DNA of 64,000 bases from Betaproteobacteria bacterium (GTDB taxonomy: Bacteria; Bdellovibrionota_B; Oligoflexia; Silvanigrellales; Silvanigrellaceae). Made by a program: the position numbers and the translations under genes. The notes beneath the pieces were generated by a model. It was not told the DNA's origin. It searched no databases and worked only from the letters and a program-made list of their open reading frames with translations. Location: assembly GCA_016868315.1 (NCBI GenBank), contig VGHE01000001.1:62001-126000 (forward strand). Reading direction: 5' to 3'. This document shows, one piece after another, positions 1-64,000 of this stretch (the first letter of the stretch is position 1; each line of letters begins with the position of its first letter).

Positions 1-1071
1 TGTGCCGCGCAGGTTGCACAGGGGAATGCCCACCTCGCATCCTGCAGCCAGAACCTTAGCTGCATTGAAGCCGGCGACCATTTCGGGTGGTGGATTCAGG
101 TCGGTTGAACCGATGATTGCAGCATCATATCGGCCGCTGCGGATGCCATCGAAGGCTTGGCGGAGAAGCAAACCAAAGGTCGCACATGCGCCGATGGCAG
201 CATAGGAAACGCCATGAATGCCATGCAGCATGGAGACCTGAGCGGCAGGTGCGTTTGGCAAGTTCCACAGCAGGTTGGCGTTCACCGCTTCCCAGGGTGG
301 AGTTGGGTTCTTCCATTTGTCTGCCAGTGCTTTCTTGGCTTTACTCTTCGCACGAATAACGTTGAGTTTGTCGTTGGCAACATCGGCACCGATGGTGATC
401 GATTCCATTTCATTGAACTCACGCAAATATTCTTTCAGGCCATCCGATTTCTCGGTCCAATAGCCATTCCAAACATCCCATGCCGCTGCGCGTTCGGGAG
501 AATCGATTTCGAATGTGGAAGGTGACGCTGGCACGTTGTCGAAGTTCTTTTTGCCCGAGATGTGTTCGGCAAGTGCAGTATTGCGCTCAGGATGAGCCCA
601 GAATTTGTTCCATGCGCGCTCGGCTGCTTTGTATTCATCGTGTGCTTTGAAGCTCGACTCTACGTCGCCAAAGCCGCTGCCGTAGCAAACAAAAACACGA
701 GGGTCGATTTTCTTGAGAGCTTGTTCGAGGCCCGGATTGCTTTCGAGGGCGTCAATCGAAGTGCCAATCGCCATGCGAACATGCGTATAGCCCTTATCCG
801 AGAGTTGCGAAAATTTGTTGGGGGCATGACGTTCGGCAATCCAGCCGCGGTAGGCTTCAAAATCGAATTTGGGTTTCCCGACCAAAAACGCACCATTGAA
901 TTCGCTCATTGGGCTGAGTGCTGGTGCGCCCTCTTGGACTAACGCTAGGAATTCACGCAGGTTGGCTGCTCCAGGAGACACCACGCCAACTCCATACAGC
1001 GAAATCTTTCGGGATTTTTCAGCTGTCTGTGACTTTCCTGCTGAAGAGCCAATTTGCGCAGTAGAGACCAT
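1..1071 (-). CDS. Beta-ketoacyl synthase-like protein, 3' end beyond the window
   Basis: Only the first 357 residues are inside the window. Translating the minus strand from the ATG at 1071 (preceded by GGAGGG) gives a thiolase-fold condensing enzyme of the FabF/FabB type. It opens with an N-terminal ISLYGVGVVSPG strand and carries a GACATFG motif with the presumed nucleophile Cys at residue 296, followed by a typical helix and an AAIIGSTD strand. Such enzymes join acyl units in fatty acid or polyketide synthesis. Odd point: in FabF-type enzymes the Cys lies near residue 160-170, so about 130 extra residues (roughly 150-280, rich in Trp, Lys and Glu) sit before it. The His residues of the active site would lie outside the window. 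Family is fairly sure; substrate is unknown. Confidence 0.75.
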   Translation of the reverse strand, partial: MVSTAQIGSSAGKSQTAEKSRKISLYGVGVVSPGAANLREFLALVQEGAPALSPMSEFNGAFLVGKPKFDFEAYRGWIAERHAPNKFSQLSDKGYTHVRMAIGTSIDALESNPGLEQALKKIDPRVFVCYGSGFGDVESSFKAHDEYKAAERAWNKFWAHPERNTALAEHISGKKNFDNVPASPSTFEIDSPERAAAWDVWNGYWTEKSDGLKEYLREFNEMESITIGADVANDKLNVIRAKSKAKKALADKWKNPTPPWEAVNANLLWNLPNAPAAQVSMLHGIHGVSYAAIGACATFGLLLRQAFDGIRSGRYDAAIIGSTDLNPPPEMVAGFNAAKVLAAGCEVGIPLCNLRGT

Positions 1072-1211
1072 CACTCACACCCTCCGGTAGCATACGCCGC
1101 GGGCAGGACACCCCCGATTCGACGTTGCAAGACGCTATAGTCTGCCTATGTCCTGATAAATGGGTTAGTGTTTCATGCCTGAATTCAAGGAGACCGGCAA
1201 GCAGACAGCTC

Positions 1212-1240
1212 TTGACTAATGGAACCCAACTGGTTAATGC
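1212..1240 (+). promoter_or_regulatory. Putative promoter of tRNA-His
   Basis: TTGACT at 1212-1217 is a good -35 box. After 17 bases comes TAATGC at 1235-1240, a weaker -10 box, followed by a GC-rich stretch before the tRNA at 1256. The spacing and the GC-rich discriminator suit a stable-RNA promoter. Assigned by eye only. Confidence 0.4.
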
Positions 1241-1255
1241 CTCGGCAACCGTCGT

Positions 1256-1332
1256 GGTGGCTGTAGTCAAGCGGTTAAGACAATGGATTGTGATTCCATC
1301 ATGCGCGGGTTCAAATCCCGTCAGCCACCCCA
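1256..1332 (+). tRNA. tRNA-His (anticodon GTG)
   Basis: The cloverleaf can be drawn by hand. The acceptor arm GTGGCTG (1257-1263) pairs with CAGCCAC (1322-1328). The anticodon stem ATGGA/TCCAT (1283-1287, 1295-1299) holds loop TTGTGAT with anticodon GTG at 1290-1292. The T loop reads TTCAAAT. A G sits at position -1 (1256) and C is the discriminator (1329), both hallmarks of bacterial tRNA-His. The 3' CCA is encoded (1330-1332). It stands alone and converges on the redoxin gene five bases away. Confidence 0.95.
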
Positions 1333-1337
1333 TCTTC

Positions 1338-1901
1338 CTATCTCGAATCCCCGGTAAGAAAATTCTTAATGCGCCAGATGTCGGTCAAACCGATTCCGGA
1401 AGACGCCCATTTTATTTTGCCCTGCGGGGCAATCAGGAAGAGCGTAGGGGTCATGTTGACATCAAGAGCGCCAGCCAGGAGTGCGTCGGGGTCGACCAGC
1501 GCGGGAAAGCTGAATCCGTGTTTCTTCATGTGAGCATCAACAGCCTCAGCTGAGCCTCCCACGTGCACAGCGAAAACCTGCTCCGGGTTTAGCTCTTTTT
1601 TGGCAACGGCTCTTTGAATTCGATCCATTTCAAGTTTGCATGGACCACAGTGGATAGCCCAGAACACCGCCACTGTTGGTTTTTCAGGATGGGGTGGAAA
1701 ATCGATGGTTGCCCCTGCGCTTGTCAGAAGTTGTGTGCTCGGAAAAACCGCGCCTTCGATTGCAAAGTTCTTGGAGACCTGAGGTGCGCGTTGCCAAGCA
1801 ACAAAAGCCAAAAGCAGCAAAGTGACTATCCAGCTCCAGGGAATCCGCTTCAGTTTTTCTCTCATGACCTGTTCCCACTTCTGTTCTGCGACACTGAGCA
1901 T
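1338..1901 (-). CDS. TlpA/ResA-like membrane-anchored thioredoxin-fold protein
   Basis: A 187-residue protein with a basic N-terminus, one membrane segment (about 22-36) and a periplasmic thioredoxin fold. The CxxC active site is HCGPCK with Cys85 and Cys88. The cis-Pro loop is MTPT (Thr151-Pro152), followed by a LFLI strand and G-x-I, as in TlpA, ResA and CcmG. Such proteins reduce or transfer disulfides in the periplasm, often for cytochrome c or copper-site assembly, and several c-type cytochromes are encoded in this window. The first ATG is at 1901; an internal ATG at 1865 just before the membrane segment is equally possible. The stop of the upstream propeller-cytochrome gene is 12 bases away, so the two are probably cotranscribed. 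The exact client is unknown. Confidence 0.8.
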   Translation of the reverse strand: MLSVAEQKWEQVMREKLKRIPWSWIVTLLLLAFVAWQRAPQVSKNFAIEGAVFPSTQLLTSAGATIDFPPHPEKPTVAVFWAIHCGPCKLEMDRIQRAVAKKELNPEQVFAVHVGGSAEAVDAHMKKHGFSFPALVDPDALLAGALDVNMTPTLFLIAPQGKIKWASSGIGLTDIWRIKNFLTGDSR

Positions 1902-1913
1902 TGCCCGCGTGAC

Positions 1914-4067
1914 TTAATCAAACAGTTTTTCTAAATCCGCTTGAGCAACATAGAACGCATCGTAGGATGAGCATGCCGATGCCTTCACCAGGTTCGAGGG
2001 CTTGCCAATGACGATCTCCAGCATCTTCTGTCCTCCCAGAGTTGCGCCTGTATTTGAGACCGCCTGCACATGGTATCCCGGTGCTAAAGAACCACACTCC
2101 GAATTTCCCGGAGCGCCGCGCTTGAGCCCGCGAATAATAGGCTTTGATGCAGCTTTCACTCGCCAGAGTTTATCGCGCGGTGGCATGGTCATCACGAAGG
2201 TGCGCACGGTTTCAAGAGCCTCGGTGGCCACCTGGAGGTTTGGCCAGGGTTTGTCGATGGGCGGCATGGCACTTTTGCCGGGTGGGTCAAGCTTTGTGAA
2301 CAGCGTGCTGGCCTTCAGATCGCCAGGAACAGCCCAGTTCCCCATGGCCAATATATAGCGCATGTAATGCAGGCCATCTGCCGTTGAATCGCCCAGGTTT
2401 GTGTAATTATCGTGACAGCCTTCGCACTGTGGAGCGCGGATCACCTGGCTCACCATGGTGTCGTATGCTTTTTTGAATGCCGGCAGTTCGGCCGTGAGCT
2501 GTGTATAAGCGAGCGCTAGGTTTGGTCGTGGAGCGCGCGGCCGAGCCTGCACTTCGCGATCGGGAACGGCGAAGCGAAGAATTGCATTCGCCTTGTCGTC
2601 TGCAATCCAAATGCTGCCATCACTCCCCTGGGTTATAGCAACGGGTGCTCCGCGCGGACGGTATCCGGGCGCGTCATACCAACCAGAAATGACCTCTTCA
2701 GAAAAAGCAGCAGGCGGTTGCTCGGGATAAAATCTTTCAAAAGCCGTTGTTCCTCCCGACATGTCATCGTCCCAGAATGATCCTTTTCCTGCACGCAAGG
2801 GGAGCTCGGTGTTGGGATCGGTCTTGAATGCAATCAGCCGATGGCCAGCGCTACGGTAACCGTGCAGCGGAACAAGCAACTTATTTTTGAGACTCGGAAA
2901 CATGTTGCCGGTGTAACGCATGAGCCCCAGAGGTGCGCTGTGTGGTGGCAGGAAAACGTGCGGTGCACGATAGTTGGTATTCGTTTGCGGTTCACAGGAG
3001 AATGAGAAATTTTTCCACTCATCGCTTTTTTCGTTGAAGTTATAGCAGTAAGGCCAACCGTAGTGCTGCGGTTCGGCCTTTGGTGCACGCAAATCGCTTG
3101 CAGCAATGACATTCAGCTCTTCGAACGGGCGTGATGATTCAGGGAAATCACGTCCATTTTCGACCTGAATGAGGTCACCTTTGGATGTGAACAAAAGTCC
3201 CATGGAATTGCGCAAACCCTGCGCAACAATTTGATAGTTCGGATCCCATCCTGCTTTGAGCGAGCCTTTATAGGCATACTTGCGCAGCACTGCACCGTGA
3301 TTGCGGATATCATTTGAGCCAGCTGTGCCGAATGAAATATCAGCCTCAAGGCAAGTCTTTCCAAGAAAGTCACTGCAGTGATCCGTGTACGCTCCAATAT
3401 TCACATAAAGATTAAATTGTGAATCGAAGGCGAAGTGTTTGAGAGGATGCATGCTGTTTTTCTGATCGCCACTAAACATCCCTGGGAGACCGGTCAGAAC
3501 ATCGCGGAGGGCTGATGCAGGAAGTTCGGTTGTTCCTTGAATGGCCGATATGGGGAATGCGCGAATCCGGTTATCCTCTGCAAAATAGATATGGTTCTCT
3601 GGACCAACGGCAATCTGGTGAGGAACCGAGAGACCCTTCACGATGGGAGTGAGCGTCACATCGGCTGCGGTTCTCTTAGATTGCAGCAACCAGATTTTTC
3701 CGGCCTTGGGATCCCAGCCCGCAAAATCGGTGATCAAAAACTCACCGGGCTTGCCTGGGATTTCGATGGGAACGCGTGGTTGGAATTTGCTGTCTTCAAC
3801 GTGCTTAACCATTCCCACACAACTTCCGGGCATCGATTCCACCCAGAGCATTGGATAACCGCCGCAGGAAGTATCAGAAGGGTTGATGAGATATCCGCCC
3901 TTCCTGATTTTGCCGGGAGTGTCTTTGTAGGGCACCTCGCGGGTGCTGCTTGAGGTCGTCTTTTTGCTTTTGCAAGAGAGAGAAATGAAAAGGAATGTAA
4001 GTCCAATAACCGAGCAGAGGCGCGGTCGCATGGTATGGCGAAAAGTCTTAAAAATTCCGTGATTCAT
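1914..4067 (-). CDS. Exported beta-propeller sugar dehydrogenase-like protein with C-terminal cytochrome c
   Basis: A 717-residue exported protein. It has a hydrophobic signal with a possible lipidated Cys32, although the lipobox is not canonical, then a Ser/Thr/Lys-rich linker. Residues about 90-510 resemble the six-bladed propeller of L-sorbosone/soluble glucose dehydrogenases, with NHIYFAEDNRIRAF and GSDGSIWIADD blades. The C-terminal part carries one heme c site CEGCH (548-552) and a likely axial Met601 in SAMPP. This suggests a periplasmic or outer-membrane dehydrogenase passing electrons to its own heme. A good ribosome site (AAAGGGA) precedes the ATG at 4067. It sits just upstream of the TlpA-like gene, whose product could help assemble the heme site. 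The substrate cannot be read from the sequence. Confidence 0.72.
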   Translation of the reverse strand: MNHGIFKTFRHTMRPRLCSVIGLTFLFISLSCKSKKTTSSSTREVPYKDTPGKIRKGGYLINPSDTSCGGYPMLWVESMPGSCVGMVKHVEDSKFQPRVPIEIPGKPGEFLITDFAGWDPKAGKIWLLQSKRTAADVTLTPIVKGLSVPHQIAVGPENHIYFAEDNRIRAFPISAIQGTTELPASALRDVLTGLPGMFSGDQKNSMHPLKHFAFDSQFNLYVNIGAYTDHCSDFLGKTCLEADISFGTAGSNDIRNHGAVLRKYAYKGSLKAGWDPNYQIVAQGLRNSMGLLFTSKGDLIQVENGRDFPESSRPFEELNVIAASDLRAPKAEPQHYGWPYCYNFNEKSDEWKNFSFSCEPQTNTNYRAPHVFLPPHSAPLGLMRYTGNMFPSLKNKLLVPLHGYRSAGHRLIAFKTDPNTELPLRAGKGSFWDDDMSGGTTAFERFYPEQPPAAFSEEVISGWYDAPGYRPRGAPVAITQGSDGSIWIADDKANAILRFAVPDREVQARPRAPRPNLALAYTQLTAELPAFKKAYDTMVSQVIRAPQCEGCHDNYTNLGDSTADGLHYMRYILAMGNWAVPGDLKASTLFTKLDPPGKSAMPPIDKPWPNLQVATEALETVRTFVMTMPPRDKLWRVKAASKPIIRGLKRGAPGNSECGSLAPGYHVQAVSNTGATLGGQKMLEIVIGKPSNLVKASACSSYDAFYVAQADLEKLFD

Positions 4068-4077
4068 CCCGGGATCC

Positions 4078-4101
4078 CTTTTCAGTTGTCTGGCTGAAAA
4101 G
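4078..4101. other. Intergenic hairpin between two minus-strand genes
   Basis: CTTTTCAG (4078-4085) and CTGAAAAG (4094-4101) form a perfect 8-bp stem with an 8-base loop. It lies just after the small lipoprotein gene and just before the propeller-cytochrome start. There is no T-run, so it may be a weak terminator or an mRNA-stability hairpin. Confidence 0.4.
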
Positions 4102-4116
4102 AGATCTCATCAGAAG

Positions 4117-4596
4117 TCACTCGAAGGTGCAACTGCCCACGACAGTTTCGCGGCTGTCGCCATCAATGACGAATGACACTTTCTTGTCTTTCAAATCGAC
4201 TTTCAATTCACTCAACTTCTTTTCGGGCGCAAAGTCATCGTCAAAGAAAACGCTCAGCAAGCCATCTTCAACTTTGAGGTTGATAATGTTGTCCTTTGTT
4301 TCCGATGAAACAATGCGTCCAGTTAGGTGTTGAAAGCCAGCGTCGTTGATACTGCCGCGCTCACCCGTCGCAAAATGATAGGTTCCGGAAATATTTTCAG
4401 AGCTCATTTTGATGAGGAGTGTTTCGCGAACCGTGATTTTCTCAACTTCACTCAATTGCGAGCAGCGGATTATTTTAGGGAGAGCTTTGCTTGAGTTCTT
4501 CGCGAAATCAACTTGAGAGGATGATGTGCCCTCTTGTTTGTTGCAAGCGACAACTGCAGAAGTGCACGAGAGGATGACAATCAAACGTCTCATCAT
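4117..4596 (-). CDS. Small lipoprotein of unknown function
   Basis: A 159-residue lipoprotein. A short hydrophobic signal ends in the lipobox VVAC with Cys18 as the lipidated residue, followed by a Ser-rich linker. The rest is acidic and beta-rich: a KITVRETLLIKM strand, a SGTYHFATGERGSI segment reminiscent of lipocalin-like or small barrel folds, and two more Cys (about 45 and 156) that may form a disulfide. GGAGG stands 7 bases before the first ATG (4596). It is divergent from another small lipoprotein gene across a 260-base gap in which I see no clear promoter. No family recognised. Confidence 0.7.
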   Translation of the reverse strand: MMRRLIVILSCTSAVVACNKQEGTSSSQVDFAKNSSKALPKIIRCSQLSEVEKITVRETLLIKMSSENISGTYHFATGERGSINDAGFQHLTGRIVSSETKDNIINLKVEDGLLSVFFDDDFAPEKKLSELKVDLKDKKVSFVIDGDSRETVVGSCTFE

Positions 4597-4856
4597 GTTG
4601 ATACCTCCAAAAACCAGAGTGGACAGCGTGTCGGCTGTCTTCGCCTCGAGCAGTGAGCATAAAACGTGCCATCAGCTGTTCGCAGAAATGTGTTTGTTTT
4701 TGATTTCTTGGCCTGCAGGGTGACTTTGTAGGAGTGACAAAGGTTTGGGCGATTTTCCCGGCGAGTGTACAACTTTTGCACGGGTTGCTCTTATGTCTGA
4801 AGTATTTATTTTCTCGTCCGATACGCCCAAAGGTTCGGCTGAAAGGAGAATGCATC

Positions 4857-5204
4857 ATGATTCTAAGAGCTGTACTTCTATGCTTGGGATTGACTTCAGC
4901 TGTGGCCTGTAAAGCACAGGACAGCGATGCAAGTACGTCGGCGGCTGGTTCGCAGCGTTCAGCTGCAATTTCTGAGCAGTGCGGTACCGTTATGTTGAAA
5001 GGCTCCGATATCGTTTTCCAGGTGAGTGGTAATAACTCTGAAAACAACCTAGATTATGTGCTTGATCCTCAAGATGGTGCAAGCTCAAACATACTTCAAG
5101 ATATGGCCACGAAACTTTCACAGGCATGTATCAAGGCAGAATTCAGCTCAGCCGGTAAACCTTTGATCATTAAATCTGCGAGTGTCATCCGTGAGGTGAA
5201 GTAA
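4857..5204 (+). CDS. Small lipoprotein of unknown function
   Basis: A 115-residue protein from the ATG at 4857, which has AAAGGAG at 4842-4848 in front. A longer reading frame exists upstream but lacks this site and would put the signal sequence in the middle. The signal LLCLGLTSAVAC ends at a likely lipidated Cys, followed by a Ser/Asp/Ala-rich linker and a small domain with two Cys. General layout is like the divergent neighbour at 4117-4596 (signal, short linker, about 100-residue Cys-containing domain), but I see no clear sequence match. Function unknown; probably outer-membrane attached. Confidence 0.7.
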   Translation: MILRAVLLCLGLTSAVACKAQDSDASTSAAGSQRSAAISEQCGTVMLKGSDIVFQVSGNNSENNLDYVLDPQDGASSNILQDMATKLSQACIKAEFSSAGKPLIIKSASVIREVK

Positions 5205-5243
5205 CTTCGCACGGGTTTCTGCTCTTTAACTGAGGGCTGTTCA

Positions 5244-6473
5244 TTGACCTGGCAATGCGGAGAGCAAAAGATACGGCAACTGTGGGATATCGATCCCACG
5301 GTTGCATTTTTAAATCATGGCTCTTACGGCGCAGTGCCCCGGGCTGTGCAGCACTTCAGGCTTTCAGTGCTTCAACAGATTGAAAAAAACCCAGTGGATT
5401 TTCTGGCTCGCAGACTTCCCGAAAAGATTGCGGAGCAGCGTCTACGACTTGCGCGTTGGTTGAATGCCGACGTCGATGGCCTGGTGTTCGTTAGCAATGC
5501 AACTGCTGGAATTGGAGCTGTGCTGAGCTCACTCGAATGGTATCCGGGTGATGAAATTCTATTTCATACGCATGGCTATGGGTGGGTTCGGCAAGCGCTG
5601 ACCAACTTATCCAACCGCAAGGGCGTGATTGTGAGAGAAGCGCAAGTTCCATGGCCGGTGCATTCTCCTGTGCAAATTGTTGAAGCTTTTGAACGAGAGT
5701 TAAACGGCAGAACAAAATTGGTACTGTGCGACCACATCAGTTCTCCTACGGCACTTGTTTTTCCTTTGCAGGACATCGTGGCACTTGCGCGCAAGCGAAA
5801 CATTCCAGTGCTTGTGGATGGTGCGCATGCTCCGGGCAGTCTGCCTCTAGACTTAGAGCAAGTCTCTGTCGAATTTTATACGGGAAACCTCCATAAATGG
5901 GTCGGTGCACCGCGTGGATGCGCGTTTCTCTACGTACACAAAGATTATCGCGATCGCATTCGACCTGAATCGCTGAGCTACTCTGGTGGAGTGACACATC
6001 ATAACTATGATCAGCAGATGCAGGGATTTTTCGAGTGGACAGGAACACAAGATTTCAGTGCATGGCTGAGTGCTTCAGCGGCGCTCGACTTCAATGAGCT
6101 CTTGGGCTGGGAAGAGTTATATTTGAAGAGAAATTCTTTGTTGCTTGAGGCTCGGAAACTATTTCTCGATACATTGGCTCTCGAGCAGACTCACTTTTCT
6201 CATGGGGATTTGCATGCAACAATGCTGACTCTCGAATGGCCACTGCTTGCCGAGATTTCACCGACACCGCAATTGGCGCGTGCACTCTCCGAGGAGCTCT
6301 TGCAAAAAAACAGAGTCGAAGTCCCCGTGCTTTGCTTGGGGCATCGACTCTGTTTTCGAATTTCCGTGCAGGCTTATAACCGTGTTAGCGATTATGAGCG
6401 TCTCGCAGAGAGTTTGGTCGCACACCGCTTTTCAGCGGTGCGGAAAGGGGTAGGGCGCGGGCGGATAGGGTGA
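5244..6473 (+). CDS. Class V aminotransferase-fold PLP enzyme (isopenicillin N epimerase/cysteine desulfurase-like)
   Basis: A 409-residue fold-type I PLP enzyme. The N-terminus LNHGSYGAVP is typical of the isopenicillin N epimerase-like branch of class V. VDGAHAPG (Asp192, His195) contacts the pyridine ring, and the Schiff-base lysine is Lys218 in TGNLHKWVGAPRG. The branch includes epimerases, cysteine desulfurases and ergothioneine-type lyases, so the reaction cannot be fixed. The reading frame begins with TTG at 5244, with GAGGG at 5232-5236; no ATG lies before the conserved N-terminus, so TTG is the best choice. Its 3' end overlaps the convergent gene 6432-7052 by 42 bases. Confidence 0.82.
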   Translation: MTWQCGEQKIRQLWDIDPTVAFLNHGSYGAVPRAVQHFRLSVLQQIEKNPVDFLARRLPEKIAEQRLRLARWLNADVDGLVFVSNATAGIGAVLSSLEWYPGDEILFHTHGYGWVRQALTNLSNRKGVIVREAQVPWPVHSPVQIVEAFERELNGRTKLVLCDHISSPTALVFPLQDIVALARKRNIPVLVDGAHAPGSLPLDLEQVSVEFYTGNLHKWVGAPRGCAFLYVHKDYRDRIRPESLSYSGGVTHHNYDQQMQGFFEWTGTQDFSAWLSASAALDFNELLGWEELYLKRNSLLLEARKLFLDTLALEQTHFSHGDLHATMLTLEWPLLAEISPTPQLARALSEELLQKNRVEVPVLCLGHRLCFRISVQAYNRVSDYERLAESLVAHRFSAVRKGVGRGRIG

Positions 6474-7052
6474 GGGCGGATAGGATGGGTGACGTGGGGC
6501 TGGTTGCGGACGCACCGAACGTCTGCAGCGGAATTCCTGATATTGACCACCGAGAGAGAGCACTGCGGTAGGTCCGTACGGATGACTGAGATATCCAAAG
6601 GTCATCTGTGCTAACCCAAAGGGTGTTTGAATTTGAACCAGCATCGTGTCGTTGATGCGGTTGGAAATGTAGGCACGCAGGCCATTGCCGTAGACTCCGA
6701 GTGCGCTGACGTCGGCGCGGTAATCAGCGCGGCGACCGTGCACTGATTGGAAGTTCACAAAGTCATAACCACCGCGGAAATCCTGACATTGAATGATCTC
6801 TGTTTCAGGATAGGGCTGATGACCGCCGGGATAACCGGGAGGAGGCGGAGGATAGCCGGAGCCGGGTTGTGGATAACCCGGGGGATAACCTGGGCCGGGG
6901 TGAGGATAACCGGGGCCATGGCCGGGCGTGGGCACGGGAACAACCACAGGGCCGCCATTACCGTTGCCTGGGATGGGGCGAACATCACCAAACGCATAAG
7001 ACGCGCTCAGTGTTGCCAATAAGGGAGCAAGAACTCGTGCAAATGCGTTCAT
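6432..7052 (-). CDS. Secreted Pro/Gly/Tyr-rich protein
   Basis: A 206-residue protein with a signal peptide (about 1-21, cleavage near AFG). Next is a low-complexity stretch (about 28-80) made of PGYP, PGPGYPP and PGSGYPP-like units, then a compact domain of about 100 residues with Cys near both ends (IIQCQDF and FRCRRS) and a second Pro/Tyr/His-rich tail. The middle domain has beta-strand spacing. Such PGYP repeats occur in surface or extracellular proteins as flexible linkers. No family recognised. It is divergent from the dehydrogenase at 7184 and shares the palindrome-containing intergenic region. Confidence 0.7.
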   Translation of the reverse strand: MNAFARVLAPLLATLSASYAFGDVRPIPGNGNGGPVVVPVPTPGHGPGYPHPGPGYPPGYPQPGSGYPPPPPGYPGGHQPYPETEIIQCQDFRGGYDFVNFQSVHGRRADYRADVSALGVYGNGLRAYISNRINDTMLVQIQTPFGLAQMTFGYLSHPYGPTAVLSLGGQYQEFRCRRSVRPQPAPRHPSYPPSPYPPAPYPFPHR

Positions 7053-7072
7053 AAATCCTCCGGTTAAGAGAG

Positions 7073-7092
7073 ATACACAATTATTTGTGTAT
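7073..7092. promoter_or_regulatory. Perfect 8-bp palindrome in a divergent promoter region
   Basis: ATACACAA (7073-7080), loop TTAT, TTGTGTAT (7085-7092) is a perfect inverted repeat. A looser copy with CACA and TGTG arms follows around 7108-7125. It lies in the 131-base gap between divergent genes, 21 bases upstream of the minus-strand start. The AT-rich dyad with a 4-base centre fits a dimeric repressor operator; the regulator is not known. Confidence 0.5.
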
Positions 7093-7183
7093 TAAAAAAG
7101 TAATTAACACATAAAATTTGTGATGGTCAAGTCACCCCGCCACGGGAGGCGCACTTTCTGAGCTCTCACCGGAGGCGTGGGTT

Positions 7184-10009
7184 GTGGATCGCGCGAAGCC
7201 AGTTCAAAATCCAGGGAAACAATTCGGGGAAGAATCGATGTTGGATGGTCTCGTTTCGTTCGAGCTCTCAGACCGCGTGGTGCATGCGCACGATGCAAGT
7301 CTCTACAGAATTGTGCCCCGAGGTGTTGCGCGACCACAGAATGATTCTGATGTGCAGAGACTTATTTCATGGGCGCATGAAAATCGCGTTGGGCTGACTT
7401 TCCGTGCAGGCGGAACGAGTTTGTCCGGACAAGCCGTGGGCGAAGGATTGCTGGTTTCCCTTGGGCGCGCCTGGGACACTCTTAAAATTGAGAACAATGG
7501 GAGCCATGTGACATGTGGACCCGCACTGCGGGGAGGTGTGGTTAATGCGCATCTGGCTGCATTGGAGCGGAGAATAGGTCCCGATCCCGCTTCACTTCAG
7601 GCTGCGTGCATGGGTGGAATTGTTGCCAACAACGCCAGTGGAATGTGCTGCGGCGTCGAGGAAAATTCGTATCAGACGCTCGTGGGTTTGAAGTTGATTC
7701 TAGCTTCTGGAACGATCATCGACACGCGCGATTCCAGTTGCGACTCTGTGCTCAAAGAGAAGGAGCCGCAGATTTATTCTGGCCTGCTCTCGTTGCGCGA
7801 AAAAATTCTTTCCTCTCCACGATTGGTGGAGCTCATTCGCCGAAAGGCGGCCGGCAGGAATACCATGGGCTATGGTCTGCAAGCGTTTCTCGATTACGCG
7901 CGGGCTTCAGACATTCTTGCGCACTTGATTGTTGGATCGGAAGGCACACTGGCTTTCATCTCTGAGATGACTCTGCGCACTGTTCCATTGCGTCCCCACC
8001 GAGCAAGTGCACTTTTTTCTTTTCGGAATCTCGATGAGGCATGCCAGCTGGCACCTGAGCTTCGAGCGGCTGGCTGCAACGCAATCGAACTTTTCGACTA
8101 TGCCTCGGTTCAGGCCTTGCTCGGCCAGCCGGAAATGCCAAAATTCCTTTATGACCTCGAATCTCAAGGAGCCTGTCTTCTTCTGCAGCTGCAGTGCAAT
8201 AGTGTTGATGAGCTAAACGGAATGCTTCAAGCTCAGAGTAAATTTCTCGGGCACAAATCAGTGCAGCATCGCACCGACTATTTCTCCGATCAAAAACAGC
8301 AGAATAAATTGTGGGATCTCCGCAAAGGCATTTTTCCAGCGGTTGGAGCGCGGCGTCCCAAAGGTACATCGGTCATTATTGAAGATGTTGCATTTTCATT
8401 GCCCAAACTCGCTGATGGGGCACGCGATTTGCGTTCCTTGCTTATTCTGCATGGATACTCCGATGCCGTGATTTATGGGCATGCACGCGACGGCAATCTT
8501 CATTTCGTTTTGGCGCAAGATTTTTCGCAGCGTTCCGAGATTCTCCGTTACGAGAAGTTTATTGCTGACATGGTTGAATGCGTTGCGGTGAAACATGACG
8601 GAGCATTGAAGGCAGAACACGGAACGGGCAGAAACATGGCACCCTTTGTGGAAAAAGAGTGGGGTACAGAGGCCTATACTTTAATGCGCGAACTCAAGCG
8701 CCTGCTCGATCCGGAAGGTGTTTTCAATCCTGGCGTGCTTCTTTCATCGAATCCAAACGCGCATCTTGAAAAACTCAAGACCATGCCGCTTGTTGATGAG
8801 CAGGTTGACGCCTGCATTGAGTGTGGTTTCTGTGAGCCCGTCTGTCCGAGTCAGGGGCTGACTCTTTCGCCGCGTGGTCGCATCGTTCTCGCACGAGAAA
8901 ATGTCGAAGATGTGCGAGCTGGCAACTTCGATTTTGCTGATGACAGCGCATATCAGCTGCTCAAAACCTGTGCGGCCGATGGTTTGTGTGCGCGTGCGTG
9001 TCCCGTTGGAATCAATACAGGAGATTGGGTTAAAAAAGCTCGTGCTGAGAGGGTGTCAACAGCACAGCGTGCAACTGCCCGGTGGCTGGCTCAGGAAACT
9101 GCGCTAGTTGAAAAAGTAGCGGAGCTGCCCCTGGCTCTGGCGAGCAAGGGAAGTGCGGTCTTCGGTAAAAAGAGCGTCGAGAAATTGAGCGCAATGTTGA
9201 ACAGCAGTATTGGCACTCCCGTGTGGAGTGCTGCATTGGGTGGAGTCAAGCCGTCTGCATCCACACAAGATTCCCATGCGCACGCTGACGTCATTCTCTT
9301 TCGCAGCTGTGTGACCCGCAGTTGCGGAACAACGCAGTCTGTCGCTCAAGAAAAAGAAAACAGGGACAGCCTATTGCTCTGTTCACAGCGGGCTGGTGTG
9401 CGCGTCAGAAATGTTTTCGAGGCGGGGCAATGCTGTGGTCAGCCGTGGAGTTCAAAAGGTTACAAAGAATCTTCAATCTCCAAGCTCTCAGCACTGGTTG
9501 CGGTTCTTTTCGAAGCATCTGAAGGCGGCAAAAAACCTGTCGTCATCGACAATAGCCCCTGTTTTTCGTCACTTCTTGAAGATTCAAAGGAACTGACGGG
9601 CACAAGCCTCGCATCTTTTCAGGCTCTGACACTTTGGGATCCGATTGTGTATGCGCAGTTTTTGGCTGATAAAATGCAGGTCAAACCCATTGCCGAGAGT
9701 CTGCATTTCTTTCCGGTGTGTTCTGTGAGGAAAACTGGGCACAGTGCTGCGTTTGAGGCTTTAGCACGAAAGCTGTGCGCTGAGCCCGTGTTTCCAAAGC
9801 AAGAGGCTTGCTGTGGCATGGCTGGCGATCGTGGGCTGTGGCACCCGGAACTCATTCGCAACGCGGGTGAACGTTTTCATTGGGGAACCACACAAGCACA
9901 ATCTGGGGTGTGCACGAGCCGAACCTGCGAGGTTGCACTTTCACAATCGGGAATGCCCTACAGCTCGGTGTTTGATACTCTCGAGCGTGCAACGCGGCCT
10001 GGCGGTTGA
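7184..10009 (+). CDS. FAD-linked oxidase with two [4Fe-4S] and CCG domains (D-lactate/glycolate dehydrogenase-like, YdiJ/Dld-type)
   Basis: A 941-residue single-chain enzyme. Residues about 45-270 form a PCMH-type FAD-binding domain (TFRAGGTSLSGQAVG, DPASLQAACMGGIVANNASG), followed by the FAD-oxidase C-terminal domain (VYGHARDGNLHF-like segment, KAEHGTGRN). Two [4Fe-4S] sites follow: CIECGFCEPVCP from Cys544 and the CxxxGLCxxxCP motif from Cys596. Two CCG half-domains have QCCG near 750 and ACCG near 876. This is the GlcD+GlcF or LldE-like fusion seen in YdiJ-type D-2-hydroxyacid dehydrogenases, which pass electrons from lactate or similar acids to quinone. Start: GTG at 7184 with GGAGG 8 bases upstream; an ATG at 7238 is an alternative. 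It stands alone, divergent from 6432-7052. Confidence 0.88.
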   Translation: MDRAKPVQNPGKQFGEESMLDGLVSFELSDRVVHAHDASLYRIVPRGVARPQNDSDVQRLISWAHENRVGLTFRAGGTSLSGQAVGEGLLVSLGRAWDTLKIENNGSHVTCGPALRGGVVNAHLAALERRIGPDPASLQAACMGGIVANNASGMCCGVEENSYQTLVGLKLILASGTIIDTRDSSCDSVLKEKEPQIYSGLLSLREKILSSPRLVELIRRKAAGRNTMGYGLQAFLDYARASDILAHLIVGSEGTLAFISEMTLRTVPLRPHRASALFSFRNLDEACQLAPELRAAGCNAIELFDYASVQALLGQPEMPKFLYDLESQGACLLLQLQCNSVDELNGMLQAQSKFLGHKSVQHRTDYFSDQKQQNKLWDLRKGIFPAVGARRPKGTSVIIEDVAFSLPKLADGARDLRSLLILHGYSDAVIYGHARDGNLHFVLAQDFSQRSEILRYEKFIADMVECVAVKHDGALKAEHGTGRNMAPFVEKEWGTEAYTLMRELKRLLDPEGVFNPGVLLSSNPNAHLEKLKTMPLVDEQVDACIECGFCEPVCPSQGLTLSPRGRIVLARENVEDVRAGNFDFADDSAYQLLKTCAADGLCARACPVGINTGDWVKKARAERVSTAQRATARWLAQETALVEKVAELPLALASKGSAVFGKKSVEKLSAMLNSSIGTPVWSAALGGVKPSASTQDSHAHADVILFRSCVTRSCGTTQSVAQEKENRDSLLLCSQRAGVRVRNVFEAGQCCGQPWSSKGYKESSISKLSALVAVLFEASEGGKKPVVIDNSPCFSSLLEDSKELTGTSLASFQALTLWDPIVYAQFLADKMQVKPIAESLHFFPVCSVRKTGHSAAFEALARKLCAEPVFPKQEACCGMAGDRGLWHPELIRNAGERFHWGTTQAQSGVCTSRTCEVALSQSGMPYSSVFDTLERATRPGG

Positions 10010-10014
10010 GTGTT

Positions 10015-10037
10015 CCACGCTTGAGTTGAGGGCGTGG
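10015..10037. terminator. Possible bidirectional terminator hairpin
   Basis: CCACGC (10015-10020) and GCGTGG (10032-10037) can pair around an 11-base loop in the 48-base gap between two convergent genes. There is no T-run on either strand, so the call rests on position and stem only. Confidence 0.35.
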
Positions 10038-10057
10038 GCTGACCCGACTCAAAAAAC

Positions 10058-10738
10058 TCAGGTTTTAGATTGGTCCGGTTCTGTGGACTTAGGCCGGCGT
10101 ACAAGCAAGTTTAAAATTTCCTTGCGGTAATAAATCAGCGCGCCTGCGGCCAAAATAGCGATAACCCAAGGTTGGTATTTCTTGATGAGATCGATGATGT
10201 CTTTGCCGTATGTACCCACCAAATAAACCTGCGAAGGCACACTCACGAGCGCTGCCAAACCATCCACCAAAATAAATTTGGTGCGGCTCACACCCAGCAT
10301 GCCGCAGCTCAGGTGGCCGGGAAAGCGGATGCCTGGTGTGAAACGGAATACCCCCGCCGACCAAAAACCCCAGCGGTTCATCCATTGATTCACTTTTTCA
10401 AGCATTCCAGGTTGTGTGAGTTTGTTCAGCAGAGGAAGCGAGAGGATTCGAGTTCCGAACTTACGTCCGAGTCCATAGACAATTAAATCGCTGGAAAAGA
10501 CTGCAACAAAAGCCAGCCAGGCCGCCAGATGAATGTTGATGCCGTTGGGAGTCACAACACCTGTAACGGGGTCTGGATTGTTGCCGAGCCAAACCAGAAA
10601 ACCGAGCGTGAGAAGCGTGATTTCCTCTGGAATAGGCATGCCAAAGCTGCTGGCGTACATGATGAGGAAAAGCATGGAGAACACCAAGAACGGCGAATGT
10701 GCCACCGATTGCAGGAGCTCAATTGCCATTTGTTCCAT
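10058..10738 (-). CDS. DedA family membrane protein
   Basis: A 226-residue inner-membrane protein of the DedA/VTT superfamily. It shows the GMPIPEE re-entrant motif near 33-39 and the family signature FRFTPGIRFPG starting at 131, with several hydrophobic segments and a basic tail. DedA proteins move or flip lipid carriers: undecaprenyl phosphate and phosphatidylethanolamine translocases belong to this superfamily. It is the last gene of the minus-strand run that starts with the LysR gene, 59 bases after the double-SIS gene. A role in recycling the wall lipid carrier would suit that setting but is inferred. Start ATG at 10738, with a second ATG three codons later. Confidence 0.85.
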   Translation of the reverse strand: MEQMAIELLQSVAHSPFLVFSMLFLIMYASSFGMPIPEEITLLTLGFLVWLGNNPDPVTGVVTPNGINIHLAAWLAFVAVFSSDLIVYGLGRKFGTRILSLPLLNKLTQPGMLEKVNQWMNRWGFWSAGVFRFTPGIRFPGHLSCGMLGVSRTKFILVDGLAALVSVPSQVYLVGTYGKDIIDLIKKYQPWVIAILAAGALIYYRKEILNLLVRRPKSTEPDQSKT

Positions 10739-10797
10739 AGTGTCTCATTCCACAAGGTTTGCGCTCATCAATCTCAGATCTGTGAGGTTTGCGCAAC

Positions 10798-12459
10798 TTA
10801 TCTCGCCCCGGGCGCCCGCAATTCGTATGAGAATTTGGGCACAAAGTTGCTGCCCAGATGCGCGGAGCCACCGGCAGAGTGCTTGCCTTTGAGAGCATTG
10901 AAGGTCTTGAGGACAATAGGCTCGTTCACCTCGGACTGCTCCAATTCAAAGAAACACTGGAAGCAAATGTCTTCGTAAGAGTAGCCTGTGATGTGCTCCG
11001 CTTGAAGCATTTGTTGCACATAGCGGATGCTGCGGTCGATTAGTTTGAAGTTACTCGGACGCACGCAGGTCATGGTGTTGCCGTGATAACGACCGAGGCG
11101 ACCCATCACCAAAGTTGAATGGATGTTGAGCAGCATTTTTAACATCAGATGTTCGTTCAGCAGAGAGAGCTCGCCTGTGGGGAATTGCGCAGTGTGCGCA
11201 CCCAAGGCCAAAAAGATATCGCTGTTCTGACGACGGATGCTAAAAATATTTTGCTGAATGGAAGGGCGTCGCTCCTGACGCCAGGCAAAAATACTGGAAG
11301 AGAAATCGTAACCCACTAGGCGATTTGGCCCACCGATTTGCTCGTAGTCAGTCCAACCCACCAACGGCCGTGGTGAGCGCTTGAGCAGAGATTCCCATGC
11401 CTCATGTGCAGAATGAGTGTGCGGCAAGCAAAGGTAACACAGGCTGGTTGGTGCATCTGTGTCGGCACGGTTCTCGAAAGCACTGAGGCTGAAGGTAGGT
11501 GAACGTTCTGTGGTGTCGGTGAGCACCGTAATGCCGTATTCGAGAGTCTCATAGATCAGCGTTTGTCCGCGCGCGTAGCAATCACTCTCGTGCTCGATGA
11601 AAGCGGGAAGTGCTTCCAGTGCAAGGTTTCCTTGATGTTCTAGCAGAGAATCTATGGACTGCTCGATGGAGTCGAAGGTCGGGTGATCTTTGAGAGTCTC
11701 GAAAAGAGCTGTGCCCGCTGCGAGCATAAGCACAGTGCTGGCCTGCATGCGCGTGCTACCCGAGATGGCCATGGGTCCCACGGTGAGATTGATTTTTTGC
11801 AGTTGTGGGTGAAGTAGGACTTGCTTACAGCGTTCAAGTTTCTGAATGAGAATTTCAGCGGGATTACAGAACAAGAACCAATGATTTTTTGAGGAAACTT
11901 GTGTTGCGCGCAGAGCTGCTCCGATGACGTAGGGCGTTTCTCCACCTTCTGTGGATGCTATCAGAAGGTCGCCTTCGCGGAAGCCAGCTTCATCAAGCAT
12001 ACGTGCACCGTAGCTCGGATGGTCTTCAAAGTTTTCAATCGAGCGTATCAAAGCAACATCGCCACCAGCCATAAGTGAGCGAACACTGTCGCACCAGGCA
12101 TGACCAGGCTGCACAGATTCACGCCACAGCACTTCGAGGCTCAATGAAAGACGTCCGGTGGCGCCGCATCCGACGAAGAAAATGCGACCACCCGCCTTGA
12201 GCGTTTGCTGCATGGAATGAGCCATTTTGAGGATGTCTGCGCATTTTTGTTGTGTTGCACGCAATGCGTCGCAATCAACTTCACGCATCAGGCGCACGGC
12301 TTGAGCGAGATCACTTGTAGCGAGCGCCGAAAGATTCTTGGTTTTGGGGTGTTGCCCCTCCGTGGGGAGGTCGCCGAGGTGAAATTGCCCAGCAACCGCG
12401 AGGAAGTCATTTGCCTTTTGTCTTGCCGTAATTTCGCGCTGTTGAAGTTCCGTATTCAT
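10798..12459 (-). CDS. Double-SIS-domain protein of the MurQ/GCKR family (N-acetylmuramic acid 6-phosphate etherase-like)
   Basis: A 553-residue cytosolic protein with two sugar-isomerase (SIS) halves. The first half has the MurQ-type signatures GCGATGRLS (97-105), TEGGETPYVIGA (170-181) and GSTRMQA (234-240). MurQ cleaves the lactyl ether of MurNAc 6-phosphate during wall recycling and is about 300 residues long. This protein has a second half (about 300-553) more like the mammalian glucokinase regulatory protein layout of two SIS domains. It could be an etherase, a sugar-phosphate isomerase or a regulator. Its start overlaps the end of the serine hydrolase gene by 53 bases, which suggests coupled translation. 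Confidence 0.75.
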   Translation of the reverse strand: MNTELQQREITARQKANDFLAVAGQFHLGDLPTEGQHPKTKNLSALATSDLAQAVRLMREVDCDALRATQQKCADILKMAHSMQQTLKAGGRIFFVGCGATGRLSLSLEVLWRESVQPGHAWCDSVRSLMAGGDVALIRSIENFEDHPSYGARMLDEAGFREGDLLIASTEGGETPYVIGAALRATQVSSKNHWFLFCNPAEILIQKLERCKQVLLHPQLQKINLTVGPMAISGSTRMQASTVLMLAAGTALFETLKDHPTFDSIEQSIDSLLEHQGNLALEALPAFIEHESDCYARGQTLIYETLEYGITVLTDTTERSPTFSLSAFENRADTDAPTSLCYLCLPHTHSAHEAWESLLKRSPRPLVGWTDYEQIGGPNRLVGYDFSSSIFAWRQERRPSIQQNIFSIRRQNSDIFLALGAHTAQFPTGELSLLNEHLMLKMLLNIHSTLVMGRLGRYHGNTMTCVRPSNFKLIDRSIRYVQQMLQAEHITGYSYEDICFQCFFELEQSEVNEPIVLKTFNALKGKHSAGGSAHLGSNFVPKFSYELRAPGAR

Positions 12460-14062
12460 CGCTTTCCAACCACCTTCTCATGGACGCATCAATGTTTGCA
12501 CCCAGCTGGTTGATGCGGCTTGAGTAACACAGTGTTCGGTCGAAACACGGAATCACGCGTTCTGCATCGAGCCTGTTGGAATCGGTAAAACGGCTGCCCA
12601 GGCTGGAGTTGAGAACCACAATATACTCTCGTTTGAATCCCCGCTCCGACAAACCTTTGACCAGTCCCGCATGACTTCCGGAGACGGACGTGAGCCCGGT
12701 TTTGCTCGCGAATTCAACCTCGGCGGTTGTCTGGCATTCCCCTAGATTTTTAGTGAAGTTGTAATCGCCTTTGAGCTCGTCAGCGGCAAAGACGAACGGG
12801 TAATCACCGACAGGTAATTTAAGTTGCCCTGTGCTGACCCATTTCTGGGGCAGGAGCGCCGGGATACCAAACCCCCCCCCCAGCTTCTGCTGGCAATGCA
12901 AAGTATTGCTCAGCACTTCATGGAAAAGCTGGTTCTTCATATTTGCCCAAAAGGCGTTTCTTACAGTTTCAGAAATCGAGCTTGCATCAACTTTCTTGTT
13001 TGATTTTGAAGAGAGCTGCCAATCGGGTTTCTGATTTTCAGGAGTCGAACTGTTGGTGCGCAGCAGCCAGAGGAGGCGTGCCGTGTCCCAGGAGGGCATG
13101 AAGATGTGGCTGACACTGGAGCTGTCTTTCAGGTACATGGTGTCGCGATTGCCCCAGAGGCCATCTTGCATGCGAGTGCGATTCATTTGAAGAGCAGGAA
13201 GACCGAGGCTGGCGAAGAGTTCATTGAGTTTATTTTGGCGCGGTGCAGCTGCAGGATATCCGGCAGAGTCTTTTTGCTCAGCCTCGATGATATCTCCGCT
13301 TCTGTGGAGGTATTGAATAAGAGCTGCTGTGGCTTTGTTGCCGCTCCATTGGATCATGGCATCCAAAAACTGAGCAAAGGTCAGCGTGACATCATCAGAT
13401 GCATCGGCTGTTCCGAAATCGTATGTGTATTTATTGTTGAGTTGTTGCTCCAGAGAGCCTTGTTCTTCGAGTTTTTGAAGAACACGCAGTGCCACCAATA
13501 TCTTAAAAACCGAGGCAGGATAGGGTGACATGAAGCTGATAGGTGAGCGCACTGCTTCAGGATTCAAAAGCTCATTTGCAGGATAACGTGATTTCCATGC
13601 ACCCGGACTCGGTTTGAACCAGGGGGCTTGGGAAATCACCTGGCCTTCGTCGAATCGCTCTTGCAGCCAGGGGTACATTTTTACATTGCTGACTGCTTGA
13701 GTTTTGGGATCGAAACTCGCACCCACTCCGCGCGGGTAGTCGCGCGAAAAGAAAACATTGCCACCGACGACCGGATTTTTGCAGCCTGGCTGAAAGGCAA
13801 TCACGGCCAAATCGATTTGTGGGAACTGTTTCCGTCCTAAAGTTTTGCGACCATGTTGGCACGCCGGCTCAGTTGTTGGGCAAGGATCTGCTGTAAAGGT
13901 CGGACCGAGGTCGACGACGTTTTTAAAATCCACCTTTAGAACGGCAGACTTGAGTTCATTGTTGAGTTCGTTGGTTGTGAGACAGGATTTTTCTTTGGCA
14001 AAACCTGTCGAAGACAGCCCCAACAGCAGTGCGAAAACTGGCGCGCAGGGGATGTGTTTCAT
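12407..14062 (-). CDS. Exported serine hydrolase of the class A beta-lactamase/DD-peptidase fold
   Basis: A 551-residue protein with a signal peptide (cleavage near GFA-KEK). It shows the three penicillin-recognising motifs in order: SVFK with nucleophile Ser184 and Lys187, SGN at 240-242 (the SDN position), and KTG at 454-456. The family includes class A beta-lactamases and DD-carboxypeptidases. The chain is about twice the length of a beta-lactamase, with a roughly 170-residue Cys-containing N-terminal region and a long insertion before KTG, so a wall peptidase or esterase is likelier than a resistance enzyme. A run of ten G in the coding strand (encoding Gly395-397) lies before the KTG motif. 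It overlaps the upstream 3D gene by 4 bases. Confidence 0.78.
   Translation of the reverse strand: MKHIPCAPVFALLLGLSSTGFAKEKSCLTTNELNNELKSAVLKVDFKNVVDLGPTFTADPCPTTEPACQHGRKTLGRKQFPQIDLAVIAFQPGCKNPVVGGNVFFSRDYPRGVGASFDPKTQAVSNVKMYPWLQERFDEGQVISQAPWFKPSPGAWKSRYPANELLNPEAVRSPISFMSPYPASVFKILVALRVLQKLEEQGSLEQQLNNKYTYDFGTADASDDVTLTFAQFLDAMIQWSGNKATAALIQYLHRSGDIIEAEQKDSAGYPAAAPRQNKLNELFASLGLPALQMNRTRMQDGLWGNRDTMYLKDSSSVSHIFMPSWDTARLLWLLRTNSSTPENQKPDWQLSSKSNKKVDASSISETVRNAFWANMKNQLFHEVLSNTLHCQQKLGGGFGIPALLPQKWVSTGQLKLPVGDYPFVFAADELKGDYNFTKNLGECQTTAEVEFASKTGLTSVSGSHAGLVKGLSERGFKREYIVVLNSSLGSRFTDSNRLDAERVIPCFDRTLCYSSRINQLGANIDASMRRWLESDEYGTSTARNYGKTKGK
12872..12881. repeat. Homopolymer C10 (G10 in the coding strand)
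   Basis: Ten consecutive C on the given strand, inside the serine hydrolase gene at codons about 394-397. Slippage by one base would shift the frame before the KTG motif. Confidence 0.9.
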
Positions 14063-15195
14063 GGCTTACAGAATGCTCCCTTCACAAGATAGGTGTCGAG
14101 AGCCTTGTGAGCTGCGTAGGTTCTGTATTCAAATTCCTGTGTGCGGCGGAAACGCGGTGTTCCTGTCGCATCGACTCCGTTGTTTTCGTAAGTCCGCCAG
14201 TCGAAGGGAACCAGACCCTTCACGCCAGCCACATTGAACGGGTTGGCGTAACGACATTCCTTCAAGTAGGGATTTCCGCCACCGAGTGGGCCAACGAAAA
14301 TATCGACACGATCCAGCTCAATTGCTCCGCCCACATCTTGTGCACACACATAGCCGTCATGGGTTTTTCCGTTGGGAAGAGCAATGCCTTGCAAACGGGG
14401 CATGAACATCAAAGCGCCAATGAGGCGTTTTTTGATTTCAGATTCTGGCAACGAGCAGAAATCGAGTTTGGCCTGCTTGCACAGATGCACAAAATCTACG
14501 GCGACCGAACGATAGGGATGCAGATTGTGATTGAGGATTCCAATTCCGAAAGCGCCACGTGGCAGGACTTTGTAGTCCCAAACTCCATTTACACGGTTTG
14601 CAACATTCAGAACGCGTCCATCGATGAGAGTTCCTGTGCCTTCCATGTCGAGATCTTCGTGGAATGACTTACTGACTCGGGCAATGAGATTTCCTGTGCC
14701 TGCTTCGTAAAGTGCGTTTGTTTTGGGGCCGGGGTGATAGCTTTCATCTGCAATGTTGTAAAAAGTTGGGAATAGGTTGCCGAGAGCAATGCGCTCTGAA
14801 GTAGAGCTGCCTGCGGAGAGCATGCTCACCATGTCGCGCATCGGGATTTTGGAATCGTGTTCGTTGTCCGGGCAAAGATCCGATTCCCAATAGATGGGAC
14901 GCAGATTCTGTGCAGGGTAGTAGCAGCTTTTCTCGCCTGCTTTGAGTTCAACCCAAGTGGAGCCATTTTTGGTTGCGTCGGTGCTGCTCTGGACACCGTC
15001 CACGGGCTGAGCGTGGAGCAGCAATGCGATCGGATCTTTGGAATTGGGAGCGGCAACGCATGCGCAGCCTTGAGGGCTGTTGGTGCAATTGACCTTGTAT
15101 TTGCCCGAGAACAATTCAACGGCCTGAGCGGTGGTGACGCAGGCCGCCGAAAAAGCCAAAGCTGAGACCGAAACAATGAAATTGTTGATTTTCAT
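14059..15195 (-). CDS. Exported 3D-domain protein (MltA C-terminal-like)
   Basis: A 378-residue exported protein with a signal peptide starting MKINNF and ending near TAQA. Near residue 285-305 it carries CAQDVGGAIELDRVDIFVG, the triple-Asp '3D' signature that forms the active double-psi barrel of MltA-type lytic transglycosylases and of related spore and resuscitation proteins. The Asp residues are all present. The rest of MltA cannot be recognised, but RVLNVANRVNGVWDYKVLPRGAFGIGI may form part of a barrel. Likely role: cutting or binding peptidoglycan glycan strands in the periplasm. ATG at 15195 is preferred to a GTG five codons earlier because it opens the signal peptide. The stop overlaps the hydrolase start (ATGA). 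Confidence 0.72.
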   Translation of the reverse strand: MKINNFIVSVSALAFSAACVTTAQAVELFSGKYKVNCTNSPQGCACVAAPNSKDPIALLLHAQPVDGVQSSTDATKNGSTWVELKAGEKSCYYPAQNLRPIYWESDLCPDNEHDSKIPMRDMVSMLSAGSSTSERIALGNLFPTFYNIADESYHPGPKTNALYEAGTGNLIARVSKSFHEDLDMEGTGTLIDGRVLNVANRVNGVWDYKVLPRGAFGIGILNHNLHPYRSVAVDFVHLCKQAKLDFCSLPESEIKKRLIGALMFMPRLQGIALPNGKTHDGYVCAQDVGGAIELDRVDIFVGPLGGGNPYLKECRYANPFNVAGVKGLVPFDWRTYENNGVDATGTPRFRRTQEFEYRTYAAHKALDTYLVKGAFCKP

Positions 15196-15219
15196 GGCGT
15201 GTTCTTGCACTCCCGGGTG

Positions 15220-15762
15220 TTAGAGTTGTTTGCCCATAAGCAGCATGGGGCTCGCGTTCCAGAGGAAATCGTGACGAAATTTATAGCCATTTTTGTCGTA
15301 AAAGCCAACATTGCGGGCATCGGGGGCGGTTACGAGGTGCACCCCTTTGATTCCTTTGCCCCGAAGTGCGTTCTCAAAGACGTTCAGAAGCGTTGAGCCT
15401 AGCCCAACCCCCCGGGCAACATCGGCACAGTTAATATGCAGGTGGGCTTGATATTCCAAAAAATCTTCCGAGATTTCCGAGAACCATGGGTGCAGGGTGG
15501 AGAGTTCGGGGTGTTTGGTGGTGTCGGGTACACCGCAGATGTACCCATGCACGGACTTGTTTTGGTCGATAGCTACGAAAAAATACTCGGGATAATTTTT
15601 CGCATACCAGCCAAGATACTTGTGAAGAAAGGCTTCGCGTTCCTCTGGGCTTTTGAATGTTCTTTTGACCGACGATTCGAAGAAGATTTTTTCAACCCCG
15701 AGAAGCACGCGTTCCTTCTCTTGTTTGGAGTCGAGACCTACGAGGGCTTTTATCTTCATCAT
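15220..15762 (-). CDS. GNAT-family N-acetyltransferase
   Basis: A 180-residue cytosolic protein of the Gcn5-related fold. The acetyl-CoA pyrophosphate loop is RGVGLGSTLL in the middle of the chain, preceded by the HLHINCADVA beta-strand 4. The C-terminal GFYDKNGYKF motif is also typical. Members acetylate small amines, amino sugars, antibiotics or proteins. The first base of its start codon overlaps the stop of the LysR gene (ATGA), and nine or so bases separate it from the 3D gene, so it belongs to the same transcript. An amino-sugar or muropeptide substrate would fit the neighbours but is inferred. Confidence 0.82.
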   Translation of the reverse strand: MMKIKALVGLDSKQEKERVLLGVEKIFFESSVKRTFKSPEEREAFLHKYLGWYAKNYPEYFFVAIDQNKSVHGYICGVPDTTKHPELSTLHPWFSEISEDFLEYQAHLHINCADVARGVGLGSTLLNVFENALRGKGIKGVHLVTAPDARNVGFYDKNGYKFRHDFLWNASPMLLMGKQL

Positions 15763-16661
15763 TGCCGCATCTCCTCCGGGTTTTTCATTTGGTGTCGTAG
15801 GAATTTGCTCAGCTCTTGTGTCTTGCGATCCGGGAGCTCGGTTGCAGGTAAGATAAGATGAACGTCGTTGTGGAGTTCTCTTTTGGAAGCAAGGCGAATC
15901 GACTTATCCTTCAAAGCTTTAGATATGCTGTGTAATGGAAGCGCCGCGTAGAGATGCAATTGGCGGACAGCCGAGAGCATCGCGGTATGTGAATTCACAG
16001 CCACTGCGATTTCGGGTGGAGATTTACGCGACCAAAGTGAGTGAGTTTTTAGAAATTGATTAAGGAGGCGATCCTGGGTACGAAAACCTGCAAATCGGGG
16101 ATTTGGGTTCTTTTCGAGATCTAGATTCTGTGCCGAAGTCACCACATGAATCGTTTCAGATAAAAGCTTGTATGAGCGGATTCCTTCATGTTCAGGAGCG
16201 CGGCTACTCACACCAAGGTTGAGTTGTCCCTGCGCGACACCAGTTATGATTTCGTTTTCGGATAAGAAGCGGATGTCCATCGTGACTGATGGATGGTTTT
16301 CCACAAATTTCAGTAATGCAGGAGCAAGGAGATGTGTTCCAAGTTCTGAAAAGCATCCGAACGCCACGGCACCACTTAATTTGTTTTGAGCGTCTTTGAT
16401 GTCTGTGATGGTGGAAAGCAGTGTTTCAAAGGCGGGGGTAATGTTGCGCCTGAGTTCACGGCCAACGGCTGTGAGTGTTAAGCCGCGGCTCTGCCTAACG
16501 AACAGCTGAGCTCCGAGGCTGACCTCGAGGTTGCGCAGTTTCCGGGTGAGCGCTGGTTGGGAGAGATTGAGTCGGCGCGCCGCGCGGGAAATATTCAGCT
16601 CTTCCGCCAAAAGCAGAAAGGGTTGAATGAGCTCAATGGGCATTTGATTTTGAGCTGTCAC
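15759..16661 (-). CDS. LysR-type transcriptional regulator
   Basis: A 300-residue LysR regulator. The N-terminal winged helix-turn-helix (about 13-65) has the family pattern FLLLAEELNISRAARRLNLS, then QPALTRKLRNLE and GLTLTAVGREL. The C-terminal part is a periplasmic-binding-protein-like effector domain. Unusually for this family it is not divergent from its target; it is the first gene of the run LysR-GNAT-3D-hydrolase-SIS-DedA and overlaps the GNAT gene by 4 bases, so it would control its own operon. A hairpin lies 14 bases upstream of its start. The effector is unknown; a wall-derived sugar or peptide is a guess from context. Confidence 0.88.
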   Translation of the reverse strand: MTAQNQMPIELIQPFLLLAEELNISRAARRLNLSQPALTRKLRNLEVSLGAQLFVRQSRGLTLTAVGRELRRNITPAFETLLSTITDIKDAQNKLSGAVAFGCFSELGTHLLAPALLKFVENHPSVTMDIRFLSENEIITGVAQGQLNLGVSSRAPEHEGIRSYKLLSETIHVVTSAQNLDLEKNPNPRFAGFRTQDRLLNQFLKTHSLWSRKSPPEIAVAVNSHTAMLSAVRQLHLYAALPLHSISKALKDKSIRLASKRELHNDVHLILPATELPDRKTQELSKFLRHQMKNPEEMRQ

Positions 16662-16674
16662 TCGGTTCGAACTC

Positions 16675-16699
16675 CCGGGTTTTATTCAGAGTAACCCGG
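16675..16699. promoter_or_regulatory. Inverted repeat upstream of the LysR gene
   Basis: CCGGGTT (16675-16681) and AACCCGG (16693-16699) pair perfectly around an 11-base spacer, 14 bases before the LysR start. T-N11-A geometry is present, so it may be an autoregulatory LysR site; it could also be a terminator for the upstream VWA gene. Confidence 0.4.
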
Positions 16700-16771
16700 A
16701 AATTCATGGAACGGAAGTTATTTACCCCTGTTTTGTGGCTCTCAGATGGTGTGTAGGCGTTGAGGGTGCTG

Positions 16772-17647
16772 TTACTTTTCCAGCAGACTCGTCATTGCGG
16801 CAGATAATCCAGCGGCATCGTCGCTCTGCACGACTTTCTCATTCGCATTGCCCACAACCTTGCGTAGACATTCAATCGTACTCAGACGGCGTGCACCCTC
16901 ACTCAGAGTGCATTGGTCAGAGGTGTTGCCAAGAAGAATTCCAAAAATTCTTTTTGGAAATTCAGCATTCAATTCGCTGATTGCATCAAGCAATCTTGTG
17001 GGAGAGTCTTTCGCTGCGCCGTCTGAGAAGAAGAGGCTCGTCTCAACTTCGAGCTTCTTCGTGGCACGGAGCCGGCGGAGCTCAGAGAGCGACTCACTGA
17101 TACCCTCGGCATAGTTTGTTGTTTCGAGTTGGCCTGGGAAAGTGCAGACTCCTGGCCGCAATTTCTGATCGATGCTGCTCCTGGATTCCTTGAGAACATC
17201 TGGAAGGCTACCAACGGCAGCGCTCCCGTTGCTAAAGGTGACGACTGTCAACCGAACGAATTCACCTTTGGTCAGTTTGGCTTTAAGCCCGTCGATGAGG
17301 TCGAGCAGAGCATCCATGCGTTTGCACTCGGGATCGCTCCCAGAACCCATAACGGTGCTCATGTTGGGGTCGACCCAAAGTGAGCCTGACTTGTCCATGA
17401 TGACATGAAGGTCGAGAGACTTGCCCGAGCTAAAAAACTCCGGGCTCGCTTTTGATTTCGGTTGCGGGGCAGCATTCTCACCCTTTGCTCCGCCGCTACC
17501 GCCGGTGGTCGATTCGGGGGCTGCTTTGGCGTTCGTTTTTTTGGGGGCTGGATCGCCAGCTGAGCCGTAGTCGGCTGTCGAGCAGGAGACCGCAATCTGA
17601 GTGCCCAACATTGCAGTCAAGAGCCAGATACTCGATTTAGATTTCAT
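16772..17647 (-). CDS. VWA-domain lipoprotein
   Basis: A 291-residue protein starting at the ATG at 17647, which has GGAGG at the right distance; the frame runs further upstream but without a start signal. The signal ends at a likely lipidated Cys22, followed by a Gly/Ala/Ser/Pro/Lys-rich linker to about residue 70. The von Willebrand factor A domain begins with LHVIMDKSGSL, a complete MIDAS (Asp85, Ser87, Ser89), so metal binding and protein contact are likely. Cys pairs in the domain may form disulfides. Such lipoproteins are usually surface or periplasmic adhesins or scaffolds. A second VWA lipoprotein is at 31272-32471. Confidence 0.82.
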   Translation of the reverse strand: MKSKSSIWLLTAMLGTQIAVSCSTADYGSAGDPAPKKTNAKAAPESTTGGSGGAKGENAAPQPKSKASPEFFSSGKSLDLHVIMDKSGSLWVDPNMSTVMGSGSDPECKRMDALLDLIDGLKAKLTKGEFVRLTVVTFSNGSAAVGSLPDVLKESRSSIDQKLRPGVCTFPGQLETTNYAEGISESLSELRRLRATKKLEVETSLFFSDGAAKDSPTRLLDAISELNAEFPKRIFGILLGNTSDQCTLSEGARRLSTIECLRKVVGNANEKVVQSDDAAGLSAAMTSLLEK

Positions 17648-17898
17648 GCTCTTCCTCCGCCAGCCCTGCTGCAATGCGGTTCGGAGTGAATTCCGTCGTT
17701 CTTTAAATTTCCTTGGAACACACGGTTCTTTCTGAAGAAAAGTTTCTCTGTTTTCTGGATGGATTTCCACACTGTCGAAGCTCTTGACACTTATATTTAT
17801 ATTATTTTTTGCAATTCCGTGAGTTTGGGTTGGCATGATTGATGCTGCAAGCGTAGAGGCGGAAAACTCCGAACCAATGACAGCGTGCGAGGGTGGTC

Positions 17899-18660
17899 AT
17901 GAAATGGCCGGTATTAATTTTTAGCGTTGCTTGTTCTATGTTGGCTGCATGCACAGAGCAGGGCAAGACGCAAAGCGTTTCAGACCTCATGCTTGTGGAT
18001 GATGGCAACACTCCTGCGAAGTGTACGGTCAAAGATATCACCGACTGTACGACTTCGGCCGGTGGTCTGAGTTGTTTTAGTCGATGTGGTTTTCAGCCGA
18101 GCGATAAGTTCTGCGCAATGGAAGCACTCGACAAGTGTCTCGATTCCAAAGGCGGCAATGGCTGCTATGTAAAACATTGTAACGCGTCTGTTCATAGTGG
18201 TTTATTTGCCGCGCCTAAGGGTGAGGGGCTCGTGAAGTTACCCGCTCAGGGCTATGGCTACGAGACCTTCGATGTTGAGTGGATGCGCTACGGTAAACCC
18301 AGAACGGTTGCACGGGTGCAAGAGCTCGCCATTCGCGTTTACAACAAGACAGGCAAAAAGCTTTTTATTGGTGACCTGTCGAGTAGCAGTGGTGGTAATG
18401 GCGGACGCCATGCGGGTCATTATGAAGGTGTTGAGGTTGACATTGCGGTGATGGGCAACACCCCAGCCGTTCACTGCTACACCATTTATGAAGGGTGTTA
18501 TCTGCGCAGTGCTTCGGTTGTGCTCATCAACGAAATTATCAAGATGGGTGGCGCAACGGGTGTGCTCTTCAATGACCCTTCGGTTCGGGCCAAGTTTCCT
18601 GGGTTCGTTTCCTATGCCGGTGGCCATGACAATCATTATCATGTAAGCTGGCAGCGATGA
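17899..18660 (+). CDS. Lipoprotein with LAS-type zinc peptidase domain (MepA/M15-like murein endopeptidase)
   Basis: A 253-residue protein. The signal ends in the lipobox LAAC (Cys18). Residues about 42-95 hold eight Cys, suggesting a disulfide-rich small domain. The C-terminal domain shows the LAS zinc-peptidase pattern: His174-x-x-Gly-x-x-x-Asp181 in GRHAGHYEGVEVDIAV, and the second pair in GGHDNHYHVSW (His246, His248). MepA (M74) and M15 D,D-peptidases share this pattern and cut peptide cross-links in peptidoglycan. ATG at 17899 follows GAGGG and is preferred to a GTG two codons earlier. Its stop overlaps the start of the di-heme cytochrome gene (ATGA). Substrate is inferred from the family. 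Confidence 0.72.
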   Translation: MKWPVLIFSVACSMLAACTEQGKTQSVSDLMLVDDGNTPAKCTVKDITDCTTSAGGLSCFSRCGFQPSDKFCAMEALDKCLDSKGGNGCYVKHCNASVHSGLFAAPKGEGLVKLPAQGYGYETFDVEWMRYGKPRTVARVQELAIRVYNKTGKKLFIGDLSSSSGGNGGRHAGHYEGVEVDIAVMGNTPAVHCYTIYEGCYLRSASVVLINEIIKMGGATGVLFNDPSVRAKFPGFVSYAGGHDNHYHVSWQR

Positions 18661-20351
18661 AAAGAAAGAAATTTTTGGTGCTGAGCTTTGGCGTCAGCAC
18701 CCTTGCCCTCATTAGTTTTGCCGTAGCTGCTGAACCGTCCTGGGAGGAGAATGAACAGATCTCCTCCCAAGGTCGTGAAAATCCATTGTCACTCTCTTCA
18801 CAAGAATTGCAGCTATCAGCCGTGCGTGGCCGCGCACATGCATTAAATTATCCAGTTTCTATTACGGGCGAAGCCCTTCCGCTTGAGGCGGCTTTACGTT
18901 TTTTCGAGCCTGGTCAATCAAAAAATCTCATTGATTTGCTCCAAGGTTTTTTCAAAAGAGCAATTCGCATTGAGACGTTCTCCGATGTTGAGAACCTGGT
19001 AGGACTCATTGATTACCCCGAGGAAGAAGGCCGCGGTGTTTATCATGTTCCTTTTCCTGAGGGGAAAAAGCCATGGTACCGCATGGGAACAAGCATGATT
19101 GATGCTCCCGAAGGGCGCGCGTTGACGTTTAGTTGCGCGTCCTGCCATGCGGGAGATCTGTTTGGAAAGAAGGTGATTGGCCTGACCAACCGCTTTCCGC
19201 GTGCCAACGAGTTTTTTCTCAGCGGTCGCGCAGCGACTCGTTTTGTTGGGGCAGAGATGTTCCGTGCTGCGACTCAAAGCTCTCCCAATGAAACCGCAAT
19301 GTACCGCAGGCTTCGAGAAAACGCTCAGTTCATTGATGGTCGTATGCCGCTCGTTCGGGGACTCGACACTTCGCTGGCGCATGTTGCATTGAGCCTTGCT
19401 CGTCGGGCTCCCGATTCAATTGCCAGCAAAGATCCTCGCAGCCAAAGAAACCCACGCGATACCTGGTTGCGGCATCAGCCTGCAGACAGCAAGCCGGCTG
19501 TTTGGTGGAACGTAAAGTATAAGAACAAGTGGCTTCTTGATGGCTCGGTTGTGGCTGGCAATCCCATTTTCACGAATATTCTGTGGAACGAGATCGGTCG
19601 TGGAACGGAACTCACTGAGCTTTCGCACTGGTTGGTCAACAACAATGCGGTTGTGCGCGATCTGACTGCCATGGTTTTTTCTGCACAGGCGCCGGAGTTT
19701 CTTGATTTCTTTCCCGAGCAGCATTTCAGCCTCGAGAAGGTTACAAAAGGGCAACAGCTTTTTTCTGAAAATTGTGCTTTTTGCCACGGAAATTACATCA
19801 AAGGTTTTCAGCGTGCTGATACCTCTGGCATGAGCAAGCGAGAGCTTTTGAAAACCGTCCGCGTTGAATATCACACCAATACACCGGTGGTGAACGTGGG
19901 AACAGATTCTCTGCGGGCAGAGGGAATGATTTCTTTGGCGGAGCCTTTGAATCGTCTCGATATATCCAAACGCAATGGCATCTTGGTTAAAGTCCAGCGC
20001 GGTTACGTTCCACCCCCATTAGTGGGTATTTGGGCGCGCTGGCCTTATCTGCACAACAATTCTGTGCCTAATTTATGTGCTTTGTTGACCCCCGCTGCGC
20101 AACGGCCTGTGCGCTGGGATGTGGGCGAGGCACGCTCGAAATCATCCGACTTTGATGCAGCATGTAACGGTTATCCTCTGGGTGAAAAAGCCCCGAAGTC
20201 CTGGAAAGACAATCGATGGGGGCATTTCGACTCGCGTCGAGAGGGTTTGAGCAATCAAGGTCATGATGAAGGAATCATCATGCAAAATGGACGTGAGAAA
20301 TTCACGTCCGAAGAAAAATCAGCACTCATTCAATTTCTACAGACACTCTGA
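18657..20351 (+). CDS. Exported di-heme c-type cytochrome (RoxA/MauG-like superfamily)
   Basis: A 564-residue exported protein: signal peptide to about residue 25, then two heme c sites, CASCH at 160-164 and CAFCH at 373-377. After the second comes PPPLVGIWARWPYLHNNSVP, a segment characteristic of large di-heme cytochromes related to rubber oxygenase RoxA and to MauG/peroxidases. These enzymes use the two hemes for oxygen or peroxide chemistry, or just carry electrons. The substrate cannot be inferred. It overlaps the endopeptidase-like gene by 4 bases and ends 25 bases before a strong hairpin. Confidence 0.78.
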   Translation: MKRKKFLVLSFGVSTLALISFAVAAEPSWEENEQISSQGRENPLSLSSQELQLSAVRGRAHALNYPVSITGEALPLEAALRFFEPGQSKNLIDLLQGFFKRAIRIETFSDVENLVGLIDYPEEEGRGVYHVPFPEGKKPWYRMGTSMIDAPEGRALTFSCASCHAGDLFGKKVIGLTNRFPRANEFFLSGRAATRFVGAEMFRAATQSSPNETAMYRRLRENAQFIDGRMPLVRGLDTSLAHVALSLARRAPDSIASKDPRSQRNPRDTWLRHQPADSKPAVWWNVKYKNKWLLDGSVVAGNPIFTNILWNEIGRGTELTELSHWLVNNNAVVRDLTAMVFSAQAPEFLDFFPEQHFSLEKVTKGQQLFSENCAFCHGNYIKGFQRADTSGMSKRELLKTVRVEYHTNTPVVNVGTDSLRAEGMISLAEPLNRLDISKRNGILVKVQRGYVPPPLVGIWARWPYLHNNSVPNLCALLTPAAQRPVRWDVGEARSKSSDFDAACNGYPLGEKAPKSWKDNRWGHFDSRREGLSNQGHDEGIIMQNGREKFTSEEKSALIQFLQTL

Positions 20352-20375
20352 GAATAAGATAGAAGCTCTGAGAGC

Positions 20376-20408
20376 GGAAGAGTCACTCTATGCAGCAGTG
20401 ACTCTTCC
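20376..20408. terminator. Bidirectional terminator hairpin between convergent genes
   Basis: GGAAGAGTCACT (20376-20387) and AGTGACTCTTCC (20397-20408) form a perfect 12-bp stem around a 9-base loop in the 63-base gap between the di-heme cytochrome and the FAD oxidoreductase. T-runs are lacking, but length and position make termination likely. Confidence 0.6.
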
Positions 20409-20414
20409 CTTCAC

Positions 20415-22013
20415 CTAGAGCAATCCCGGTCCGTAATCAGCAGTGACAACCAGGCTTTCCTCGCGCACGCCATCTGCAAAGCAAATGCTATTGGCGGCTT
20501 CGCGGCCAGTGCACACCGAGCGTTCCATGAGAGCGGACGGGTAGTCAGTCTTCAGCCAATCACCGGCAAGAGTCAGGTTCTGAATGCCCATGCGTTGTGG
20601 CTCAGTTGAGGTCGGGCGAAGCAGACCTTGGCCACATTCGAACGAGGTGAAATTCTCATAGCTGCCAACACTGCTGGCGATGACATTTGCATCTGCCATG
20701 TCGGGCATAATCTCCAGAACGGTGTTGCGAAGATAAGGCCAGATTTCAGAGTCGGGCAGACCGACAAGTTCAGGAGTTGTGTACAGGTGGAATTCAATGA
20801 TTGAGCCGCCTGTTTTTTGAGCCCATGCGCGTGATTCATCTTCGAGAAGTTCAAACCGGGCAAGCAGGTTGATAGGCCGGTGTTGTGGAGTCTCGAGACA
20901 ATCGGGAATGGCATCTGAGGGCTGCTTATCAAACCACACGCGCAAGACTTTGTATGGTGGTGCGACCTTTAATGGCTGCATGCGGCTTTGCAGCTGCTTG
21001 AGCAGGAGGTTCGATTCCACATCATTGGCTGTTGAGTTAGCCAGAATTTTCTTTGTTGCTCCCACATCGGTGGCCAGAATTACATTATCGTACTGCTCTG
21101 ACTCATCGACCACTCCAACGGCTTTGCTGTCTGCAAAGACCAGCCCATGTACGGGGCGCGAGAGCTGAATTTTCGTTCCGAACTTCTTGAGTTTTTCTAC
21201 CCAAGGCTTGAGCAATGCGTTGTAGTGATCCGTAGTCGTGACTTCGCGGTTGAATGCTTTGGGTTGGCTCAGGAAATACAGGTGCATGTAAAGGCACATC
21301 TCGGCAGCACTGATTGTATTTGGGTCGTTCAGTGTGACCGATGCGGCTGGTTCCATGACAATGTCATAGAATTTTTTGTTTACTTTTCTTTGTTTTGCGA
21401 GGTCGGCAAAAGTGATGTTGTCGAGTTTTTCGTAGACGCTCTTATAATTGAAAAACAAAACCTCACGGATGGTGTTGAGTGTGCCCGTAGCATCGAGAAT
21501 GTTCATGTTGGGTGAGTTTTTGAGGATATTGAGCAGATTGAGCGGATACACGGGCGGCTCACTGCGGATGACTTCGTCTTGGTAGTCCTTGAACTTGAAC
21601 TCAACTTCGTTGAAAGCGCGGAAATTTCCGTTCACGCCAAGCCGATCGCGTATGTTCCTGAACACGTGGTAGTTATCGAACCACATGTGGAGTCCATGCT
21701 CGACCCAGAATGTTCCGGCAGCATTGGTTTCCTGGCGCACAGCGAGTTTTCCACCAACAATATCCATTGCGTCGCGAATAACGACTTTGTAGCCACGCTC
21801 AGAGAGTTCAAGAGCGGCAGAAAGCCCTGCCAAACCGGCGCCCACAATCAATACTGATTTTGAACCAGGATTGCGCAGCAGGCGCTGTGCTCGTGGGTTG
21901 CGCGGCGAGATAACCCGCGGAGGTTGGGGAAGTGCCTGGGCGCTTTGAGCATTCATGACCGAATAGCCCAGTGAACCGATACCGAAAGATTTCAGGAAAT
22001 CGCGGCGCTGCAT
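20415..22013 (-). CDS. Tat-exported FAD-dependent amine oxidase/phytoene desaturase-like oxidoreductase
   Basis: A 532-residue protein from the ATG at 22013, which has GGAG upstream; longer readings lack this. The N-terminus MQRRDFLKSFG contains the twin-arginine RRxFLK motif, so a folded flavoprotein is exported. The dinucleotide-binding motif GAGLAGLSAALELSERGY follows. The C-terminal FAD motif LAGDWLKTDYPSALMERS is typical of phytoene/carotene desaturases and amine oxidases. Members desaturate, dehydroxylate or oxidise lipophilic substrates. It lies directly downstream of the large unknown exported protein (22137-23609), separated by a hairpin. The substrate is unknown; a periplasmic location is unusual for a carotenoid enzyme. 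Confidence 0.82.
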   Translation of the reverse strand: MQRRDFLKSFGIGSLGYSVMNAQSAQALPQPPRVISPRNPRAQRLLRNPGSKSVLIVGAGLAGLSAALELSERGYKVVIRDAMDIVGGKLAVRQETNAAGTFWVEHGLHMWFDNYHVFRNIRDRLGVNGNFRAFNEVEFKFKDYQDEVIRSEPPVYPLNLLNILKNSPNMNILDATGTLNTIREVLFFNYKSVYEKLDNITFADLAKQRKVNKKFYDIVMEPAASVTLNDPNTISAAEMCLYMHLYFLSQPKAFNREVTTTDHYNALLKPWVEKLKKFGTKIQLSRPVHGLVFADSKAVGVVDESEQYDNVILATDVGATKKILANSTANDVESNLLLKQLQSRMQPLKVAPPYKVLRVWFDKQPSDAIPDCLETPQHRPINLLARFELLEDESRAWAQKTGGSIIEFHLYTTPELVGLPDSEIWPYLRNTVLEIMPDMADANVIASSVGSYENFTSFECGQGLLRPTSTEPQRMGIQNLTLAGDWLKTDYPSALMERSVCTGREAANSICFADGVREESLVVTADYGPGLL

Positions 22014-22053
22014 GTTTGCTTCTCCAGAGTAAAGAGATGGCTTTGAATCAATC

Positions 22054-22082
22054 GGCGGCGTTTTTGTTGAAAAAACACCGCC
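22054..22082. terminator. Intergenic hairpin, possible attenuator or terminator
   Basis: GGCGG (22054-22058) pairs with CCGCC (22078-22082) and GTTTTT (22060-22065) with AAAAAC (22071-22076), with one mismatch (C22059/A22077). On the minus strand it lies between the unknown exported protein and the FAD oxidoreductase, so it may shape how much read-through reaches the latter. The T-rich stretch is inside the stem. Confidence 0.45.
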
Positions 22083-22136
22083 CACGAAGGGGTAGGATGA
22101 ACTCTGGACTGAAGCAAGAAGAATTGTTTGGGCGTA

Positions 22137-23609
22137 TTACTCAATAATTTCAAATTGATGCTCGAGCGTTCCGGCGCCGGGGCCGCTGAGAATAAATTCA
22201 CCTTGCAATTCCAGAGTGGTTCCTGGAGCCACAGAGCCTTTGGCAAGGATTACACTCGATAGTTTTCCATTTTTCGCCCGTGGATCAAGAAAAACCTGTT
22301 TCCAAACCGTGGATACTCCCGAGCCTCGGTAGGCCAAAGGTGAAGCGCCGTCGGCGGTGACTTTCAGCACGACCGTGCGATTTTGCGTTCCCGTGTTTGT
22401 GACGCGGATGGGGTGACTGTACTGAACTGCCCAGTTGCCCCAGTTGGGCAGACGCCAGTGATTGAAATCTTCAAGGAACCAATGGAACTGAGCGGACATC
22501 CGCATGCAAGAGCGTTCGGCGAGGTTCTTATGCATCGGCCAGCCAGAAGGGCAGCTTGGAGTGCTGGCAGGAACCACGAGCTCGATGAGGTCATCGACAA
22601 TGGCTCGTGTGCGTTTGGGATTTGCATCGCGCGGGTCAGGTGCAATGTGTGACACCCAGGAATTTTGCTGCGTGGGCTCGTTGTGTTTGCTGAGAGCCCT
22701 TCCTGTGCATGGAGGTGAGAGTTCGGGATTGCAGGCACCTGAAGTGTGATTGTCACCCTGGGGCTCGGAGAGCCTGTAGGACACAGGGAGTGCGCCGAGA
22801 GGTGTGGTGTCGTCGATTTGAAAATCAGCACCTTTCAAGACCACTGCAGAGGTCTGTGAGATTCCTTTGTAGACAAGGCTCTCGTGCACGCCCCAGAGTT
22901 TTCTTTGGCTGTAGCCCAGTGCATTGAGCTGAGGCGATGGTTGTTTTCGGAAAACGATTTCATCGAGACTGACTGAGCCCTCGAGAACATCGAAATCAAC
23001 AACACCTGCAAAAAAATGACTCGGGTGAATCCATTTCGTGGAGACTTTATCGAGCATGATGCGTTCGCCTGGCATAATTGTAAGGCGCTGTGTTGTTTTG
23101 GGTGCGTTGAACATTTCGACGAATTCGAGTCCGCCTCGCTTGATGCTATTGGACTCAAGAGCGAGCCCAACAATGTCGATGATCGCGGTTTCCGCTCCGG
23201 GGTTGCTGAGCAGAATTCCAGAGCGAATCGCGAAGGGCATCATGTTGCGGTGCTCCCACCAGGCTCGGTATTGACCCTGACGCAGAGCTTCAATGCGAAA
23301 GAGGCTGGTGCGACACGTGTCGCGGCCGAAGGGGTGAGTTTCGTCGGCAAGGTCACAGACATGGTTACTTGCCCAAAGAAATTCTGGATTGTTCATGAAG
23401 ATAAGTGCACGCTCGGTTGTTCTGTCGGCACCGTTGGCACCGTTGGCACCGTTGGCAACGTAGGAAATTTGGGGCACAGTGAGTTCTGATTTGTGTGGCT
23501 GGGATGCGCTCAGCGTTGCTGATAATAAGCCTTGGACAGCAGCGAGCGCCAGAACAACGGAGCGCCCCAATTTCGAGAACGGCTTGGGAAGAATTGAAGT
23601 TGGTGACAC
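22137..23609 (-). CDS. Large secreted protein of unknown function
   Basis: A 490-residue protein starting with GTG at 23609 (AAAGGA upstream). A signal peptide of about 35 residues is followed by a short repeat-encoded segment NGANGANGA (about 53-61), probably a linker. The rest alternates beta-type strands: LLSNPGAETAIIDIVG and IRVTNTGTQNRTVVLKVTADG resemble Ig-like or jelly-roll strands. Several Cys are likely paired. The end RAKNGKLSSVILAKGSVAPGTTLELQGEFIL is also beta-rich. I recognise no family. It precedes the Tat FAD oxidoreductase on the same strand and is divergent from the ExoD-led operon 82 bases away. Confidence 0.7.
   Translation of the reverse strand: MSPTSILPKPFSKLGRSVVLALAAVQGLLSATLSASQPHKSELTVPQISYVANGANGANGADRTTERALIFMNNPEFLWASNHVCDLADETHPFGRDTCRTSLFRIEALRQGQYRAWWEHRNMMPFAIRSGILLSNPGAETAIIDIVGLALESNSIKRGGLEFVEMFNAPKTTQRLTIMPGERIMLDKVSTKWIHPSHFFAGVVDFDVLEGSVSLDEIVFRKQPSPQLNALGYSQRKLWGVHESLVYKGISQTSAVVLKGADFQIDDTTPLGALPVSYRLSEPQGDNHTSGACNPELSPPCTGRALSKHNEPTQQNSWVSHIAPDPRDANPKRTRAIVDDLIELVVPASTPSCPSGWPMHKNLAERSCMRMSAQFHWFLEDFNHWRLPNWGNWAVQYSHPIRVTNTGTQNRTVVLKVTADGASPLAYRGSGVSTVWKQVFLDPRAKNGKLSSVILAKGSVAPGTTLELQGEFILSGPGAGTLEHQFEIIE
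23427..23453. repeat. Three tandem copies of a 9-base unit
   Basis: GGCACCGTT is repeated three times exactly (23427-23453), followed by a degenerate copy GGCAACGTA (23454-23462). It encodes the Asn-Gly-Ala repeats just after the signal peptide of the unknown secreted protein. Copy-number change keeps the frame. Confidence 0.9.
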
Positions 23610-23691
23610 GAGGGCATTCCTTTCGTCCCAAAAATCTGCGAGACTTTATGTTTCGCCCGAGAGTTTATTCAAGAATAGCCAGGATGCAAAG

Positions 23692-24372
23692 ATGAACGCC
23701 ACCCTTGAAAGAATTCGTGCACTCCAGGTCATGATTGCCAAGGAATCGCCTCAACAAAAGGAACACCATACGTTTGGCGAGGTATTGGTCTTTCTCGAGC
23801 CCATTGAATTCGCATTGGCGGGTCTGCTGCTCTCAACCCCATTTTTGCAGCCTGTGCCACTGCTCGGTTTGAGTACTCCGTTTGGCGGCTTTTTAGCTTT
23901 GCTCGGTCTATTTCAAATTCTTGGACGCGGCCCTGCAGCGCTTCCGCGTAGAATCCGTGACCGTAAAATTCAAGCAGAGACCATCAAAAAAATATTGTTC
24001 TATTGTGAAAAGCTTTTACTCTCACTTGAAAAAATTCCTCACTGGGATATCGGAGGGCGTGGCAGGGCGCTTGCTCATCCACGCGTCCTCGGCTGGCACG
24101 TTTTCTTCATGGGAGTTCTGTTGGCATTGCCACTCCCTATACCTTTCAGCAATAGCATTCCAGCTTGGGGAATTGTGTTTTCGTGCTTGTCTGCAATCGA
24201 AACCAATGGATTGTTCATTCTGTTTTCCTATGCATTTTTGCTTGCAAACATTTTCTTTTTTGGGGCGCTTGTCTATGTTGCTCTCCAGATTGTGATGAGC
24301 GATGGTGCGAGGTACCTTCTCTCTGCACAGGGTATTGAGCAACTGATGCAGCTTTTGAAGAATATGTTCTGA
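23692..24372 (+). CDS. ExoD-family membrane protein
   Basis: A 226-residue protein from the ATG at 23692 with AGGA 7 bases upstream. It has a short soluble N-terminus, then the ExoD-type hydrophobic core: a FALAGLLLSTPFLQPVPLLG segment, a GGFLALLGLFQILGRG segment and four or so membrane spans in the second half. ExoD proteins affect exopolysaccharide synthesis and alkaline survival; their chemistry is not known. It heads an operon with a DUF2721 protein, a cardiolipin synthase-like enzyme and an EEP-type hydrolase, a set that points to envelope lipid or polymer handling. Confidence 0.78.
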   Translation: MNATLERIRALQVMIAKESPQQKEHHTFGEVLVFLEPIEFALAGLLLSTPFLQPVPLLGLSTPFGGFLALLGLFQILGRGPAALPRRIRDRKIQAETIKKILFYCEKLLLSLEKIPHWDIGGRGRALAHPRVLGWHVFFMGVLLALPLPIPFSNSIPAWGIVFSCLSAIETNGLFILFSYAFLLANIFFFGALVYVALQIVMSDGARYLLSAQGIEQLMQLLKNMF

Positions 24373-24394
24373 AGAGCCAATGGAGAATGTAACG

Positions 24395-24913
24395 ATGACG
24401 GATCAGCCAACACTTATTGGTGTGCTTCAGGCCTCTTTGGCGCCCGTTACGGTTATTACGGGGGCTGGTCTTTTGCTCGGTGCCATGACCAATCGTTACG
24501 GCCGCACCTCAGATCGCATTCGGTCGCTTATGCAGGATTACCGTAACCGGCGTCATGATGAGCGTTCTGTGAATGCTATCGTTGCCGAAATCGCCATCTT
24601 GTATCGTCGGGCTCGCATGATTCGAACCGAGATAGTCTCCATTGCGGTGAGTATTTTCTGTGTTTCAATTACTATCTTTTGCCTATTTCTCAACCTTGTT
24701 TATGGCAATGAGCTTGATGTTATCGCTCGGACGTTTTTTTTATTGAGCTTATGTTCATTGATTTTTGCAATGTTGTTCTTCATTGCAGATATTGTGGCTT
24801 CACTCAGAGCGCTGCGGGTTGTTTTGAGCTCAGACGAAGAACTCTTTGGCGCATGTCGGGAGCGCATTCGATGGCTGAAGAAAGTTGATTTGAGCCAGGA
24901 ATTTAATGCCTGA
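24395..24913 (+). CDS. DUF2721-family membrane protein
   Basis: A 172-residue protein. The ATG at 24395 follows GGAG with a 9-base spacer; an ATG five codons earlier is less well placed. The N-terminal hydrophobic segment ends in LLLGAMTNRYGRTSDRIR, the DUF2721 signature, and two further hydrophobic segments follow (about 92-110 and 115-140), with a charged cytosolic tail. The family has no known function. It lies 14 bases before the cardiolipin synthase-like gene and is probably cotranscribed with it. Confidence 0.78.
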   Translation: MTDQPTLIGVLQASLAPVTVITGAGLLLGAMTNRYGRTSDRIRSLMQDYRNRRHDERSVNAIVAEIAILYRRARMIRTEIVSIAVSIFCVSITIFCLFLNLVYGNELDVIARTFFLLSLCSLIFAMLFFIADIVASLRALRVVLSSDEELFGACRERIRWLKKVDLSQEFNA

Positions 24914-24926
24914 TACCGGGGGCTGA

Positions 24927-26129
24927 ATGATCTCCGCCTTGCAGCCTGAAAATGCGGGATCGAAAACTGGGGTTTTACCCTGGTCTCATGAAATGCTGCT
25001 TGTGGATGGCAAAGAGTATTTCCCTGCTTTGCTGCATGAGATTTCTCAGGCACAGAAATCTATAGCCATAGAAACCTATATTTTTGAGAATGAAGCTCTT
25101 GGCCGCGAGATGGTTCGGGCGCTCAATGCTGCGCAGGCGCGTGGAGTTCAGGTGCGTCTTTTGGTCGATGGAGTTGGCTCTGCCGGATGGATTTCCGACG
25201 GCTTTCGCACTGACGAGAGTCTTTCCTTCGAGGTGCGTGTTTATCATCCCTTGCCCTGGCAGATTCTCCCTAGTCTTGCTCACCCGCGTGGTCCGGGAGT
25301 GGATTGGATCTTCCGCTTGTTCAGTTATGTCAACAGTCGCAATCATCGTAAGGTCGCCCTCATTGATGAGCGCGTTGCATTTGTGGGAAGTTTGAACCTG
25401 AGTGATGCACACATGAGTGCGATATATGGTGATAGAGCTTGGCACGATGTGGGTGTTCGACTTGAGGGCGGCGCTCTTGGTGTTCTCGCCGATGCCTTTC
25501 AGAACGCTTGGCAGCGTGGCTGGAGGGTGACTCACACAAACATGCTGCGACCTTCCTTGTTGGTAAAGTCATTTCAAGACAAGAAGCAACATCCGCTGGT
25601 CATTCGCAATGATGGGCGGCTTCTTCGGCATAAGGCCTGGCTCCGCCGTCTGCGTTTTATCAGACAGGCACGTGAGCGTATCTGGATTGCAAATGCTTAT
25701 TTTGTGCCGAGCGGTGCCCTGCAAAAGAGTTTGGTTGCAGCTGCCCGGCGTGGGGTTGATGTGCGGCTCCTTTTGCCATCAATTTCGGATGTGAATTTCA
25801 TGCCGTGGGTTGCAAGAGCCTTCTATGCATCGTTGATTCAACACGGTGTGCGCCTGTTTGAGTATCAGCCGCGTATCTTGCATGCAAAGGTCATGTATGT
25901 GGATGACTGCGTTGCTGTGGGTTCATCCAATCTCAATCATCGCAGTGTGCTTCATGATGCAGAAATTGATGTGATTCTTGAAAACAGAGAAACAGTCGCT
26001 AGAGTAAAGAGAATGTTTGAGCAGGATTTTATGGATGCGGTCGAAGTGGGGAATCATTCACTCAATTCTCTACCGGTGTGGAAGGGATTGTTTGTAAAAT
26101 TTCTCCTTTATTTTCGGCACATCCTCTAA
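24927..26129 (+). CDS. Cardiolipin synthase-like phospholipase D protein (ClsB-type)
   Basis: A 400-residue protein with two HKD motifs. The first, in NHRKVALIDERVAFVGSLNL, has His140 and Lys142. The second, in HAKVMYVDDCVAVGSSNLNHRS, has His319 and Lys321. There is no N-terminal membrane segment, as in the ClsB branch. Members join phosphatidylglycerol with another lipid or alcohol to make cardiolipin. It lies 11 bases before an EEP-type hydrolase, the same pairing as ybhO (clsB) and ybhP in E. coli, which strengthens the call. GGGGG upstream of the ATG is the likely ribosome site. Confidence 0.88.
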   Translation: MISALQPENAGSKTGVLPWSHEMLLVDGKEYFPALLHEISQAQKSIAIETYIFENEALGREMVRALNAAQARGVQVRLLVDGVGSAGWISDGFRTDESLSFEVRVYHPLPWQILPSLAHPRGPGVDWIFRLFSYVNSRNHRKVALIDERVAFVGSLNLSDAHMSAIYGDRAWHDVGVRLEGGALGVLADAFQNAWQRGWRVTHTNMLRPSLLVKSFQDKKQHPLVIRNDGRLLRHKAWLRRLRFIRQARERIWIANAYFVPSGALQKSLVAAARRGVDVRLLLPSISDVNFMPWVARAFYASLIQHGVRLFEYQPRILHAKVMYVDDCVAVGSSNLNHRSVLHDAEIDVILENRETVARVKRMFEQDFMDAVEVGNHSLNSLPVWKGLFVKFLLYFRHIL

Positions 26130-26139
26130 GGAAAGCGCG

Positions 26140-26901
26140 ATGAGGGTTGTGACCTACAACATTCATAAAGGTTTTTCGATCGCCAACAGGCAGTTCGTGT
26201 TGGAAGACATGCGCAGAGCAATTCACAATCTGAACGCAGATGTGGTTCTCTTGCAGGAGGTGCAGGGAGAGCACCGTCGCAAGGCTCGCACAGTCGAGCG
26301 TTGGCCTGCGGCAGAGCAGCATGTTTTTCTTGCAGACGGTCATTTTGACTACAAAGTCTACGGACGTACCTGGGATGGCTGGGATGGCCATCATGGCAAT
26401 GCTGTGCTCAGCCGTTTTCCCATTGTTTACTCAAACAATATTGACGTCTCGAATGTTTTTTTTCAAAAGCGCTCGCTGCTGCACGTCATTGTTCTGGTTG
26501 CCCCGGAACAGCCACCGGTGCACTTCATTTGCCTGCATTTTGATTTGCACGAGAAAGGCAGGCGTACCCAGGTCGATCGTCTGATTGAGCGCATCGAGCA
26601 GACCGTGCCCCATCACAGCCCGCTTATCATTGCTGGAGATTTTAACGATTGGCGTGGAATTATTTCGCAGCATCTCGAGTCAGGCTGTGGGATGGTGGAG
26701 GCTCATAAGGAAATACACGGGCGGTACGCTCGCTCCTTTCCCAGCGCTTTTCCCCTTTTGCCACTCGATCGCATGTACATCCGCGGCCTCGATTGTCGTT
26801 CGATAAAAAGTTTGAGCGGCACGCCGTGGACTCAGTTGTCCGACCACGTGCCGCTGATTGCGGATTTTGGTTTTCGGGAATCTCTTACAAGCCCGGAATG
26901 A
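26140..26901 (+). CDS. Endonuclease/exonuclease/phosphatase family protein (YbhP-like)
   Basis: A 253-residue protein of the EEP fold. It begins VVTYNIHKG and contains DVVLLQEVQ (metal-binding Glu), AGDFNDW (Asp and Asn) and LSDHVPLIADF (the catalytic Asp-His). Family members hydrolyse phosphodiesters in DNA, sphingomyelin or phosphoinositides. Next to a ClsB-like gene the product may act on lipid headgroups rather than nucleic acids; this is inference. AAGGAAAG stands before the ATG. Its end overlaps the convergent metalloprotease gene by 17 bases. Confidence 0.85.
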   Translation: MRVVTYNIHKGFSIANRQFVLEDMRRAIHNLNADVVLLQEVQGEHRRKARTVERWPAAEQHVFLADGHFDYKVYGRTWDGWDGHHGNAVLSRFPIVYSNNIDVSNVFFQKRSLLHVIVLVAPEQPPVHFICLHFDLHEKGRRTQVDRLIERIEQTVPHHSPLIIAGDFNDWRGIISQHLESGCGMVEAHKEIHGRYARSFPSAFPLLPLDRMYIRGLDCRSIKSLSGTPWTQLSDHVPLIADFGFRESLTSPE

Positions 26902-28708
26902 ATGCCACGGGGGCAGCTCGCGGAGCAGTTGCTTCAGAATACGAGTTCGCCAGCCTCTTCAGATTTGATTCGACAACCGAGCGTTCGTTTGCACCGAGGC
27001 CTTGAGCAGGGGCGGCCAGTCGCACTCTTTCAAGGGCACGCTGGATTTCGTAGACTGCGGTTTCACGCTTTTGTTCTGACAATTGCGATTTGAAGTCGAT
27101 GATCTTGAGTGCTGTTTTCATCATTCCGCGCATCGGTTTTTGCACCATGCCTGGAAGCGGAACAACGAGGTTTTCCAGTACAGTTGTGCCCTGAATGAGA
27201 CCTGCAACAACATAGTCAACCGGGTCGCCCACATCACCTTGGTTGCAATCGTAACGTTTAGACATGTCTTCGTCGGTGCAGAATGGCAGCGGTGCTGCAG
27301 GACTCTCACCGAAATAACCCCAGCGGATGGCAGCGGTATCATAGGAGCCAGGTAGAGTTCTGATGTTCGTTACAAAGCCAGGTTCATAGTCCATGACGGA
27401 GCTCGAAATTCCATTGCTGTCGATCTTGGTTGAACCAGCAAAGTTGTGGCGTAGTCCGAGCGAATGTCCAAACTCGTGCATAATGACGCTGTAGTAGTAT
27501 CCCTTGATGTATTCATCTGAGGTCTTCGAGTTCGTGTCTGCAAAGAATGTGACCACGGGACTCTCGCCGACGCCCTCGACCAGTGGGACGTTACCAATTT
27601 TTCCCACGAGCTTGCTGAACTGTGGCGTCGCTTCAGCAGTGTACTTGTAGATGTCTTCAAAGCCTTTGCGTGTTGTGCTGCCATTGATAAGAATTTGGGT
27701 TGCGAGAACCTCTCCAGTCAGTGGGTTCACCATTGTCGGCGCATATCCAGCCCACGGAACCTCTTGGTCGAGGCCATCAATCCATTTCACAACGTTGTAG
27801 CGAGGATCTCCGAGGTCAATGTTATCGTCGGCCAATTCAGTTTTGAAGGCTGCAAATCCGAACGATATATTCCAACTTTCTACCGCGCGGCGACCGATAT
27901 CGACATATTCCTTGGGGAAGTCTTTGAGGTAGACGATTTGTTGTGCAGTTTTTTTGCTCTCGACGTCTATTTTATAATGAGCAATCGGCAAGGTTTCGTC
28001 GGTGCCGGGGCGTCTTGCTGCGGGGAAGAAGCCAATGTTCTGTGTGCGCGCAAGACTCGCTGTGCGCCCAAGGATTTTTGGATTCTTATCTTGCCGTTTC
28101 AGGAAAAGGCGAATTTTGACCTCTCCCGAACGCTTCAGGCTTGCATCAGGTGCTGATTTTGCAAGAGCGAATGAAACAGTGTGCAGCAGGTCAACCACAA
28201 CGGTGTCTGCATCTTGTTCGACTTTAATGACTTTGGGCTCGGCGATAGTCTGCCAGCTTCCGGCGTCGCGCCCTGCATCGAGGTCAACTGTTGCTCCACC
28301 GATGCTATTCCAAAGACTCAGTTCGTTGCCAGCGGTTGAAAAGTCGACTTCGATTTTTCCATCTGCTGTGTCCTTCACATCGAAGGAAAGAAGTTTTTCG
28401 AGGCGGTTTGAGCTCTGACTGGCAACAACGAGTTGCTGCTGACCTGCTTCATTTTCGGCGAGAATAAGGCGACTTTCCACCGGGCGGAAGTTGAGGTTTA
28501 GCGCTGTGCTAAAGAATCCCTTGGTTTCGATCACATTGAGGCCAAACAGAAATGTGTCTTCGAGGTCGCGTTTTTCCAGAATGGCGCGGTCAGCGCTTGT
28601 CTTAATGAACTTAACCTTCGAGTCCTGCTTGCCACTGCAAGCCAAGGTCAGGGTGCCCAACGACAGCGCGGAGAAGAGTGAAAGTGCAACCAGAATGGAT
28701 TTTTTCAT
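26885..28708 (-). CDS. Metzincin-type zinc metalloprotease lipoprotein (DUF5117/4953-like)
   Basis: A 607-residue lipoprotein with the lipobox LTLAC (Cys24). The zinc motif HEFGHSLGLRH starts at His410, and SSVMDYEPG supplies the Met-turn typical of metzincins. The roughly 380-residue N-terminal region, with segments such as ENEAGQQQLVVAS, matches the general layout of the large 'zinc-dependent metalloprotease' group found in Bacteroidetes and Proteobacteria; I could not align it further. It is probably surface or periplasmic. The target proteins are unknown. GAGG lies before the ATG. Its 3' end overlaps the EEP gene by 17 bases. Confidence 0.8.
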   Translation of the reverse strand: MKKSILVALSLFSALSLGTLTLACSGKQDSKVKFIKTSADRAILEKRDLEDTFLFGLNVIETKGFFSTALNLNFRPVESRLILAENEAGQQQLVVASQSSNRLEKLLSFDVKDTADGKIEVDFSTAGNELSLWNSIGGATVDLDAGRDAGSWQTIAEPKVIKVEQDADTVVVDLLHTVSFALAKSAPDASLKRSGEVKIRLFLKRQDKNPKILGRTASLARTQNIGFFPAARRPGTDETLPIAHYKIDVESKKTAQQIVYLKDFPKEYVDIGRRAVESWNISFGFAAFKTELADDNIDLGDPRYNVVKWIDGLDQEVPWAGYAPTMVNPLTGEVLATQILINGSTTRKGFEDIYKYTAEATPQFSKLVGKIGNVPLVEGVGESPVVTFFADTNSKTSDEYIKGYYYSVIMHEFGHSLGLRHNFAGSTKIDSNGISSSVMDYEPGFVTNIRTLPGSYDTAAIRWGYFGESPAAPLPFCTDEDMSKRYDCNQGDVGDPVDYVVAGLIQGTTVLENLVVPLPGMVQKPMRGMMKTALKIIDFKSQLSEQKRETAVYEIQRALERVRLAAPAQGLGANERSVVESNLKRLANSYSEATAPRAAPVAFIPGL

Positions 28709-28879
28709 TGCGGTGCCTCGAAAATACCGAGTAGAATTTGGCTGTTGGATAGACTTTCAAAGAGCTAGCCGACCAGCCAGTCACTCGTAGGAACGGATGC
28801 GGTGCTCGTCAATGAGAATCTTTCACAGTACTTTTTGTGGCTGATATGACAGGAATTATTTATATAAAAGGAGCCAATC

Positions 28880-29662
28880 GTGGTCGTCGACTGGACGAAA
28901 ATTGAAGCCCTCGCCATGGATATCGACGGTACACTCAGTACCCGCGGGCGATTTGCTGCCGAGGTGGTTGCAGTTTTGCACGCCCTAAAGCGCGCAGGCT
29001 TTACTTTGATTCTGGTGACCGGACGACCTTCGGGGTGGGTGCAGGGGTTGGTTTCATATCTCCCAGTCGATGCGGCCATTGCAGAGAATGGTGGAGTTGT
29101 CTTTCGTGGGGCAGAGGCAGCTCCATTGCTTCGGAAGAGCAATGGTGATGATTATGAGGATGCAATCGACGTTGGTTCTCGACGGGCTCTTCTGGCCGAG
29201 GTGTTCAATCGAGTTGTTCAAAAATATCCTGGTTTGAAAGTGACCGAGGACAACGTCTACCGTTTAAGCGACTACACCTTTCATGTTGCTGGTCTCGATT
29301 CTGCTCAGCTTTTTGAAATCAGGGCTTTTGTAGAGAGCCTCGATTTTGCATTCACCTGGTCAACCATCCATGCTCACATCATGCCGCACGGACAAGAAAA
29401 GGGCAGCGCGTTGTGTTGGCTCCTGCAGCAGATGCATCTTCCGGCTTCACCGGCAAGCTCCACTCTGACGGTCGGTGATAGCCCGAACGATGTGACTCTT
29501 TTTGACGAAGGCAGATTTCCTTGCTCAGCCGGAGTGGCGAATATCGAGAAGTACCGCGGTGTGATGAGTGCATTCCCAAAGTTCATCAGCACTCGCTCTG
29601 AGGGCGATGGGTTTGTAGAACTCGCCTGTAAGCTTTTAGATGCGAAAGGTGCGCTGCTGTGA
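28880..29662 (+). CDS. HAD-superfamily phosphatase (type IIB-like)
   Basis: A 260-residue protein. Motif I is AMDIDGTLST (residues 11-20) with the two catalytic Asp; motif II VTGRPSG follows near 49-55. The cap and GDSPNDVTLF motif IV near 202-211 match the Cof/phosphoglycolate or sucrose-phosphatase-like branch. Members remove phosphate from sugars, nucleotides or lipids. The start is GTG at 28880 with AAAGGAG upstream. Its stop overlaps the GTG of the next gene by 4 bases (GTGA), so both are translated together; whether the two products share a task is unclear. Confidence 0.85.
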   Translation: MVVDWTKIEALAMDIDGTLSTRGRFAAEVVAVLHALKRAGFTLILVTGRPSGWVQGLVSYLPVDAAIAENGGVVFRGAEAAPLLRKSNGDDYEDAIDVGSRRALLAEVFNRVVQKYPGLKVTEDNVYRLSDYTFHVAGLDSAQLFEIRAFVESLDFAFTWSTIHAHIMPHGQEKGSALCWLLQQMHLPASPASSTLTVGDSPNDVTLFDEGRFPCSAGVANIEKYRGVMSAFPKFISTRSEGDGFVELACKLLDAKGALL

Positions 29663-31230
29663 GTGCTTCCAAAACTCCCCAGATTCTTTATTCCGACGCA
29701 CATTGGCTTGTTGTCGAGAAGCCTTATGGCCTGGCGACTCACGGAGGTGACCCGGGAGACTTGGGAGTGCAGGAGTGGTTGGAACTTCATCTGGGTGTGA
29801 AGACCTTTGTGTGTTCACGGCTCGATAAGGGAACGACAGGTGTTCTGATATTTGCACGCACCCCAGAAGCCAGTGCTCAGGCAGAGCGCGTGCACACCGA
29901 CGAGTCGTCGCGCAAAACGTATTATTTTCTGGCAAGCAAAGATGTCTCTAAAAAAAATGGGCTGAACTGGGTTTGTGAATTACCTCTCGATGGAAAAGCG
30001 GCGCGCACCGAATTCTTTTTCGAGACACAGCTCAACAAAGATGTTTTTCTCTACAAAGCAGTGATTGCGCGTGGACGCATGCACCAGATCCGCAGGCACG
30101 CCTCGGAAAGTGGATGCCCGCTGTGGGGTGATGTTGAGTATGGTGGCTGCAATGCAGCACGAATTGCTCTTCACTGTGCAGAACTTCAATGGCCGGGGCT
30201 GGCCAGTGTGATTCGCTCTCCGCTGCCTCAAAGCTTCAGTGCCGAGGTGCACAAGCAAGGACGCACTGCTGTAGAGAGCGCTGTTGCGCATGAACGTCGC
30301 GGATTTTGGTTTGCCAGCATCGCTCAAGCCTGGCGTGTGGTGCAGCGTGGTGAGCTTACAGATTACGACGTTTCGGTTGATGTATATGGGGCACATGCAT
30401 TGGTTTGGGTCTATTGCGACTCAGAGCGCGAAGAGCTTGTTTCGGCGCTCGAACCGCTTTTGCTGGAATTGCAGCACCGCTTTGGTGTTGTTGGCTGTGT
30501 TTGGCGTCGGATTGCAAAAAATCCTCATAAGAAGGGGCTCGTTCAGGAAATGTGGACTGCGGGGCAAGAGCCTCCGGAGACTTTCACTGTGAGCGAGCAT
30601 GATTGGAAGGCATTGGTCACTTTGACTTTGCGCCAGCATGTTGGATTGTTTTTGGATCACCGGGACAATCGACGTCGGGTGCAGCAGATGGCACCCGGCA
30701 AGCGGATCGCGAATCTATTTTCCTATACCTGCGCATTTGCAATCGCCGCGGCTCTTGCTGATGCAGAGGTTGTTGTGAATGTGGATGCAGCCGCAAGTGC
30801 TTTGAACGTTGGAAAGAAGAATTTCGAAGTCAATCAGCTCGCAGAGCGGCGCACGGGTAAATTCGTTGAGCGAGATGTGCGTGTTTGGCTCGAGAAACAA
30901 GTGCAAAAGATTGAGCGTGGAGAGGATTCGGGTTGGGATGTCATCGTGTGCGACCCTCCAACCTTTTCCTCGACTCAGGATTTAGGTGTTTTTCATGTTG
31001 CGCAGGAATGGCAGGAGCTTGCTGAAAATTGTGCGCGGATATTGAGAGCAGATGGTGTTTGTTTTTTCTCAATGAACAGCCAAGCACACGAGCGGCTTGC
31101 ATTCGAGGCGGCGTTGCAGAAGTGTTTTGCTGCGGTGCAGCGCTTGAAAGCGCCGTTCGATTTTCCTGAAATTGCAGGACGCTCGCACGCCCGTTTTTAT
31201 GCTTGCCGTGAGCCTCGTTTCGCGCGCTAA
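29659..31230 (+). CDS. Fusion of an RluA-type pseudouridine synthase and an RlmI-like SAM methyltransferase
   Basis: A 523-residue protein with two rRNA-modification domains. Residues about 8-210 are a pseudouridine synthase: VVEKPYGLATHGG opens the fold, and SRLDKGTTGVLIFAR carries the catalytic Asp56. Residues about 290-520 are a Rossmann methyltransferase of the RlmI/RlmKL kind: the SAM loop ANLFSYTCAFAIAAA near 350, then NVDAAASALN, and the substrate motif VIVCDPPTFSS near 430. Each half is complete by its motifs. Both families act on 23S rRNA, so one protein may make two marks. The start is GTG at 29659 inside the HAD stop. A run of eight A at about codon 97 is a mild slippage site. Confidence 0.8.
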   Translation: MSASKTPQILYSDAHWLVVEKPYGLATHGGDPGDLGVQEWLELHLGVKTFVCSRLDKGTTGVLIFARTPEASAQAERVHTDESSRKTYYFLASKDVSKKNGLNWVCELPLDGKAARTEFFFETQLNKDVFLYKAVIARGRMHQIRRHASESGCPLWGDVEYGGCNAARIALHCAELQWPGLASVIRSPLPQSFSAEVHKQGRTAVESAVAHERRGFWFASIAQAWRVVQRGELTDYDVSVDVYGAHALVWVYCDSEREELVSALEPLLLELQHRFGVVGCVWRRIAKNPHKKGLVQEMWTAGQEPPETFTVSEHDWKALVTLTLRQHVGLFLDHRDNRRRVQQMAPGKRIANLFSYTCAFAIAAALADAEVVVNVDAAASALNVGKKNFEVNQLAERRTGKFVERDVRVWLEKQVQKIERGEDSGWDVIVCDPPTFSSTQDLGVFHVAQEWQELAENCARILRADGVCFFSMNSQAHERLAFEAALQKCFAAVQRLKAPFDFPEIAGRSHARFYACREPRFAR

Positions 31231-31247
31231 ATTTGTGGATTTAGCGC
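31224..31247. terminator. Hairpin over the stop codon, between convergent genes
   Basis: GCGCTAAAT (31224-31232) and ATTTAGCGC (31239-31247) form a perfect 9-bp stem around TTGTGG. The left arm contains the stop codon of the fusion gene. It serves the 41-base gap before the convergent VWA gene; there is no T-run. Confidence 0.5.
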
Positions 31248-31271
31248 TCATAGAAACGGCTCTTGTGCGGG

Positions 31272-32471
31272 TTACTTGATCCGCAAAGGGATTTGGAAAG
31301 GAACACGCTTTGTACATGCAGACTCTGGTTCGCCTGGGAAAGAGCAGCATCTCTCGCCGGTCAATTGCGCGAGTGATGCACTCGCAATGGTTTCCTTAGT
31401 AATCTTCGCTACCTGCTTATCTTTGCCTGCCTCAAAGGTGAAAACATCGCTCCGGGTGCGACCTGAGAGATCTTTAACCGCCATCGAAGCGATGCGGCAA
31501 TTCATCTCCTGTTGTTCTTTCACGGGTTTGAACTGCTCGACAAATTCACTCAAAATAACACTTTCAGTGACAGGGTAAGCGAGGCCTTTGCCGTAAACTC
31601 CAGTTTTCGTCAGGATACTGTTGTATTGCTCATAAGCACTCATCCCAGCATAGGGTGCACGGCTTTGTGACGTCGAATGAAAAAAGCGGAGTCTTGGAAA
31701 AACAGCTGCAGCGCTTTGGATCGATGATTCAGCGACATTTGTATCAAAGTTTGCGTGATTCCCAGAATCCGGATCCCAGCCTGGATTATCGGTGACGAGC
31801 AGAATCACTTTGTCTGCTTTTAGGCGCTCGGGTTTCGAGTTTTTGTCTGTATCAAACATCTTGAGAGCCTCTCGCAGGCCTCCTTGTGAGTATTCCTGTG
31901 AGTCGTCCCCACCTGCTGCAGCCCACCTGCCCAAGCTGCTGGCCAACCCACTGGCAGCTGAGAAATTGTGGCGTGCATCAATTGAGTCCCGGAAACCAAT
32001 GGCTCCAAATCGGGCATCCCATCCCTTTGCTTCAATCGCCCGAGCGAATGCAACGACGTGGTTCTTAATTGAGTTAATGTTACTCTGCATTGAGCCCGTG
32101 ATGTCGAGTACAAATATAATGTCGGTCGGATATTTATCAGACGCCATTTTTTCGGTTTCAACTTGCGATTTGCACACCGTGGTGAGCTGAAAAATCTGCT
32201 CGTCGGGGCTTGAATTGACTGAGATGGACGCGGGAACTGTGCGTTGTTCGTCGGGGCAATCGAGTGCCTGTAACGCCAGCTGCAGCCCTTCACCCGCGGC
32301 ACTGCTCTTGCCACCTGGCGCTTGGCCAGGCTTCTTCATGCCTGCTGCGTTCGCGCCAGCCGCTGTGGTTTCTTTCTTCTTGGTTGGTGTGTCGCTCGCG
32401 TAGTGGCCGGATCTGCAAGAAGCCGTTGCCCACCCAAGAATTACTGCAGACACGTAAATCAGAGTTTTCAC
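31272..32471 (-). CDS. VWA-domain lipoprotein
   Basis: A 399-residue lipoprotein: the signal ends at Cys19 (lipobox-like TASC), followed by a Lys/Thr/Ala/Gly-rich linker of about 40 residues. The VWA domain starts near 115 with IIFVLDITGSM, a full MIDAS (Asp123, Thr125, Ser127), then GAIGFRD and ILLVTDNPG. A C-terminal part of about 120 residues is beta-rich with Cys near the end (ERCCSF, SACT). This domain set resembles the Mg2+-dependent adhesion domains of surface proteins. It is similar in build to the lipoprotein at 16772-17647. Ligand unknown. Confidence 0.82.
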   Translation of the reverse strand: MKTLIYVSAVILGWATASCRSGHYASDTPTKKKETTAAGANAAGMKKPGQAPGGKSSAAGEGLQLALQALDCPDEQRTVPASISVNSSPDEQIFQLTTVCKSQVETEKMASDKYPTDIIFVLDITGSMQSNINSIKNHVVAFARAIEAKGWDARFGAIGFRDSIDARHNFSAASGLASSLGRWAAAGGDDSQEYSQGGLREALKMFDTDKNSKPERLKADKVILLVTDNPGWDPDSGNHANFDTNVAESSIQSAAAVFPRLRFFHSTSQSRAPYAGMSAYEQYNSILTKTGVYGKGLAYPVTESVILSEFVEQFKPVKEQQEMNCRIASMAVKDLSGRTRSDVFTFEAGKDKQVAKITKETIASASLAQLTGERCCSFPGEPESACTKRVPFQIPLRIK

Positions 32472-32618
32472 CGTCGTCTCCGTCCACTTTTTTTCGTCGT
32501 ATCGGTGAAATGCGCGGCGAACTTAAGCGCAGGTGAACAAGGCCAGTGTTTTTTGAGCCTTCTGCGGTGTGCACGCCCTCTGGGCACAGGCCGAAGGCAT
32601 TGATGGAGCGAAGAAACA

Positions 32619-32695
32619 CTTAAAGGGGATCGGAACCTCTTTGGATGCCCTTAAGCAATTTGAGCACATAAGGTTACGCGGCTTCAAAAGCCGTG
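32619..32695. other. Two tandem hairpins between the ABC-F and VWA genes
   Basis: The first hairpin pairs CTTAA (32619-32623), GGG (32625-32627) and ATC (32629-32631) with GAT (32644-32646), CCC (32648-32650) and TTAAG (32651-32655), with a bulge and one mismatch. The second pairs CGGCTT (32679-32684) with AAGCCG (32688-32693). Both lie 3' of the ABC-F stop on the minus strand. T-runs are short, so they may terminate, protect the mRNA end, or belong to the VWA leader. The rest of this 231-base gap shows no gene. Confidence 0.35.
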
Positions 32696-32702
32696 AATCG
32701 GG

Positions 32703-34811
32703 TTAAAGTTTTTCGTAAAGACGTTCCCATTTCTCTTGATGTGCCGCGAGTTCATTCTCGAGGCGAGTCACCTCAGCTTGACGCTTCTGTAGCTCCTGAA
32801 AAGTGAGCCCTTGCTCATATCCTTCATTCAGCAATCGCGTTGCATTGTTGAGTTCTGTTTCGAGAGCCGGGATGCGCTCCTCGAGCTTTTCAAGTTCCTT
32901 TTTTTCGGAGTATGTCAGCTTGGCCTTTTCATTTTTGGCTGCTTCTTTGGTGGCAGATTTTGTTAGGTTGCTGGTGTTCTTTTTTTCCTCTTTTGCCGCT
33001 GAAGTCTTGGCTGGATTCAGTGCGACGAGAAGTGCGAGTGCTTGCTCCAAGTTCGGAACGATTGTCCAGTGGTAAAAGCTCGTGTCTTGTTGTTTCTCTA
33101 TTCCGGAGAACGCCAGAATATGCGTGGCAACGCGTTGTATAAAGTAACGATCGTGGCTTGTGAAAACAACGCCGCCGGAAAAATTGACGAGTGTTTCTTC
33201 AAGCCCTTGAAGCGTGGGGATATCGAGGTCATTGGTTGGTTCGTCAAGAACCAGTGTGTTGGCCTGTTCCAGCATCATGCGTGCCATCAGTACCCGCGCT
33301 TGTTCGCCTCCTGAAAGATTTTTCAGTTTGCGTTCGGAGTCGTGGCGACGGAAGAGAAACTTTTCAAGGTAGCTCATTACGTGGAGATAACCCTGACTCG
33401 TGTGAACATAGTCACCTTCAGGGCAGATCGCGCTGCGAACGGTTTGGTTGAAATCAAGTTCATGGCGATGTTGATCGAAGTAACTGACTTTGATCAGGTC
33501 ATGTCTCTTGCACGTGCCTGTGTCAGGTTCAAGGCGCCCCGCAAGAATCTTGAGAAGATGTGTTTTGCCGCAGCCATTGGGGCCGACAATAGCCAGACGT
33601 GTGCCTGGTTTGATTTTGAGCGATAAATCTTTGGCCAGCAGGGGTTTATCGGAGCCACCTGGATGGGCGTAAGAAAGTTTCTCGAACTCCAGCAAGACCT
33701 GAGAGCCAAGATTTTCTTTCACTGAAATCCAATAATCCGTTGCATCGCGTTCTCTGCTTTCCATGGCAGCTTCAAAACTGAGAGCAACTGTAGGTTTGTC
33801 GGCAGCGCGTTTTTCAGTTGCTTGAAGTTTGACTTCAAGAACAGCAGCACGATTGATACGCGCCTGTTGTTTGGTTGTACGAGCTGCAGGACCGCGGCTG
33901 AGCCATGCAAGCTCTCTGCGCATCAGATTCGCCATGCGTTGATTGCGGGTGCGGTTCTCCTCCATGCGGCGCACCTTTTCTGCAGCATGCGCTTCGTAAT
34001 TGCCGGAATAGAATTGAATGTCACCCTCTGCGATTTCAAGAATTCGGTTAGCCAAGGTGTCTAGAAGTGAACGGTCGTGCGAGACGATGGCCATGGCAAT
34101 GGGCTCGGGTTCATCGTCTAGGAGGGGAACGCCCAGCATTTGAAAGCCGGTTTCAGATAAGTCGAGCAGAATGTCTTCCAGCCATTCGACCGTCTCCACG
34201 TCCAGGTGGTTGGTCGGTTCGTCGAGCAAGAGCAATTGCGGCTGACTGATGAAGGAGTGAATCAATTGCAGACGCTTCTGCTGCCCACCTGAGAGGTGTC
34301 TGACCTCACGCTCGGTGAATTCCTCTAGTCCGGCCACACGCAGAGCACCAGCGAGTGCATTGGGAATATCAACGCTGCGCGAGTCCAATGCGTGCTGGAG
34401 CTTATCGAGCTCGGCGAGCCATTTTTCATCGCTTCCCAATTCAGGAGAGTCTTCGAGTCTGGCTAAGTGCTTCTCAAACCGGCTCTGAGTTTCTTCGGCG
34501 TTGTCCGTTCCGAAGATCTTTTTGAGCTGGGAGGTCAGAATATCTTTGACTGTGTGCTCGAGTGAGAAGGGGATGGCCTGGCTCACGTAGGCTTTGCGCA
34601 GGCCGCTGCGCCAAGCTGCATGGCCGGCATCGGATTGTCCGACTCCGGCGAGAATTTTCAGGAGTGTTGATTTACCGGCTCCATTGGGTCCAACGATGCC
34701 AAGCCGGTCGCCTGGGTGAAGGGTGAGTGACAGTCCCTCAAACAGTGTGGTGACGCCAATGCGTACGGCCAAGTCTTGGCTAGTGAGCAGTGGGGAGGTG
34801 GCATTGGCCAT
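32703..34811 (-). CDS. ABC-F family ATPase (Uup-like)
   Basis: A 702-residue soluble protein with two ABC domains and no membrane part. The first Walker A is GPNGAGKST near 41-49, with signature LSGGQQKR and Walker B LLLLDEPTNHLD. The second has GPNGCGKT near 390, LSGGEQAR and LVLDEPTNDLD. A charged linker and a C-terminal coiled coil (about 630-702) of the Uup type follow. ABC-F proteins act on the ribosome to rescue stalled or misfolded states, and some protect against antibiotics; the coiled coil favours the housekeeping Uup branch. GAGAGG stands before the ATG. Probably cotranscribed with the M14 gene 19 bases upstream. Confidence 0.88.
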   Translation of the reverse strand: MANATSPLLTSQDLAVRIGVTTLFEGLSLTLHPGDRLGIVGPNGAGKSTLLKILAGVGQSDAGHAAWRSGLRKAYVSQAIPFSLEHTVKDILTSQLKKIFGTDNAEETQSRFEKHLARLEDSPELGSDEKWLAELDKLQHALDSRSVDIPNALAGALRVAGLEEFTEREVRHLSGGQQKRLQLIHSFISQPQLLLLDEPTNHLDVETVEWLEDILLDLSETGFQMLGVPLLDDEPEPIAMAIVSHDRSLLDTLANRILEIAEGDIQFYSGNYEAHAAEKVRRMEENRTRNQRMANLMRRELAWLSRGPAARTTKQQARINRAAVLEVKLQATEKRAADKPTVALSFEAAMESRERDATDYWISVKENLGSQVLLEFEKLSYAHPGGSDKPLLAKDLSLKIKPGTRLAIVGPNGCGKTHLLKILAGRLEPDTGTCKRHDLIKVSYFDQHRHELDFNQTVRSAICPEGDYVHTSQGYLHVMSYLEKFLFRRHDSERKLKNLSGGEQARVLMARMMLEQANTLVLDEPTNDLDIPTLQGLEETLVNFSGGVVFTSHDRYFIQRVATHILAFSGIEKQQDTSFYHWTIVPNLEQALALLVALNPAKTSAAKEEKKNTSNLTKSATKEAAKNEKAKLTYSEKKELEKLEERIPALETELNNATRLLNEGYEQGLTFQELQKRQAEVTRLENELAAHQEKWERLYEKL

Positions 34812-34830
34812 CCGGAAGCCTCTCAGAATT

Positions 34831-36327
34831 TCAAAGGCGAATGTCTCCGAGTTGTGTCACCTGATCTTTGCTAACTTCAAAGGTGACAGATTTTTTCAGA
34901 TCATCGCTCTGATAAATGTTGAATTGATAGGTGCCGGGCAGAAGGGTGTTGAAGATAAATCCATCGGCCGAGCGTGTCCGAAACGGCTTAACAGATTTGT
35001 CCTCACCCGTGAAATCCTCCCAGACGCCATTTTCAGCTCTGCTGATCCTGTAGCTCACGCCGGCCAGAGAGCGTCCCACAAGGCGACCTTGGACACCCTG
35101 TTGAAGTGTTTGGCGGATGAGCGTTTTCCATCCTTCCTCTTGACGCGCAACAGTGACATCGCGCCAGCGCTTGTGAGAGGGCTGAAAGCCCTGCATCCGC
35201 CCATTCACTTCCATCGCGAACGCCAGTACGCCGGCCTCACGGAATTGCCAGTCGGCATCAGTGCCGTCAGCTTCATACAGGAGCTCTGGTGGAGTGCCGA
35301 GAGCGTATGTGCCCTTTCGGCCAGCATCATCAACGATGTTGGCCTTCATTTCTGCACCAATGCTTTTGAACAATTCCAGGGAAGGATTTTTCTCTTTGCG
35401 GCATCCATAGGGATAGAGAATCATTTCGCTGAATGCATGGTAGCTGATGTTTGCGATGGGCCGCTCGCTGAGCACAAGTTCAATCATGGCTTTGGTCTCG
35501 GGCTCACTTGCTGCTTCTGGGCCGCGGAATGAATCGCTTGATTTGTTTGGGCTCGAGCCATTGCACGAACCCCAGAGTGCTGGATAGTTGCGATTAATGT
35601 CTACGCCAAATGAGCGTCCCTCTGTTTCCCATGCATTCTTGCGCCACATGTTTTGGCCTTCGTGCACGAACTGATTGCCGTCAGGATTGACCTGAGGAAC
35701 CAGTATGATGCGCGCCGAGTCGAGCCAATGTGTGACCTCTGGATCAGTGCCGTATCCGTTCAGAAGAACCTGAGCCATATGCATAACAACTTCTGTGGTC
35801 ATGACTTCACGTGCGTGGTGCATCGCGTTGAAAAGTAAAGTGGGCTGATTTTGATTCTTGGGCTGTGCTGAAATGAACAACGCTTGGATAGGGCGTTTGC
35901 GGCGTGTAATGCCGATGGTGCGCAGCGTTGTGAGACTCGGATAGTTTTGTGACAGAGAGGAAAGCGTGTCGAGCACCTCGGTTGGTGTGAAATAAGGTTC
36001 AAGATTCTCTCGCTGCAGCTGTGCGTTAAGAGGTGAGAATTGAATCTGGAAACCTTTTTCTTTGAGCTCGTCGAGGCTGTTCTGCTCGAGAGCAACTTCC
36101 GCGAGGTTTTCTTCCAAGGAAACGCCCAAGATGTCGAAAGAGGCCAGGTCACGCAAATCCTCTGCACGACGCACGGGGTCGTGCGAGATTTTAACACTCA
36201 CGATGCGTTTCGGGGCAGAGCTGAGTGCAGCAGATTGAATATTCATTGAAAGCGCACCAATGGAACCAATGAGAGCCAGCAACACACGCTGGCTAATGGG
36301 AAAACGACTTCCGGATTGTCTGGGCAT
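34831..36327 (-). CDS. Exported M14-family zinc carboxypeptidase
   Basis: A 498-residue protein from the ATG at 36327 with GGAGG upstream; a longer frame exists but runs through a strong terminator and lacks a start signal. The signal peptide is followed by a propeptide-like region of about 100 residues. The zinc motif HHARE uses His171 and Glu174, with the third ligand in SYHAFSEMILYPYG. NPDGNQ, GVDINRNYP and AMEVNG (catalytic Glu) complete the M14 pattern. A small beta-sandwich tail (about 400-498) is typical of carboxypeptidases in predatory and gliding bacteria. It removes C-terminal residues from peptides outside the cytosol. Confidence 0.85.
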   Translation of the reverse strand: MPRQSGSRFPISQRVLLALIGSIGALSMNIQSAALSSAPKRIVSVKISHDPVRRAEDLRDLASFDILGVSLEENLAEVALEQNSLDELKEKGFQIQFSPLNAQLQRENLEPYFTPTEVLDTLSSLSQNYPSLTTLRTIGITRRKRPIQALFISAQPKNQNQPTLLFNAMHHAREVMTTEVVMHMAQVLLNGYGTDPEVTHWLDSARIILVPQVNPDGNQFVHEGQNMWRKNAWETEGRSFGVDINRNYPALWGSCNGSSPNKSSDSFRGPEAASEPETKAMIELVLSERPIANISYHAFSEMILYPYGCRKEKNPSLELFKSIGAEMKANIVDDAGRKGTYALGTPPELLYEADGTDADWQFREAGVLAFAMEVNGRMQGFQPSHKRWRDVTVARQEEGWKTLIRQTLQQGVQGRLVGRSLAGVSYRISRAENGVWEDFTGEDKSVKPFRTRSADGFIFNTLLPGTYQFNIYQSDDLKKSVTFEVSKDQVTQLGDIRL

Positions 36328-36342
36328 GTGCGCCTCCGAAAT

Positions 36343-36370
36343 AAAAAAAAGGATGGCCTCTGAGCCACCC
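36343..36370 (-). terminator. Rho-independent terminator of the M28 peptidase gene
   Basis: Read on the minus strand: GGGTGGC, loop TCAGAG, GCCATCC, directly followed by eight T (36343-36350). The stem has one G-T wobble. It lies 49 bases after the stop of the M28 gene and just before the M14 start, separating the two peptidase genes into different transcripts. Confidence 0.88.
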
Positions 36371-36418
36371 ATTCTGCCTGTCTTTCGACTTGCGTCAAAT
36401 AAATACGTTTTATTCTGG

Positions 36419-37765
36419 TCAGAGTGCCAGGCTGAGCGCTGTGTTGACCTGAAGTGTAGCGAGCCGCAGCATGTACTCTTTGTTGATAATATTAATCGAA
36501 TCACATTGCTTGTGGTAGCAGGGGTTTTCATCACCACCGAAGAAATTCTCTGAGATGATGGTCGCGGGAATATTCTTGTTCCAGAACGAAGCATGGTCGG
36601 AGCGGTTTGTGCAGGCTGCAACCTTCTTCATATTGAGTTCAAGATTCATGTTCAATTCTTCAATCACACGCGTGATGGGTTTGCTATCCGGACGGTCGCA
36701 GTCCATGGCATGGTATGCAAAGTCGTTGTTGCCGTCGTAGCCAATCATGTCAGCCTGAACGACTCCCAAAAAGGTCTCTTCCTTGCGCAGCTGGTTCGCA
36801 TAGGCGCGCGACCCAATCAGACCAAGTTCTTCCTGATCGAAGCCAACAAAGCGGATTGATACGGGCAAAGTGTTGAGCTTTGAGAGCAGGTGAGCCGCTT
36901 CAAGGAATCCGACAGTGCCCGAGCCATCGTCATCCGCGCCTTTGTTGCGCACGGAGTCCATGTGACCAGAGACGATAACGAATTTGGTGCGATCGGCTCC
37001 CCACAAGGTTCCTTCAACGTTGGCGCCCTTGTATCCGTTGTATGTGTAGGGAACGAGCTTTGTTTCAATTCCCAGTCCAGAAAGGGTCTGCATAACGTAT
37101 TGTTGCGTGAGGTTGCGGTTTTCTGTACCGCCGCGCTCCGTGATGCGGACTTCCTTGCCTTCAAGCATGAAAGTGCGGTCGCCCGTGAGAGTTTCGAGCA
37201 TTTCCATCATGCGTCCAAGGTCAGGCTGAACAGCCTCAGCCTTTGTGACCGCGCGAGGTCGCCAAGAGGGAGGAGGAGGAAGGTTAGGGCGCTCGAGTTG
37301 ATCGGCGGCCAAAAAACGCTCGTCATCGAGTGAGACTGGCCACACGAAATTTTTTGCTTCTAACTGCAGACGGGTCGTGTCGGCGGCATTCATAAGATAC
37401 ATGCCGCGGTTGCGCGAACCCGCCACAAGTTGTCCGCTCACCGGAGCTTCGCCTTCCACGAATGAGAGGGTGGTTCCAGCCGGCCAAGGAAGTTCGATAA
37501 CGGTTCCCGAAGATGATTTTGGTTTCTTGCTGAGCACCTGGATTTGCCGGCCTTGACCCATTTCAAATTGGCCAAGAACCCATAGATTCTCTGCTACAGA
37601 GGACTTGGCTGTGGTGATTCTCAGCCAGACGGTCGTTGACTTCGGATTAAAATGTTGAATTGCGAGTGCGGGTCCATGTCCCATGGCCAGCGCTGCGTCA
37701 TGAAAGAAAAAGCCGCCAGTGATGAGGAGTGCTGCCGAGGTTGCAAATAGTGATGATAGTCTCAT
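36419..37765 (-). CDS. Exported M28-family aminopeptidase
   Basis: A 448-residue exported protein: signal peptide to about residue 27 (ALA-MGHG). The N-terminal half (about 30-190) looks like a beta-rich accessory region. The catalytic domain shows VSGHMDS with His268 and Asp270, the bridging Asp in GADDDGSGT, the Glu-Glu pair in DQEELG, Asp in QADMIGYD, and the last His in CYHKQCDSI, all as in two-zinc M28 aminopeptidases. It cuts N-terminal residues from peptides in the periplasm or outside. A strong terminator follows it. Together with the M14 enzyme next door it could trim peptides from both ends. Confidence 0.87.
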   Translation of the reverse strand: MRLSSLFATSAALLITGGFFFHDAALAMGHGPALAIQHFNPKSTTVWLRITTAKSSVAENLWVLGQFEMGQGRQIQVLSKKPKSSSGTVIELPWPAGTTLSFVEGEAPVSGQLVAGSRNRGMYLMNAADTTRLQLEAKNFVWPVSLDDERFLAADQLERPNLPPPPSWRPRAVTKAEAVQPDLGRMMEMLETLTGDRTFMLEGKEVRITERGGTENRNLTQQYVMQTLSGLGIETKLVPYTYNGYKGANVEGTLWGADRTKFVIVSGHMDSVRNKGADDDGSGTVGFLEAAHLLSKLNTLPVSIRFVGFDQEELGLIGSRAYANQLRKEETFLGVVQADMIGYDGNNDFAYHAMDCDRPDSKPITRVIEELNMNLELNMKKVAACTNRSDHASFWNKNIPATIISENFFGGDENPCYHKQCDSINIINKEYMLRLATLQVNTALSLAL

Positions 37766-38034
37766 TCCGGTACCCTCGAAGTTTGGGCTCCATGGATGGG
37801 TAGGCGACTCAGTGCTGATTCTTTCTGCTCATCAGATTATGCCCGGGTAGACTGCTGGGCAAGCCTGAAGCCCGCTATTTTTTAGGTTGGGTTTGGGAAG
37901 TTGTAAAAAGTCGTTCGATTTGCCGGCGAGCTTGCTCTTTCTGTAGAAAGCCAACCCCCTGACATCCGCTCGAAATCCGAGAAGTGTTACTCTGTTTAGG
38001 ATGGTAGTTCGCAACTTCGGTTGGGGTTCTGCCG

Positions 38035-39273
38035 ATGTTTTCCATTGGGGAACGCGATCTCATGGGTGAGGCAAAGCCGGATATTTACAAGATGTTTCAG
38101 GTGGCAGAACCGGTGCCATTTGGAAGTCAGATGGACATATTGATTGCCGACCCTCAAAGTGACCTGCGCCTTATTCTCAGCCACCATTTGCAAAAGCTCG
38201 GGTTTACTAAAATACGAACCGTTAAAGATGGTATGACTGCTCTCCTTGAAATGCGCCGTCAGCCTGCCAACATTCTCTTGCTCAGCAATGAGTTCGAAGG
38301 CCCAACGGCCATCGATGTGATTCAGGAGTTGAGAGAAGACCCGAGCCTGCAGCGTGATGTGGTGATTCTCAGTTCGACACCACCGAGCAAAGCTGAAATT
38401 ATGTATGCGCTGGAATGTGGTTTTGATGATTTTCTTATCAAGCCCGTTATTCCAAATGAAATTATGCCCAAGCTTCGTACTTCGCACTCTGCTTTTGCAA
38501 GCCATAAAAACCCAGAGCGTATTTATGAGTTCGCAAAGACAGCTTTAAAAATGCAGGAGTTCGATCACGCAGAGCGTATTTATCAAGAGCTGGCCAGGCA
38601 AACACAATTCGCAGCGCGTCCATTTGTTGGGCTTGCGCGTATCGCATCGCTGCGTGGAGAACTTGATAAGGCTATAGATTTGGTCAAGACAGCCATACAA
38701 CGCAATGATAAGTACGTCCACGCTCACGCGCTGATGGGAGACCTCCTGCTTGAGCAAAAGAATCTGGATGCAGCCTTAGCGAGCTACCGAATGGCTATTG
38801 AGCTCAGCCCATTGAACGTCGTTCGGTACGAGGTAGCAACGGCTGCCTTGCTTGAAAAAGGTCGGGTCGACGATGCTATTTCGCTGTTGGAGATTGCGAC
38901 CACTGCTGGATTTGAAAATCCCTTTATTATTGAGCGATTGGGGTACTGCTACTTCCAGAAAAAGGAATACCAGAAGGCTAGCAAATTCCTGCGCCAGGCC
39001 GTTCATGCTGAGCCAGACAACGTCAGCTTCCTTAATTCCTTGGCGATTTGCTACAGAGATTCAGCTCAATTCGACGAAGCATTGGAAACCTACAATCAGA
39101 TTCTCAAGCGTGACAACGACAACAGTGCGGTGATGTTCAATAAGTCTCTGCTACTCATTATGATGCAGCGCAAAGAAGATGCCCTTAAGCTTCTTAAGAG
39201 GGTTCTAGCGAAGCAGCCTGACTTTCAGAAGGCTAGGGACAAGATTCTTGAGCTGGGTGGACACGTCGATTGA
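38035..39273 (+). CDS. Degenerate response-regulator receiver fused to TPR repeats
   Basis: A 412-residue protein. Residues about 32-145 follow the CheY fold: MDILIADPQSDLRLILSHHL gives the first strand with an acidic residue, and LIKPV supplies the conserved Lys. At the phosphorylation site the sequence is NILLLSNEFEG, where Ser replaces the usual Asp, so the domain should not be phosphorylated in the normal way. Residues about 150-410 contain six or so TPR units (for example HALMGDLLLEQKNLDAALASY, VMFNKSLLLIMMQRKEDALK). It is probably a cytosolic protein-protein hub. ATG at 38035 was chosen; ATG at 38062, with GGGGAA upstream, is an alternative. It ends four bases before the convergent NMO gene. 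Confidence 0.8.
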   Translation: MFSIGERDLMGEAKPDIYKMFQVAEPVPFGSQMDILIADPQSDLRLILSHHLQKLGFTKIRTVKDGMTALLEMRRQPANILLLSNEFEGPTAIDVIQELREDPSLQRDVVILSSTPPSKAEIMYALECGFDDFLIKPVIPNEIMPKLRTSHSAFASHKNPERIYEFAKTALKMQEFDHAERIYQELARQTQFAARPFVGLARIASLRGELDKAIDLVKTAIQRNDKYVHAHALMGDLLLEQKNLDAALASYRMAIELSPLNVVRYEVATAALLEKGRVDDAISLLEIATTAGFENPFIIERLGYCYFQKKEYQKASKFLRQAVHAEPDNVSFLNSLAICYRDSAQFDEALETYNQILKRDNDNSAVMFNKSLLLIMMQRKEDALKLLKRVLAKQPDFQKARDKILELGGHVD

Positions 39274-39277
39274 GCCT

Positions 39278-40255
39278 TTAGCTGTGGAAAACTCCAACTC
39301 TCAGATTTTCCATCACTTCGGATACGCTTTGAATTGAGTCGATGCCTTCGACACTTTTTCCGGCTTGCCAAAAATCACTGTAAGAGAAGCCCTTCAGGGA
39401 AGCCTCTTTGAGCTTCCATGCTGATTGAATGGTGTAATACATCCTCATCCAATGCTTAAATTTCGGATGCTTGAGCATGTAACGGGCAAGTGGGTTAGCC
39501 TTCAGCCCCATGCGTTTCACGCTTTCGGTGAAGATAACAGAAACAGGTACGCCGCTGATTTTCTCTGTAAGAACGATGTCTGCTTCATGCGCTGATATGA
39601 TTGCTTTCTTATAGTCTTCGTGTGCATTGCATTCGCGTGTTGCAATAAAGCGCGTCCCCATCTGAACACCCTGGTAGCCCAGCATCATGGCTGCATGCAC
39701 TTGTTCTTGTGTGGAGATTCCGCCAGCTGCAATGAGGGGGACACCGAGATCACGCATCTCATTAAACAGGGATTGGGGAGTTTGATGGCCTGCGTGTCCA
39801 CCCGCACGATTGTTGACACAGATAATACCATCCACACCGCTTTCTAGCGCTTTGAGAGCCCACTTTCGGTCGACAACGTCATGATAGACGTATCCCCCAG
39901 CGGCATGAACACGCTCAACAACCCAGCGCGGGTTGCCCAGTGAAGTGACAAAAAAACGAACTCCCATTTCAAGAGAAATATCGAGATATTTTTCCATTCT
40001 ATCGCGATACATCTTTGATGATTTTTCGGTGATTATATTGAGTCCAAAGGGCTTTGAAGTCAGTGATTTGATATAGCATAGGCCGTCTTTGAAGTCTCGC
40101 TTGTGAACAAAAACAAGTGAGAGTGGCTGCACAATTCCCATGCCACCCGCCTCTGAAACGGCAGCGACGAGTTCAGGATTGCTGCATGGGTACATGGCGC
40201 CACAGATAATGGGGAGTTCAGTGCCTGTATGTTTGAGAAAAACTGAGTTGCTCAT
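39278..40255 (-). CDS. Nitronate monooxygenase/enoyl-ACP reductase II-like flavoprotein
   Basis: A 325-residue TIM-barrel flavoprotein. The N-terminus ELPIICGAMYPCSNPELVAAVSEAGGMGI matches NMO and FabK proteins. GVDGIICVNNRAGGHAG gives the His/Gly phosphate loop, and IAAGGISTQEQVHAAMMLGYQGVQMGTRFIATREC completes the FMN-binding pattern. NMOs oxidise alkyl nitronates; FabK reduces enoyl-ACP; sequence alone does not settle which applies. It starts one base after the stop of the DUF4442 gene, so both are in one operon, and a fatty-acid link is conceivable since that partner is a hot-dog thioesterase-like protein. Confidence 0.82.
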   Translation of the reverse strand: MSNSVFLKHTGTELPIICGAMYPCSNPELVAAVSEAGGMGIVQPLSLVFVHKRDFKDGLCYIKSLTSKPFGLNIITEKSSKMYRDRMEKYLDISLEMGVRFFVTSLGNPRWVVERVHAAGGYVYHDVVDRKWALKALESGVDGIICVNNRAGGHAGHQTPQSLFNEMRDLGVPLIAAGGISTQEQVHAAMMLGYQGVQMGTRFIATRECNAHEDYKKAIISAHEADIVLTEKISGVPVSVIFTESVKRMGLKANPLARYMLKHPKFKHWMRMYYTIQSAWKLKEASLKGFSYSDFWQAGKSVEGIDSIQSVSEVMENLRVGVFHS

Positions 40256-40256
40256 T

Positions 40257-40781
40257 CTATTTTAGTTCTCCTGTTGGGCTCACAAGCCAGGTTGTGCGTC
40301 CAATGGCAACGGTTCCGCCGCTGGAGTCGGTGATTTCGCTTGCCACAACAATGTTTGTTGGCGCCTCAAGATACTCAACTGTGTGTTCCATTTTAGCCTT
40401 GGAGGTGAGCATTCCTCGAGCCTTTTTAATGTACTCAACTTCGAGTTTGACAAGAATTGCACGGCTGTTGGGCGGAATTGCTGTGTGCAGGCTCAGGCCT
40501 GCGGGAAATTCCGCGAGATTCGCGAGTGCTAGAGCGTGAACCGAATTGAGATGGTTTCGCACGGAGCGATTGTCGTCGATCTCCACCGTGGCCTGACCCC
40601 GCTCCAGTTCAATGACTCGGGGTTTTATACTTCCAGTGTAGGGAATAACGGTTCCAATCAGCCGGCTAAACGCTGTTTTGCCGCCCGGAACCTGGTTGAA
40701 ATTCTTCCAGACCTTGAGAATCTGTTGTGGCTGAAAAAGATTGCGCTGCATTTTGGTCAGCATTTCGTTTGTCCAGCGCAT
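40257..40781 (-). CDS. DUF4442 hot-dog-fold protein (thioesterase-like)
   Basis: A 174-residue protein from the ATG at 40781, preceded by AAGGAAGG; a longer reading frame overlaps the divergent TldD start and was not used. The RVIELERGQATVEIDDNRSVRNHLNSVHALALANLAEFPAGL stretch (about 50-95) is the typical start of the hot-dog helix in DUF4442/PaaI-like proteins. It has beta-strands at both ends. PaaI-type members hydrolyse acyl-CoA thioesters, but DUF4442 proteins are not well characterised. It is one base from the NMO gene on the same strand. Confidence 0.76.
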   Translation of the reverse strand: MRWTNEMLTKMQRNLFQPQQILKVWKNFNQVPGGKTAFSRLIGTVIPYTGSIKPRVIELERGQATVEIDDNRSVRNHLNSVHALALANLAEFPAGLSLHTAIPPNSRAILVKLEVEYIKKARGMLTSKAKMEHTVEYLEAPTNIVVASEITDSSGGTVAIGRTTWLVSPTGELK

Positions 40782-40872
40782 AAACACCCTTCCTTGAGTG
40801 GCATTTTGGATTGTCCGGGCATATTGTTGCGCCGGTTCTTGCTCGCCAAGTCTTCGACCAGGAAAGTGTCCC

Positions 40873-42315
40873 ATGGAACAACTTCTGAAAAAAGTACTCA
40901 GTCAGCTTTCAATCGGCTCCAACCAATGGGTAGGTTTGCGTTACCACCGTGAGCATGCACGGACACGCGAGGTGCGCGATGCGCATCCTGAATCCAACCG
41001 CGGCAGTGAATCCGCAGGTGTGATGATTGAATGGCTCGTCGATGGCCAATTCGGCTATGCTGCCACCCCAGATCTGTGCGAAGCCTCGTTGCTGAGGACT
41101 GCCGCATTAGCGCACGGTAACGCTGTTTCTGCCGCCCGGCGCGCTCTGTATCGCTTCGACACATCGCGTCGCCCGCCGTCACAAGGGATCTATTCTTCAA
41201 AGGTGAGTTCACCGTTGGCTGGGCTGAGCGATGCCGAACAGTTCGAAGTGCTCGTGAGTCTCACTAAACGCATGCGCACATCTGAGGCTGTCATCACTGC
41301 AACCGCCTGGTTACAGAATGTTCAGGTTGAGAGCTGTTTTGTTTCCTCTAATGGCGCTCATTTTGAACAGGATCTTTCTCTGGTCTCGGTTGCTCTTGAG
41401 GCTGTTGGCCAGAGAAACGGAGTTGTTCAGAAGCGTTCCAACCATGGATTGAGCGCATATTCCTACCAAGGCGGGGCAGAGTTTGTTCTCGAGAAAATTC
41501 TTGCGCAGCAGGCAGATAAAGTTGCCGTTCAATTGCACGAGCTGCTCGAGGCAGCCGAGTGCCCCAACGAGACAACCCATCTGGTTCTTGCGCCCGACCA
41601 AATGATGCTGCAGATACACGAAAGTATCGGGCATCCGCTCGAACTCGATCGCATTCTCGGAGACGAGCGCAACTATGCAGGTTCGAGTTTTGTTAAACTC
41701 GAAGATTTTGGCCGGTTGCAATATGGCTCCGAACTCCTCAACGTCACCTTTGATCCGGGAGTTGAGCACGAGTTTGCTTCCTATGCCTTCGATGATTGTG
41801 GGCATCCAGCGCATCGTGAATTCCTGATTGAAAAGGGGGTTCTTAAACGTGGTCTGGGCAGCCTAGAAAGCCAGGCTCGTTCGGGCGTTCTGGGCGTCGC
41901 CAATCAGCGGGCGAGTTCATGGAATCGTGCACCCATCGACCGCATGGCAAATATCAATGTAGAACCCGGTGAGAAATCGTTTGAGCAAATTATCTCCGGC
42001 ATCGAGCGCGGCGTATTCATGGAATCCAATAAATCCTGGTCAATCGATGACTACCGCAACAAATTTCAGTTTGGTTGCGAATACGCACGCGTCATCGAAA
42101 ATGGAAAGCTCGGCCGCGTGCTGCGCAACCCCAACTATCGTGGGGTGACATCTGATTTTTGGAAGAAGCTTGTCGCCGTGGGTGACCCCTCAACTCTTGG
42201 CGTTTTCGGTACCCCGTACTGTGGCAAGGGTGAACCCAATCAAAGTATCCGCGTGGGTCATGCATCTCCTGTATGTGCCTTTGCAGGGGTAGAGGTTTTT
42301 GGAGGTGCACAATGA
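40873..42315 (+). CDS. tldD: TldD family metalloprotease subunit
   Basis: A 480-residue protein. HESIGH (His249, Glu250, His254) is the HExxxH zinc motif specific to TldD, followed by PLELDR and DFGRLQYGSELLNVTFDP. TldD pairs with TldE (PmbA) to form a heterodimeric protease that degrades small unfolded peptides and removes leaders from some ribosomally made peptides such as microcin B17. Start ATG at 40873 has GGAAA 8 bases upstream. Its stop overlaps the next start (ATGA). No small precursor-peptide gene is seen nearby, so a housekeeping role is the default reading. Confidence 0.85.
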   Translation: MEQLLKKVLSQLSIGSNQWVGLRYHREHARTREVRDAHPESNRGSESAGVMIEWLVDGQFGYAATPDLCEASLLRTAALAHGNAVSAARRALYRFDTSRRPPSQGIYSSKVSSPLAGLSDAEQFEVLVSLTKRMRTSEAVITATAWLQNVQVESCFVSSNGAHFEQDLSLVSVALEAVGQRNGVVQKRSNHGLSAYSYQGGAEFVLEKILAQQADKVAVQLHELLEAAECPNETTHLVLAPDQMMLQIHESIGHPLELDRILGDERNYAGSSFVKLEDFGRLQYGSELLNVTFDPGVEHEFASYAFDDCGHPAHREFLIEKGVLKRGLGSLESQARSGVLGVANQRASSWNRAPIDRMANINVEPGEKSFEQIISGIERGVFMESNKSWSIDDYRNKFQFGCEYARVIENGKLGRVLRNPNYRGVTSDFWKKLVAVGDPSTLGVFGTPYCGKGEPNQSIRVGHASPVCAFAGVEVFGGAQ

Positions 42316-43676
42316 AAACATCCGCACACATTTTTGATGAACAGCAGCTCTCCTCCCGGTTCAGTCTTTTTTGTGAACATTTTTTTTCACAGTTGAGCGG
42401 CGGAGAAAGTGCACGAGTGTCTTTGGCGGCAGAACAAACCCATTTTCTGCGCATGAGCCGCGGAGCCGTGCGGCAAAACGGAACTGTTGAAGATGCGCAG
42501 GTGCAGGTTCAATTCATTTCTCAGGCCGGGCAGGTCTTTGAACTCTCATTGCCTTTCGTTGGCGAAAACAGCAATGCGCTCGCACACCTGGCCTTTGGAA
42601 TTGTCAGCAAAGCACGCACACAGGTGCAAGGAATTCCTGCGGATCCTTATGTGAACCGGCCTGCGGCGCGCAGCACAAGTTCGGTTTCACACAAGGGTCA
42701 GTTGTTGAATCCGAACGAAACAGTCGAGGCGGTGCTCGGTCGACAGCAGCAGGGCGACGATCTCGTTGGAATCTATGCAGGGGGGCTCACGGTCTCTGCA
42801 TTGGCAGATTCGGCAGGAATGCATCACTGGTTTTCGAGTGAGTCTTTTTTTGTTGACTACTCTCTGTGGCTGACCAATGGTCGAGCCGTCAAGTCGAGTT
42901 ATGCTGGGCGCACGTGGGAGCAAGATGCGTACGAGCAGTCTGTTGCTCAGACACGTGCCAACCTGGAAATCCTGAAGAAGCCTCAGCGAGTTTTGAAGCC
43001 TGGAAATTATCGCGTGTTCCTTGCGCCATCTGCAACTTCAGAGTTGCTCAATATGCTGTCCTGGGGCGCGCTCTCTGAGGGGGCATTGCAGCGTAAAGAT
43101 AGTCCGTTGTGCGCTGTTCGTGCGGGTGAGAAGTCGTTTTCGCCCAAGTTCTCGCTCAAGGAGAATTTCGCTCTCGGTTTTGCACCGCGTTTCTCAAACG
43201 ACGGTGAGCTTGCGCCGGAAGTCATCTCTCTGTTTGAGAATGGAAAGTTTGTTCAAGCATTGGTGAGTGCGCGCACAGAAAAGGAATTCGGTGTGCCGAG
43301 CAACGGCTGCGGCTCTGAACGATTGCGTACACCAGAAATGGGCACGGGCACGCTGGCGATGAGCGATGCCTGCAATGCGCTCGGAACGGGATTGTACCTC
43401 TCTGACCTTCACTATTTGAATTGGAGTGACGCAATCCAAGGCCGTGTGACGGGGATGACTCGTTACGCGTGCGTGTGGGTGGAGAATGGCGAACCTGTTT
43501 GCCCCATCCAGGATATGCGCTTCGATGAAACCCTGTTCCGTTGTTTTGGCAGCGAGCTTGCTGAAGTAACACGCGAAACCGAGGTCATTCCGGAAACCTC
43601 AACCTACGTGCGACGTGCCTTGGGCGGAGCGCGTGTGCCAGGCATTCTGGTCAATAATTTCCAATTCACTCTCTGA
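42312..43676 (+). CDS. pmbA: TldE/PmbA family protein, partner of TldD
   Basis: A 454-residue TldD/PmbA-fold protein lacking HExxxH, as expected for the non-catalytic partner. ATG at 42312 sits inside the TldD stop and has GGAGG 7 bases upstream. Segments DDLVGIYAGGLTVSALADSAGM, NGRAVKSSYAG and YLSDLHYLNWSDAIQGRVTGMTRYACVWVENG match the usual PmbA core and C-terminal domain. It gives the heterodimer its peptide channel. It ends right against the convergent trypsin-like lipoprotein gene, with no intergenic base. Confidence 0.85.
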   Translation: MKTSAHIFDEQQLSSRFSLFCEHFFSQLSGGESARVSLAAEQTHFLRMSRGAVRQNGTVEDAQVQVQFISQAGQVFELSLPFVGENSNALAHLAFGIVSKARTQVQGIPADPYVNRPAARSTSSVSHKGQLLNPNETVEAVLGRQQQGDDLVGIYAGGLTVSALADSAGMHHWFSSESFFVDYSLWLTNGRAVKSSYAGRTWEQDAYEQSVAQTRANLEILKKPQRVLKPGNYRVFLAPSATSELLNMLSWGALSEGALQRKDSPLCAVRAGEKSFSPKFSLKENFALGFAPRFSNDGELAPEVISLFENGKFVQALVSARTEKEFGVPSNGCGSERLRTPEMGTGTLAMSDACNALGTGLYLSDLHYLNWSDAIQGRVTGMTRYACVWVENGEPVCPIQDMRFDETLFRCFGSELAEVTRETEVIPETSTYVRRALGGARVPGILVNNFQFTL

Positions 43677-45926
43677 TTACTTACAGCTTACAGCTACAGA
43701 TGTGTTGCCCGGCGCGTTCGGAGAATTTGGTGCGCCCGGGGGCGCGTCGCCGACGTCCACGTCTGCAATTGGGACAGCCCGAACAGCTGCTCCACCCGAG
43801 GTTGCTTCGCCATTAACCGTAGACAGTGCGAACGCAGGGATTGAATCCAGCGTGAAAATTGAACCGCTGTCACCCTTTTGCAGAAGCACTTTAGTGGGCA
43901 GTGGAAACAAAGTGAAGGTGCTTGCGCTTCCATCGTTGACGAAAATGGTATCATTGGGCGGGAGGCTTTCTCCCGAATTGAACATCCCAGGTGGAGATCC
44001 AACGTTGGTCTCATCCTTATCGACAGCCGAATCGAAAAAATAATTCAGTTTCGAAATATTGACTTTCAATTTCAAAAACTTTCCAAAGCCGCTGCCCACT
44101 GTGGAGGAAGTCCAGGGCATAATTTCAACCGGTATCGTGGCCGTTTCGCTAGAAGGTATCGTGGCCGTTTCGGCAGAAAATTCGAAGGATTCCATTCCCA
44201 CAATGCTAGGCATGGGCATGGCCATAAAACCTCTGTGCAGCGCAACGTCGGTCGAGCTCGGGAGCGCATCGGCAGTCTCCTGAATAATGTAGTTAGAATT
44301 AAGGCGCAGGAAATCGATGGGGTTAATCATCATATTTAGGTTCGCTGCACTGCCCAAGTCTTTGCCATTGACAAAGACATTGGTTCCCGACTTGTTGCCG
44401 TTCACTTTATTCGCACTTGCTACTGCAAAAAACGGATTCCACACACTCAAAACCGCATTCACATAATCTGTTGCGGCGCTGTAATCAGTTCCAAATTGAG
44501 CATTGACTTGCGCAAGATTCAAGCCTGGCAGCATTCCATCGAGTGCCCGATTGATGGCGTCTTTCAGCGAGCACACTCCGTTTTGCACCGAGCCACACTG
44601 GTCAAGATTCAGCGGAGAGTCGCTCAGTCCGCTGCCGAGCTCTTTGACCATCGCAAGCATGTTATAGCGCGAAAAGGTGCGCAGACGCTCTCGGGTGATA
44701 TAGCGCACGTAGGCGAGGTTCGCGGGGCTATTGAGCGGGACCTCGAGACAGTTCTCCGGAGACGGATGAAAGAGACCGAGTTTGGTTGTGAGCGAAGCTC
44801 CAGCCCACGCAACTAAAGAGTAGGTCGGGAATCCTGTGCATTTGCCGGATGGGTCGGTTTTGCCATCGTCACTCTTAAGCGTCGGGTCGATGCTCGAGCT
44901 CATAATAGAGTCTATGAACAAGCGCATGTGATTGCCTGGTTCGGCCGGCTTCACATACTCGCTCCACGGTCCTTTTGTTTCTGCTGCAGTCGTGTTGTTG
45001 ACCCACTGCGCTCTGATCTCGCGCAGTGAATTGAGCAAATCCGAGCCAATTGATTCCGTGAGCTCCAAATCCAGAACAGCCATATCGTGGTATGTTGCAC
45101 ATGAGATTTGGGTTGTGGCACTGCGTGTGTCGAGTTTACATTGCTGTTGCGCTTCTGGAGCACCTTCCCCAAAAATCCGGTCGAGTTTATGGGTCGATGG
45201 CCGCAGTGCATTCAATATCTTGATGCCTTCTGCTTCGGTAATCGTTTGGCTTTGAATTTTTTTTCTGACTTCCTTGCGCAGTTGTTTGACTGCTTCGAGT
45301 TCAGGGATCTTCACATCAAACGTAAGATAAGCATCGGCCGGCGCAGGAAGTGTTGTTCCGGAAACGTTGTAGATTGCAAGTTGCGCAGAATCTGCCAAGG
45401 AATAATCGAGGCAGTGTGCAGCAGTGTAAATGCGCACCCGCATTGGGTCTGAGCTTCCCGGGAAACGGAACGCTGCAATCGCGGCGCTCTCGGATGGGAA
45501 TTTGATCTGCGCCGAAGACGCTGGAGGCGGAATTTCGCCCGTGTGCTTCGGAAACTCGAGCAAAACACTGCAGCGCTTCAGCTCCCCTTGAATTTTTCCA
45601 TCGGCATCTTTGAGGAGGCCGAGCGGGTCATTCGCTCTGCGCGAGTTTATGAAGATATAGCCCCCAGTTGTTTTCAGAGGCTCGCTTATGCTCGGTACAA
45701 TTGATTGACCCGTTTTGTTGAATCCATTGACCAGGAACCGCATTACGCGGTCACGCTGCTGGTCTGCGGTTGGTGTTTTGAGGAAGTCTATCATGCTGCG
45801 AATTTGTGGAGTCTTCAAGACGCTCGACGTCTTCGAGCAACCAATTCCACCTCGCTTTGCGCTGCCTGGAGCGCAGGCCAACAAAAGAGCTAAAGGAAAA
45901 AGACTGACCGACGCTTTCGGGCTCAT
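43677..45926 (-). CDS. Trypsin-like serine protease lipoprotein with a very long insertion
   Basis: A 749-residue lipoprotein; the lipobox LLAC puts the lipid on Cys18. The triad can be read as His171 in YTAAHC, Asp281 in YHDMAVLDLEL and Ser687 in QKGDSGS. In trypsin-like enzymes Asp and Ser are roughly 90 residues apart, so about 300 extra residues lie between them here, including a low-complexity segment with a 24-base tandem repeat. The His-Cys-Leu and Gly-Asp-Ser-Gly-Ser contexts argue for an active enzyme. The role of the inserted domain is unknown. It lies just upstream of no partner on its strand apart from the RsbU-type phosphatase gene 85 bases away. Confidence 0.75.
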   Translation of the reverse strand: MSPKASVSLFPLALLLACAPGSAKRGGIGCSKTSSVLKTPQIRSMIDFLKTPTADQQRDRVMRFLVNGFNKTGQSIVPSISEPLKTTGGYIFINSRRANDPLGLLKDADGKIQGELKRCSVLLEFPKHTGEIPPPASSAQIKFPSESAAIAAFRFPGSSDPMRVRIYTAAHCLDYSLADSAQLAIYNVSGTTLPAPADAYLTFDVKIPELEAVKQLRKEVRKKIQSQTITEAEGIKILNALRPSTHKLDRIFGEGAPEAQQQCKLDTRSATTQISCATYHDMAVLDLELTESIGSDLLNSLREIRAQWVNNTTAAETKGPWSEYVKPAEPGNHMRLFIDSIMSSSIDPTLKSDDGKTDPSGKCTGFPTYSLVAWAGASLTTKLGLFHPSPENCLEVPLNSPANLAYVRYITRERLRTFSRYNMLAMVKELGSGLSDSPLNLDQCGSVQNGVCSLKDAINRALDGMLPGLNLAQVNAQFGTDYSAATDYVNAVLSVWNPFFAVASANKVNGNKSGTNVFVNGKDLGSAANLNMMINPIDFLRLNSNYIIQETADALPSSTDVALHRGFMAMPMPSIVGMESFEFSAETATIPSSETATIPVEIMPWTSSTVGSGFGKFLKLKVNISKLNYFFDSAVDKDETNVGSPPGMFNSGESLPPNDTIFVNDGSASTFTLFPLPTKVLLQKGDSGSIFTLDSIPAFALSTVNGEATSGGAAVRAVPIADVDVGDAPPGAPNSPNAPGNTSVAVSCK
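44131..44178. repeat. Two tandem copies of a 24-base unit
   Basis: GGTATCGTGGCCGTTTCG-CTAGAA (44131-44154) is followed by a copy differing at two bases (44155-44178). Both lie in the long insertion of the trypsin-like lipoprotein and encode the repeated TATIP motif. Gain or loss of one copy keeps the frame. Confidence 0.9.
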
Positions 45927-46011
45927 TTACGCTCTCCCCCATCTCTCATTTATCGGCCGCCCGTTCGAGAGTTGCAGAGGAAAATGTCGTGAATTTTATT
46001 TTCTGTTATTT

Positions 46012-48180
46012 TCAGGGATTTAGCTTTGCGATCCTGCGGAGCATGATGAGCGTCATGTCATCCTCATTTGCCGGATCACCCAAGAAAACGCGTTTGTTGT
46101 CATGCAGAGTTTTCATCAGCATGAGTTCGAAATTGTGTTCGCCAGAAGCAATGCGTTTTTTAAGTCGCCCCGCCCAAGTCAGAACCGTCACTCCAACAGG
46201 TACAATGCCATCTGAATAAATGACAAGAAGGTCACTGCTGGTGAGCTTTTCGGTTTTGGGACTCCAGACAGCTTCGCCCACCAAATCACCACCAAGCCGC
46301 TCGCCCGAAGTCGTCGCATAGCGCAAGCCAGAAGGGTTAAGAATCAATAGACCCGGGTGACCTGCCGAGCACAACGACACTTCATCGGAGTAAGGGTCGA
46401 CAAGCGCCATCATTGCGGTGCAGTTTTCATTTTTTCGAAGTGCTGAAAGTCCCTTATGGATGCGCAAAGGTGCCATGGCAAGCAACCCTTCGCGCGCAGC
46501 AGCCTCGGTGGGAAATGGGTTTGTTCCGACCTCTGAGCACCACAAGCTCCAGTGCGAACATATAACACTCGTGGATAAAGAGGAGCCGACGCCGTGGCCG
46601 GTTACGTCGGCAAGGCATACGGCAAGGAGCTTTTTTCCGTTCTCAAACTGTATTTCGCGAATATCGAACCAGTCACCTGCAAGAGCTTCCGCGGGATGAT
46701 AAACCGCATGCCACTTCCATAATTCACTGCTAAATTTTCTATCGGGAAGCATGCGTGCTTGAACGTCATGTCCAACTTTGAGTTCCTTTTCAATCAGCGC
46801 TTTCTCTGCCATTTCGTGACCAAACGTCAGCATCCGTTTTGCAACCGAACCGACCTCAAGCAGACCCGCTGTCAGAAGGGCAGGCATGAGGAACATGTGG
46901 CGCCAATCCAACGGGTCAGTGAATCCTGGTTCATTCCTGAGCTGTGCGCTCAGCTCTCCCAAATTCACACTTCCGTGCAGCAACAAAGTGACTCCCGCAA
47001 TCAGAACTTGAAGTGCAGTCATCGATTTCGAGAATATGCTTTGTTCAATTGCTTCGGCTTGCAAAGCAGTCGACTGCATTTTTTGATTCTTTGATTTTTC
47101 GCGTCTTCGGTTGAGTAAAATGGCAATCATCAAGAGCAGACCCGTGGCTGCGCTGCTTGTATCGATCCAGAGTGTCGATGTGATTTGCCAGTTTTTATCG
47201 ATAAAGTGACCGCCAATTGCAACTAAAGAGCAGAAAAGAACAAAGCAAACTCGATGCGCAGCAGTAACCTGACGTAGTTCAGCTTTGAAGAGTTTTTCAA
47301 GAAACATGAGCAGAAATGCAAAGGATGCTCCAAGCGCAGCGTGATTGAGGAGCAGTTCCCAAGTCAGCAGCTGAGAACTCTCCGAGACGAAACCAAAATA
47401 GGTATGAACTGCACGGAGGGCGCCAAAGACTGCCAGCATCATCATGGCTGGACTGTGATCCAAGACGGCTGCCACGGCACCCATGACAAGCGGCAAACCC
47501 GCAAGAAGTTGCTTTGAAAGAGCAGCAGCGCCTAGCTGCTGTTCAAAAAGACGTGCATAGCGGCCAGCAACTTCTGGATGGACAACAGCAGCCGAAATAT
47601 CAAGCGGACCAAATTCTTCGAGCCCTTTATAATTGATAATTATGTCCAAGGTGTCTTTGTTTTTGAGGTGTGTTTCAGAAATCCCGAACGATACATTGCT
47701 TGCGTGGCCGTACTGAACTTCACCCCCCATATCGCTACCAAAGTAGGTAGCCCTGTGTGATTGGCGTGGAAGCAGCAAAACCCAGTCTCTCGACTTTTTG
47801 AGAAATTCTTTGTGCTCTGCTGTGAGATTAAAACTCAGATGAACTGTGTTTGCCTTTTTTTCCTGTCGGGTTGAATTGACCTCGAAATTCAGCATGGGAT
47901 TTTTAAAAAATCTGAGCGGCAAGGAGATATTCTCCGCGGCGCGGAGAGGGTCTTCATGGCAAGAATTTGAAGTGCTCTCGCCTTTGCCGTAGTAGCAAAA
48001 GTAAAAAACCGCGTTCCATGAAGGAATCAGCAGAACTTTTTCTGACTTTTTGATTTCCGCAAGTTCCTCACCGGCATCGGTGAGTTTTTTCTGGTGGGAG
48101 AGAATTTTGGTGAACACAAACGCTGTCGCGAGCAAGCACAGGCTCAGTAGTGTTCGTTTGGCAACGGAAACCATCTGCAT
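46012..48180 (-). CDS. Membrane sensor with RsbU/SpoIIE-type serine phosphatase domain
   Basis: A 722-residue inner-membrane protein. TM1 (about 8-26) is followed by a periplasmic region of about 200 residues, beta-rich, resembling 7TMR-DISM extracellular domains. About six hydrophobic segments (225-450) come next, then a coiled linker (AEKALIEKELKVGHDVQARMLP) and a PP2C-like RsbU/SpoIIE domain (about 490-720) with HPAEALAGDWFD, LADVTGHGVGSSLST, MMALVDPYS and LVIYSDGIVPV. The Asp residues of the metal site are present. Such proteins dephosphorylate anti-anti-sigma factors in partner-switching stress responses. No anti-sigma partner gene is seen nearby. The promoter region upstream contains the repeated TAGCCGAT motif. 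Confidence 0.83.
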   Translation of the reverse strand: MQMVSVAKRTLLSLCLLATAFVFTKILSHQKKLTDAGEELAEIKKSEKVLLIPSWNAVFYFCYYGKGESTSNSCHEDPLRAAENISLPLRFFKNPMLNFEVNSTRQEKKANTVHLSFNLTAEHKEFLKKSRDWVLLLPRQSHRATYFGSDMGGEVQYGHASNVSFGISETHLKNKDTLDIIINYKGLEEFGPLDISAAVVHPEVAGRYARLFEQQLGAAALSKQLLAGLPLVMGAVAAVLDHSPAMMMLAVFGALRAVHTYFGFVSESSQLLTWELLLNHAALGASFAFLLMFLEKLFKAELRQVTAAHRVCFVLFCSLVAIGGHFIDKNWQITSTLWIDTSSAATGLLLMIAILLNRRREKSKNQKMQSTALQAEAIEQSIFSKSMTALQVLIAGVTLLLHGSVNLGELSAQLRNEPGFTDPLDWRHMFLMPALLTAGLLEVGSVAKRMLTFGHEMAEKALIEKELKVGHDVQARMLPDRKFSSELWKWHAVYHPAEALAGDWFDIREIQFENGKKLLAVCLADVTGHGVGSSLSTSVICSHWSLWCSEVGTNPFPTEAAAREGLLAMAPLRIHKGLSALRKNENCTAMMALVDPYSDEVSLCSAGHPGLLILNPSGLRYATTSGERLGGDLVGEAVWSPKTEKLTSSDLLVIYSDGIVPVGVTVLTWAGRLKKRIASGEHNFELMLMKTLHDNKRVFLGDPANEDDMTLIMLRRIAKLNP

Positions 48181-48217
48181 TTTCTCGGCCTTTCGTTCCC
48201 GGCTGAACCTGCGGGGT

Positions 48218-48372
48218 ATCGGCTAGTCGATTAAAATTATTGAGTGTGTTTGGGCGCAGTCGCGCGCCGTTGTTTTTCTCAAGGCTTCGTTTTTATGAGA
48301 TAAAGTTTAGCTAGCCGATGCTTTTTGTTTGTGCCGCGTTACTCTCTCAGTTTTTGTCACTCAATAGCCGAT
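48218..48372. promoter_or_regulatory. Triplicated TAGCCGAT motif in a divergent promoter region
   Basis: ATCGGCTAG (48218-48226) is the exact complement of CTAGCCGAT (48311-48319). A third copy TAGCCGAT is at 48365-48372, 29 bases before the cytochrome lipoprotein start. The 220-base gap separates the divergent phosphatase (minus) and cytochrome lipoprotein (plus) genes. The copies make this a candidate operator set for one regulator; no matching family was recognised. Confidence 0.45.
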
Positions 48373-48400
48373 ATTGCGCAAAAGGTTGGGGAAGGCAGAA

Positions 48401-49096
48401 ATGTCGATAAAAATGCTTGCAGCGACGATTTTTTTTGCTGGAACGGTCAGCTGTAGTGTGAGCAACTCCGATCAGAATAAATTTGTAGAACCGTCGAAAA
48501 GTGTAGGGTCGAAACCAGGCAGCAGCAATCAAACATCCTCAACCACGCGCTCAGACAAGACCGATAACCCAGATGACACAAATACTAATGTTGTGCCTCC
48601 GACTTCACCTGTTGAGACCTCCCCAACTCCAATTGTCGCGATGTCCTTTTCAGAGGCTAAAGCAAAATGCGTGAATTGCCACAGCACCACAAACACGGGG
48701 CCTGCGCCATTGAAGTGGAATACTGCGAATGGAACGGAAGCGGATTGGGTTGCAAAAGGTCAGGCCATTCGTGAATCGGTTGTGTCGGGCAGAATGCCTG
48801 TGAAACCTCTGAGTGAGACTGATAAGGCTCGCTTTTTGAGGTTCATGGACAACCTCATATACAACAACGTGCCTAATCAAGTCGCGTTCGAAGCTGCGCG
48901 TGCGTATTGCACCGAGTGCCACAGTGCCAGCGCTCAGCCGGGTAAAATACATCGACCATATCTAGACTTGCCGCGGGAATGGCGGGAAAACAAGGATGCC
49001 GCTGATTTTGAAGTTTCCAACAACCGCATGCCGTTCGGCAAGAACATCACACAGGAACAACGCGATGCAATATTGACTTTCGTTCGTTCGCTTTAG
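48401..49096 (+). CDS. Di-heme cytochrome c lipoprotein
   Basis: A 231-residue lipoprotein. ATG at 48401 follows GGGGAAGG and is preferred to a TTG 9 codons earlier. The signal ends in VSCS with lipidated Cys18. A Ser/Thr/Pro/Asp-rich linker (about 20-80) precedes two heme c sites, CVNCH from Cys90 and CTECH from Cys170. Each is followed by a Met or Pro-rich loop; SGRMPVKPLS and NRMPFGKN give likely axial Met residues. The tandem layout looks like a duplicated monoheme domain. Role: electron carrier attached to a membrane, possibly linked to the other periplasmic cytochromes in this window. Confidence 0.82.
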   Translation: MSIKMLAATIFFAGTVSCSVSNSDQNKFVEPSKSVGSKPGSSNQTSSTTRSDKTDNPDDTNTNVVPPTSPVETSPTPIVAMSFSEAKAKCVNCHSTTNTGPAPLKWNTANGTEADWVAKGQAIRESVVSGRMPVKPLSETDKARFLRFMDNLIYNNVPNQVAFEAARAYCTECHSASAQPGKIHRPYLDLPREWRENKDAADFEVSNNRMPFGKNITQEQRDAILTFVRSL

Positions 49097-49114
49097 CCAG
49101 CTTGTGCGGCTTTC

Positions 49115-49537
49115 TTATTGGATTTTTACGCAATCTGCCTGAACCTGAAACTCTCGCAACATCTCCAAGCCAGCATCATCGAATGGGTCACGGTACACGA
49201 CTCTGTTTATGCCGGCTCCAGCGATGAGTTTGGCGCAGTTGATGCAGGGGCTATACGAGCAGTAGAGGGTGCCACCGCGCAACTTTGGACCGTCGGCATA
49301 AATGATGGCATTGGCCTCGGCGTGGATGACGATTCGGTCTTTGATGGTTCTGTCCCACCAGTCGATTTTGGAGTCATCGTAGGAGGCCGGGGTGCCATTA
49401 TACCCGGTAGCCACCACGCGGCGGTGTTCGTCAACGATCACACACCCGACCTGGCGTTTTTTATCGGGGCTACGCTTGGCAATTACTTCAGCCATTTCAA
49501 GGAAGTAGTTATCCCAGTTGGGCTTCTGGTGGGTCAT
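49115..49537 (-). CDS. dCMP deaminase
   Basis: A 140-residue zinc deaminase. HAEANAI supplies the zinc His and catalytic Glu; SPCINCAK supplies the two zinc Cys. GCVIVDEHRRVVATGYNGTP is the standard N-terminal part, and the length is typical. It converts dCMP to dUMP for dTMP synthesis. The gene is 18 bases beyond the cytochrome lipoprotein gene and convergent with it; it is close to and divergent from the trypsin-like protease gene. A short intergenic spacer holds no clear terminator. Confidence 0.9.
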   Translation of the reverse strand: MTHQKPNWDNYFLEMAEVIAKRSPDKKRQVGCVIVDEHRRVVATGYNGTPASYDDSKIDWWDRTIKDRIVIHAEANAIIYADGPKLRGGTLYCSYSPCINCAKLIAGAGINRVVYRDPFDDAGLEMLREFQVQADCVKIQ

Positions 49538-49634
49538 GGATTGTCAATCCTTTGCTCGCTGATGCCTCTCCCCGATGCATATAACCAGCTCTGCTGCCGA
49601 TATCAATCATAAGGGCTCATTTCCGAGGTGGCCA

Positions 49635-50867
49635 ATGGTTTTTCCTACTGTTCGAATTGGGTTTGGTCTTGGGGTGCTGATGTCGAGTTTTTTCGCCGCG
49701 AGCTGCATGCAGCGAACCTATAACGCGACGCCCAAGATTGTTTCAGGGGTTCTCGTTGAGGAAAACGACCCTGTTTATGCTAGCGCGGTGTCTCTCGATT
49801 CTAGCGGTAAGCCGTTCTGCTCGGGATTCGTGATGGATAAGCGAACCATTGTTACCGCGGCTCACTGTGTCGCTGGTCGCCCGGGACAAGTGACCTTCAC
49901 GGTCAGTTTCGGAAGCAAAAATCGGAACCAGCACAAGACTGTGGATGTTCCAGCCAAGCAAGTGATGGCGCACCCGGGTTGGGATAGGGGTGACCTGAAT
50001 CGCAAGAACATCGACCCGATGCCAACAGACCCCAAGAACGATGTTGCTGTGATTGTACTCAGCGAAGATGTTCCTGCCTGGGTTAAGCCCCTGCCAATTA
50101 GGGAAAATGGAGAGGTCGCTGCGGGACGCGATGTTCTGCTTGCGGGATTTGGTCAAACATTGGCGCTTCCACAAGATGGCGGTTCGTTTGAATTCAGCGG
50201 CTTTTTACGCAAAACTCAGGTTAAGCTCGCGACAATAAACACTGCAGGCAAAGAGCTGATTTGGGAAGCGCCGAAAGAGAATATTCGAGCGAGTTCATGT
50301 CATGGCGATTCCGGTGGACCAATGTACTACATCGAGGACGATGGTGCACTCACGGTGATTGGTGTGACCTCACGCGCATATGCATCAAATATCGATTGCC
50401 GTGAAAAAGGTGTTTACACCGATGTGAGAAAGTTTGCCGATTGGATTCGTTCGACGCGCGATAAACTGTCTGCGGGTGTTGTGAGTCCGGGAGACTGGTT
50501 GTACCGCAAATTCACGGCCAAAGATGGAACAAAAATATCTCTCGATTTTCGCTTGTCGCAGGTTGGACTAGATGCTCGTGCTGAAGAGGTCTGGCTGAAT
50601 GTTTTCAATCCAAGTTTCGCTGGCAAAGAGGAGCTGAGCGCGACGCTATCGAGTTATATCAATTCGCTCAGTCAAGAAACTTTAAAGATGGAATATGCAG
50701 GCAGCAACCGTTTTACTGTTAAGTTTGGCAAGTTCAGCAAAGAAAAGGTCTGCGCTATTGCATCTCGCTGGGGAATAAATCAAGACCTTGCCATTCAGGT
50801 CGATGGCAAGGCTCTTCTGGATGAGGGCAATGGTGGTGAAGCTTTTGTCTTTAAGTTCTGTGAATAA
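49635..50867 (+). CDS. Trypsin-like serine protease, lipoprotein signal
   Basis: A 410-residue protein. ATG at 49635 (GAGGTGG upstream) was preferred to an upstream ATG that overlaps the dCMP deaminase gene region. A signal ending in AASC gives a possible lipid anchor at Cys24. The triad is His77 in TAAHC, Asp in KNDVAVIVL and Ser226 in CHGDSGGP. A C-terminal beta-rich region of about 150 residues follows the protease domain and may bind substrate or surface. It lies next to and convergent with the acetyl-CoA synthetase gene. The protease is a normal-length S1 enzyme, unlike the one at 43677-45926. Confidence 0.87.
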   Translation: MVFPTVRIGFGLGVLMSSFFAASCMQRTYNATPKIVSGVLVEENDPVYASAVSLDSSGKPFCSGFVMDKRTIVTAAHCVAGRPGQVTFTVSFGSKNRNQHKTVDVPAKQVMAHPGWDRGDLNRKNIDPMPTDPKNDVAVIVLSEDVPAWVKPLPIRENGEVAAGRDVLLAGFGQTLALPQDGGSFEFSGFLRKTQVKLATINTAGKELIWEAPKENIRASSCHGDSGGPMYYIEDDGALTVIGVTSRAYASNIDCREKGVYTDVRKFADWIRSTRDKLSAGVVSPGDWLYRKFTAKDGTKISLDFRLSQVGLDARAEEVWLNVFNPSFAGKEELSATLSSYINSLSQETLKMEYAGSNRFTVKFGKFSKEKVCAIASRWGINQDLAIQVDGKALLDEGNGGEAFVFKFCE

Positions 50868-50877
50868 GTTTTGGCTC

Positions 50878-52914
50878 TTACTCGTCGTCTGAACTCTGCC
50901 GCAGTGTTGCAAGCACGCTGACATCTTCAAGCGTGGTGGTGTCGCCCAAGCTTTCGTGACCAGTGGCAACATCACGCAGCAGGCGTCGCATGATTTTGCC
51001 ACTGCGGGTTTTGGGCAGTGAATCAGTAAATCGAATGTGATCCGGTTTTGCAAAGCTACCGATGATTCCACCCACGTGGGTGATGAGCTCACGCGCCAGT
51101 GCATGTTTGCGCTCATCATTCCAATCTGGTGCTTGTTTCACCTCATTCTTGAGAGTGACAAAAGCATAGACGGCTGTGCCTTTCAGCGCGTCTGGGATGC
51201 CCACCACAGCGGATTCAGCAACACAGTGATGGTCGACCAGCGCGCTTTCCACTTCCATTGTGCCAATGCGATGGCCAGCCACATTGATAACGTCGTCGAC
51301 GCGTCCAATCACCCAAATGTCACCATCGTGATCCTTGAAGGCACCATCTCCTGTGAAGTAATAGGGCTCTTTCTGCATTCCAGCTGGACCTGCGAAGGTG
51401 CTCCAATATGTTTTTGCGTAGCGTTCAGGGTCGCCGTGCACCGTGCGCAGCTGCGATGGCCACGGCTTGGTGATAACGAGCTTGCCGCGGTTTCCCTTGG
51501 CCACGGGAGATCCGGCATCATCAACAACATCGACGGCAATTCCGGGCAATGGACGTGTTGCTGAGCCCGGCTTAAGGGGTGTTAGGCCAGGCAGTGGACT
51601 CATCATCACGCCGCCTGTTTCCGTTTGCCACCAGGTGTCGACAATCGGGCACTGACTTTGGCCGATGACTGAATGATACCATTCCCATGCCTCTGGATTG
51701 ATGGGTTCACCCACAGATCCGAGAAGCCGCAATGTGCTCAAATTGCTTTTTGCGGGCCAATGTTCTCCCTGGCGCATAAAGGCACGAATGGCCGTTGGTG
51801 CGGTGTAGAAAATTGAGATTTTTTCGCGCTCGATGCAGCGCCAAAAGCGACCAAAATCAGGGAAGTCGGGTGCACCTTCATACATATAAACGGTTGCGCC
51901 GGTCGAGAGGGGGCCGTACACAACGTAACTGTGTCCGGTCACCCAACCGATGTCCGCTGTGCACCAGTACACATCATCCGGTTTGATATCAAAAACCCAC
52001 TGACATGTGAGATTCGTCCACAGTGCGTAGCCTGCTGTGCCGTGCACAACCCCTTTGGGCTTACCCGTTGTGCCGCTCGTATAGAGGATGAAGAGCGGGT
52101 GCTCTGCAGGAAGTGATTCTGCCGCGTGTGAAGAACCTGCAACACGAACATCATGATACCAGCGATCGCGTCCTGTAAGCATTTGGGTTGGTGAAAAGGA
52201 GGTCGTGGATTTTGGATAATTCCCAGAACCCGTTTCTCCGAGGCGGTCAACGACAACTACGTTTTCCACACATGGACATTCGGCTACGGCCTTATCCACA
52301 GCTTGTTTGAGGGAAAGAATTTTACCGCGGCGGAAGCCGCCATTGGCTGTGATCACACATTTTGCCTGAGCATCGAGGATACGGTCGCACAGTGATTCTG
52401 CCGAGAAACCGCCGAAAACAACTGTGTGAGTTGCTCCAATGCGTGCACAGGCCAGCATGGCCACGACAGCCTCGGGAATCATGGGCATGTAAAGGGCAAC
52501 CCGATCGCCACGGCGAACTCCCAAGCGCACCAGACCCTCGGCGAAAGCACAGACTTCGGCATGTAGTTCGTGGTAGCTGAGAATCTTTCTTTCAAGTGGC
52601 TCGAGCCCGTTACAGGGCTCGCCTTCCCAAATGAGAGCGGTTTTGTTTGCAACAGAACCATTGAGATGGCGATCAAGGCACTGTTCACTGATGTTCAACT
52701 CGCCGTCGACAAACCACTCCACAAAGGGTGGATTCCACTTCATGGGGATGGTGAAGGTTTTTTTCCAATGGATATGCTTTTGAGCTAATTCTGCCCAATG
52801 CTTCTCGTAGTTGTCTAGTGCAGAGTGAAGTAGTTTGCTGTGATGTTCCTTATTTAAATTCGCCTGCTGAGCAAATTTCGCCGAAGGCTGGACGACGCGC
52901 TGATTGAAGATCAT
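50878..52914 (-). CDS. acs: Acetyl-CoA synthetase
   Basis: A 678-residue enzyme from the ATG at 52914 with AGAGGTG upstream. It shows the AMP-forming signature YTSGTTGKPKG, the A5 region in TWWQTETGG and the hinge/C-terminal motif GRVDDVINVAGHRIGTMEVE. The C-terminal Lys in SGKIMRRLLR is the residue that is often acetylated. It converts acetate, CoA and ATP to acetyl-CoA. It is 34 bases downstream of a small membrane protein gene that overlaps the acylase gene, so the three form one transcript; a shared substrate, such as acetate released by the acylase, would be a guess. Confidence 0.93.
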   Translation of the reverse strand: MIFNQRVVQPSAKFAQQANLNKEHHSKLLHSALDNYEKHWAELAQKHIHWKKTFTIPMKWNPPFVEWFVDGELNISEQCLDRHLNGSVANKTALIWEGEPCNGLEPLERKILSYHELHAEVCAFAEGLVRLGVRRGDRVALYMPMIPEAVVAMLACARIGATHTVVFGGFSAESLCDRILDAQAKCVITANGGFRRGKILSLKQAVDKAVAECPCVENVVVVDRLGETGSGNYPKSTTSFSPTQMLTGRDRWYHDVRVAGSSHAAESLPAEHPLFILYTSGTTGKPKGVVHGTAGYALWTNLTCQWVFDIKPDDVYWCTADIGWVTGHSYVVYGPLSTGATVYMYEGAPDFPDFGRFWRCIEREKISIFYTAPTAIRAFMRQGEHWPAKSNLSTLRLLGSVGEPINPEAWEWYHSVIGQSQCPIVDTWWQTETGGVMMSPLPGLTPLKPGSATRPLPGIAVDVVDDAGSPVAKGNRGKLVITKPWPSQLRTVHGDPERYAKTYWSTFAGPAGMQKEPYYFTGDGAFKDHDGDIWVIGRVDDVINVAGHRIGTMEVESALVDHHCVAESAVVGIPDALKGTAVYAFVTLKNEVKQAPDWNDERKHALARELITHVGGIIGSFAKPDHIRFTDSLPKTRSGKIMRRLLRDVATGHESLGDTTTLEDVSVLATLRQSSDDE

Positions 52915-52948
52915 GGGGTACACCTCTTTTCTGCTTCCACGTTCACAT

Positions 52949-53353
52949 TTATTTGGGCGCTGACCTTGCAAAAGTTTTTTGCTTTGTGCGGAGATTTACT
53001 TTTTGGCCGAGCTTACGGAACGAATATTTCGCCCACAAAACCGATTCGGCAGCAAGCGCAATTACAAGAGAAAAACAACCAGCACTTAGGATTGCGAGAA
53101 TCGAAAAATGCGGCAGCTTGAAAAGTTTGCTGATTGCTGTTGATACCGCAGAGCGGCTGCTGTGAAAGCTAATAAGCATAATCATGCAGCTGATGAAGAG
53201 AAAGACGAGTCTGCGTTTGAAGCCGCGTTCTGTCAGGCGCAGCAGAACAGGAGCTGTGACGGCCGAAATAATCACACATTGCCACCAGGGAAGCAGAGCC
53301 AGACAAAGTGTGGATAAAAGAATCCACGCAAATTCGCGCATCAGGTGATTCAT
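52949..53353 (-). CDS. Small multi-pass membrane protein of unknown function
   Basis: A 134-residue protein with four hydrophobic segments (about 8-24, 27-38, 48-63, 84-110), short loops and a basic tail (KVNLRTKQKTFARSAPK). Its start codon overlaps the stop of the acylase gene (ATGA), and its own end lies 34 bases before acs. No family is recognised. It may be a membrane partner for the acylase, or simply share its transcript; conserved pairing would be the test. Start ATG at 53353, with a second ATG four codons later. Confidence 0.6.
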   Translation of the reverse strand: MNHLMREFAWILLSTLCLALLPWWQCVIISAVTAPVLLRLTERGFKRRLVFLFISCMIMLISFHSSRSAVSTAISKLFKLPHFSILAILSAGCFSLVIALAAESVLWAKYSFRKLGQKVNLRTKQKTFARSAPK

Positions 53354-55863
53354 TGTTTTTTCTCCAGCACAATCCGTTCGCGCGTCAAAGTCTCTTTGAG
53401 TGTGCCTTGTTGCACAAAAAACAGCTCATCGAGCTCGCCCTTGAGCCATTGGTCTTTCATGTTTGCATACAGGTCACTCCCCACATGGCCTGATTGGCCA
53501 CCAGGATAGATTCCCCAGGCTTTGGTTTGTGCATCGACCCAGGTGACCACCATACGCCAGCTCGGGCCATGCTTCTCTGTGAGGGCATTCACCGTGTTGC
53601 CGCTGCCGCCCGTGGGAAGTTTCTCGAGCCCGAAGCCACTCAAGTTGGCAAGATGGGGAATGGATGTTCCCCGCAGTTCGCCCCAGGCTGGATATTCAGA
53701 AGCGCTCCCCTTTTTTCTGTTGAACAGTTGGAGAGTTTCGATGGTGCGCGAGAACGTTGTTGCAGCTAGCTGTGGCAGTACCGAAAACTTCGGTACATTG
53801 TGAATATCAGGCCATTCACCGGTGCTGCTCTCTAGAAGAAGTTCCATGGTGCGATCTTCTGAGGGGCTTCGAAAGTGGGTTTGGGGAAAGGCCTTTTCCC
53901 AGACGGAATCATGAAAAACATCCCACCATATTGACCAAATCGCAGCGGCAACACTGTTGCTGCTTAACTCGTAGTTCCAGTTTTTGAGCAGCTGAAAAGC
54001 CTTTTCTTCATTGGCTGAGCGCTTCTGCTCTGCAGTCCAATTCAAAAACAAAGGCAGAAGATTCTTTGCGCGCAGATCCAGCACGTCATTCTGCAATTGC
54101 ATGAGGGCGCCAATCGTCAAGGGTGACTTTTCCAAGAGGCCAGCGATGCTTTCGTGGATTCGAGTCCCGCGCAGATAACTGGTGAAACCCCAGTCACCGG
54201 AAGCGTATCCGATGGGTTGATTGCGTGTTGGTTGCTGGTTGGCAGTTGCAAGAAACCCGCGCTCGGGAGACCAGCTTTGGGGTAAATGCGTGAACGGGAT
54301 AAACTCATTCCATTCACCGGCAGCAACAGTACCATCTAGAACAAACCGGCCGTGATTTGGCTTGCGCAGTGGGTAGCGGCCAGCCTGAATGTAGCCAATC
54401 GAACCGGTTTTGTCGGACAACACAAAATTTTGGCCAGGCGCTTCGTAAGAACGCAGTGCATTTTTCATTTCTCGCACTGTGCGGGCTCTGTTGAGGTTGT
54501 GAAAAACCTTAAATTCATTGCTTGGAGAGTGTCCTGTCCACTTCATTGCGAGTGGAAGTGTGGAAGTCCCACCATTCTTTTTCTCGAGTTCAAGCTCCAC
54601 TGCTACGGGGCCAATGTGGGTTTGAACAACATCAATCAATCGTGGCAGCTCGCCTTTGACTTTAATGGTTTCTTTTCTGATTTGTGAGGTTTTCCATTGG
54701 CCACCATGGAGGTAGCGCGGAGCAGGTTTGGATTTGTCGAACTTCATTGCGAACCAGTCGAGGACATCGACTCCAGCATTGGTTATTCCCCAACTGACGT
54801 TTTCATTGAAGCCAATGATCACATGCGGAAGACCCGGAAGCGAAACACCATAGACATTCACACCGGGCGCGGTGAGTTGAATTTCATACCAAATTGAGGG
54901 CAGTTTCAGGTCAAGATGAGGGTCGTTTGCGAGCACCGGATAACCATGTGTTGTGTGCGTGCCGTCCACAACCCAATTGTTGCTGCCGTGAGTTCCTGAA
55001 GTCGAAGATTTTTTGGAACGCGGTGCGTCTGAGAGATTGAGCAGTCCGTCGAGTTGCAGCGGAGCAGCAGCACTACTGAACCCTTGAAGTTCTGCCGTGG
55101 ACATTTGCACGACATTCTTATCCAAGATGGGTTCACCAGCTGAGTAGAATTCTGGAAACAGATTTTCGATCTCAGCCATCGAAAACTTTTGGAGTGTGTT
55201 CGTAAATTTGAAGTCGTCGAGACTGCCGGTCAGTGTCCAGGTCATCTGTTTGTGAAACAGTGCACTCTTTAAGGGAGTCCAGGGTTCAGGCTGAGATCCC
55301 AGCAACTTGTACTCAATAGGGTAGGTCGCGGGAGTGAGCGATTGAATGTAGGTATTGACCCCCTCGGCGTAGGCAACAAGAATTTCATGCTGGCTGGGGT
55401 CGTTTTTCTTGAGGAAATCGATTTCAGCTTCGGCAGCGGCCAGAAATCCAAAGCGGCGCTGTTCGATGTCGAAGTTGATGGCCTTCGCACCAAGGATTTC
55501 TGAAACCCGGCCGGCGGTGGCGGCTGTTTGCAATTCCATTTGCCAGAGACGATCGCGTGCTGTGGCAAACCCCTGCCCGAAAGCCAGATCCAAGTCGTTG
55601 TCAGCCACAACGTGCGGGACACCACGTGTGTCTATGGAAATGTTGATGGCTGAGCGTAGTCCAGCGACTTTGAGCTGATTTGGCTTCTTTCCTTTTGCCG
55701 GAGAAAGCTCGTTTCGCAGGTATCCTGTGCGTGGACTGAGAAATTCTCCGAGCGGGGGAACTGGCCCGAGACGCACGCTGAGCAAAACCGCGACCAATAA
55801 AAAAACGCCCCACGTTCCCAGGATTCTGAGCAGGTAGGGGCGTTTTTCAAGACGTTCAGACAT
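53350..55863 (-). CDS. Penicillin acylase (S45/Ntn-hydrolase) family protein
   Basis: An 837-residue exported protein. One N-terminal membrane segment (about 9-26) anchors or exports it. The Ntn-hydrolase nucleophile follows an autocleavage site: HGSNNWVV with Ser294 as the new N-terminal residue of the large subunit, then the usual HPHL-type loop (YPVLANDPHLDLKLP). Members include penicillin G acylase, aculeacin acylase and quorum-sensing acylases that cut acyl-homoserine lactones. The natural substrate here is unknown. It overlaps the start of the small membrane protein (ATGA) and leads to acs. GGAGAACAG precedes the ATG. Confidence 0.88.
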   Translation of the reverse strand: MSERLEKRPYLLRILGTWGVFLLVAVLLSVRLGPVPPLGEFLSPRTGYLRNELSPAKGKKPNQLKVAGLRSAINISIDTRGVPHVVADNDLDLAFGQGFATARDRLWQMELQTAATAGRVSEILGAKAINFDIEQRRFGFLAAAEAEIDFLKKNDPSQHEILVAYAEGVNTYIQSLTPATYPIEYKLLGSQPEPWTPLKSALFHKQMTWTLTGSLDDFKFTNTLQKFSMAEIENLFPEFYSAGEPILDKNVVQMSTAELQGFSSAAAPLQLDGLLNLSDAPRSKKSSTSGTHGSNNWVVDGTHTTHGYPVLANDPHLDLKLPSIWYEIQLTAPGVNVYGVSLPGLPHVIIGFNENVSWGITNAGVDVLDWFAMKFDKSKPAPRYLHGGQWKTSQIRKETIKVKGELPRLIDVVQTHIGPVAVELELEKKNGGTSTLPLAMKWTGHSPSNEFKVFHNLNRARTVREMKNALRSYEAPGQNFVLSDKTGSIGYIQAGRYPLRKPNHGRFVLDGTVAAGEWNEFIPFTHLPQSWSPERGFLATANQQPTRNQPIGYASGDWGFTSYLRGTRIHESIAGLLEKSPLTIGALMQLQNDVLDLRAKNLLPLFLNWTAEQKRSANEEKAFQLLKNWNYELSSNSVAAAIWSIWWDVFHDSVWEKAFPQTHFRSPSEDRTMELLLESSTGEWPDIHNVPKFSVLPQLAATTFSRTIETLQLFNRKKGSASEYPAWGELRGTSIPHLANLSGFGLEKLPTGGSGNTVNALTEKHGPSWRMVVTWVDAQTKAWGIYPGGQSGHVGSDLYANMKDQWLKGELDELFFVQQGTLKETLTRERIVLEKKQ

Positions 55864-55942
55864 GGTCTGTTCTCCGGGAGTCTCTGCGGTGGATTTCTCG
55901 TGCCACAGATTTTCTCCGGAAATCAGTCAACTGTAAACAGCA

Positions 55943-58066
55943 TCAGTTTGACCAAGTCTTCATGATGTCGATGGGCTCTTTACCCACAGCATCTTTCCGG
56001 CTCAACTTGATGCGGCCTGTGCGGTCGATTTCAATGACCTTGACCATCACTTCATCGCCTTCTTTGACCACGTCCTCAACCTTGTTGACACGCTGAGCGG
56101 CCAACTGGGAGATATGAACAAGGCCTTCAACGCCAGGTTTGATTTCCACAAAGGCACCGAAGTCAGAGACCTTCTTCACGATACCGAGGTAGACTTCGTT
56201 GATTTCTGGGTCGCTGGTCAGGAAGTGAATCATGCGCTTCGCCAGTGCCGCAGCTTCGCCATTGTTGGATGCGAGATTGACCACGCCATCATCACCGATG
56301 TCGACCTTACAGCCTGTATCAGCAACGATCTTCTTGATGTTGCGTCCGCCAGGGCCGATAAGGTCGCGGATGCGTTCGGATTTGATTTTGATTTGCTCGA
56401 TGCGGGGGGCGCGGTTACTCAGATCCTTCGCCTTGCCCAGAACAGCAGTCATTTTGCCAAGGATGTGCAGGCGACCTTCACGTGCTTGCTCGAGCGCGCG
56501 ACGCAGAACGTCAATCGAAACACCAGCAATCTTCATGTCCATCTGCAGAGCGGTGATACCGGACTTTCCGCCAGCCACCTTGAAGTCCATATCGCCGAGG
56601 GCGTCTTCGTCACCCAAGATGTCCGACAGGATGGCGACGTCGTTGCCTTCCTTGATGAGACCCATTGCGATTCCGGCTACAGGCTCAAGCAGCGGAACGC
56701 CTGCGTCGAGCATCGCGAGAGTGCCAGAGCAAACGGAAGCCATTGAGGATGAACCGTTGGATTCGGTGATCTCAGACACCATGCGAATGGAGTAGGGGAA
56801 GCGCATGCGGCTTGGCACAGAGGCACGCAATGCTCGCTCTGCGAGGTTACCGTGGCCAACTTCACGGCGTCCGGGTGCACCCAAACGTTTGGGTTCGCCG
56901 ACGGAGTAGCCGGGCATGTTATAGTGCAGCATGAAATGTTTTTCTTCGAGCGGGCTGTAAACGCTTTCGCTGCGCTGCGCATCGTCAGATGTGCCGAGAG
57001 TTACGACACCAAGCGATTGGGTTTCACCGCGTGTGAACAACGCTGAACCGTGAGGGCGCTTGAGAACCTGAACCTGACAGTCGATGCCGCGAATGTCAGT
57101 GGACTTACGACCATCGACACGGCGGTTATCGCTGATGATATTGGTGCGCAGGGTTTTGTAGCAAGCCATTTCAAACAGATGTTCGAAGGTCGCTGCAACT
57201 TTTGGTTCGGAGTTTGCGGGAACCAGCTCAGCCTTGGCTGCTACGCGGATTTCATCCACGGCATTTTTGCGATCGGATTTCTTGGCGATCGAATATGCCT
57301 CACGCAGTGCTCCCGCATATTTCTTGTCCAGAACCTTCTGCATTGCGTCGTTGGCTGGAGCTTCTGGAACGATGCGCTTCTCTTTACCAACAACTTTACG
57401 CAGTTCGTCTTGAACTTTACACATTGCTTTAATGTGCTTGTGCGCAACTTCGATGGCTTCAAGTATCAGGGCTTCAGAAACAAAGTTGGCGCCCGATTCC
57501 ACCATCAGAATGCCTTCAGCCGTTCCTGCAACCACGATATCGAGGTCGGAGCCGACTTCTTCGGTTTCGGAGGGATTGATGAGGAACTGGCCATCTTTGT
57601 GGCCAATACGGACACCAGCAACTGGGCCGTTGAAGGGGATGTCGGAGATGTGCAGTGCGGCGCTGGCGCCCAACATTGCGAGCGGTGCGGGCGAGATCTT
57701 AGGATCGACCGACAACACAGTGGCAACCACCTGAACTTCTGTCAGGAAGGTTTCAGGAAAGAGAGGGCGGATTGGGCGGTCGATGAGGCGGCTGATGAGC
57801 ACTTCGCGCTCGGTTGGCTTCGATTCGCGCTTGATATACCCGCCAGGGATACGGCCGGCTGAGTAAAGCTTTTCAATGTAATCGACAGCCAGGGGGAAGA
57901 ACGACGCAGTAGGGGAGGGGCCTTTGGCACCCGTCGCGCACACAAGAATCTGGGTATCGCCGCAAGTAATGAGCACGGAACCGCCTGCTTGGCGAGCCAT
58001 GCGACCGTGTTCGATGGTGATTTCGTGGTCGCCCACGCGGATGGTTTTTTCAACAATATTGAACAT
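55943..58066 (-). CDS. pnp: Polyribonucleotide nucleotidyltransferase (PNPase)
   Basis: A 707-residue protein with two RNase PH domains (CGDTQILVCATG in the first, SALFTRGETQSLGVVTLG opening the second), followed by a KH domain (IRDLIGPGGRNIKKI near 560) and an S1 domain (GIVKKVSDFGAFVEIKPGVEGLVHIS). It degrades RNA from the 3' end using phosphate and is part of the RNA degradosome. The usual neighbour rpsO is not present upstream; the peptide deformylase gene is divergent instead. The start site is a weak AGG at a suitable distance before ATG 58066. Confidence 0.95.
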   Translation of the reverse strand: MFNIVEKTIRVGDHEITIEHGRMARQAGGSVLITCGDTQILVCATGAKGPSPTASFFPLAVDYIEKLYSAGRIPGGYIKRESKPTEREVLISRLIDRPIRPLFPETFLTEVQVVATVLSVDPKISPAPLAMLGASAALHISDIPFNGPVAGVRIGHKDGQFLINPSETEEVGSDLDIVVAGTAEGILMVESGANFVSEALILEAIEVAHKHIKAMCKVQDELRKVVGKEKRIVPEAPANDAMQKVLDKKYAGALREAYSIAKKSDRKNAVDEIRVAAKAELVPANSEPKVAATFEHLFEMACYKTLRTNIISDNRRVDGRKSTDIRGIDCQVQVLKRPHGSALFTRGETQSLGVVTLGTSDDAQRSESVYSPLEEKHFMLHYNMPGYSVGEPKRLGAPGRREVGHGNLAERALRASVPSRMRFPYSIRMVSEITESNGSSSMASVCSGTLAMLDAGVPLLEPVAGIAMGLIKEGNDVAILSDILGDEDALGDMDFKVAGGKSGITALQMDMKIAGVSIDVLRRALEQAREGRLHILGKMTAVLGKAKDLSNRAPRIEQIKIKSERIRDLIGPGGRNIKKIVADTGCKVDIGDDGVVNLASNNGEAAALAKRMIHFLTSDPEINEVYLGIVKKVSDFGAFVEIKPGVEGLVHISQLAAQRVNKVEDVVKEGDEVMVKVIEIDRTGRIKLSRKDAVGKEPIDIMKTWSN

Positions 58067-58312
58067 AAAGAACCTACAGAACTGATGATCTGTGCAACGA
58101 GGCGGGTCACAGACCGGAGAGCGTTTATCCTCCCGACCATTCGAGAGTCCCAGCGCACCATGCGCCAGCTTTGAGCAAAATGCCTGTCGTCAGTTCGTAC
58201 CCTAACAAAGATGATGGACGGGGGAAAGCGAATCCTGCCCACTTGTTTGGCTCTTGCGTGTTTTTCCTTCGCTCAGTATGCCTTGGGCTATGAATTTTCT
58301 TTGGAGTCTCGG
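58067..58312. other. Divergent leader region of pnp and def
   Basis: A 246-base gap with no gene. TCTGTG (58089-58094) and CACAGA (58108-58113) can pair in the pnp leader, and GCGCA/TGCGC (58153-58157 / 58161-58165) give a short hairpin. Leader hairpins of pnp are targets of autoregulation in enterobacteria; whether this applies here is unproven. Confidence 0.35.
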
Positions 58313-58957
58313 ATGCCTGTATTCAAAGTTCTGCACTTTCCACATGTGCTTCTGCGTAAACCATCCACGCCGGTCGAGAAATTCACGCCTGGTCTGAAAC
58401 AGTTTGCTGCCGACATGATTGAGACCATGAATGCCTATGAGGGCATTGGCCTTGCAGCGCCCCAGGTGGGAATTCTCAAGCGCCTTATCGTGGTAGATGT
58501 TCGCCCATACTTTGAAAACACGTCTCTTAAAGAGTGGCATGGAACCTACACCTACACTCTCGATGGAAAAAACACGGAGCTCCCTTCGCCCATCATTCTG
58601 GTCAATCCAGCGATCGTTTCCAAGACAGAAGAAATCACATTCCCCTTCGATGGCTGTCTGTCGTTTCCTGGTGTCGAGCGTGGGCAAACAACGCGCTGGA
58701 AAAATATTGTGCTTGAAGCCAAAGATGTTGATGGCCGGAAAATTCGGATCGAGAGTGATGGCATTTTGAGTATATGTCTTCAGCACGAGATGGATCATCT
58801 TGAAGGCGTGCTGTTCATTGACCGCGTTCAGGGCAAGGTGAGCGAGGATGAAGTTGTTGCTGATATTGAAGATCACGACAGTGATGCATCTACGCGCCGC
58901 CGTTTCAAGAAAATGAAGCTCGTTGATGCACGTGCACAGAAACTGGATTTTCTCTAA
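58313..58957 (+). CDS. def: Peptide deformylase
   Basis: A 214-residue cytosolic enzyme from the ATG at 58313 with GGAG 7 bases upstream; the longer frame upstream would add a false signal-like leader. The three metal-site motifs are GIGLAAPQVG (44-53), DGCLS with Cys115 (usually EGCLS, here with Asp) and QHEMDH (157-162). It removes the formyl group from new proteins. A 30-residue segment between motif 1 and 2 (about 65-95, with Tyr/Trp/Thr) is longer than in the E. coli enzyme. It stops one base before the convergent cytochrome gene. Confidence 0.92.
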   Translation: MPVFKVLHFPHVLLRKPSTPVEKFTPGLKQFAADMIETMNAYEGIGLAAPQVGILKRLIVVDVRPYFENTSLKEWHGTYTYTLDGKNTELPSPIILVNPAIVSKTEEITFPFDGCLSFPGVERGQTTRWKNIVLEAKDVDGRKIRIESDGILSICLQHEMDHLEGVLFIDRVQGKVSEDEVVADIEDHDSDASTRRRFKKMKLVDARAQKLDFL

Positions 58958-58958
58958 A

Positions 58959-59456
58959 TCAATACAGGGCAGGGTTTTTGTGGAGGTGATCCACGTACTC
59001 GGCAAGTTCCTGTTTGACGCTGTCGGGTAAGTGCGAAAAGCTGGGCATTTGGTTTCCCGGCAATCCTTCGTTGAGCGTTTTAATGACGCCCGCTACGTCG
59101 AGTGAGTTTCTCAAGCCAGACGGCGCAGGAAGCAGAAAGTTCGGTGGTCTTCGGTTCAGAGTTGAGCTCGTTGGGCCGTTGCCGCGTCCATCGGGTCCGT
59201 GGCAAGTGGCGCAATACTGCTGGAAATGATAGCGACCTTTAGCTTGGCTTTCGGTGAGTCGGAATTTGGCTTGTTCTTCCGGGTCGAGTGCCCACGGTGC
59301 TGGGCCACGGTGAAAGAGTAGCCCAAATGGAGTTGAGTCGAAGAACGCCGGCAGAATCAGGAAAGCAACCGCCACGAGTGTGAAAAAACCAGCCACACCC
59401 AAAGTGATGGCTTTCATGGGTAAGGGCTTCGGTTCTTCTTTTTTATCGTGTTCCAT
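58959..59456 (-). CDS. Membrane-anchored monoheme cytochrome c
   Basis: A 165-residue protein with one N-terminal transmembrane segment (about 16-36) anchoring a periplasmic heme domain. The heme site is CATCH (82-86), followed by GPDGRGNGPTSSTLNRRPPN, and the axial ligand is likely Met in NQMPSF near 137. The pattern is that of a class I cytochrome c used in respiratory or denitrification chains. Its start codon shares base 59456 with the start of the divergent nuclease gene. No oxidase or reductase complex gene is nearby. Confidence 0.88.
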   Translation of the reverse strand: MEHDKKEEPKPLPMKAITLGVAGFFTLVAVAFLILPAFFDSTPFGLLFHRGPAPWALDPEEQAKFRLTESQAKGRYHFQQYCATCHGPDGRGNGPTSSTLNRRPPNFLLPAPSGLRNSLDVAGVIKTLNEGLPGNQMPSFSHLPDSVKQELAEYVDHLHKNPALY

Positions 59457-60583
59457 TGCGAGGCTCCCTCTCTTTGCTCATCAGAGTGCTCGACCATCCG
59501 CTTGATCGCAAGTCACTGACACCGCTCGACGGGCCGGGTGTCTATATTTTTACAACAGCCTCCCCTGAAAGTTTACAAGCGATTGTTGAGCGACCAACGG
59601 AATTGATCGCGTTTCTCAGCGCACAGGTTGAAATTTCTTACGTTGGAAAAGCAAAGCGCTTGAACCAACGTTTGAAGACCTATCGCGTAGATGCAGGCGC
59701 CGCAGCAGGAGACTGGTACAAGGCCAACAAGCTCCATGAGAAAGCCAAAAGTGTGCTTGTCGTATCGACCCCCACTCATTTCGAGGCTTGTCTGCTGGAG
59801 CTTTTCCTTATTCGGATTCTAGATCCGCAGCTGAACTTCATGAGTACGCGCCCTGGTAAGCTTTTTTATGTGCAGCAGAACCACGAAAAGCGCGAGGTTT
59901 TTGCCACAACCCGACGAATAAAGGGGGTGAAGACCTGGGGCTGTGTGCGGGTTAAGTCAGAACTCCGCGCGGCGTTTGATGTGTTCAATGAAATTCTCGA
60001 ATTCTATGATCCAGGCCAAGATGCCTTGAAAATTCGCCCTGTCGACAGCGCTGGTTTTCGTTCGACACGCAGTCGCCGCTATTCGCTGTACGTTACCGAA
60101 AAGCACGCTTTCACTGTCATGCAGGTGTTGCGAGGCAAGAAAGCAGGGTTGCTCAATAGTTTGTGGCGCTCCATGCGTGCCGCTGCAGATGAGCAGCAGT
60201 TTCATCACGCTGCCCGCCTCCGCGACGCATATCTCGCTCTCAGGCAGCTGCAGTTGCAGCTTGTTCGTTCTCGCAAAATCATGAGACGATTGCGGCGCAA
60301 TGTCTTTCAAATTCGCGATGCGGATGGCTTGTCCGGGCGTGAGTATATTTTGAGCAAATATGATTTTGAGAAGGCAATGAGTGCTCCGATGCAACACGCC
60401 TCTTCAGATGACACTGCGTTTTTGAGTTTGATGAACTCAGTCATGGAGATCTTCAGAACCCAGTTCAAGGTTGAAAATGATTTGGAGCGGCTGAGGGTTA
60501 ATTTTGAATTTCTTCGTTTGATGCTATGGTGGCTCGACAATCAGCCTGAGGACTGCACAACCCGCTCAGCAAGAAATGCATGA
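59456..60583 (+). CDS. GIY-YIG nuclease resembling the N-terminal half of UvrC (Cho-like)
   Basis: A 375-residue protein. GVYIF and ISYVGKAKRLNQRLKTY near 60-75 form the GIY-YIG domain. Near 225-255 comes a UVR-type helix pair (LWRSMRAAADEQQFHHAARLRDAYLALRQL), but the RNase H-like and helix-hairpin-helix domains of full UvrC (about 600 residues) are missing. E. coli Cho is a similar UvrC-like single-cut nuclease that incises 3' of a lesion. No uvrA or uvrB gene is in the window. TTG at 59456 is the first start; a TTG at 59474 with GAGG upstream may be the real one. Confidence 0.72.
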   Translation: MRGSLSLLIRVLDHPLDRKSLTPLDGPGVYIFTTASPESLQAIVERPTELIAFLSAQVEISYVGKAKRLNQRLKTYRVDAGAAAGDWYKANKLHEKAKSVLVVSTPTHFEACLLELFLIRILDPQLNFMSTRPGKLFYVQQNHEKREVFATTRRIKGVKTWGCVRVKSELRAAFDVFNEILEFYDPGQDALKIRPVDSAGFRSTRSRRYSLYVTEKHAFTVMQVLRGKKAGLLNSLWRSMRAAADEQQFHHAARLRDAYLALRQLQLQLVRSRKIMRRLRRNVFQIRDADGLSGREYILSKYDFEKAMSAPMQHASSDDTAFLSLMNSVMEIFRTQFKVENDLERLRVNFEFLRLMLWWLDNQPEDCTTRSARNA

Positions 60584-60635
60584 CGCGTGAAGTGCAATTC
60601 AGCGAGTGATTCCAATTTCAATCGAGGACTATCAA

Positions 60636-62192
60636 ATGAAGTTTGCTCTGGAACGTCAATCTGCCCGTGGGACAAGGACTCTCAGCAGTGTTTTCTCGGC
60701 TCTCGCACTTGTGCCTCTCTGCTCCTTCAAAAATGCAGAAGCAGCAACGGCTCAAGTCTACGGCCAGGCTGCTCTTGTGGGCGAATTTATCTCCAACATG
60801 CCCCCCAATCTTTCAGAGCTGAAAGGATTGCGTGTTCCTCTGGGTCTCACCATTGAGGGGCGCGCTTCAAGCAACCTTGGGATTTTTCTCGACCTGCGTT
60901 TCAACGCCAATCAGTATCCAAGAACTGCCTTCTCACTGGGTAACGCTGAAGACACCAAGATCGATGCGCCTCTCAGCGGTGCGGAGGTTGGGCATCCCTA
61001 TGCCACCTCGTGGACGTCTTCGCGCAAGCGCGAAACGTTGAAGGTGAATCAAGCTTTCATCAAGTACGACAGCAATGAAGCGGGGCGTTTCCGCGCGGGG
61101 CGCATTCCGCGTCAATGGGGTCTTGGTCTTTGGCTTGATGATGAGTGGAAGCCTGAAGGAGGCTCAGTCTCGGTTTCTGATGCAATTTCCTATACTGTAG
61201 ACTTTCCTTCTGCATTGTCGGTTACAGGGTACTGGGAGAAGTTCTCGGAAGGGCGCCTGAGCAGCCGAGGCGACGATGCTGACGCCCTGACAGCAGAAAT
61301 TCTGATTGCCGATGAACTCACCGATGCGGGCTCGTCGGGCTTGAGCCGCAAGCTCGGCCTTGCATTCAGCAAGTATGATCACTCCGATTCTGGAACCGAG
61401 CTCAGAATTCTCGACATTTTTGGCATTTTTGCTTTCGGTCGGGTGGGGCTCGAAGGTGAGGTCAACTGGCCCACAGGCAAAACCAAATCACTTGCATTTG
61501 CGGCTGTCGGTGGAGAATCGAAAGAGTGTCCAGAAGCAAGCAATCCTCAAAAACTCTACGTCACCTGTGAATCACAGACCATTGATGGTCTGAATATTTT
61601 GCTGCGTACGCGCTATCAGATTGGAGGCGGTGTGTCCGCCTCAGACCGCACCGCTAAACTCTCTCAAACCGATGCTGCGCGCCAACGTCGCCCAACAAGT
61701 CAGGTCACAGATTCTCAGGTGTTGTCACTGACGGGTGGTTACAGCAAAGGCGATTCTGACGCGTTTGAGAACGTCACCACACGCGATTCCCGCATCACAG
61801 CACTTCCCATGCATCCGAATGTTCGCCCAGCATTCCTGATGTTCAGTCCTCTTTCGACCAACGTACCAGGTATGCCAGGTGCGATTGTGCGCAACGTGAT
61901 CTTCGCTCGCGCAGACTACAGCTATGAGTCGACCTTTGGCATGCTGACTCCAGCGGTTATCTACGCGCGTCTGGATTCTCTGAACAAGAAGACAACCGCC
62001 GACGAGAAGAAGGTGGGAACCGTAAACAACGTTGGTTTTGAAGTCGACATCAACTATTCCTACAGAACCATGGATGGCATCAGACTGTCTGTGGATGGTG
62101 GCCTGTGGGTTCCAGGTGGCGCTTGGGAAACCTCGGGTGTGAAGCCTGAGACGGTTTATGGAATCCGTGCCTCTGCCTCAACTTACTTCTGA
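60636..62192 (+). CDS. Putative outer-membrane beta-barrel protein
   Basis: A 518-residue exported protein; ATG at 60636 has GAGG upstream. A signal peptide (about 1-35, ending near AEA) is followed by alternating hydrophobic strands and short turns (AGRIPRQWGLGLWLDDEWKPEGG, GLNILLRTRYQIGGGVS, VGFEVDINYSYRTMDG). The last residue is Phe after an aromatic-rich strand (SASTYF), the classic C-terminal sorting signal for barrel assembly. The number of strands suggests a large barrel with long loops. A porin or surface receptor is likely; ligand unknown. Confidence 0.75.
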   Translation: MKFALERQSARGTRTLSSVFSALALVPLCSFKNAEAATAQVYGQAALVGEFISNMPPNLSELKGLRVPLGLTIEGRASSNLGIFLDLRFNANQYPRTAFSLGNAEDTKIDAPLSGAEVGHPYATSWTSSRKRETLKVNQAFIKYDSNEAGRFRAGRIPRQWGLGLWLDDEWKPEGGSVSVSDAISYTVDFPSALSVTGYWEKFSEGRLSSRGDDADALTAEILIADELTDAGSSGLSRKLGLAFSKYDHSDSGTELRILDIFGIFAFGRVGLEGEVNWPTGKTKSLAFAAVGGESKECPEASNPQKLYVTCESQTIDGLNILLRTRYQIGGGVSASDRTAKLSQTDAARQRRPTSQVTDSQVLSLTGGYSKGDSDAFENVTTRDSRITALPMHPNVRPAFLMFSPLSTNVPGMPGAIVRNVIFARADYSYESTFGMLTPAVIYARLDSLNKKTTADEKKVGTVNNVGFEVDINYSYRTMDGIRLSVDGGLWVPGGAWETSGVKPETVYGIRASASTYF

Positions 62193-62205
62193 GTCTTGAG
62201 CCCCC

Positions 62206-63324
62206 TCAGAGGCCTCGAATGAAGTTGGATGGGTCGACTTTGCGTCCTCCCACTTCCACTTCATAGTGCAAGTGCGGTCCGGTGGTGCGCCCTGTTGCGC
62301 CCACCAGGCCTATCAGGTCGCCCTTCGAGACGCGGGTACCCACCCGTACGAGAATTTTCTGGGCGTGTGCGTAGCGTGTGACCACGCCAAATCCATGCGC
62401 AATCTCAACGTAGTTTCCATAGTCATCCGCTGCGCCCGCACGCACAACCGTGCCATTTGCGGCCGCACGAATAGGAGCTCCCATGGGAGCAGCGATGTCG
62501 ACTCCATGGTGCATCTTTGATTCGCCTGTGAATGGGCTTAACCGCACGCCGTAGAAGGATGTGACGTAGCCCTGCACGGGAGCAATTGTTGGCGTCTGCG
62601 AAAGACGAACTCGATAACCCTGGAGTTCGCGCAGCAGCGTGCTCAAACCTTGTAACTGCAACGAGCTTTTGTTTCGGATATCGGAGAGTGCTGCAAACAG
62701 ATCTCGGAATTCAAGGTTGTCGACGTTGACGTTGCTGCCCACAGCTTGTGCTGGCAAATCAATTTTTTTATCACCATTTTGAGGGGAGTTTTTTTGTTCG
62801 TCCAAGCTTGATTCAAATTTGAAGGGGTAACCTGAATCGGTCTCATTCCGGGTGGAGTCAGTCTTGGGCTTTGCCCGCGCCCGAAGGCTGAGTCCGAAGC
62901 CGGCTACTTTTTTTTTTTCGCTTCGGGGGTCAAGGCTTGCAGCCTCTTGACGCACCTGATCAGAGATGTGGTCGACCTGCGCAAGGTTCGATTTTACTTC
63001 CTGCAGCTTCGCGACCAAGGCGGCAGCCTCAGAACGGATCGCTGTGTTCTCTGCTTTGAGTTTTTCGTACTCGCCTTGCAAGCTCGCCATCTTGACGAGA
63101 TTTGCGGAGAGAGCGCTGAGGAGGCCAAGCATCGCGCAAAAACCAGCCAACCCTGAGTAGAGAAACAGCTTTGGAACACGAATCCGCTTAGATGTTGCGC
63201 TTTCATTCGGGATATAGATGAAGGTGACGAAGGGAAGTTTTGAAAACCAGCCTTTTTGTCCCATGACCACCGTGGGTGGCTTGGAACTGTATGGGCTTCT
63301 GCTGTGAGCTGGCTTCCCTGACAC
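62206..63324 (-). CDS. M23/LytM-type peptidoglycan endopeptidase with membrane anchor
   Basis: A 372-residue protein. A short cytosolic tail, one transmembrane segment (about 50-70), then a coiled region (about 75-110) and a Lys/Ala-rich linker lead to the LytM domain (about 245-365). The zinc residues are in HHGVD and in HLHYEV, with the GATGRTTGPHLHYE loop intact, so the enzyme should be active. M23 enzymes cut the peptide cross-bridges of peptidoglycan. An A11 run lies at about codon 136, before the catalytic part. A ribosome site (GAGGAGAAG) precedes the ATG. Confidence 0.88.
   Translation of the reverse strand: MSGKPAHSRSPYSSKPPTVVMGQKGWFSKLPFVTFIYIPNESATSKRIRVPKLFLYSGLAGFCAMLGLLSALSANLVKMASLQGEYEKLKAENTAIRSEAAALVAKLQEVKSNLAQVDHISDQVRQEAASLDPRSEKKKVAGFGLSLRARAKPKTDSTRNETDSGYPFKFESSLDEQKNSPQNGDKKIDLPAQAVGSNVNVDNLEFRDLFAALSDIRNKSSLQLQGLSTLLRELQGYRVRLSQTPTIAPVQGYVTSFYGVRLSPFTGESKMHHGVDIAAPMGAPIRAAANGTVVRAGAADDYGNYVEIAHGFGVVTRYAHAQKILVRVGTRVSKGDLIGLVGATGRTTGPHLHYEVEVGGRKVDPSNFIRGL
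62908..62918. repeat. Homopolymer T11 (A11 in the coding strand)
   Basis: Eleven T on the given strand inside the M23 peptidase gene (about codon 136). A one-base slip would end the protein before its LytM domain. Confidence 0.9.
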
Positions 63325-63436
63325 GAATCTTCTCCTCGTTTAACACTGAAGGGTTTCTCGGATGCCCAGAAAGTGAACTTGAATGTAATAAATCGCTATT
63401 CAGTCAAAATTAGGGCTATTTCCGTCTCCTTTTCTC

Positions 63437-64000
63437 TCAGGTGTCCAACGCGACCAACAAAATCGTGATGTTATCTTCGCCGCCACGCTCTTTTGCGAGC
63501 TCAATCATGTGTTCGGCGACCCACCCGAGGTCGTCTTCCAGGAGCAAATCTGCCATCTCCTTCTCGCTGACCTTGTTTGACAGGCCATCGCTGCAGAGAA
63601 GAAAGCGATCTCCTCGAAAAGGCTCGAAACTCAGTACATCGACCTCTTCATCCTCCTGATATCCCACGCATCGTGTGATCACGCTTTTCATTTGAGAGGC
63701 CATGGGTGATTCGGGATGCAGAACACCTGCTCGAATCTTTTCTTGGAAAAGGCTGTGATCGCTGGTCAGTTGATAAAATAGGCCTGCGCGCAGCAAGTAA
63801 CACCGACTGTCGCCGACGTGGGCAACACACGCCTTTGGGCTACCACTCTGACCGGGATGGGCTGGATTGCGCACGGGAAGCCACAGTGCAGTCGCTGTTG
63901 TGCCCATTCCGCGCAGGTTGGGGAGCTCAAGCGAGCGTGCATAAATATTGAGACACGCCGAGTTGACGGCTTGTTTGAGAATGATCTCTCTTGCCTGGGA
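63437..64000 (-). CDS. PP2C-family protein phosphatase, 5' end beyond the window
   Basis: The last 187 residues of the protein are in the window; the reading frame runs off the right edge without a start. LRGMGTTAT, HVGDSRCYLLRAG, LTSDHSL, MKSVITRCVGYQ, LLCSDGLSNKV and GGEDNITILLVAL are the conserved PP2C/Stp-type motifs with the metal-binding Asp residues. Such phosphatases reverse Ser/Thr kinases of the Hanks type. The kinase gene is not in the window. It lies 112 bases upstream of the M23 gene on the same strand. Confidence 0.9.
   Translation of the reverse strand, partial: SQAREIILKQAVNSACLNIYARSLELPNLRGMGTTATALWLPVRNPAHPGQSGSPKACVAHVGDSRCYLLRAGLFYQLTSDHSLFQEKIRAGVLHPESPMASQMKSVITRCVGYQEDEEVDVLSFEPFRGDRFLLCSDGLSNKVSEKEMADLLLEDDLGWVAEHMIELAKERGGEDNITILLVALDT

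Follow-up and report, generated by a model that had tools for sequence, protein, structure and literature searches.

The gene at 29659-31230 (+) of the window, by which we mean the whole 64,000-nucleotide stretch of DNA analyzed here, encodes a real and conserved joining of two complete RNA-modifying domains, an RluA-type pseudouridine synthase and an RlmI/RlmK-superfamily methyltransferase. The two share a single chain of 523 amino acids that begins at a GTG codon, ends at a TAA codon and has no internal stop. A literature search through titles and the opening lines of abstracts, with most subscription papers outside its coverage, returned no paper on this pairing of domains, and the two-in-one enzyme has probably gone undescribed so far. 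To our knowledge, it would be the first chain to pair uridine isomerization with methylation.

Domain organization and predicted structure

The synthase domain, as placed by PF00849 and VIA-align, occupies residues about 6-201 (29674-30261, +). PF00849 matches residues 15-149 at 66.3 bits against a Pfam gathering cut-off of 26.8, and the catalytic aspartate, Asp56 of the motif SRLD, is encoded by the codon GAT at 29824-29826 (+). The methyltransferase module, placed by PF10672 and VIA-align, extends over residues about 205-523 (30271-31227, +) and consists of a central alpha/beta part and a Rossmann domain; PF10672 matches residues 303-505 at 79.2 bits against a gathering cut-off of 27. Within this module lie the SAM motif I region (residues 349-361, RIANLFSYTCAFA; 30703-30741, +) and a DPPTF motif (residues 432-436; 30952-30966, +), with DPP at 432-434. 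A preliminary description of this DNA had claimed a complete RluA-type synthase with Asp56 and a complete SAM methyltransferase, and both claims are borne out by these matches. The inter-domain linker, residues about 196-222 (30244-30324, +), shows lower conservation in alignment A2 and in pairwise identities. The RluA-type domain forms the N-terminus, where RlmI has its PUA domain, and Pfam lists no PUA family in the window protein at E values up to 1.

An AF2 model computed from 31 sequences (pLDDT 89.7, pTM 0.89) confidently predicts a two-domain structure. In VIA-align comparisons, residues 6-201 of the model match RluC (PDBID 1v9k) with a Z score of 22.8 (2.2 Å, 191 residues aligned) and RluA (2i82) with a Z score of 22.6 (2.1 Å, 183 aligned), a tie between the two synthases. 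Residues 201-522 match 3vse with a Z score of 30.9 (2.3 Å, 298 aligned), and the methyltransferase half matches SMU.776 (3ldf), RlmKL (3v8v) and RlmI (3c0k) with Z scores of 28.6 (5.0 Å, 312 aligned), 28.1 (2.7 Å, 277 aligned) and 26.4 (3.8 Å, 301 aligned), respectively. Both halves of the model are also matched by separate chains, E4 and EC, of PDB entry 6yxx, a trypanosome mitoribosomal large-subunit assembly intermediate that includes the synthase mt-LAF3. Chain E4, which matches the methyltransferase half, is not among the PDB sequence-search matches listed.

Distribution of the fusion

The same domain pair was sought in other genomes, a search that the preliminary description had suggested, and 37 distinct full-length copies were collected. 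The junction between the halves is open in all 37, the window copy counted. Of the 48 loci yielded by an independent genome scan by alignment, 29 hold full-length fusions and 2 hold copies that contig ends cut short; the other 17 are ordinary RluA-type proteins. The junction is open in each of these 29 full-length matches as well, two of which (L050 and L055) sit in records titled complete chromosomes, and each half of the protein forms one clade among the sampled rows. Against these observations, a sequencing or assembly artefact that fused two genes is exceedingly improbable, and a read-through between two genes, the refuting condition named in the preliminary description, is excluded by the open junction in 29 of 29 and 37 of 37 copies.

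The hosts of the fusion comprise Silvanigrellales, Krumholzibacteriota (Krumholzibacteriia), Desulfocapsaceae and unclassified MAGs. Among the Desulfocapsaceae are Desulfosediminicola flagellatus and Desulfopila sp. IMCC35008, whose genomes are titled complete. In a search of 144 related genomes, the fusion turned up at 64% identity in one genome (G002) of the same-genus/same-family set, at 40-49% in three others (G003 to G005) and at 44% in a 'same domain' genome (G082). A further genome (G001) carries a 72%-identical piece ended by its contig end, and the fusion is absent in all 8 genomes of another genus (g5) in the family of the window. Because the patterns of the genome scan were located in the synthase half, an additional search was made with the whole fusion profile. 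This search matched 6 of 58 genomes in the phylum of the window, at least 2 of 395 sampled genomes in the phylum of G152, G152 counted (22 genomes listed, with three candidates scored in 20 of the 22), and 26 of 80 genomes in the phylum of G155. The last group comprises 20 full-length matches, 4 partial ones at contig ends and 2 weak ones (108-118 bits). The partial matches above 150 bits, five in number (G001, G612, G615, G616 and G620), all lie at contig ends, and no unfused complete copy of either half was seen among the matches listed by the whole profile in the 58, 395 and 80 genomes.

The spread of the fusion is thus patchy, yet it turns up again in several bacterial groups that are only distantly related, and this recurrence argues for a real two-in-one enzyme and not a sequencing mistake. 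It also points to RNA modifications, of 23S rRNA or another RNA, that are perhaps unmapped in little-studied bacteria. A phage or plasmid origin was rejected on searches of 72,556 plasmid and 50,697 phage records, where no single place covers 80% of the query, and of viral contigs, which hold no confirmed relative of the fusion.

Conservation of the two halves

D333, R335, D336, N352, L353, F354, D376, D406, D432, P433, P434 and N473, and with them three residues of the SAM motif I region and the DPP motif, are invariant in all 37 distinct full-length copies. Asp56 is kept in 36 of the 37. The remaining copy, L066, lies on a MAG contig (6001-7464, +) and has lost its synthase active site through the substitutions D56E, T59A, H142D, Q143R and H147L, with its methyltransferase half intact. 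Pfam no longer lists PF00849 in L066 at an E value of 1e-4, yet L066 scores 193 bits with the fusion's own profile, itself built with L066 among the rows. A single-sequence model of L066 (pLDDT 40.3) is too poor to interpret. Arg140 is replaced by Lys in one copy other than L066.

Purifying selection acts on both halves in the eight close pairs for which it was measurable, with dN/dS between 0.067 and 0.258 in the synthase half and between 0.060 and 0.283 in the methyltransferase half. Thirteen pairs were computed, of which three are saturated in at least one half. Two more were set aside, the decayed L066-L064 pair (0.295 and 0.197 for the two halves) and the distant L052-L053 pair (0.191 and 0.129). 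The window copy is not represented among the eight pairs, its synonymous sites being saturated against L040, its nearest relative.

The loss of the active site in L066 suggests that the synthase chemistry may be dispensable, and it favors an alternative account in which the protein is effectively a methyltransferase and its synthase half acts chiefly as a platform for RNA binding or assembly. Comparable appended domains are the PUA domain of RlmI and the THUMP domain of RlmL. The trypanosome synthase mt-LAF3 lends this account a parallel, its catalytic function not being required according to a review (PMC11469412). Nevertheless, the retention of Asp56 in nearly every copy and the like constraint on both halves of the eight close pairs speak against a mere platform, and we judge this account quite unlikely.

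Identity of the synthase half

Among synthases of known structure, RluC is nearest to the N-terminal half in the profile-PDB search (81 bits, compared with 58.5 for RluA and 57.8 for RluD), and RluC (1v9k, 1xpi) is also joint best by structure. Unlike RluC itself, the synthase half scores far under the NCBIfam RluC cut-off (46.6 bits versus 378) and forms a clade of its own; indeed, it falls under every NCBIfam cut-off listed. The TIGR00005 model gives 80.5 bits versus a cut-off of 192.7 and is matched from position 72 on, so that the window protein has no counterpart of the model's N-terminal part. Judged by these scores, the synthase half classifies as a PF00849 protein outside the TIGR00005 subfamily. 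In a synthase tree that included 16 fusions, without L066 and with 17 near-duplicate or contig-truncated loci skipped, the fusion rows form one clade with a support of 98. Long branches meet in this tree, which singles out no RluA subfamily as sister to the fusion.

The modest scores are shared by other synthases. Ten further RluA-type proteins were scanned with NCBIfam, three from the window genome (L001, L002 and L003 of G000), five from G152 (L171 to L174 and L135) and two from G149 (L136 and L180), the synthase sets of the latter two genomes being scanned in part. Scores are low throughout; RluC is the best equivalog in none of the ten, and L135 alone passes an equivalog cut-off, that of TruC.

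An alternative reading would make the protein a two-activity enzyme that acts on tRNA or another structured RNA and not on 23S rRNA. The NCBIfam names assign RluA to tRNA as well as 23S rRNA and TruC to tRNA, and one fusion locus (L047) ties the TruC, TIGR01621 and RluC models at 42-45 bits, all of which would accommodate such a substrate. The proximity of the synthase half to RluC in the profile-PDB search points the other way, as do the named relatives of the methyltransferase half, RlmKL and RlmI, both of which are 23S rRNA enzymes. On balance we regard a substrate other than 23S rRNA as unlikely.

The genome that contains the window encodes a second composite protein (G000:C4, L220:1041-4040, +), in which a type III pantothenate kinase is joined to an RluA-type pseudouridine synthase in 999 amino acids. 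The N-terminus of this protein has a biotin/lipoate ligase-type match of 44.6 bits, in which no single stretch passes alone. G001, G002, G003 and G005 contain frames of 1002-1148 amino acids that match a synthase.

Identity of the methyltransferase half

The preliminary description had called the C-terminal half RlmI-like. RlmI (m5C1962, 3c0k) does share its superfamily and fold, but the closer comparison does not sustain an RlmI identity. At the column of Asn473 (31075-31077, +), all 19 RlmI-clade rows of a 102-row alignment, whose rows were grouped by the methyltransferase tree, carry Cys, and this Cys is the m5C nucleophile. All 37 fusions have Asn instead. In the same alignment, Asn occupies the column in 33 of 34 RlmK rows, both SMU.776/3vse rows and all 5 rows of unassigned types, and of the five L008-type rows four have Asp and one has Asn. 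Sequence searches also score the RlmK half of RlmKL above RlmI. The NCBIfam scores are 147 bits for the RlmK half, 92 for an m5C2499 model and 85 for RlmI, and the profile-PDB scores are 134.9 bits for SMU.776 (2b78), 130.5 for RlmKL and 113 for RlmI. The lack of a listed PUA family is a further difference from RlmI. Counter to a non-RlmI reading, Foldseek places RlmI (3c0k, rank 3) above RlmKL (rank 10), together with 3ldf, 1wxw (Thermus) and 3vse, and the runner-up among the NCBIfam methyltransferase models is an m5C model.

An RlmK orthologue or replacement was likewise rejected. The fusion scores 147 bits against the RlmKL equivalog cut-off of 466, and the window genome has its own RlmK (L006), which reaches 419 bits across the K half of that model, as well as an RlmI-clade protein with the Cys (L009). 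Among the 25 fusion genomes reached through genome-scan loci, 10 contain RlmKL-sized frames of 702-755 amino acids; the eight of these frames that were fetched all fall in the RlmK clade. At least in those 10 genomes, the presence of such frames beside the fusion indicates that the fusion adds an activity and does not replace RlmK. In six of the 25, the fusion is the sole PF10672 match.

The methyltransferase rows of the fusion group into a single clade (support 99-100), separate from the RlmK, RlmI and SMU.776 types. Two quick trees with SH-aLRT support only, one with 17 of the 37 fusions and with non-fusion rows limited to those above 50 bits and no shorter than 200 amino acids, the other a retest on 55 of 82 rows, give no firm branching order for these four types. 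The tree does not join the fusion to RlmK; forcing the two together costs 5.06 log-likelihood units (p-AU 0.19), and a union with RlmI likewise escapes rejection (p-AU 0.084). The SMU.776/3vse types are not united with the fusion by the tree, nor is that union rejected (p-AU 0.084). The nearest group is an uncharacterized type that includes L008, at a support of 90 that is not starred, the group itself having a support of 53. L008 (G000:C12), L184, L185, L093 and L094, which cluster closest to the fusion but not firmly, are small PF10672 methyltransferases with YTC and often CDPP-type motifs, as in the fusion.

SMU.776 (2b78, 3ldf) and 3vse, the latter presumably from S. aureus, resemble the fusion in having Asn and not Cys at the key column. 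SMU.776 gives the highest profile score and 3vse the highest Z score of any match; unlike the fusion, both correspond to the methyltransferase half only. We take them to be possibly of the RlmQ type. Seven lactic-acid genomes tried for RlmQ-type references contain no PF10672 match.

A putative two-activity RNA modifier

The fused domains are naturally read as a two-modification enzyme, and we infer that its steps are coupled. With moderate confidence, we favor a modifier that combines pseudouridylation through Asp56 with RlmK-like SAM-dependent methylation on immature 23S rRNA, in the manner of RlmKL. Support for this reading comes from the two catalytic motifs, which are intact in nearly all copies. 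The N-terminal RluA-type domain would convert a uridine to pseudouridine through Asp56, and a second site would be methylated from SAM by the C-terminal RlmK-like domain. Guanine N7 is the likeliest position for the methyl group; whichever it is, it would not be cytosine C5 modified through the cysteine route of RlmI. By analogy with RlmKL, both domains would engage one region of immature 23S rRNA, each with its own nearby nucleotide, and a single binding event would serve both steps. Activity of both sites, a 23S rRNA substrate, an m7G product and co-binding are all what we infer; the substrate is probably 23S rRNA, and the methyltransferase is probably of a non-m5C type, possibly m7G.

Like RlmKL (3v8v, 3v97), the fusion pairs two RNA-modification domains in a conserved unit with an RlmK-superfamily Rossmann module at the C-terminus. 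It differs from RlmKL in its N-terminal partner, which is a pseudouridine synthase and not RlmL, in forming a separate clade and in occurring in a host that keeps a separate RlmK. If it has both activities, the fusion is, as RlmKL is, a naturally occurring single chain that carries out two RNA modifications. It would also allow the coupling of modification enzymes to be tested directly, by separating or inactivating each half.

E. coli RlmKL joins RlmK and RlmL in one chain and makes m7G2069 and m2G2445, and RluC makes pseudouridines 955, 2504 and 2580 of 23S rRNA, according to PMC11194073; RlmQ makes m7G2574 according to the title of a work cited in PMC12805891. These target positions suggest domain V as a reasonable starting point for a search, and no more. 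A bolder and improbable version of the two-activity reading would have the two sites act in sequence on one or neighboring nucleotides of domain V, yielding a methylated pseudouridine or a tightly coupled pseudouridine/m7G pair in a single binding event, for example around 2574-2580, which we take to be the sites of RlmQ and RluC. We know of no single chain that makes such a modification step.

Gene neighborhood

An HAD-IIB phosphatase gene (28880-29662, +) lies upstream of the fusion gene, and the preliminary description had the two translationally coupled. The GTGA overlap at 29659-29662 on which that claim was based is present, but the arrangement is lineage-specific, being found in the window and in the same-genus L040 only of 32 loci compared (L046, L209 and L210 of these being without upstream sequence). 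The HAD gene was consequently rejected as a conserved partner, at 2 of 32 loci. For L063 and L210, the fusion itself was masked when the genes were picked. Elsewhere, a gene for an m5U-type RNA methyltransferase lies about 24 bases upstream of the fusion in L042, and a DEAD-box helicase is encoded upstream of it in L049; both are RNA-related and in keeping with the two-activity reading. Five loci (L051, L052, L053, L061 and L064) have a gene that abuts the fusion, the one scanned (L051) being thioredoxin-like. Most neighboring genes scanned show no obvious connection to RNA or lack a Pfam match, which speaks against that reading.

Around the fusion, the window also encodes a Met-zincin-like protein (26885-28708, -), a VWA-domain protein (31272-32471, -) and a zinc carboxypeptidase (34834-36621, -), and an ABC protein with two ATPases is encoded at 32703-34811.
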